Virus record (IMG/VR): IMGVR_UViG_3300003690_000685
Location: 1-21,060 of that record
Source of the DNA: a virus
Strand: one strand, 5' to 3'
DNA: 21,060 bases
The position numbers were made by a program, and so were the translations under genes. The notes below the pieces were generated by a model. That model saw only the letters and a program-made list of their open reading frames with translations, was not told where the DNA came from and did no database searches. Each line of letters begins with the position of its first letter. The first letter of the stretch is position 1. This document shows positions 1 to 21,060 of the stretch, piece after piece.

Positions 1-164
1 GCTTGTTCAGCGCCCATGACGGCGCGCTCGCCGCATGACTCGCAGTTGTAACCCTCGGCATCGGGCTCGACGCCGTATGCCTCGTCTCCACACTTGGTAC
101 AGACGCCCATCGTATCCTCGCCCGATTCAAGTAGTGCGATGGCAGTTTCAACAAAGTTTCCCAT
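1..164 (-). CDS. Small zinc-ribbon protein, 3' end cut by window edge
   Basis: Minus-strand reading frame starting at the ATG at 164 and still open at base 1, giving 54 visible residues. A CxxC pair at residues 22-25 (CTKC) and another at 41-44 (CESC) are separated by 15 residues rich in acidic and aromatic residues, the layout of a compact zinc ribbon. Such proteins are common among small phage early genes, but no precise function can be assigned; a nucleic-acid-binding or protein-adaptor role is inference. A GGGGG-containing ribosome binding site lies 6-7 nt before the start, inside a leader shared with the next gene upstream (see 165-181). It is the last visible member of the leftward early cluster. 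The window edge removes the C terminus. Confidence 0.72.
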   Translation of the reverse strand, partial: MGNFVETAIALLESGEDTMGVCTKCGDEAYGVEPDAEGYNCESCGERAVMGAEQ

Positions 165-181
165 GGTTTCCCCCGGTTAGG
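165..181 (-). promoter_or_regulatory. Conserved 17-nt leader, copy 1
   Basis: The 17 bases directly before the start codon of the zinc-ribbon gene match the 17 bases before the 117-aa gene (554-570) with a single mismatch. Read on the minus strand the shared core is CCTAACCGGGRGAAACC followed by ATG. It holds the ribosome binding site. Outside this segment the two intergenic regions share only short GGTTAG-like words. Confidence 0.55.
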
Positions 182-199
182 TTGTGTCGGTTAGTCGGT

Positions 200-553
200 T
201 TAGTCGCCTGGATACTCGGTCTCGATGGCCTCAGTCAGTTCGTCTTCTATGCCGTGAGCCCATAGCTCAACGGCGCAGGACAGGTAGAACACGGCCATCC
301 CTGACCAAGACTCTCCGGCCTGCGGCTGAGGTAGCTCCCCGTAGTTGTCCTCGATGGCTTGCAGGACCGTGTCTCCGTGCTCGCTCATGGTCTGGCGAGC
401 ATCATAGTAGGTGACAGCGGGCATGTAGGCACCGCTGGCGCACCCGCCCTGGATGATGGACGCTACGGTGCATCCGGTGATGTCCTTATCGATGTAGACG
501 GGCACGTCCACAAGGCCAGAGACGGGTTGGTCAAAGTTCCAGAGGATGTCCAT
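200..553 (-). CDS. Hypothetical early phage protein, 117 aa
   Basis: Complete 117-aa frame on the minus strand, starting at the ATG at 553 behind a GGGAG ribosome binding site. It is acidic. Two segments look conserved: GGCASGAYMPAVTYYDA in the first half (about residues 36-52) and SWSGMAVFYLSCAVELW near residues 82-98. I have an impression of similar small proteins in the early regions of other phages, but I cannot name a domain family with confidence and assign no function. It has no signal peptide and no membrane segment. It is separated from the zinc-ribbon gene by 35 nt and from the 62-aa gene by a 79-nt gap containing two hairpins, so it sits in a leftward cluster with its own translation signal. 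Confidence 0.68.
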   Translation of the reverse strand: MDILWNFDQPVSGLVDVPVYIDKDITGCTVASIIQGGCASGAYMPAVTYYDARQTMSEHGDTVLQAIEDNYGELPQPQAGESWSGMAVFYLSCAVELWAHGIEDELTEAIETEYPGD

Positions 554-570
554 GGTTTCTCCCGGTTAGG
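554..570 (-). promoter_or_regulatory. Conserved 17-nt leader, copy 2
   Basis: Copy 2 of the leader described at 165-181, placed at the same distance (zero) from the start codon of the 117-aa gene. The one difference is T instead of C on the plus strand at 560, which changes GGGGG to GGGAG in the minus-strand ribosome binding site. Confidence 0.55.
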
Positions 571-577
571 TCGGTTT

Positions 578-620
578 GGGCACCGTGCCCCCACAGAGCC
601 CCACCGGAGTGGGGCGCTGT
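578..620 (-). other. Two perfect hairpins between early genes
   Basis: GGGCAC, one base, GTGCCC (578-590) is a perfect 6-bp inverted repeat. Next to it GCCCCAC, loop CGGA, GTGGGGC (598-615) is a perfect 7-bp stem, which extends after one mismatch through ACAG (593-596) and CTGT (617-620). Both follow the stop of the 62-aa gene and precede the leader of the 117-aa gene. There is no T-rich tail on either strand, so a simple intrinsic terminator is not well supported. An RNA-processing, stability or attenuation role is inference. Confidence 0.45.
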
Positions 621-632
621 AGGCGGAGGGTG

Positions 633-821
633 TTAGGCGAACATCTCCCGAGGATGTTTGACTAGGTAGGTCCCGTTGCGGCCAGGGAGTGCGCCGAATA
701 TCTCCTCGCCTCGCGCCTTTGCCAGGTATCCTTTCCGGGCGTTCCCGGTTACCTCTATCCCAGCCTCCCGTAGTGCTTTGACCATTGCTTGTACATGTTC
801 ATGGTCAAGTACGCTTGTCAT
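633..821 (-). CDS. Hypothetical small basic protein, 62 aa
   Basis: Minus-strand frame. The ATG at 821 is preferred because it lies 7-8 nt after a strong GGAGG; the same frame could be opened from 881, but that would translate through the hairpin at 839-869. The 62-aa product has an N-terminal amphipathic helix (HVQAMVKALREAG, residues 9-21) followed by a basic region with two small loops (NARKGYLAKAR and PGRNGTYLVKHPRE). It has no recognised domain, signal peptide or membrane segment. The basic surface would fit nucleic-acid binding, but that is inference. It is the second gene of the leftward early cluster after the 131-aa gene. Confidence 0.6.
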   Translation of the reverse strand: MTSVLDHEHVQAMVKALREAGIEVTGNARKGYLAKARGEEIFGALPGRNGTYLVKHPREMFA

Positions 822-838
822 ACTTATTACCTCCAGTG

Positions 839-869
839 AAGGGAGCCCGTCCCAATGACGGGAGCCCTT
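839..869 (-). promoter_or_regulatory. Hairpin just upstream of the 62-aa gene
   Basis: AAGGG and CCCTT flank CCCGTC, loop CCAAT, GACGGG; an AG/AG internal mismatch separates the two stem parts. On the minus strand the hairpin ends about 4 nt before the GGAGG of the 62-aa gene, so a formed hairpin would sit against the ribosome binding site. It could tune translation or mark an intercistronic processing site. No T tract follows. Confidence 0.45.
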
Positions 870-955
870 GTCTACAGGCAAGTGTGCGTCCCTGAATCCC
901 GCGCCTCATGGGCTGCTCGTTGGCATTAGCGGTCACCCCGTAGGGCTATGTAGGT

Positions 956-1351
956 CTAACGTTTTCGGCGTGGTCGCGAGCCTAACAAGGCGTCAAGGTT
1001 TGCATGATAGGTGTCACGGTTAGTTTTACGCTTTGAATCACGTACCATGGCCCGTTCGGCGCTGAAATTGTACAGTAGTGCGCCGTGAAGCTCCCTGCGA
1101 AGTCTGGACGCTCCCGCTTTGTCCCGTTTCCGTGGACGGGTAGGGTTGTCGTTGGGTCGCCGGGGCTGGCGACGTTCCCTTGGGGCTGGCGTTTCCGTCG
1201 AAGTAGACCCTGGAGCCTGAACATCTGCCGGTTGTGGCAGCGTCAAGATGTAGAACCTATCAGCTTCCCGTTGCCGGTCGCGTTGGGCCACAAGGGCCGC
1301 ATAGCGTTCGGTCTGGACGGTTGCGCCACCTTCCCCGTGGTAGTCGGGCAT
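956..1351 (-). CDS. Hypothetical basic protein, 131 aa
   Basis: Minus-strand frame starting at the ATG at 1351; an in-frame stop lies only eight codons upstream, so no earlier start is possible. The ribosome binding site is weak. The N-terminal part (residues 1-38) contains a charged helix. Residues 41-80 are rich in proline, threonine and arginine and probably disordered. The C-terminal part (80-131) is strongly basic with two helices and ends in RPRRKR. No family recognised. The charge suggests nucleic-acid association, which is inference. It is the first gene of the leftward cluster, adjacent to the divergent control region. A rival plus-strand frame overlaps it (1085-1390) but has no ribosome binding site and runs against its neighbours. 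Confidence 0.5.
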   Translation of the reverse strand: MPDYHGEGGATVQTERYAALVAQRDRQREADRFYILTLPQPADVQAPGSTSTETPAPRERRQPRRPNDNPTRPRKRDKAGASRLRRELHGALLYNFSAERAMVRDSKRKTNRDTYHANLDALLGSRPRRKR

Positions 1352-1372
1352 GGTGGGCCTATGTTTGTCGGT

Positions 1373-1529
1373 GTCTTACACTATCAGTAGTGCCTGCAAC
1401 TCATCGGGCCTTTCTGCCGTTCTGGTAATGCAGCCCATTGTGCTTGTTTGCCTGTTAAGCAGCCCTGATGGGTGATTTGCTATGGTCTGCTATTCCGTGG
1501 GTTAGCAGGCACTTCTGATAGCATGAGAC
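1373..1529. repeat. 25-nt imperfect inverted repeat pair flanking 107 nt
   Basis: CTATCAGTAGTGCCTGC at 1381-1397 is matched by the reverse complement of 1505-1521 with one mismatch. After a 4-nt mismatch the match continues as GTCT (1373-1376) against AGAC (1526-1529), giving arms of 25 nt. Between the arms, ACTCATCGGGCC (1399-1410) can pair imperfectly with GCCCTGATGGGT (1462-1473), so the whole segment could fold into one long structured RNA. No target-site duplication is evident at the outer edges. It may be a structured RNA, a regulatory element or the remnant of a small mobile element. It sits just upstream of the leftward early genes. Confidence 0.55.
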
Positions 1530-1850
1530 GGTTAATGGGATGGGCGGTAAGCGGTTTACGGTGTCCAAAGCAGAGCGGGCATTGCCCGGTGGTTCGTTGA
1601 CCGTGAAAACAGAATACCGCGTAGGAATGGTGATAGCAAGGGGAAAAGTGACTAAATAGACAACGTGTTGTAATCGTTGGGCTTTTTAGGCTGATATGGG
1701 CTGAAATGGGCCAGGGGGGGCCAGGGGAGGCAAGGGTCCCATGCTCCCCCGTCCGTCCCGTTAAGGGACTCGCAGGCATCCGGCCGCCCGTCTACCTTAC
1801 GGGACCAGGTACTGAACATAAGGCAAGGTATGGCACCATACGTATACATC
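1530..1850. other. Gene-free part of the divergent control region
   Basis: No credible gene was found here. The only frames are short, lack ribosome binding sites and have poor composition. Small symmetric sites are present: CGGGC-ATT-GCCCG at 1576-1588, ACAAC-GT-GTTGT at 1660-1671 and ATACGTAT at 1838-1845. A G-rich run with repeated GGCCAGG words lies around 1706-1730. Being between leftward (from 1351) and rightward (from 2094) genes, it should contain divergent promoters, but no convincing -35/-10 pair could be picked by eye. Confidence 0.4.
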
Positions 1851-1960
1851 TGTTCAGTGTGGTATTTCTCTACACTGGCCGTTTGTTCAGTGTGGTATTT
1901 CTCCACATCCTGTACGGGTGTACAGTGTGGTATTTCTCTACATCCTGTACGGGTGTACAG
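1851..1960. repeat. Tandem 33-35 bp repeats with palindromic sites (operator or iteron array)
   Basis: Three copies of a 24-nt core TGT(T/A)CAGTGTGG...ACA start at 1851, 1884 and 1919, and a truncated fourth (TGTACAG) starts at 1954, giving spacings of 33, 35 and 35 bp. The second and third units are followed by CATCCTGTACGGG, which forms with the next unit the perfect palindrome CTGTAC-GGGT-GTACAG at 1910-1925 and again at 1945-1960. The regular spacing and twofold symmetry are typical of protein-binding arrays. The regulator gene starting at 2094 is the obvious candidate ligand; origin iterons for the nearby helicase are the alternative. Confidence 0.72.
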
Positions 1961-2093
1961 TACTGAAAGTAAGTTCAGAGATTGGCGAGCGGGGGGGTTA
2001 TACACAAAACCCACGCCAGAAAATCTGACCTTACCTCTTGACCATGCCGGTCAGGTATGGCATGTACAGGCTGGGCATCATGGAGGTGAGGCT

Positions 2094-2294
2094 GTGTACA
2101 GGTTGTTGATACGCGAGGTTAGGCTGGATGCTGGTATCAGCCAGGGCATGTTGGCCAGGTTGGCAGGGACGACCCAGGCCACGGTCTCAAGGCTAGAAAG
2201 CGGGACCAGGGCACCGTCAATGTCTGCACTGGCGGCACTGGCTAAGGCCCTGGAGTGTGAGATGGGTGACCTTGTGGCCCTTGTTAGGCCTTAG
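2094..2294 (+). CDS. XRE-family (Cro/C1-type) HTH transcriptional regulator, 66 aa
   Basis: Short DNA-binding protein that consists almost only of a Cro/C1-type helix-turn-helix domain. Residues 4-13 form helix 1. SQGMLARLAGTTQATVSRLE (residues 16-35) is the helix-turn-helix with the usual Q-x3-A and T-x-S-R-x-E pattern. ESGTRAPSMSALAALAKALE continues the fold to the end. The GTG at 2094 is chosen because GGAGG lies 7 nt before it. The frame is open further upstream to an ATG at 1830, but that stretch would translate the repeat array and looks non-coding. TGTACAG half-sites like those of the array occur at 2063 and across the start codon (2095), suggesting autoregulation. It probably controls the divergent early promoters as a Cro- or repressor-like switch; which of the two is not decidable here. 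Confidence 0.85.
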   Translation: MYRLLIREVRLDAGISQGMLARLAGTTQATVSRLESGTRAPSMSALAALAKALECEMGDLVALVRP

Positions 2295-2470
2295 CATGCC
2301 CATGCCCCTCTCAGATTGCCCTGTAAGGCCCTCCGGCACCACTGGACATACCAGGGCCTGCCTTGGCCCAGTACAGGTCCTCACACGTCACCACAGGGCA
2401 CCCCCTGCTCAAACCTGGGTGCATGCTCCTCCCCAAGAGGAAGCAATGCACTCCCTATCAGGTAGGACTC

Positions 2471-2493
2471 GGCCATCTCTGTTGGAGATAGCC
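2471..2493 (+). terminator. Candidate intrinsic terminator after the regulator
   Basis: GGC-C-ATCTC, loop TGTTG, GAGAT-A-GCC forms an 8-bp stem with one mismatch. It is followed by a pyrimidine-rich tail with TCCTTTTGTCCTTTTTC. The stem is short and the T tract begins about 12 nt later, so it is a moderate candidate for ending transcription of the regulator. Confidence 0.4.
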
Positions 2494-2528
2494 TCCTCCT
2501 GTCCTTTTGTCCTTTTTCATACATTTAC

Positions 2529-2575
2529 ACACACCCCCCTATCCACCCCCTTTAGGGGGGGGTGGGGGGGGTGTG
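2529..2575. other. C-run/G-run hairpin with G-quadruplex potential
   Basis: CACACCCCCC and CCACCCCC on the left are mirrored by two runs of eight G separated by one T and followed by TGTG; the loop is about TTTA. The plus strand can form a very stable hairpin, or the two G8 runs can fold or dimerise as a quadruplex. It lies in the gene-free stretch between the regulator and the helicase and could block transcription or replication or mark an origin. Homopolymer runs of this length are also sequencing hazards, so the exact counts may be wrong. Confidence 0.5.
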
Positions 2576-2723
2576 AAAGGTTAAGGTAGGTGCGGGCGCG
2601 CGTGGGCGTTACGCGCACATGTCGCGTGCGTGCTTGTGCGCTCGGGGGGCCTATGGCCCAGCGGGCGTATCTTGGAGGTGCGCTCGCGAGGTGTTTGTTT
2701 TGTTTTTCACTTGGAGGTGAGTG
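2576..2723. other. GC-rich leader of the rightward operon, no gene
   Basis: No gene seen. From about 2589 to 2645 the sequence alternates purine and pyrimidine (GCGCGCGT, ACGCGCACATG, GCGTGCGTGC), a composition that favours Z-DNA. GGGCC-TAT-GGCCC is a perfect inverted repeat at 2647-2659. CTTGGAGGTG occurs twice, at 2671-2680 and 2710-2719; the second copy is the ribosome binding site of the helicase gene and the first has no usable start behind it. GTGCGCTCG is also duplicated (2636 and 2679). The segment probably carries the promoter or leader of the rightward genes. Confidence 0.4.
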
Positions 2724-3578
2724 ATGTATGGATCTATGCCTCAGTCCATTGAGGCTGAGAGGGACATACTTGGTGGTGTATTGTGCGACCCTTTGGTGAT
2801 GACTGAGGTTCGTCAAAGGGGTGTTGCGTGTTCGGACTTTTACATCAGGCGTAACGCTGACCTTTGGGGAGCAATGGTGTCTTTGTCTGACAAGGGCGTT
2901 CCTGTTGACCCCACCACCATCCAGGGCGAGATGAAGTCCTTGGGTACTTGGGAGGGTTTAGAGACGGCCAAGAGCATGGGCCGTGTTTTGGACAAGCCTG
3001 GGATTAGTTCTAACGTGGGTCATTACTGCGACATTTTGCTCAGAGAGAGTTTGAAGCGGGCAGTAGTGGTTGCTGGCGTGGATGCGTCTGAGTTGGCTCG
3101 TGAGGGCGATGGGATGTTGGCCATCTCATCAGCTACGGCACGTCTCAGGGAATTGGCTGAGAGGTCAGCGGGTGGTGTTGGGCTCGACGCTAAGAGTGGC
3201 ATCAACGGGTACCTTCACTACATCAGGCAGGTTCAGGACGGGACGATTGTTGATGGTCGGATACCTACTGGCCTTGGTCTTTTGGACGAGCGTTTGGGCG
3301 GTGGTCTCAAGCCTGGTTGGCAGGTTGTGGTGATGACTTGCTCTGGTCATGGCAAGACATCTTTTGCTGTGAACAACCTTGCTCTTAGCTGCGCGAGGTC
3401 TGGCAAGCCTGTTTTGGTTTGTTCATTAGAGATGAAGCCATCGGACATCTACGCCAGGATGATAGCTGCTGAGAGTGGTGTACCTGTGTGTGCCCATGAG
3501 AAGGTTGGTCTTCCTTCTTACGACATGGCTGAGATGGTTGGTGCTGGTGAGCCCATCAGCGGGTACCCCATCGGGTGA
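2724..3578 (+). CDS. dnaB: Replicative DnaB-type helicase, N-terminal part (split gene)
   Basis: Hexameric helicases of this family unwind DNA at the phage replication fork. The ATG at 2724 is 6 nt after GGAGG and preferred to the GTG at 2721. Residues 5-125 match the DnaB N-terminal domain (PQSIEAERDILGGVL, DFYIRRNADLWGAM). A linker follows. The ATPase core begins with PTGLGLLDERLGGGLKPG (181-198), a Walker A at 205-212 (TCSGHGKT, with T where A or G is usual) and LVCSLEM (231-237). The frame ends after SGYPIG at residue 284, in the middle of the RecA fold. The rest continues in the next frame, which overlaps by 4 nt (GTGA). Compared with the family, a short stretch normally containing paired acidic residues before the helix that begins SAIRG seems absent. 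Assembly error, deletion or natural splitting are all possible. Confidence 0.82.
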   Translation: MYGSMPQSIEAERDILGGVLCDPLVMTEVRQRGVACSDFYIRRNADLWGAMVSLSDKGVPVDPTTIQGEMKSLGTWEGLETAKSMGRVLDKPGISSNVGHYCDILLRESLKRAVVVAGVDASELAREGDGMLAISSATARLRELAERSAGGVGLDAKSGINGYLHYIRQVQDGTIVDGRIPTGLGLLDERLGGGLKPGWQVVVMTCSGHGKTSFAVNNLALSCARSGKPVLVCSLEMKPSDIYARMIAAESGVPVCAHEKVGLPSYDMAEMVGAGEPISGYPIG

Positions 3579-4018
3579 GCGCGATACGCGGTGCTGCTGA
3601 GGCGATGAAGTTGAAGTACGGTTCTTTGGGGATGGTTGTGGTTGACTACATCCAGTTGATGAAGTCAGCGGGAGGCAGAAGGGAGACGACGACTGAGGAG
3701 GACATCTCTGGTAACAGTAAGGCATTGAAGCATCTAGCTGTTGAGTTGGAGTGTGTGACTGTTGTTCTGTCTCAGCCTGTGCTTTCGGCCAAGCGGGAGC
3801 GTAGGCGTCCTACGATTCAACAGGCCAAGGGTTCTGGTAGCATTGAGGACGACTGTGACGTGGCTTTGGTGCCTTGGCAGCCTGGTTTGGTTGACGACGC
3901 CATCCACCGGAACAAGGCTGAGATGGGTATGGACAAGTTCAGGGATGGCAACAGGCATGGTTTGAACGATGAGGAGATACGGTGGAGTGGCAAGCGGATG
4001 AGGTTTGAGGCCATATGA
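3575..4018 (+). CDS. dnaB: Replicative DnaB-type helicase, C-terminal part (split gene)
   Basis: 147-aa frame beginning with a GTG that overlaps the stop of the N-terminal part by 4 nt. It supplies the rest of the RecA-like core: helix SAIRGAAEAMKLKYG, Walker B GMVVVDYIQLM (19-29, D24), the sensor VTVVLSQ (61-67), the loop region GSGSIEDDCDVALVPW (86-101), the basic segment DKFRDGNRHG expected to carry an arginine finger, and the end strand RWSGKRMRFE. Together the two parts make 431 residues, slightly below a full DnaB. No separate ribosome binding site is visible, so if it is made alone it would depend on translational coupling. The same overlap style occurs between the following genes, so the junction alone does not prove an error. 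Confidence 0.8.
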   Translation: MSAIRGAAEAMKLKYGSLGMVVVDYIQLMKSAGGRRETTTEEDISGNSKALKHLAVELECVTVVLSQPVLSAKRERRRPTIQQAKGSGSIEDDCDVALVPWQPGLVDDAIHRNKAEMGMDKFRDGNRHGLNDEEIRWSGKRMRFEAI

Positions 4019-4446
4019 GACTCTTCATGGGCATAGACCCTGGGTACTCAGGAGCCATCGCCCTTAGCGGAGATAGCGGAGATATCGTAGATATCATTAG
4101 GCTCAAGGAAACCGAGCATGACATCTCCACATTTGTCTCTGGGTACGCTGCTGACGTTGTGGCTGCGGTGCTAGAGAGGGTCAGTGCGATGCCCAAGCAG
4201 GGCGTGAGCAGCACGTTCAAGTTTGGTGTCAGTTTTGGGTTCTGTCGCGGGCTTTTGGTCTGTCACCGCATCCCTTTTTCCCTTGTTCCCCCCGGGACGT
4301 GGCAGAGGTCGATGCAGTGCTTGACCAGGGGGGACAAGAACGTGACTAAGGCGGCTGCACAGAGATTGTGGCCTTCGGAAAAGGTGGTCCATGCCACTGC
4401 TGACGCCATGTTGCTCTCTGAATACGCCAGGAGGCAGCATCTGTGA
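4015..4446 (+). CDS. RuvC-like Holliday junction resolvase
   Basis: 143-aa RNase H-fold nuclease expected to cut branched replication intermediates before packaging. The N-terminal strand holds the first catalytic acid in GIDPGYSGAIAL (D8). The second is in VLERVSAMP (E54). The conserved patch KQGVSSTFKFGVSFGFCRG (61-79) and the C-terminal HATADAMLLSEYARR (126-140, D130) complete the pattern. The length is usual for phage RuvC-type enzymes. The ATG overlaps the stop of the helicase by 4 nt (ATGA), so the two are translationally coupled. Placement between helicase and packaging genes fits replication and concatemer processing. The family is clear; the exact substrate preference is inferred. 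Confidence 0.87.
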   Translation: MRLFMGIDPGYSGAIALSGDSGDIVDIIRLKETEHDISTFVSGYAADVVAAVLERVSAMPKQGVSSTFKFGVSFGFCRGLLVCHRIPFSLVPPGTWQRSMQCLTRGDKNVTKAAAQRLWPSEKVVHATADAMLLSEYARRQHL

Positions 4447-4877
4447 CCTCATGGTTGACGGTGTCATTGATGTGTTTACATGCTATGGGGTGGCAGCCAA
4501 GCCGTCCCTATGAGCGGGCGCTCAAGACGTGTATGGCTGTTGGGCTGGGGGCCTCTGACGGTGGGCTCCCGGCCCACGTTTCCATCGCGTTAGCTTACAC
4601 AGAGAGCAGGTTCAACCCGGAGGCCAAGAGTGAGCGAGGAGCCAGGGGTCCTCTTCAGATTTTGCCTAAGTATCATTGCCCTTCTCGGTCTGCCGATGGT
4701 TGTGATTTGGTGGCTGCGGGCTTGTCTGCGATGAGAAGGTATCGTACAAAGTACGGGAGTTGGCCCTTGGTTCTCTGCCATTGGAACAGTGGAAATGAGT
4801 GTTACACACGTTCAAAGCGGTTCGCGCGTATCGTTCTCAGCAGAGCTAGAGAGCTTGCCCGCGTCCAGGGAGATTAA
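4443..4877 (+). CDS. Lytic transglycosylase-like peptidoglycan-degrading protein
   Basis: 144-aa protein starting with a GTG in a 4-nt GTGA overlap with the resolvase. The soluble lytic transglycosylase fold is seen in SIALAYTESRFNPEA (47-61, predicted catalytic E54), RGARGPLQILPKYH (65-78) and LVLCHWNSGN near residue 110. These enzymes cleave the glycan strand of peptidoglycan with formation of an anhydro ring. The N terminus (MTSWLTVSLMCLHAMGW) is weakly hydrophobic and might act as a poor signal or anchor, but no clear signal peptidase site is seen. It could be the endolysin or a virion lysin used at entry. Its place between resolvase and terminase genes, with no holin visible nearby, leaves that open. 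Confidence 0.78.
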   Translation: MTSWLTVSLMCLHAMGWQPSRPYERALKTCMAVGLGASDGGLPAHVSIALAYTESRFNPEAKSERGARGPLQILPKYHCPSRSADGCDLVAAGLSAMRRYRTKYGSWPLVLCHWNSGNECYTRSKRFARIVLSRARELARVQGD

Positions 4878-4879
4878 GC

Positions 4880-5161
4880 ATGGTACCGAAGAAGTCATCG
4901 ACCTCGAAGTCCTCAGAGAAGGGGGTCACACAGAAGGTGGAGGAGATCAACCCGGTGGGGAGGCCGACAGAGATTGTGAAGCTGACGTCCAACGACGGGC
5001 TGAGTGTGCAGGCGAAGAAGGCTCTGGACTCGCTGTCGGAGAACATGAAGGTCACCCCGACGGAGGTGGTCAAGTGCTTGATCTCAAGGGCGTCTCAGGA
5101 GATGCTTGTGATTGGGGTTCGGGGGATGGCCAACCGCCTATCGGTTCACAAACGGCGCTGA
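4880..5161 (+). CDS. Small ribbon-helix-helix-like protein, 93 aa
   Basis: Starts 2 nt after the lysin gene at an ATG preceded by GGGAG at 7 nt. The N-terminal 25 residues are rich in lysine and serine and probably disordered. Residues 32-72 (VKLTSNDGLSVQAKKAL, then DSLSENMKVTPTEVVKCLI) follow the strand-helix-helix pattern of ribbon-helix-helix DNA-binding proteins, where the second helix starts after a short loop with PTEVV. A regulatory or packaging-associated DNA-binding role is inferred from the fold and from the place just before the terminase genes. The C terminus is basic (HKRR). A longer rival frame runs across this gene from 4789 but its product here is low-complexity and looks like an out-of-frame shadow. 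Confidence 0.65.
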   Translation: MVPKKSSTSKSSEKGVTQKVEEINPVGRPTEIVKLTSNDGLSVQAKKALDSLSENMKVTPTEVVKCLISRASQEMLVIGVRGMANRLSVHKRR

Positions 5162-5217
5162 CGGTACCAGACAAGCCCAACTTCACTGAAATCTTCCCGG
5201 CTTGGGTTGTAGAGGGC

Positions 5218-5589
5218 ATGCTCAGTGAGATTCTGAGGGAGATCAAGTCCGCAGTGGACGTCCTCTGGGATAACGTGGAGGAGCCAGATGTCCACGCCAA
5301 GATCACCTTTGTCATCGTCTGGGGATACGTCCAAGACACCCTCGCAAAGCTCAAGCCCTACGATGATGCCTCTTTGCGCCCGAAGCATGCGCTGTGCCGT
5401 GGCGTCATCTCTCACATGTCAGACAGGCTTGAAGACAACAACCCCAATGACGATGGTGATGGGTTTGATCTTAGCATCTTCGCTCAAGACCTCGTATCGT
5501 TCCTCACAGCCTTCCACCTCTGCCTGTCCGAAGGGACAACCAAGGCCGCAAAGACGGCAGCACACATGGAGTTCTGCAATGGCTTCTAG
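5218..5589 (+). CDS. Hypothetical protein, start uncertain
   Basis: Unrecognised acidic, mostly helical protein of about 123 residues if started at the ATG at 5218. The text before that ATG (VPDKPNFTEIFPAWVVEG) also reads like protein, so the real start may lie upstream. GTG at 5074 has a strong GGAGG 7 nt before it but would overlap the previous gene by 88 nt; a CTG at 5158 overlaps its stop as CTGA. The middle part (HAKITFVIVWGYVQDTLAKL) is a hydrophobic helix but too charged at its ends for a clear membrane span. The end overlaps the small terminase gene by 11 nt. Position suggests a packaging- or replication-linked role, with no direct evidence. Confidence 0.55.
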   Translation: MLSEILREIKSAVDVLWDNVEEPDVHAKITFVIVWGYVQDTLAKLKPYDDASLRPKHALCRGVISHMSDRLEDNNPNDDGDGFDLSIFAQDLVSFLTAFHLCLSEGTTKAAKTAAHMEFCNGF

Positions 5590-6118
5590 CAAGTTTTCTC
5601 CTAGACCCCCTAGCAATCTTCCTGAGCCCCCTCGCCACGTCAACGCCACGTCGAAGTTCTGTCCCGAGGTTTCTGACAAGGTCATCGAGGGGCTCAAGAA
5701 GGGGTATACCCGCAAGATGGTCTCTGAGGGGGTCGGGGTACTCCCCGAGACCATGCGTAGTTGGATGAGGTCAGAGTTGCCCAAGTATGCAGGTTTCCTT
5801 GAGCGGGTGCTCAAGGCTGAGGCAAGTGGCCGTCGTAGCCTTGTGGACATGATCGTGTTCCATGGAGAGAAGGACTGGCGTGCTGCCGCGTGGCTGCTTG
5901 AGCGCACCAGGGCTGAGTTCAGCCTGAAGGCCAAGACGGCACAGGATGCCAGAGATGAACTAGACCGCCTGTCTGTCGAGAAGGCCCAGGCGGAGTTGGA
6001 CCACGTCAGGGCCAAGACGGACGCCCTGAACAAGAACGCTTTGAACCCTGAGCAGATATTAGAACTCCTCGACGACGCCAGAAAGGTCGCTCAGGGGCAC
6101 CACAGCACTGAGCATTGA
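5579..6118 (+). CDS. terS: Terminase small subunit-like protein
   Basis: 179-aa protein from the ATG at 5579, which has GGAG 7 nt upstream; the same frame is open earlier but that part overlaps the previous gene and is low-complexity. After a proline-rich N terminus, residues 30-70 form a helix-turn-helix-like segment (VIEGLKKGYTRKMVSEGVGV, then PETMRSWMRSELPKY). EKDWRAAAWLLER (97-109) is a phrase often seen in phage small terminase and related homeodomain-like proteins. Residues 120-175 are charged and probably coiled coil, suiting ring assembly. The role would be recognition of the packaging start on concatemeric DNA and loading of the large subunit, whose TTG start overlaps this stop by 4 nt. 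The assignment rests mainly on this pattern and the neighbour. Confidence 0.72.
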   Translation: MASSKFSPRPPSNLPEPPRHVNATSKFCPEVSDKVIEGLKKGYTRKMVSEGVGVLPETMRSWMRSELPKYAGFLERVLKAEASGRRSLVDMIVFHGEKDWRAAAWLLERTRAEFSLKAKTAQDARDELDRLSVEKAQAELDHVRAKTDALNKNALNPEQILELLDDARKVAQGHHSTEH

Positions 6119-7728
6119 CCCCTGACGACCGAGTCAGAGAAGAGATAGCGAAGTGCGCCAGGGATTTTGACTACTTCTGCCGCTATCTGCGTATTGTGGA
6201 CAAGCGCGGAAAGACCATCACCTTCCGCCCCAATGTGGCCCAGAAAGCCTTGAAGGACAGCCTGGAACGCAGTTCATCTGTCTATGTGCTCAAGGCCCGC
6301 CAACTAGGTATCACCACCAAGGTGGCAGCGAGGCTTTTTTGGAAGGCGCTACTCGTCCCCAACTTCAAGGTGTGTGTCATTGCCCACGGGACAGAGAGCG
6401 CGGAGGTCATTTTTGAGATCTACAAACGCTTCTACGGTGCTCTGCCTCCCTTCCTCCGGTTTGAGACTGAGAAGGCCAACGTCAGGGAGATGAAGTTCTT
6501 CCATGGGGGGCTCATTAGAGTCGCTACAGCCAACAGTGACTCGTTTCGGGGCACAACCTACCAGGCGCTTCACTGCTCTGAGTTCGGATTCTGGAATGAT
6601 GTTGACAGAACCATCGCCGCAGCCTTCCAGACAGCCGGACCTGACGCAGAAATCATCCTTGAGACCACCGCCAACGGCATGAACGATGCCCACAAGATGT
6701 GGAGAGACGAAAACGGCTTCCGCAAGCTGTTTCTGGGCTGGACCCTGGACTCCGAATACATCGTCACCAAGAAACCTAAAGCCCTATCAGACAAGGTTAA
6801 GGCCTATTCCAAGGAGTATGAACTAACCAACCACCAGACATGGTGGGCAGAGCAGACGTATCGTACCAAATGTGGTGCTAACTGGAACATCTTCCTTCAG
6901 GAGTACCCATTGGACGCTGAACATGCGTTCATTACCTCTGGAGAGCGGTTCTTCCCCATCCTTTTTCCCCATTCTGTGGCCAGAGAGGGGGTCATGGAGT
7001 ACGGGAAGAAGAAGAAGTACAGCGTTTACTCCATGGGCGTGGATGTGGCCTCTGGGAGCCCATCTGGGGACTTTTCGGCCTTGTCTGTGATGGATGTGAC
7101 CAACAAAAAGAAGCCTGTGGTGGTTGAGACGGGATATTATCGCATATCTCCGGCTGAGTTTGGGGCTGAGGTGCTCAGGGTGGCCAAGAAGTGGGAGCCA
7201 CTGGTGGTTGTCGAAAGCAACACCTACGGGTTGAGCGTTCTTGAGTACCTGATGGCCCAGGGGTGGGCTTACATCTTCAGGCGGACCCAGTACGACAAGA
7301 TGGCCGCAAAATGGCTTGAAAGGGTGGGGTTCAACACAAATGTGAACACCCGTCCAGTAATGTTGGCACGCCTACACGAGTACGTGTCTCAGGGATGGCT
7401 GGACATTAAAGATGAGAGGATGAAGACAGAGGTGAACACCTTTGTGTACAACGATAAGGGCAGGCCAGAGGCTTCGTCTAAGAAACACGATGATATGATC
7501 ATGTCTTATGCGTTATGCCTTATGGGCATTGACCAAATAGAGCCTATTCGCCAAGACGTTATGGCCAAAGAGCCTGAGTCTCTTGCTGATATGTTGCAGT
7601 TCGAGAGAACAACGGGCAAGGTGTACCGCAGTCACGCCGACTCGGAGCGGCAGGACAGGTGGGGGACACCCTACGAACAAGCCTCGCTGATTGATTCAGC
7701 GTTGAACGAGCCGCCTACTTGGCGTTAA
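6115..7728 (+). CDS. terL: Terminase large subunit (packaging ATPase and nuclease)
   Basis: 537-aa motor that drives DNA into the prohead and cuts it. The start is TTG in a TTGA overlap with the small subunit. ATPase: adenine-binding FRPNVAQKAL (37-46), Walker A-like KARQLGITT (60-68), Walker B ALHCSEFGFW (151-160, with E156 as the likely catalytic glutamate), and the coupling motif ILETTANGM (181-189). The nuclease domain has the RNase H-fold acids in MGVDVASGSPSGDFSAL (D310), VVVESNTYG (E367) and KHDDMIMSYAL (D459/D460). Length and order are normal. The C-terminal 60 residues are variable and charged. The sequence is intact, in contrast to several neighbours. Which packaging strategy it uses cannot be read from the window. 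Confidence 0.95.
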   Translation: MTPDDRVREEIAKCARDFDYFCRYLRIVDKRGKTITFRPNVAQKALKDSLERSSSVYVLKARQLGITTKVAARLFWKALLVPNFKVCVIAHGTESAEVIFEIYKRFYGALPPFLRFETEKANVREMKFFHGGLIRVATANSDSFRGTTYQALHCSEFGFWNDVDRTIAAAFQTAGPDAEIILETTANGMNDAHKMWRDENGFRKLFLGWTLDSEYIVTKKPKALSDKVKAYSKEYELTNHQTWWAEQTYRTKCGANWNIFLQEYPLDAEHAFITSGERFFPILFPHSVAREGVMEYGKKKKYSVYSMGVDVASGSPSGDFSALSVMDVTNKKKPVVVETGYYRISPAEFGAEVLRVAKKWEPLVVVESNTYGLSVLEYLMAQGWAYIFRRTQYDKMAAKWLERVGFNTNVNTRPVMLARLHEYVSQGWLDIKDERMKTEVNTFVYNDKGRPEASSKKHDDMIMSYALCLMGIDQIEPIRQDVMAKEPESLADMLQFERTTGKVYRSHADSERQDRWGTPYEQASLIDSALNEPPTWR

Positions 7729-7740
7729 ACGGAGGAAGAG

Positions 7741-7884
7741 ATGAGTTTTGTAGACGACGCAGCGGCAGAGAAGATTGGGCAAATGCTTGATGGGGAGGTC
7801 CCTGTTGAGACTGATGCAGCTTCTTCTGATCGGATGCGGAGCCAGGGGTCTCTACAGAATCGTCCCAGACCGCAGGGGACGTAA
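7741..7884 (+). CDS. Scaffold protein, N-terminal fragment before a frame break
   Basis: ATG at 7741 with GGAGG 5 nt upstream. The first 30 residues (MSFVDDAAAEKIGQMLDGEV onwards) are acidic and look genuine. From about 7830 the product in this frame turns basic (RMRSQGSLQNRPRPQGT) and stops at 7884, while the acidic, scaffold-like reading continues in the -1 frame. The upstream limit of that other frame is a stop at 7827-7829, so the switch must occur between 7830 and 7881. No XXXYYYZ slippery heptamer aligned with the reading frame was found there, which argues against standard programmed -1 frameshifting. Confidence 0.6.
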   Translation: MSFVDDAAAEKIGQMLDGEVPVETDAASSDRMRSQGSLQNRPRPQGT

Positions 7885-8615
7885 AGCAGGAAGCAGCGGA
7901 GAGCAAGGCAGAGCAGACCACCCAGGAAGCCACGGCGGACGGCAGTGCCGCTGAGGAAGAAGGGGAGTCATCGGGCCACCGTGTCCCGTACAACCGGTTC
8001 AAGAAGGTCATCGACGCTCGGAACGAGTTCCAGACTGAGGCTGAGAAGTACAAGGCCCAGGTTTCAGAACTCCAAGAGCGCATGAAGACCTACTCTGCCC
8101 CAGAGCAAGTACAGCAGCCTGTTCAGCAGGAGGCTTCTGGTGATGACGAGTCTTGGCTCCAAGAGCTTTTGGGTGAAGAGGGGTCTTCTAGTAAGAAGCC
8201 CGACCCGGCGTTGCAGCAGCTATCACAGCGGCTACATGAGACCGAGGTGATGATCGCCCGTCAGCAGTTGGAAGTTGAGATCTCGTCAGCCACTGAGAAG
8301 TACCCTGCTGCTAACAGGGGTGTGATCTTGCAAGCTGTCCAGCATAACCCCTCTGTATCTGTAGAGGCGGTTGCCGAGCAGTATTCCTCATGGATTGCTC
8401 AGATGGAGGAGGCCGCAGTGGCCAAGTACCTCGCTGACAATCCTCAAGATGGTGCCCCAGAAGCGAAGAAGGCGTCAGCGCCTCGCCGCCCCAAGGGTGT
8501 CGGAAGTACTCAGGCGACTTCTGCTACAGAGAAGAGGGAGGTCCCCAGGACCGTCGAGGCCGGAAGTGCCGAGCTTCGTCGGAGGTGGGACGAAATAAAC
8601 CCCTTTGCTTCCTAG
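7830..8615 (+). CDS. Capsid scaffold protein, main part (frame-disrupted)
   Basis: Open from 7830 but without any ATG, GTG or TTG until the ATG at 8082, which lacks a good ribosome binding site; it is therefore most likely the continuation of the frame opened at 7741. The product is acidic and helical. It begins with a low-complexity stretch rich in E, Q, A and S, then VPYNRFKKVIDARNEFQTEA and a coiled coil (AEKYKAQVSELQERM), a typical phage scaffold layout. The C-terminal part has LSQRLHETEVMIARQQLEVE, a basic PRRPKG patch and ends with RRRWDEINPFAS. Scaffolds guide capsid assembly and leave before packaging. Its place between terminase and major capsid genes supports the call. Confidence 0.75.
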   Translation, partial: SDAEPGVSTESSQTAGDVKQEAAESKAEQTTQEATADGSAAEEEGESSGHRVPYNRFKKVIDARNEFQTEAEKYKAQVSELQERMKTYSAPEQVQQPVQQEASGDDESWLQELLGEEGSSSKKPDPALQQLSQRLHETEVMIARQQLEVEISSATEKYPAANRGVILQAVQHNPSVSVEAVAEQYSSWIAQMEEAAVAKYLADNPQDGAPEAKKASAPRRPKGVGSTQATSATEKREVPRTVEAGSAELRRRWDEINPFAS

Positions 8616-8630
8616 CAGGAGACACGAAAA

Positions 8631-10004
8631 ATGGTCGCTACAATTGCCACTTTTAGCAGTATTCTCAAGGAGTTCTACCTTGGGCCTATTCAAGAGCAAC
8701 TGAACAACGAGGTTTTGGTTCTCGATATCATGACAAAGATGTCGGTGGACTGGAACGGACGACTTGCTCACATCCCTGTACACCTTGACCGCAACACTGG
8801 CGTCCAGTATGTCGCAGAGGGGACCACGTTTGTAGCCGCCGGTCTCGCCGCTGGCGATCAGACCTACGCGAACTACACGGTCAACGCTGCGTTCTTGTAC
8901 GGGCGATTCGAGGTGACTGGCCCTGCCATCGCTTCTGCTGGCCAGGGTGGCAAGAACACCTTCATTGGCTGGATGGACGCTGAGATGGACAAGTTGGTCA
9001 CCGACGTGAAGAACGAGGCTGACCGGTCTTGTTTCTCTGGTGGTCGGTTTGTCGGGTTCCTGAATCAGCACCGTGACGTTGTGGCTGGAGCGGCTGGGAC
9101 TACTTGGGATTTCACGGGAGACATCCTGAAGTTGCAGGAACTGTGTGACCTTCCTGCTGCGAATACCCTGGATGTTGTCTTCATCCGCCACGATGTTGGG
9201 AACGCTGCTGCGTGGGCTTACCTGAACAACGCAGCAGCCGCTGCGGTGACCCCTGCGGCCCCCGAGACCCTTACCCTCGCGGGTATCGACGTGGCGGCTG
9301 GTACCATTGTCCTCCCGGCCGGTTTGATCACCGATGTGGTGGACGACGGGTTTGCTATTGGCGTCTACGTTGTGGACGATGACGCCAATGTCGAGGCCGT
9401 TGTCGGAGACATATCTGTTGGCCAGGAGACGCAGCCCACAGGGATCTACGGCAACCTTGGCGGAACGATCCAGGGCCTCGCAGCCGCACAGCCACGGGTC
9501 CACTTCGGCGTTGACGTTGCTGTTAACACAGCCCTTCAGTCGAACATTATGACCAACGCGGACGGTGGCGCACAAAACAGGGCACCCCTTGCTCTGCCCC
9601 GGCTCCAGCAGGTGTTCGATCAGGTCCTGAGCCAGTCCGACAAGGAGCCAGATTGCATCATCATGCACCCGATGATGCGCCAGCAGTACGTCGCCCTGAT
9701 GACCCTCACCATGCAGACCCTTACCAACAAGGCAGAGCAAGGCGACGTTGGGTTCACGGGCTTCAGCTACGGAGGCGTGCCTATCAAGACCGCACGGCAC
9801 TGCGCGCGAGGGGCCGTCATCTTCCTCCAGACGAAGAACTGGAAGATGCTCCAACTCCAGTCAGGGGGCTTCGCGGACCTGGACGGCAACGTCCTGAGCC
9901 GCGTAACGGCGGCGGACTCCTGGGAGGGTTTTTACCGGTGGTACTACAACACCATCTGCATGCGACCCAATGCTCAGGCGATCCTCGTCGGCATCGACCT
10001 CTAG
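8631..10004 (+). CDS. Major capsid protein
   Basis: 457-aa protein from an ATG with GGAG 9 nt upstream. The opening ILKEFYLGPIQEQLNNEVLVLD and the run RNTGVQYVAEGTTF ... AGDQTYANYTVNA ... YGRFEVTGPAI, followed by DAEMDKLVTDVKNEADRSCF, match the pattern of HK97-fold capsid proteins that self-assemble on the scaffold. A segment at about residues 195-265, rich in alanine, valine and aspartate, looks like an inserted surface domain. The C-terminal part (IIMHPMMRQQYVALM, FTGFSYGGVPIKTARHC, and RPNAQAILVGIDL) is the usual end of the fold. Codon third positions are strongly G/C, which creates a long open frame on the opposite strand. No protease gene is seen before it. Confidence 0.9.
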   Translation: MVATIATFSSILKEFYLGPIQEQLNNEVLVLDIMTKMSVDWNGRLAHIPVHLDRNTGVQYVAEGTTFVAAGLAAGDQTYANYTVNAAFLYGRFEVTGPAIASAGQGGKNTFIGWMDAEMDKLVTDVKNEADRSCFSGGRFVGFLNQHRDVVAGAAGTTWDFTGDILKLQELCDLPAANTLDVVFIRHDVGNAAAWAYLNNAAAAAVTPAAPETLTLAGIDVAAGTIVLPAGLITDVVDDGFAIGVYVVDDDANVEAVVGDISVGQETQPTGIYGNLGGTIQGLAAAQPRVHFGVDVAVNTALQSNIMTNADGGAQNRAPLALPRLQQVFDQVLSQSDKEPDCIIMHPMMRQQYVALMTLTMQTLTNKAEQGDVGFTGFSYGGVPIKTARHCARGAVIFLQTKNWKMLQLQSGGFADLDGNVLSRVTAADSWEGFYRWYYNTICMRPNAQAILVGIDL

Positions 10005-10038
10005 GCCAACCTACTTCTTACCCCCAAGGAGTTACGGC

Positions 10039-10218
10039 ATGAAGGATGTCCTCATCATCATCTTACTGACGGTGGGGACATCCTTTTTCTCTTTGGCCAA
10101 CATCTACATGTGGTTGCTTATCCGCAGGTTGAAGGCTGAATTGAAGACCGTAGAGGAAGGCGAGGGGGAGTTGGCGGACGTGCCAATCATGGACCTACTC
10201 TATGAACAGGAGGTTTGA
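10039..10218 (+). CDS. Small single-span membrane protein, 59 aa
   Basis: ATG at 10039 with GGAG 7 nt before it. Residues 3-27 are a clear hydrophobic span (VLIIILLTVGTSFFSLANIY then MWLL), followed by a basic stretch (IRRLKAELK) and an acidic tail. By the positive-inside rule the C terminus would stay in the cytoplasm. Function unknown. A holin-like, pinholin-like or virion-membrane role can be imagined, but one span with a charged tail is not diagnostic. Its place between the capsid and the portal genes is unusual for a lysis gene. Confidence 0.68.
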   Translation: MKDVLIIILLTVGTSFFSLANIYMWLLIRRLKAELKTVEEGEGELADVPIMDLLYEQEV

Positions 10219-10219
10219 G

Positions 10220-10561
10220 ATGGACTATTTCCACCCACGGGACATGACCCTTAAGCCCACCAACCCGATGTTCACGGAAGATTATGGGTTCAGGTCTCAG
10301 CCGCCTCCGGCTGCGTCTGTGTCTTCTGGGTCGATTGACCCTGCCCTGTTTAGGGCAATAATGAAGATGTCTGGGCAGGGGCAAGAGAGGCCGTCCCCGC
10401 TCCAGGCGCTTGGGGGTCAGCAAGACCCCCGTGCGGCGGCAGCGGCTCAGATGCAGGGCACGGGCATGGGCAGCATCCAGTTTGCTCAGAAGCCTCCCCT
10501 CATCCCCAAAGACATCATGGACATTGCTAGCATCGCGGCTAAGATCTACGGGGCCGGATAG
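10220..10561 (+). CDS. Hypothetical small protein rich in P, Q, A and M, 113 aa
   Basis: The ATG at 10220 lies 6 nt after AGGAGG and is preferred to an in-frame ATG at 10202 inside the preceding gene. The product begins MDYFHPRDMTLKPTN. It is low-complexity in the middle (GQQDPRAAAAAQMQGTGMG) and has a hydrophobic C-terminal helix (PKDIMDIASIAAKIYGAG). No family recognised. Its position between a capsid and a portal gene suggests a minor virion or assembly factor, which is inference only. Confidence 0.6.
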   Translation: MDYFHPRDMTLKPTNPMFTEDYGFRSQPPPAASVSSGSIDPALFRAIMKMSGQGQERPSPLQALGGQQDPRAAAAAQMQGTGMGSIQFAQKPPLIPKDIMDIASIAAKIYGAG

Positions 10562-10570
10562 GAGACTCCT

Positions 10571-12505
10571 TTGGCCAACTTCCCAGACAACATCAAGACG
10601 CTGATAACGGGGTCTTACCAAGAGAAGGCCACCGAGCAGCGCCTGTGGGACATGAGCCTCAAGTTTCTTGAGGGAAGGCAGTGGCTGAACTATGACAAGC
10701 GTCTCGGAGAGTACGTCACGTCCAAAATGCGTGGCGACGTTCAGATCCGCGTCACGGTCAATCTCTTACTCAACATCTATAGAAATCTTCTGTCCAGGTT
10801 GGCGCTGTCTTATCCTTCCGTGGTTGTTCTCCCGGCCAGCCCGTCCACCGATGACATCGTCAAGGCCAAGTCGTCAGAGACGGCTCTCAGGTACTACTGG
10901 CAGAGGGATGGCGTAAAGCAGACCATGGAGAAAGCCATTGAGTGGCTCCTCTCCGTAGGGACATGCGCCCTGCACACCTACTATGATCCCGATGCCGACG
11001 AGGTGAAAACCCGCACGGTGGGGGCCTATGACATCTTCTTTGAAAAAGGAGTCATCAGCCCCGACGACAGCCAGTGGATAGCACTTCGCACCTACGTCAC
11101 CAGGGACTCGCTCAAGGAGACGTTCCCTGACAAAGCTGACGACATCGAGGCCGCTGGGCCAATGGACACAGATAGCTACGGCACCGTCAGTTCTGGAACC
11201 ACCAACGAGCCCCCTGACGACCGCGTAGAGTTGTTCGACATCTACTGGCGAGATGGCAAGTACGCCATGGTGGCTGGCGGGACCTATCTCCACAAAGAAG
11301 ACCAGAGGGCCACAGAGACCTTCCCGGTGCAGGTTCTCCGGTACAGCGCCATCCCACGCCGCCTGTGGGGCGTGAGCCTTCTAGCCCCCCTGCTCGACCT
11401 CCAGTTGCTCTACAACAAGGCAAGGTCGCAGATCATCCACAACGTGGAACTGATGGGCAATCCCAAGTGGTTGGTGCCTAAGACCGCCGGGGTGTCTTCC
11501 CAGTCGATGACGAGCAAGCCCGGAGAGAAGATCTACTACAACCCCGCAGGGGGCGCTCCTCAGCAGATCTCAGCAGCCCCCATGCCCGCCTACGTCATGG
11601 ACAATGTCGTGCGTATCCAGGGCGAGATGGGGGACGTGGCCGGTATCCATTCTGTGACTCTTGGTAAGCGAGCCGTGGGCGTTACCTCTGGCAAGGGCAT
11701 GGAGTTCCTTGGCTCTCAGGACACCAGCCAGCTTCAAATCACACAACAGGGCGTCGAGCGCGCCGCACAACTCATGGCCAGGTCAGTGCTAGAGCACATG
11801 AAGCTCTACTACACAGAGCCCAAAATGATGAGCATGCTCGATGTGTACGGACGAGTCACCTTCGATGCCATCCAAGGAGCCAACATCGTAGAGAACCCAG
11901 AGGTCTTCATCGAGGCAGGCTCTCTCTTTAAAGAAGAGAGCCAAGACCGTGACGCCAAGGTGCTGGAACTGCTCCAGCTTGGTCTCATCGAAAAGGACAT
12001 GGCGCTTAACGAGTTGTCCTTCCGTACCGGCAATTCCTTTGTCTCAGAAAAGGTCAAAGGCATCGCTCATGCCAGGGATATGCTGGATGCTGTTCGGGCA
12101 GGGATGGGCATTGAGATCTTCCTCCACGATGACCTCAAGGCGTTCCAGAAGGTCTTCACTGAGTACATGCAGACCGTGTCGTTTTACGAGATGCCAGAGG
12201 AGCGCCAGGACTACCTACGGGACATCCTGGTGTCGGTGGCCACAGCAGGGGCACCACAAGAGGCGTATGAGAGCGCCATGGTCTCAAACAAGGTCTTCCC
12301 AAGGGCGTCAGAGGCCACGCTAGACCCGGCTGCCATGGCCAGGAACATGTCTCTTGCCAACTCGCCCACCACCCAGGAGCAGATCGTAGCCCAGAACGCA
12401 GCGGGGGCACAAAGGCTAGGAGGGGCTGCTGCTGCCGAGAGGGCCATGACCAGGGGTCTTGATGGCAACGTCAGCAGGGCTCCTGGCGGAAGAGGGAGTC
12501 TCTGA
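10571..12505 (+). CDS. Portal protein
   Basis: 644-aa protein starting at TTG 10571, 6 nt after GGAG. The portal is the dodecameric ring at the tail vertex through which DNA enters and leaves. Typical features are an N-terminal helical region with EGRQWLNYDKR and KMRGDVQIRVTVNLLLNIYRNLLSRLALSYPSV (conserved portal opening), the wing domain (EVKTRTVGAYDIFFEKG, DSQWIALRTYVTRDSL), a YSAIPRRLWGVSLLAPLLDLQ segment with QIIHNVELMGNPKWLVPK, and a helical crown-like C terminus ending in an alanine- and glycine-rich tail. The length is in the usual range. The stop overlaps the next start by 1 nt (TGATG). It lies after the capsid gene, unlike the T7 order. Confidence 0.85.
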   Translation: MANFPDNIKTLITGSYQEKATEQRLWDMSLKFLEGRQWLNYDKRLGEYVTSKMRGDVQIRVTVNLLLNIYRNLLSRLALSYPSVVVLPASPSTDDIVKAKSSETALRYYWQRDGVKQTMEKAIEWLLSVGTCALHTYYDPDADEVKTRTVGAYDIFFEKGVISPDDSQWIALRTYVTRDSLKETFPDKADDIEAAGPMDTDSYGTVSSGTTNEPPDDRVELFDIYWRDGKYAMVAGGTYLHKEDQRATETFPVQVLRYSAIPRRLWGVSLLAPLLDLQLLYNKARSQIIHNVELMGNPKWLVPKTAGVSSQSMTSKPGEKIYYNPAGGAPQQISAAPMPAYVMDNVVRIQGEMGDVAGIHSVTLGKRAVGVTSGKGMEFLGSQDTSQLQITQQGVERAAQLMARSVLEHMKLYYTEPKMMSMLDVYGRVTFDAIQGANIVENPEVFIEAGSLFKEESQDRDAKVLELLQLGLIEKDMALNELSFRTGNSFVSEKVKGIAHARDMLDAVRAGMGIEIFLHDDLKAFQKVFTEYMQTVSFYEMPEERQDYLRDILVSVATAGAPQEAYESAMVSNKVFPRASEATLDPAAMARNMSLANSPTTQEQIVAQNAAGAQRLGGAAAAERAMTRGLDGNVSRAPGGRGSL

Positions 12506-13218
12506 TGGCCACTGTAGATCAGATACTAGACACCGCCCGCACCTACATGGATGAGCCAGATCAAACCTTTTTGAGCCACGACGTACTGGACGGGCTGATG
12601 AACATCGCCTATCAGTCCTTCAGGCAGAAGGTCATGGAGGCTGACCCAAACATCCTGGCGCGCACCACGGATGTCACCATGACAGCCAACTCAGTTGATC
12701 TGTCCACCATCCCCATACCCATCCTTGGGGCAGGGGCGTTTGTGGTAACAGCAGGAAACAGGCTGGTAAAACTTCTGAGCGTCTACACGCTGGACAGCGC
12801 CACCGGGCTGCCAAACACCATGTTCTCTGGCGTAGGGGCCTTCCAGGGACTCACATCAGGTGGCTCAGTATATTACCTACAGGGCGACACGCTGTGGCTG
12901 TCCAGCCAGGTCAATGCCACAGTCAGATTGCTGTACGTTGCTGATGGCACTGATGTTATCTGGAACCCCACATCAACAGGCCCTCCTCCGGGTCCTGTAT
13001 ACGATGGCAACGCCCGCCCAGATAACCTCTCGCCTGTCCATGACCTCATCGCGCTTTACGCCTACAGGCAGTACCAGATGATGGACTCAGCGGTATCAGA
13101 GCCCCTGATGCTCCAAATCCGTAGCCGTGAGAAGGCGCTGGAAGAGTACCTCCTGGCCCGATCCGTTGGCGGCCCCAACTACGTTCAGGACGTCACCTCA
13201 CGCGACTTCTTTATCTAG
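12505..13218 (+). CDS. Head-tail adaptor (gp11/gp6-like connector)
   Basis: 237-aa protein whose ATG overlaps the portal stop by 1 nt and has GGGAG 6 nt before it. The N terminus (VDQILDTARTYMDEPDQTFLSHDVLDGLMNIAYQSF) is the helical opening found in small connector proteins that dock under the portal. A beta-rich middle part (RLVKLLSVYTLDS, VYYLQGDTLWLS, VRLLYVADGTDV) is followed by a C-terminal helical bundle (SPVHDLIALYAYRQYQMMDSA, MLQIRSREKALEEYLLARS). Size, order after the portal and this architecture support the call; a family name was not verified by search. Confidence 0.72.
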   Translation: MATVDQILDTARTYMDEPDQTFLSHDVLDGLMNIAYQSFRQKVMEADPNILARTTDVTMTANSVDLSTIPIPILGAGAFVVTAGNRLVKLLSVYTLDSATGLPNTMFSGVGAFQGLTSGGSVYYLQGDTLWLSSQVNATVRLLYVADGTDVIWNPTSTGPPPGPVYDGNARPDNLSPVHDLIALYAYRQYQMMDSAVSEPLMLQIRSREKALEEYLLARSVGGPNYVQDVTSRDFFI

Positions 13219-13227
13219 GAGCCCCCG

Positions 13228-13560
13228 ATGGCAACAAGAGGGCAAGAGGTCGAACTGCTGGGCGACGGCATCAGGGCAGACTCCCCTACCAAGGGGTCGT
13301 TTGCCCTCAACATGCTGTATCGGCGCAATGCCTGGGAGGTGCGTAGGGGTTTTGGCCAGGTCACTGAACTCGACACCACTATGCGGGCTGCCCCCATCAA
13401 CGACATCCCCAAGAATGCTCACCTCGTTTGGCCACGAGCAGATCATCTCCGTGTTCACAGCCCAGGTGAACAGCGGGGACAGGGTTCCCGACTCCCTAAC
13501 CCCCATCAACAACTCCACCCTCAGCCAGTTCACGCCCATCTATGTAGTGGACATCTATGA
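13228..13560 (+). CDS. Nozzle-like tail protein, N-terminal fragment before a frame break
   Basis: ATG at 13228 behind TAGGAG at 6 nt. The first about 65 residues (MATRGQEVELLGDGIRADSP, NMLYRRNAWEVRRGFGQVTE) are convincing and resemble the start of a tail nozzle-type protein. After AHL at about 13425 this frame yields an unnatural H-, P- and R-rich tail and stops at 13560, while the sensible reading continues in the +1 frame (SFGHEQIISVFTAQV). The likely switch is at 13410-13430. The stretch between TTMRAAPINDIPKN and TSFGHEQ looks shorter than I would expect, so a few residues may be missing. Confidence 0.65.
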   Translation: MATRGQEVELLGDGIRADSPTKGSFALNMLYRRNAWEVRRGFGQVTELDTTMRAAPINDIPKNAHLVWPRADHLRVHSPGEQRGQGSRLPNPHQQLHPQPVHAHLCSGHL

Positions 13561-16162
13561 CGTGACCACAGGAGATAGGTGGGAGGAGCCAATCTTCAGG
13601 CACACCGCTGAGTTTGGGCAGACAGAGACATCCCAGCTTGAGATGCCTTACTGGCACGGCCACTACGAGACGTGGTGGCGTACCAACCTTGGCGTCTCAG
13701 GCACGACTATCGTGCCTGTAGCGCCAGGGTCCTTCCTGGAGGACAGACAGCAGTGGGTGGTCTCCAAAGAACGCTCAGGGCAGTTCTTCTTCACTGAACT
13801 CGATGACATCCTGTACCTGGGCAACGCCGACACGGGCCTGCTCGCGTACATCCCGTCAGTTTTCCGGGGTAGGCGGAGGGGCATCAACAACCTGTCCAGA
13901 ACTGGCAGGGACAAGCAAGTGGGTACTGTCTATGACCGTGCGTGGTCGCCTCCCTACTCTGAGTCGTCAGTCGTCATCAACGCAGTAGCCTCTGATGGCC
14001 CCTTTTCTGAAGGCATCACCTACCTCACCAGGACTGAGTTCCCCACCCCCAGGGGAGGCGGCAGCATCAACGGGCGTCTGGTTCTGTTTGACGAGAAGAC
14101 CGTCTACTTCTCTGACGTAGGCTTCCCGACCTCCATGGCCGCTGACAACGTGATGCTTGTCCCCTCTGAGGACAACATCACAGCAGTCAAAGAGCACAAC
14201 GGGAACCTCATCATCTTCACCGAGACAGAGACTTGGTACTACCAGCCATCAGTGGGGTTTGTGGCCAGCGCAGGGAGGCTGGTCAGGATTGCAGAGGGCA
14301 TCGGGTGCCTCTCAGAGAGCGCGGTGACTAAGGCCGAAGACGCCATCATGTGGATGGATAGGGGTGGCATCTACGCCATGGGCGCAGGGCTCAAGCCCAA
14401 CCGCATCAGCGACCCAATCGAGCCCTTCTTCAATGACTACATCTCAAATCCAGTGACCAACTACTTCGTAGCAAACGGTGACATCCCGTCTCCGGTGCCA
14501 GGGCAGACCCCGTCTACGTTCAGGCTTGTGGGCAATGCTGTGGCCTCTTACTTCAGAGAGCTAGAAGCTGTCGTCTTCTCTCTACCTGACATGAACGCAG
14601 CCCTGTATCTGTCCAAGGGCAAGTGGTCCATCTGGTCCATGGAGACCATGGTGAATGAGGCCCCTGTCCCTGTGCCGGTTGGCCTCACAGCCAACATCGA
14701 GCGCCCGTGGGTGGTGACGTTTGACAGCGGCATGTACCTCGTTGGGTCGATCCCCCCAGACAACGATGGTGAACTGCTCACAGACGCGGACGACGAGTTG
14801 TTCAGCACACGATCACGCTCTTACTATGTCCTGAAGTATGGCAGAGGGGGCGCTGTAGACAGGTCAGTGGAGGCCGTTGAGGACTACAGGTTAGTGCGTG
14901 GCCAGTGGCGGTCTGACCTGGAGAAAGAGACGGTCGCTATCAATCCAAACGACAGTGACCACTACATCTATGCGGGCAAGTCCATCCCAATTCCAGAGGG
15001 GATGCCGTTAGGCGTGCTTGGCGGCGGGGACATATCGGATAGAGAGGACGCCTCTGATGGGGCTGTGTGGGTGCCGTTCCACATAGTCCCAGGATATCAG
15101 AACTCAACTGCCACAAACAGGTTTGGCAGCCCTGAGACGATGACGATTGCATTCACCTTCGACGGAGACAACTGGCTCCCCATAACGAAGCCAAGCGCGC
15201 CGTCGTCTGATATTCAGTTCTTCCTGCCTCCAGAAAGGCAGCCAACACACCCTGGGTGGATAGTTACGCTCACGTTGCCGAACATCATCAACATCCAATT
15301 CAATGGACCTGCTGCCCCAAACACTTGGACTTTCCACCCCAGGCTAGCGCTTCAGAAGAGGCAAGAAAACAGACTCATTTACATCCCGTTCAGGCCACTC
15401 AACAGCGCAACGACTACAGGGCCGCGTGTCACTTTCACGGTAGCTCAGATGACCGAGGTAACGGCGCCGGCTGTGCAGATACAGATGCGCAGGTTCGTCT
15501 GGGATGAGACCCGTATCCTCGCTGACCGCCATGAGGACAACGACGTGGCCCAGGCGGTGGACTGGGCCTACAAGTCCTCTCCTGTGAGGGCAGAGGGCTC
15601 TGTGCAGGTAAAGGGGCGCGGCCTGTTCATGGACGCCCTATCTCACGGCACAGCCGTAGCGGTGCAGCGTCTCGTTGACATCTGGCCTTTTGGGCTGCTC
15701 AACATCCTGTCAGCCCCTGATGCCAAGGGATGGTCCTCGCAGGTGATCGACGTGGTTGGTGATATCCAGCCACCTAGCATCACCAACGGGTCGTTCAAGA
15801 ACACCATTCGTACCCGCTACTCCAGCGTAAGCACAAACCCACTGACGACCAACACATTCAATACGCTAGGAGGCCCTGTGTACGGCGAGCCAGGTGTAGC
15901 GCCCCTTCCTGGGGCCACTCGCTTTGAGACGGTTGGTGATGAGGAGGTGGGCCAGTTGGCCATTAGCGACTCGGTGAGGGGAGAGAGCTTCACATACATG
16001 ATCTGGGGCTCCATGCAGAACAAGGCAGAGCGCCTCATCTTCGAGTCAGCAAGGGCGGTGATGAGGATCTTGGGCGGCAAAAAGCGTAGGGGGCGCTGGA
16101 CTCGGTTTCTTAGAAGGCGGAGGCCGTGTCAGCGAGAACAAGAAGGTGCTCAACGCCCTTAA
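13415..16162 (+). CDS. Nozzle-like tail protein, main part (frame-disrupted)
   Basis: Large frame, about 915 residues from the first ATG at 13415, which has no good ribosome binding site; it probably continues the 13228 frame. The middle part reads like the beta-propeller of short-tail nozzle proteins: GRLVLFDEKTVYFSDVGFPT, SEDNITAVKEHNGNLIIFTE with TETWYYQPS, then IGCLSESAVTKAEDAIMWMD and RGGIYAMGAGLKPNRISDPI (about 14070-14430). The C-terminal half is beta-rich and may form further tail domains. The role would be closing and lining the DNA exit channel below the adaptor. From about 16080 the product becomes arginine-rich (KKRRGRWTRFLRRRRPCQR), typical of an out-of-frame read, so the true end or a further frame switch probably lies there. 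Confidence 0.72.
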   Translation: MLTSFGHEQIISVFTAQVNSGDRVPDSLTPINNSTLSQFTPIYVVDIYDVTTGDRWEEPIFRHTAEFGQTETSQLEMPYWHGHYETWWRTNLGVSGTTIVPVAPGSFLEDRQQWVVSKERSGQFFFTELDDILYLGNADTGLLAYIPSVFRGRRRGINNLSRTGRDKQVGTVYDRAWSPPYSESSVVINAVASDGPFSEGITYLTRTEFPTPRGGGSINGRLVLFDEKTVYFSDVGFPTSMAADNVMLVPSEDNITAVKEHNGNLIIFTETETWYYQPSVGFVASAGRLVRIAEGIGCLSESAVTKAEDAIMWMDRGGIYAMGAGLKPNRISDPIEPFFNDYISNPVTNYFVANGDIPSPVPGQTPSTFRLVGNAVASYFRELEAVVFSLPDMNAALYLSKGKWSIWSMETMVNEAPVPVPVGLTANIERPWVVTFDSGMYLVGSIPPDNDGELLTDADDELFSTRSRSYYVLKYGRGGAVDRSVEAVEDYRLVRGQWRSDLEKETVAINPNDSDHYIYAGKSIPIPEGMPLGVLGGGDISDREDASDGAVWVPFHIVPGYQNSTATNRFGSPETMTIAFTFDGDNWLPITKPSAPSSDIQFFLPPERQPTHPGWIVTLTLPNIINIQFNGPAAPNTWTFHPRLALQKRQENRLIYIPFRPLNSATTTGPRVTFTVAQMTEVTAPAVQIQMRRFVWDETRILADRHEDNDVAQAVDWAYKSSPVRAEGSVQVKGRGLFMDALSHGTAVAVQRLVDIWPFGLLNILSAPDAKGWSSQVIDVVGDIQPPSITNGSFKNTIRTRYSSVSTNPLTTNTFNTLGGPVYGEPGVAPLPGATRFETVGDEEVGQLAISDSVRGESFTYMIWGSMQNKAERLIFESARAVMRILGGKKRRGRWTRFLRRRRPCQREQEGAQRP

Positions 16163-16598
16163 CCTCTCCGAAGACGTCAGCGTCTTTAACCTGAAAAAGC
16201 CCCAGACCCGCCTAGCGGGTAACGTCACTGAGGTCAGCGTAGACAAGCAGGTGACCTTGGATAGCGACTGCTACATCGACGGTATAGCCTTCCTTGGAGA
16301 GCCCATCATGGGCAAGAGCGCCTTGGTCAAAGTGGGGGCCGCCGGGAGGGCTGTGATTACAAACTGTCTGTTCTTCAGAGGGGCAGAGGACGGGAACGCA
16401 GCGTTTGTTGACGTCACAGACGGTGGCACCGTGGTCTTCAATGGCTGCGGGTTCATCAGCACGGCTACCGTGCAGGATGCCGTAAGCCTTGGCCCATCAC
16501 CTGTGGCCAATGGTATACTCTTTGTCGGCTGCTCCAAGGGGAGCGCGGTGACCAACTACGGGGTCCCTGCCGCAGACGTTATTGGGTGCTTGAGCTAA
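16146..16598 (+). CDS. Beta-rich virion-associated protein, start uncertain
   Basis: The GTG at 16146 is the first possible start, but the good-looking reading begins earlier in the same frame (SVGGAGLGFLEGGGRVSENK from about 16083) with no ATG, GTG or TTG. Either a start was lost near 16128, where GGAGG (16119-16123) precedes a GTC codon, or the frame is the continuation of the nozzle protein after a +1 shift at the A5 tract 16079-16083. The 150-aa body has repeated short strands (VSVDKQVTLDSDCYIDGIAF, ALVKVGAAGRAVITNCLFF, AAFVDVTDGGTVVFNGCGFI), like a small parallel beta-helix. It could be a tail or head surface protein. The stop overlaps the next start by 1 nt. Confidence 0.65.
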   Translation: MLNALNLSEDVSVFNLKKPQTRLAGNVTEVSVDKQVTLDSDCYIDGIAFLGEPIMGKSALVKVGAAGRAVITNCLFFRGAEDGNAAFVDVTDGGTVVFNGCGFISTATVQDAVSLGPSPVANGILFVGCSKGSAVTNYGVPAADVIGCLS

Positions 16599-17749
16599 TG
16601 CCTTACGATCACAAAAAGAGCCTACGCACCATTACTGATGAGCAGTTCAGTGATGGCACCACCATCGACGGGACACGCATTGATGATGCCCTCCGTGAGG
16701 CCGTTGAGCATTTCAACAGCGTTCCTGGCGGGGACGTGTCCACCCGATTCACCAAGACCCAGTACATCTTTGGTTATCAGCCTGCCGGATATACAGGGAC
16801 CCCAGTTGGCACACTTCCATCGTTGCCTGTCATGGAGACCGCTGGGGGCACTGTGGAGGGGCCTACATGGCCGTGGAACTTCATCACCAACAACGAGTTC
16901 ACTACCGCTGAGGTTGGGACTGCGGCACCCATTTATGGCAATCCGTCCACCCCCACGGCTGGATTTCAGAACAAATGGCGTGTCAAAGGGACAGCCTTCA
17001 ATCAGATTGGAGGTCCAGGTGTCCAGAGTCTTGAGAACGCCGACAGGTGGGATGATCCTGAGTGGGAGGATGCTTGGGATGTTGGCGGCGTTGCCGGAGC
17101 AGTGGAGCCGCGTAGCGCTGCTCACAACTACCAATTTGCGTGGTCTCATTCCTGGGTGTTTGAAAGCCCGGTTATACTGGACTCCCTGTGTATCCTGATG
17201 AGGACGGACTTCCCGGTCGGTGCTCTTGGCTTGGGTGACAACGGCTATTATGCAGCCCCGTTCCTGTTCAATGACGGATCAGGTTTCGAGCACAAGACAC
17301 AGAGCGTGACGATACAGGTTAGCGTGGATAACGAGTTTGCCAAGGAGGACAGGCGTCTCAACGATGTAGAGGTCATGTTCAGCAACAGGCGACTGGATGG
17401 CTACACCGTCACTGATATACCGCTGTCAGGCCTCCCGTATGACGATATGATCCCCAGGAGCCCAGAGCATTCTGGGGGCACCGGTGATGGTACTGGCGGC
17501 AGGATTATAAGGTTTAGGGACTTGAACATCCCGATGAGGCAAGGGGCCAGGGTGCGCTTGTACATAGTCGTTCCGTGGTTCAGGCACACGGGACCAACAT
17601 TGTCTGCTGTGATGGACCAGCAGGGGCTGTCTGCCTCAACCATCAGGAACAAGTTTGCTGGTTGGGGAACAAACCCTCGGGGTTCTGAGCCGATGTGGAA
17701 CTGGGCCATGGATGGCAACATGACCGTCCTTGAGCAGGTGACACGCTAA
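16598..17749 (+). CDS. Virion-associated protein of unknown function, 383 aa
   Basis: The ATG at 16598 overlaps the previous stop (TAATG) and is preferred to the GTG at 16586, since MPYDHKKSLRTITDEQFSDG is a natural opening with an amphipathic N terminus. Middle segments with many W, N, G and aromatic residues (WPWNFITNNEFTTAEVG, AWSHSWVFESPVILDSLC) and late beta strands (RIIRFRDLNIPMRQGARVRL) suggest a folded beta-rich structural protein. I have an impression of similar proteins in uncultured phage genomes next to tail genes, but no family name can be given. The next gene starts at its stop, again TAATG. Confidence 0.72.
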   Translation: MPYDHKKSLRTITDEQFSDGTTIDGTRIDDALREAVEHFNSVPGGDVSTRFTKTQYIFGYQPAGYTGTPVGTLPSLPVMETAGGTVEGPTWPWNFITNNEFTTAEVGTAAPIYGNPSTPTAGFQNKWRVKGTAFNQIGGPGVQSLENADRWDDPEWEDAWDVGGVAGAVEPRSAAHNYQFAWSHSWVFESPVILDSLCILMRTDFPVGALGLGDNGYYAAPFLFNDGSGFEHKTQSVTIQVSVDNEFAKEDRRLNDVEVMFSNRRLDGYTVTDIPLSGLPYDDMIPRSPEHSGGTGDGTGGRIIRFRDLNIPMRQGARVRLYIVVPWFRHTGPTLSAVMDQQGLSASTIRNKFAGWGTNPRGSEPMWNWAMDGNMTVLEQVTR

Positions 17750-19014
17750 TGGCGAAGGTCACCCGTAAGAAGATGGGCAGGGGCGTAGAACTTACTGTCG
17801 ATCAGGTGTTTGACCCCATCAGGAGCATGGATACTGAACTCAGTCTTTCCAACATCGAATCTGAGCAGATGGAGAAGGGTGAGAGCATTTTCCGCCTCAA
17901 CTTCAATATTCCGTGGCTGGGCTCCAAATACTTCCACGACAACCGCACGTCTGGCGTATCTATAACCATCAAAGACGTGGGCACGAGCTACATAGTGTCT
18001 GGAAATCTGGCCACCACTACTGGCGGCGCGGGCTCTGGGCTTACCGTTGATATACTTGAAGTCGGAGCGGGCGGTGAGGTCGAGAGGGTTTGGATCAACC
18101 GACCGGGGACTGGGTACGCAGACGGCGATACCGTCACTGTGGCTGGCGGTGGCCCTCCCCCTGATTGCGTCTTGGCGCTGTCCGTTGTTGCTGACAAGTT
18201 CGATAACCCGTTCTACATACCGTTCTGCCTGCCGCCCTTGCAGGAGAACTTCCTTGGCACAGACGCGCTGCCTGTCCTTGGCCCAGACACCCCGTTTCCT
18301 GTCTTGAAGGAGATCTCATTTAGCCTTGATCAGTCAGATGAGCCAGCAGCTATACTTGACCATTGGTATGGCCGGGACAAGTATCAATACACGCCAGCGC
18401 GAAGGTGGATGCCAAATCCCCATGGGGGCAAAAAGACCTACAACAGGCCGGACGCATACGAGTTCACTCTGAGCATCTTTGAGAAGGAGCAGGTCTTCTT
18501 CAACTCATCGATCCAGGAGACCAATCGGTTCCAAGTGGGTGGCGAAGCAGTCAGTATCACCATCCCCGCATCGGCCTTCATATCACGCACCACGCGGTTC
18601 AACCCCATCTCGGTGGGAGACATCAACCGTCAACTACACCCTCTCAAGACCTACTGCCTCGCCATCTTTGCCCCCAACCTCCATGACATCTCCGCTAGCA
18701 GAGAGCACTGTGTGGCCAACAATATCTGGATAAGCCTGAAGTTCCAGATGCCTCTCACGGTCCGTGACAACGCATCTGCTCCAGCGCCGTTCACCGTGCA
18801 GAACATGCCCCTCCACTTTGGCCAGAGGAGTGGCCCGGTCATCCCTGTTGTCCAGCCCGTGGCAGGCGACACCGTCATCGCAGATGGCAGAGGTGGGCAT
18901 CTCGACGAACCTCCAACTCATCGACGAGCAGTTCAGCAGCAAGCTCAGAGGCGGCTACAACGAGTTTGCCCAGGTGTACCCTTCTCAGCCCATAGAGGAC
19001 GATGCGGCTTATGA
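17749..19014 (+). CDS. Beta-rich virion protein, N-terminal part before a frame break
   Basis: 421-aa frame whose ATG overlaps the stop of the 383-aa gene. It opens with MAKVTRKKMGRGVELTVDQV. A glycine-rich insert at residues about 72-148 (TTTGGAGSGLTVDILEVGAG, RPGTGYADGDTVTVAGGG) resembles a small beta domain seen in phage and viral structural proteins. It interrupts what should be a continuous line from FHDNRTSGVS to DNPFYIPFCLPP. The body to about residue 380 is convincing (SLDQSDEPAAILDHWYGRDK, NPISVGDINRQLHPLKTYCL). After ADGRGG (18897) this frame gives HLDEPPTHRRAVQQQAQRR and looks out of frame, while a good protein continues one base later. Confidence 0.72.
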   Translation: MAKVTRKKMGRGVELTVDQVFDPIRSMDTELSLSNIESEQMEKGESIFRLNFNIPWLGSKYFHDNRTSGVSITIKDVGTSYIVSGNLATTTGGAGSGLTVDILEVGAGGEVERVWINRPGTGYADGDTVTVAGGGPPPDCVLALSVVADKFDNPFYIPFCLPPLQENFLGTDALPVLGPDTPFPVLKEISFSLDQSDEPAAILDHWYGRDKYQYTPARRWMPNPHGGKKTYNRPDAYEFTLSIFEKEQVFFNSSIQETNRFQVGGEAVSITIPASAFISRTTRFNPISVGDINRQLHPLKTYCLAIFAPNLHDISASREHCVANNIWISLKFQMPLTVRDNASAPAPFTVQNMPLHFGQRSGPVIPVVQPVAGDTVIADGRGGHLDEPPTHRRAVQQQAQRRLQRVCPGVPFSAHRGRCGL

Positions 19015-19918
19015 GGTCATGGTTGTCCCTCTCGGCGCTGGCTTCCCCCACAACAGAATGAGCGCTAGGGATGATTATCCATTGGCCCCGTATGTGTCGG
19101 GGTCTTCCTTCGGTGCTGCGCCGCCTTTCTTTTATAAAGAGGATTCGTATGTAGACCGCAGACTTATCCCCATTGACGGTGATATGACCATCCACCATGT
19201 CATCGTGGCGCTGAACTGGACCTCTGACCTGATTCAGGACATGTATGACCCGGCGGTCACAGGAGGTGTTGTCTACGGCAGGCCATCGATACCGGGAACG
19301 CTTGGTTCGCCAGGGCATGTAGAGTACGTTGTGGGCGTAGCTATGCTCACAGGGCCAAGGGCAGACCTGTTTGAGTACCAGCAGATAGCCTTTAGCAACT
19401 TCAACCCAGGGCTCCTGCCAGCAATACCTGATGGCACCATTGATGCTATCCGGCTAGGATTGCCTGCTTGTACTAACATGCCCGCTGAGTGGGTCCTCGC
19501 CTCTGTTCCTATCCGGCATCAAGCTGCGATCCCCAACGCAAACAACGGAAACGGGTATTGGGGCTATACAGGTGATGCGTTCACTAGCCCGGAATGGGAC
19601 AGGGGCGAGCAAGGCACGCCGTGGTTTGTGGGCGAGGGCAACACCTATACCCGTGATAGGACGCCGGTTGGAAACGGAGCACTTCCGGTCCCGGCAGCGG
19701 TAGAGCCGTTCAGGGCCACCCATGACTTTGATAATAGCGAAGGGACCGAGAAGTTCCTTGAGGTAAGGCTTGAGATGAGGCCTAGCAGCAGAGTCTATGT
19801 GGATCCTGTAGATTCACCCCCAACCCTTACATACGACGTGAACTACCAGCAGGGGGACATCTTCTTGGGCTACGGCGGCTGCTGGGTATATATCATCGGG
19901 AAGAAACATCTGAAGTGA
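18884..19918 (+). CDS. Beta-rich virion protein, C-terminal part or separate gene
   Basis: 344-aa frame from the ATG at 18884, which lacks a ribosome binding site. It overlaps the end of the preceding frame by 131 nt. GISTNLQLIDEQFSSKLRGG then YNEFAQVYPSQPIEDDAAYE read as a natural continuation of VVQPVAGDTVIADGRG if a single base near 18898 is ignored, so the two frames most likely encode one protein of about 720 residues. The rest is beta-rich with many G, P and aromatic residues (VIVALNWTSDLIQDMYDP, WVLASVPIRHQAAIPNANN) and ends VYIIGKKHLK. Likely a head or tail surface protein; exact role unknown. Confidence 0.7.
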   Translation: MAEVGISTNLQLIDEQFSSKLRGGYNEFAQVYPSQPIEDDAAYEVMVVPLGAGFPHNRMSARDDYPLAPYVSGSSFGAAPPFFYKEDSYVDRRLIPIDGDMTIHHVIVALNWTSDLIQDMYDPAVTGGVVYGRPSIPGTLGSPGHVEYVVGVAMLTGPRADLFEYQQIAFSNFNPGLLPAIPDGTIDAIRLGLPACTNMPAEWVLASVPIRHQAAIPNANNGNGYWGYTGDAFTSPEWDRGEQGTPWFVGEGNTYTRDRTPVGNGALPVPAAVEPFRATHDFDNSEGTEKFLEVRLEMRPSSRVYVDPVDSPPTLTYDVNYQQGDIFLGYGGCWVYIIGKKHLK

Positions 19919-19926
19919 GGTGAGTG

Positions 19927-20571
19927 ATGGCTGACCATGCATTGAAAACGGCTCTTGGCGGTGCGGCAACAGGGGCCGCTGTGGGGGCCGTTGGTGGGCC
20001 ATGGGGTGCCCTTATCGGGGGCGGCATTGGTGCTGGTGCTGGCCTCCTTAGCGGCCTCTTTGGCGGTGATGATCCTAGTGGCTACGCGACAGCCAGAGGC
20101 CCAACGGCAGAGCAGGCCAGGAGGTTTGCTGCCACGGAGGCACGAAGGGAGGAGGCATCCAGGCTGTATGGGCGACTGGGAAGTGCGGCTGCCATGGACG
20201 AGGCCCAGAAGGGCGCGCTGGTCTACGGGCGTGCTGGCGCTGGCCCTGGCGGGGGTGGCCAGCTTGCGGGCCTCCGTGGTGTGGGGGTTGGTTCGGATGC
20301 GGCACGGCTTGAGGGCGACATCGCCGGAGTCACCCAGCAGCAGGCGATCAGCAGGGAAGCGCAGCTTGAGAAGAAGAGGGTCGAGATGGTTAAGTTGGCG
20401 AATCAACTGAGGAAATCTGGGGCTGATCCAAAGGAGGTGGCCCGTGTTATGGAGGGATTCGCTGGTGGTGACCCGGAATTGCGTAAGATAGCCGCATCAG
20501 AAGCCCTTGCTACGGATAGGGGTGGGCTTGGTGGCTTCCTTGAGGGTGTTACCGACTGGTTCACGGCATAG
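19927..20571 (+). CDS. Glycine-zipper protein, candidate ejection protein
   Basis: The ATG at 19927 is chosen over the GTG at 19924 because GAGGTGAG lies a few bases before it. Residues 9-46 are a glycine zipper (GGAATGAAVGAVGGPWGALI then GGGIGAGAGLLSGLFGG), a motif that packs helices inside membranes. The remaining about 170 residues are helical and rich in A, R, E and G, with LEKKRVEMVKLANQLRKSG near 150-170. In short-tailed phages small proteins of this kind lie among the internal virion proteins ejected to help DNA cross the envelope; that role is inference from sequence and position after the tail genes. 214 aa in all. Confidence 0.7.
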   Translation: MADHALKTALGGAATGAAVGAVGGPWGALIGGGIGAGAGLLSGLFGGDDPSGYATARGPTAEQARRFAATEARREEASRLYGRLGSAAAMDEAQKGALVYGRAGAGPGGGGQLAGLRGVGVGSDAARLEGDIAGVTQQQAISREAQLEKKRVEMVKLANQLRKSGADPKEVARVMEGFAGGDPELRKIAASEALATDRGGLGGFLEGVTDWFTA

Positions 20572-20579
20572 GACAGACA

Positions 20580-21060
20580 ATGGCCCGCGTACTCCCATCG
20601 CATAAACCGTTCTCTGAGGTAGTGAGCCTCTCAGGGCTTGGCTTTGCCAAACAACCCTCTGCTTTTGATCAGGTCGAAAAGGTCATCACGTCCAAGACAG
20701 CAGGCGTGGTCACAGCAGGCATCAGCCGTATCAGGGACGAGATAGACTACGCCGACAGGGTAGAGGCTGAGAAGCGCCGGGTTGCCGATGCCACCATCGC
20801 AGAGAGGAGGGCGCAGGCTGCGGTTGGGGCGCTTCAGGAGCAGCAGGTCGCCAGAACTGCGGCCATGGAGCAGCACGAGAGGGACCGAGCCATTCTGGAG
20901 CAAGTAAGGGCCAATCGCCTAAGCCCTGAGCGACTGATGGAGATGAGCGCCAACGCAGCGGAGATGGGTGAGCCAGCCCTGGCTGCTGCGTTCAAGTCAG
21001 ATGCGGAGTATGGCGCACGAGGCAGGATGGCCCACGCCAGGGACTATGAGTCCGAGGTCG
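20580..21060 (+). CDS. Coiled-coil virion protein, 3' end cut by window edge
   Basis: The ATG at 20580 has AGGA 6 nt upstream and the frame stays open to the end, giving 160 residues. From about residue 47 the product is strongly helical and charged (RIRDEIDYADRVEAEKRRV, ERRAQAAVGALQEQQVARTA, LMEMSANAAEMGEPALAAAF), consistent with a long coiled coil. It has no signal peptide or hydrophobic span. The position after the glycine-zipper protein fits an internal virion or ejection protein; the gene may be long, so its other domains cannot be judged. Confidence 0.65.
   Translation, partial: MARVLPSHKPFSEVVSLSGLGFAKQPSAFDQVEKVITSKTAGVVTAGISRIRDEIDYADRVEAEKRRVADATIAERRAQAAVGALQEQQVARTAAMEQHERDRAILEQVRANRLSPERLMEMSANAAEMGEPALAAAFKSDAEYGARGRMAHARDYESEV

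Follow-up and report, generated by a model that had tools for sequence, protein, structure and literature searches.

LexA-controlled phages with tandem boxes are already known, as in GIL01 (PMC4551915, PMC6182141), a Bacillus tectivirus without a dedicated repressor in which host LexA acts on tandem boxes (PMC6182141). Described LexA boxes include CTGT-N8-ACAG in gamma- and betaproteobacteria, RGTACNNNDGTWCB in cyanobacteria and CTRHAMRYBYGTTCAG in Myxococcus xanthus (PMC9705874, PMC2248561). Repeated dyads also occur at replication origins: the iterons of phage lambda are dyads that bind dimers, and plasmid iterons generally lie in helical phase (PMC5043065).

The dyad array described here lies in the window, which is a whole 21-kb virus record (21,060 bp; IMG/VR IMGVR_UViG_3300003690_000685). 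The dyad that we call A is a 16-bp dyad like the LexA boxes above and shares with them the outer CTG..CAG, the inner GTAC or GAAC bases and a purine/pyrimidine centre, but in the window five putative boxes occupy one phage intergenic region and alternate with a second dyad. The locus resembles GIL01 in that no dedicated CI-type repressor was found, tandem LexA-type boxes stand in control regions, and a small phage DNA-binding protein is present. In contrast to GIL01, where the boxes are GAAC-N4-GTTC and lie within promoters, the window phage is tailed and has CTGWAC-type boxes ~60 bp upstream of an inferred promoter. The early region of lambda and P22 (cro, OL/OR, ori) is similar: a small Cro-type gene heads a rightward operon that continues toward replication genes, a leftward operon diverges from it, and modules are exchanged between relatives.

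Architecture and setting of the array

The array lies in an intergenic region (1352-2093) between leftward open reading frames (200-1351, minus strand) and a rightward operon on the plus strand. This operon opens with a gene with a GTG start (2094-2294) encoding a 66-aa Cro/C1-type helix-turn-helix (HTH) protein (HTH_3, E=8e-16), for which the PDB holds no homologue. The rightward genes encode the HTH protein, DnaB helicase, Holliday junction resolvase, transglycosylase, TerL, major capsid protein (MCP) and P22-type portal. The gene for the DnaB-type replicative helicase (2721-4018, plus strand) is split into two open reading frames (2721-3578 and 3575-4018). Relatives have a single open frame with ~9 extra residues at the joint, and the break at 3560-3580 may be either a sequencing error or a real frameshift.

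The initial annotation had described repeats starting at 1851, 1884, 1919 and 1954, and these stand, with spacings of 33, 35 and 35 bp and a TRF score of 159 (35 bp x 3.2 copies). The perfect palindrome CTGTACGGGTGTACAG does occur at 1910-1925 and again 35 bp further on at 1945-1960, the sole such pair in the 21,060-bp record, and the HTH gene starts 134 bp past the second copy, as had been noted. That reading overlooked the imperfect A dyads at 1842, 1875 and 1963, the alternating dyad B and the likeness to SOS boxes. Two palindromes alternate in the array, A with 16 bp and five copies and B with 17 bp and three copies, and their order is A, B, A, B, A, B, A, then TA and a final A. The A consensus is CTGWAC-RNNY-GTWCAG, with 6-bp arms and a 4-bp centre, and the B consensus is TGTGG-N7-CYACA, which in the window reads TGTGG-TATTTCT-CYACA. 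The first A site (1842-1857, GTATACATCTGTTCAG) is an imperfect 6-4-6 dyad, as is the second (1875-1890, CTGGCCGTTTGTTCAG), and the third and fourth (1910-1925 and 1945-1960) are the two copies of the perfect palindrome. The fifth (1963-1978, CTGAAAGTAAGTTCAG) stands in an 18-bp tandem register with the fourth. The first and third B sites (1858-1874 and 1926-1942) both read TGTGGTATTTCTCTACA, and the second (1891-1907, TGTGGTATTTCTCCACA) is a perfect 5-7-5 dyad. A third kind of dyad, GTATGGCACCATAC, adjoins the array at 1828-1841.

The array is more than chance. The 699 bp that precede the HTH gene contain eight perfect dyads against 1.86 expected (0 of 100 shuffles), five A sites with at most two mismatches to CTGWACNNNNGTWCAG (0.07 expected) and three B sites (0.01 expected), and each of the last two counts was reached in 0 of 300 shuffles. 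The perfect A pattern has zero occurrences in 2.38 Mb of other phage DNA. The plus strand of the array also folds better than shuffled sequence (z -3.35), as it would if the array acted in processing or attenuation as transcribed RNA or single-stranded DNA hairpins, not as duplex binding sites. However, such folding is a property of any dyad array, a search of Rfam returned nothing, and the dyads are dispersed in one relative (L052) and differently spaced in another (L240), so that no common fold is kept. We therefore consider a role as hairpins very improbable. A tRNA search also returned nothing.

Relatives, the phage HTH protein and the early region

Scans with single proteins (helicase, MCP, HTH), a scan for the exact B repeat and blastn of phage records yielded no close kin. 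The virus family was recovered by two alignment scans, first for distant portals and then for the family TerL, which revealed a large uncultured family with the gene order of the window. No GTDB genome matched any member of this family.

A motif search in related phages, proposed in the initial annotation, found A ahead of the same HTH gene in two relatives, one of which also has B. In L052, whose portal is 70% and HTH protein 36-41% identical to those of the window, four A sites (944, 996, 1286 and 1304) and one B site (1249, TGTGGATTATTTCTACA) precede the HTH gene, and a counterpart of the third dyad, GTATGGTGCCATAT, stands directly ahead of the B site. The other relative, L240 (L130 read further upstream), has six A-like sites in an exact 18-bp tandem, 160-250 bp before its HTH gene. 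The 18-bp register, consisting of 16 bp and a TA linker, is common to the fourth and fifth A sites of the window and the sites at 1286 and 1304 of L052. Within the closest subclade, A is thus found in three members and B in two; the L240 sites have poor right arms, the L052 array is dispersed, and most relatives are without A. Where the window has its A/B array, L136 and L138 have an array of CTAC-N6-GTAG dyads, with seven and four perfect copies, respectively. These arrays lie upstream of HTH-dnaB at 5797-6116 in L136 and 2144-2320 in L138, and no such array was found in L143, L146, L148, L149, L141, L183 or L241.

As judged from these comparisons, the early control and replication region is subject to mosaic exchange between relatives. 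The TerL proteins of L138 and L143, and of L052 and L132, are 98-99% identical, yet each pair is unrelated to the left of dnaB or from within it.

The A dyads, the B dyads or both could instead be operators of the phage's own 66-aa Cro/C1-type HTH protein, which would then regulate its own gene and, like Cro, turn off leftward as well as rightward early transcription. XRE-type dimers bind dyads of 14-18 bp. In all three A carriers the A sites lie ~130-260 bp upstream of the HTH gene, and the HTH proteins of the carriers share the recognition helix Q-x-x-x-S-[RK], with a basic residue at one position. The CTAC-N6-GTAG array of L136 and L138 occupies the same place, which would fit a joint change of operator and regulator, and it is absent from L143, whose TerL is 99% and HTH protein 74% identical to those of L138. 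However, A is common to the window, L052 and L240 despite HTH proteins that are 33-40% identical. Because the HTH proteins of carriers resemble one another no more than do those of relatives lacking A, the A dyad does not clearly follow the HTH protein. L148 has Q-x-x-x-S-K but no array. The window array lies clear of the inferred HTH promoter, and unrelated phages carry such an array with no HTH neighbour. The difference between L138 and L143 spans the entire left side and is thus not specific to array and HTH gene; co-evolution of the two, considered for L138/L143 and L052/L132, was set aside as not decisive because everything on the left is exchanged. On balance, we regard the HTH protein as an unlikely, though serious, candidate for the main binder of the array. 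The B dyad, at a guess, may be its site.

Comparison by eye with relatives places a promoter of the HTH gene, TTGACC-N17-CATGTA, at 2038-2066 (plus strand). The pattern TTGACC-N17-TAnnnn recurs before the HTH gene in relatives with the same geometry, according to the same by-eye alignment, whereas a sigma-70 consensus scan of the region found nothing above chance and missed this promoter. The array ends ~60 bp upstream of the inferred -35 element, and no leftward promoter overlapping the array was identified. Just upstream of the promoter lies a block of ~40 bp kept in relatives (1993-2032, plus strand; TACMCAAAA..CNGCGGCC..AAATTTGAA). Between the inferred -35 and -10 elements is a separate dyad, CATGCC-N10-GGCATG (2043-2064), a candidate site for autoregulation by the HTH protein. 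Dyads are also present at the matching position in L052 (CCATGC-N6-GCATGG) and, with other sequences, in L132 and L148. Between the HTH gene and dnaB, the window contains a long C-rich/G-rich hairpin with a CCCCC-TTTA-GGGGG core (2526-2576). This hairpin is also found, with differing arms, in L052, L132, L130, L146, L149 and L183 (fold z -3.2 to -4.6), and L136, L138 and L143 have a different long hairpin in the same interval. No T-run follows the hairpin, which makes it at most a candidate terminator or attenuator.

The initial annotation had offered two roles for the array, the operator of a phage switch or an origin with iterons. The first survives in the sense of a regulatory array in an early control region, with A and B recurring in relatives, but is not supported in the sense of lysogeny. 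Among ten relatives of 32-40 kb, whose records may be incomplete, none has a tyrosine integrase (PF00589, the one integrase type covered) or a CI/LexA-type Peptidase_S24 repressor, and eight have a recognisable HTH_3 protein, mostly a single one. Unlike lambda and P22, the relatives therefore offer no CI/S24 partner or integrase, which makes a lysogeny switch with two repressors of the lambda type unlikely, and we rejected it. The array also lies off the HTH promoter: only the separate dyad at 2043-2064 overlaps that promoter in the manner of a lambda-type operator on the cro promoter.

As part of an origin, the array would supply iterons beside the helicase gene, with an initiator binding the dyads as lambda O does at ori-lambda. 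The likeness to the lambda O iterons lies in repeated dyads near replication genes: dnaB is adjacent, the dyad repeats are regular, and array, HTH gene and the left part of dnaB are swapped together between close relatives. A DnaA-box-like 9-mer, TTATACACA (1998-2006), lies inside the conserved block 20 bp from the array, and no other consensus DnaA box occurs in the genome. This box made an origin attractive at first, but relatives do not keep it (TTGTACCCA in L052, TGGTACACA in L132), and the idea was dropped for that reason. No initiator was recognised among the genes scanned, although the HTH protein could be one. The spacings of 33, 35 and 18 bp are out of helical phase, and there is no strongly A+T-rich unwinding element, with a minimum of ~44-45% GC per 100 bp and a GC content of ~0.45 at the array. 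Spacing and A+T content thus fit lambda O iterons poorly, the iteron proposal gained no positive support, and we consider an origin improbable.

Likeness of the A dyads to LexA boxes

The A dyads may form a multi-box operator through which a LexA-type repressor, probably that of the host, acts in the early control region. This reading is tentative, and we give it slightly less than an even chance. The initial annotation knew of no described operator with this sequence, which was wrong in one respect, since the palindrome conforms to CTGT-N8-ACAG and differs from the myxobacterial LexA box by a single mismatch. The third and fourth A sites match CTGT-N8-ACAG with no mismatch and are its only two matches in the genome. 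Against CTRHAMRYBYGTTCAG, a consensus that may differ from that of the host, the first A site has one mismatch and all five have at most two. Allowing two mismatches, the record matches this consensus at seven sites, of which five lie in the array (counted by strand, 10 matches against 1.4 expected). LexA consensuses are degenerate. Positions 7 and 10 of the dyad, whose bases were not used in finding A sites, are R in 14 of 14 and Y in 13 of 14 distinct A sites from three family members, a bias like that of LexA boxes; because tandem copies are not independent, this bias is supportive and not a test. A phage-encoded LexA DNA-binding domain is absent from the window and from the nine family members tested, and a LexA-type repressor would therefore most likely be the host's.

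Two unrelated phages, L245 and L269, also show the 16+2-bp tandem register, in each case between divergently transcribed genes, although in L269 the sequence read stops before the right side is complete. The boxes in both are close to the E. coli consensus, and neither phage has an HTH_3 protein above the cut-off or an S24 protein. In L245 (5613-5682), four near-consensus E. coli-type SOS boxes follow one another in the 18-bp tandem, which includes CTGTATAAATATACAG-TG-CTGTACAGATATACAG. The tandem pattern has six matches in GTDB genomes, three of them inside genes and seemingly due to chance. One match, CTGAACACGCGTTCAG-TA-CTGTAC in a Deltaproteobacteria MAG (L280), directly precedes an imuA-like gene (a weak match, 20.9 bits) and an error-prone DNA polymerase gene (1330 bits, cut-off 939). 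A cassette of imuA and an error-prone polymerase is a classic LexA target. Viral contigs gave 38 matches, most of which look like single chance matches. In one phage contig, L253, tandem A-type boxes (1361-1400) stand ahead of a gene. The contig also encodes, at 2645-2869, a 75-aa protein with a lone LexA DNA-binding domain (PF01726) that recalls GIL01 gp6.

Several findings count against LexA as the binder: the poor right arms in L240, the dispersed array in L052, the distance of ~60 bp between the array and the inferred HTH promoter, the failure to identify a leftward promoter overlapping the array, the absence of A from most relatives, and the bacterial cassette being a single case among six matches. 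Four to six tandem boxes also exceeds, to our knowledge, the known LexA cases. We nonetheless rank host LexA first and the phage HTH protein second, because of the consensus match, the register in unrelated phages, the bacterial cassette and the divergence of the HTH proteins among A carriers.

Proposed control of early genes

We infer LexA binding, the promoters controlled and the roles of B and the HTH protein as follows. The phage is uncultured and apparently has no integrase, and the array would serve as a compound operator in the control region from which its early genes diverge. The five A dyads would be boxes for a LexA-type SOS repressor, most likely host LexA, and when occupied they would keep early transcription low, for the HTH-dnaB operon, for the divergent leftward genes, or for both. 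DNA damage would lead to self-cleavage of LexA and release early transcription. The small HTH protein, with the B dyad perhaps as its own site, would adjust repression locally. A broader version, in which repressor-less unrelated phages with 18-bp SOS-box arrays in a divergent early region use or titrate host LexA and B here lets the HTH protein compete or help, strikes us as unlikely on present evidence.

Two aspects appear to be new: the alternation of five A-type boxes with a second dyad in a family of tailed phages that apparently lack an integrase, and an 18-bp tandem register recurring in unrelated phages. No description of such arrays was found in the open literature, although this is weak evidence that none exists.

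Should the array be bound by the HTH protein and not by LexA, the region would be a compact element of autoregulation that diverges from one close relative to the next. Should A be a box for host LexA, a family without recognisable lysogeny genes would couple early expression and replication to host DNA damage, as GIL01 does, and the use of LexA by phages would extend to a large uncultured tailed-phage family. The 16+2-bp tandem boxes would then be a searchable sequence signature, and because LexA boxes are taxon-specific, they would also aid host prediction. The likeness of the array to a LexA site suggests, without proving, that this phage ties its early genes to the stress state of its host.

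Follow-up and report, generated by a model that had tools for sequence, protein, structure and literature searches.

The helicase locus of an IMG/VR virus record of 21,060 bases, which is part of a tailed-phage genome (this whole stretch is hereafter called the window), raises the question of whether a replicative helicase can work as two separately translated chains, or whether one ordinary gene was broken in the record. The window encodes the helicase, a RuvC-like resolvase, an SLT lytic enzyme, the large terminase (TerL), a scaffold-like protein, the capsid protein, a P22-like portal and tail proteins, the scaffold and tail labels being inferred from position and size.

The helicase is carried by two pieces on the + strand. 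The 5' piece (ORF1, 2721..3578) starts at GTG 2721 or ATG 2724, ends in SGYPIG before the TGA stop at 3576-3578, and comprises the N-terminal domain, the Walker A motif and the catalytic-Glu strand (DnaB N, PF00772, 1.6e-15; DnaB_C, 1.4e-10). The 3' piece (ORF2, 3575..4018; DnaB_C, 3.1e-21) has an apparent start at GTG 3575, overlaps ORF1 by 4 nt and runs from Walker B onward. The names Walker A, catalytic Glu and Walker B are those that we take to apply to this helicase. Both PF00772 and PF03796 scored above cut-off, so that a DnaB N-terminal domain and a RecA-like C-terminal core are present, spread over two frames, the DnaB_C profile being covered at positions 2-99 by ORF1 and 117-254 by ORF2.

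The initial annotation had described two overlapping helicase frames with a short stretch missing, and the alignment with relatives bears this out. ORF1 can be aligned up to the conserved Pro-Ile, where it stops, and ORF2 resumes eight columns further on, leaving columns 310-317 empty in the window; these columns are filled by KVIGSEYG-like residues in L004 and by TVIDSSKG-like residues in L002, two relatives from uncultured phages. The junction itself (3567..3578, + strand) consists of the conserved Pro-Ile codons followed by a −1 frame change, with about eight residues of the relatives missing, and a comparison of the window DNA with L002 gives a deficit of about 25 nt at this place. When the intact L004 helicase is modelled with AlphaFold2 (pLDDT 88.8), the absent segment is predicted to correspond to most of strand E284-287 and the loop before helix H294-308, and would thus lie after the catalytic-Glu strand and ahead of the Walker B strand. 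As recorded, the window does not encode a continuous core with all its strands, on account of the frame change and the predicted loss of the E284-287 strand region.

The 134 loci compared included the best 80 of 574 confirmed helicase loci and 42 loci from a terminase search (some contigs are present twice, as L004/L091, L002/L093 and L003/L094). A helicase match was found in 94 loci besides the window, that of L035 covering only the part downstream of the site. Among the matches listed, all 93 spanning relatives read through the site with neither stop nor frame change, and the window was the only broken one, in a survey that favours good full-length matches and may have ranked down any contig whose helicase is broken. 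The check that had been suggested for a natural split, namely that relatives would all share it, therefore had the opposite outcome. Five close relatives of ORF2 occur in IMG/VR, all five with a single-frame helicase. The best of them, L002 and L003, are near duplicates, about 75% identical to the window in the 3' piece, and the identity to ORF2 (74% over residues 1-147) begins at its first residue. Peptide-pattern searches of viral_contigs returned no close relatives of ORF1, of the tail gene or of the gene at 17749.

The strongest clue to the nature of the helicase split is that three further genes of the window, all on the + strand, are frame-broken. The scaffold-like gene (7741..8615) is broken near 7825, its 5' end lying in frame 1 and the rest in frame 3, which has no start codon before 8082; upstream of the GHRVPY motif this frame is open for 48 amino acids in the window, versus 73-98 in all 27 relative loci with the motif. 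The tail-module gene of about 1000 amino acids (13228..16162) passes from frame 1 to frame 2 near 13400 and is about a dozen residues short as compared with L009 and L091, whereas it is a single frame in 6/6 relative copies. The corresponding listed ORF begins at 13127, in a different frame from the probable true start of this gene. The structural gene of about 700 amino acids (17749..19918) changes from frame 1 to frame 2 near 18890, and its relatives in G001, G003 and G004, which cover both window pieces, are uninterrupted frames of 696, 758 and 763 amino acids. The frame breaks of the window, and the lack of those breaks in the relatives, are firm observations.

When ten core genes were compared by one common method, three were broken in the window against one of 209 relative copies (Fisher p 2.7e-4; the copies are not independent, since they include contigs under two locus identifiers and several loci of one genome, and matches with less than 40% identity or less than 100 bits were left out). 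The scaffold N-terminus is too weakly conserved for this method to flag the scaffold break of the window, which is supported, outside the common count, by the frame reading and the GHRVPY comparison. The sole broken relative copy is the portal of L010 (4840-6367), a metagenomic contig of the same group, which has one ambiguous base at 2099.

Apart from the breaks, the helicase looks well preserved. The window keeps the conserved residue at 38 of 40 columns with 90% or higher conservation across 33 relatives, and at 71 of the 73 that do not vary among the 16 closest rows. Its two pieces are identical to L004 at 119/282 and 88/146 positions, the corresponding values of L002 against L004 being 125/279 and 93/146, and their similarity to L004, L011 and L102 is roughly that of L002, slightly lower in most comparisons. 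Because identities stay near those of L002 and the conserved residues are kept, we see no sign of relaxed constraint or of long neutral decay.

From these data, a natural two-subunit enzyme, in which the Walker A and Walker B halves would be separate chains produced by coupled translation across the GTGA overlap, appears highly improbable. Such an arrangement would agree with the conserved residues kept in both pieces and with the 4-nt overlap, which, as had been pointed out, resembles later gene junctions (4015/4018, 4443/4446 and 6115/6118), the first two of which join ORF2 to the RuvC-like Holliday junction resolvase (4015..4446, + strand; phrog_1770, 3e-21; a single intact frame in the window and in relatives) and the latter to the SLT transglycosylase or endolysin-like gene (4443..4877, + strand; PF01464, 3.7e-08; likewise an intact single frame). 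However, the split occurs in none of the 93 spanning relatives among the matches listed, a core strand is predicted to be absent, and more genes are broken in the same record. Nor did we find a separate start with ribosome binding for a second chain: GTG 3575 falls on an ordinary coding position, occupied by Val in 12 and by Ile in 11 of 33 relatives (23/33), the codon itself being GTG in four of the sixteen listed, and the Shine-Dalgarno pairing of the upstream 20 nt with the 16S tail amounts to −4.7 kcal/mol, near the random mean of −3.7 (at 31% of random positions the value is −5 or below). Elsewhere in the window, many gene starts have values of −6 to −10.6, but the pairing test weighs little, because TerL (−2.1) and three other starts are weak too. 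As relatives often carry a Val or Ile codon at this place, the stop/start overlap is the expected product of a −1 frame break. Thus, the coupled two-subunit helicase offered by the initial annotation is not supported, and a functional split helicase is very unlikely; the same slim chance attaches to the broader view that the helicase and some of the structural proteins are separately translated, reassembling chains, with the third core strand dispensable. Programmed −1 frameshifting, which would fuse both pieces into one shortened protein, accounts for ORF2 lying in the −1 frame with an overlapping stop, yet it is the least credible reading of all: the fused product would still lack the eight or so residues, and the strand segment, found in relatives; a standard slippery heptamer was not seen at the site by eye; and the relatives among the matches listed read straight through without it. 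Moreover, two of the four breaks run the opposite way (−1 in the helicase and scaffold genes, +1 in the tail-module and 700-amino-acid genes) and the lost lengths also differ, which argues against any common recoding rule and, more generally, against a single recoding or splitting mechanism. A lost intein-like insert, also conceived earlier, or an intron remnant, is not supported by the aligned relatives, which have only helicase residues at the site, with nothing extra.

There remain two ways in which an ordinary gene could have come to look like this. The helicase split is very probably an indel or deletion error in a draft metagenomic contig, the phage itself having a one-chain DnaB-type helicase, and the main rival is a truly defective genome, i.e. 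real mutations in a defective phage, a decaying prophage or a minority variant picked by the assembler, which we regard as unlikely though well ahead of the split or frameshifted enzymes. Four broken genes are what a degenerate genome is expected to show, and the losses of about 25 and 35 nt exceed common single-base errors, so that they look more like true deletions than base-calling slips. Against this, neither the conserved residues nor the identity to relatives are eroded; all four breaks are frame changes, and among the core genes examined none was seen to be cut short by a substituted stop; the ORF list of the window showed no obvious integrase or host flank, and most of the related sequences retrieved are virus contigs. 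Several unrelated genes, four in number, are broken while their relatives are intact, as is expected of a sequence or assembly error. Since the contig has at least four frame breaks, a sequencing or assembly error of a low-quality contig is the likeliest cause, and record error best explains the breaks because four fresh ones hit genes that the phage is expected to need. We infer a technical rather than a mutational cause, and likewise the technical step that failed.

By an error of this kind, a short out-of-frame segment, some 25 nt relative to L002, would have dropped out of the record just past the Pro-Ile of the third core strand. This loss would shift the downstream coding sequence into the −1 frame, and the GTG codon together with an out-of-frame TGA would then mimic a 4-nt overlapping stop and start. 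The deletion or assembly fault first suspected at the junction fits the wholeness of all 93 spanning relatives among the matches listed. The repeated words CCCATC..GGGT that had been noted near the junction are indeed present, at 3552-3564 and 3567-3576 (2 matches against 0.38 expected; 7 of 100 shuffles reach 2), both copies lying upstream of the junction or ending at it. Slippage between them may have caused the loss. No intact allele from the same species as the window was found among the fetched relatives.

The relatives also differ among themselves around the helicase. In L002 (515-3391) and L004 (5122-6879), the helicases are only 51% identical, while the RuvC and SLT proteins are 98% and 100% identical, respectively, and L002 carries two additional genes in the interval from helicase to RuvC; judging from these sequences, the difference looks like a swapped replication module. 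The window helicase is closer to that of L002 than to that of L004. A small membrane-like, possibly holin, gene lies between RuvC and SLT in L004 (6872-7288) and also in L002, and L005 and L006 have a RuvC-SLT gap of the same size; the window lacks this gene, as do several other relatives. Its absence was considered as a further deletion and dropped, as the RuvC-SLT gap is 6-81 nt in 9 of the 17 listed relative loci (6-12 nt in eight of them) and 6 in the window. Lastly, L128, a 13,299-base virus-like contig of this phage group, lies inside a metagenome-assembled genome labelled Micavibrio, which is a weak hint as to the host, or a binning error.

Most likely, then, the window holds no new two-part enzyme, and its helicase is an ordinary DnaB-type phage helicase that was broken in the record. 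Recognizing this keeps a split replicative helicase from being claimed in error; a real one would mean that two chains lacking one core strand suffice to form a hexameric helicase core. It also flags the whole record as unreliable at the indel level, and other odd overlaps in it need the same caution.

A phage annotation guide describes frame-shift assembly errors as a growing problem among phage records and notes that frameshifts can often be recognized by BLASTX searches with a homologous phage (PMC8785237). In the present case, the 21 kb of the window contain at least four breaks, and about 25 and 35 nt are lost at two of them. Bacterial DnaB structures (2vye/2vyf, 2r6a, 4esv and others) are matched by the family profile that includes the window pieces (2vye positions 2-429, E 6.7e-160); in them the chain is contiguous, whereas the window record is without the segment for the strand after Pro-Ile. 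The DnaB-type helicases of uncultured phages (L002-L006, L011-L019, L097-L102) have Walker A, the catalytic Glu, Walker B and the remaining core motifs in common with the window, and the nearest of these phages have a similar gene order (helicase, RuvC, SLT, TerL, scaffold, capsid, portal, tail). Wherever the site is spanned, their helicases are a single unbroken frame, whereas the window is short by about eight residues and changes frame.
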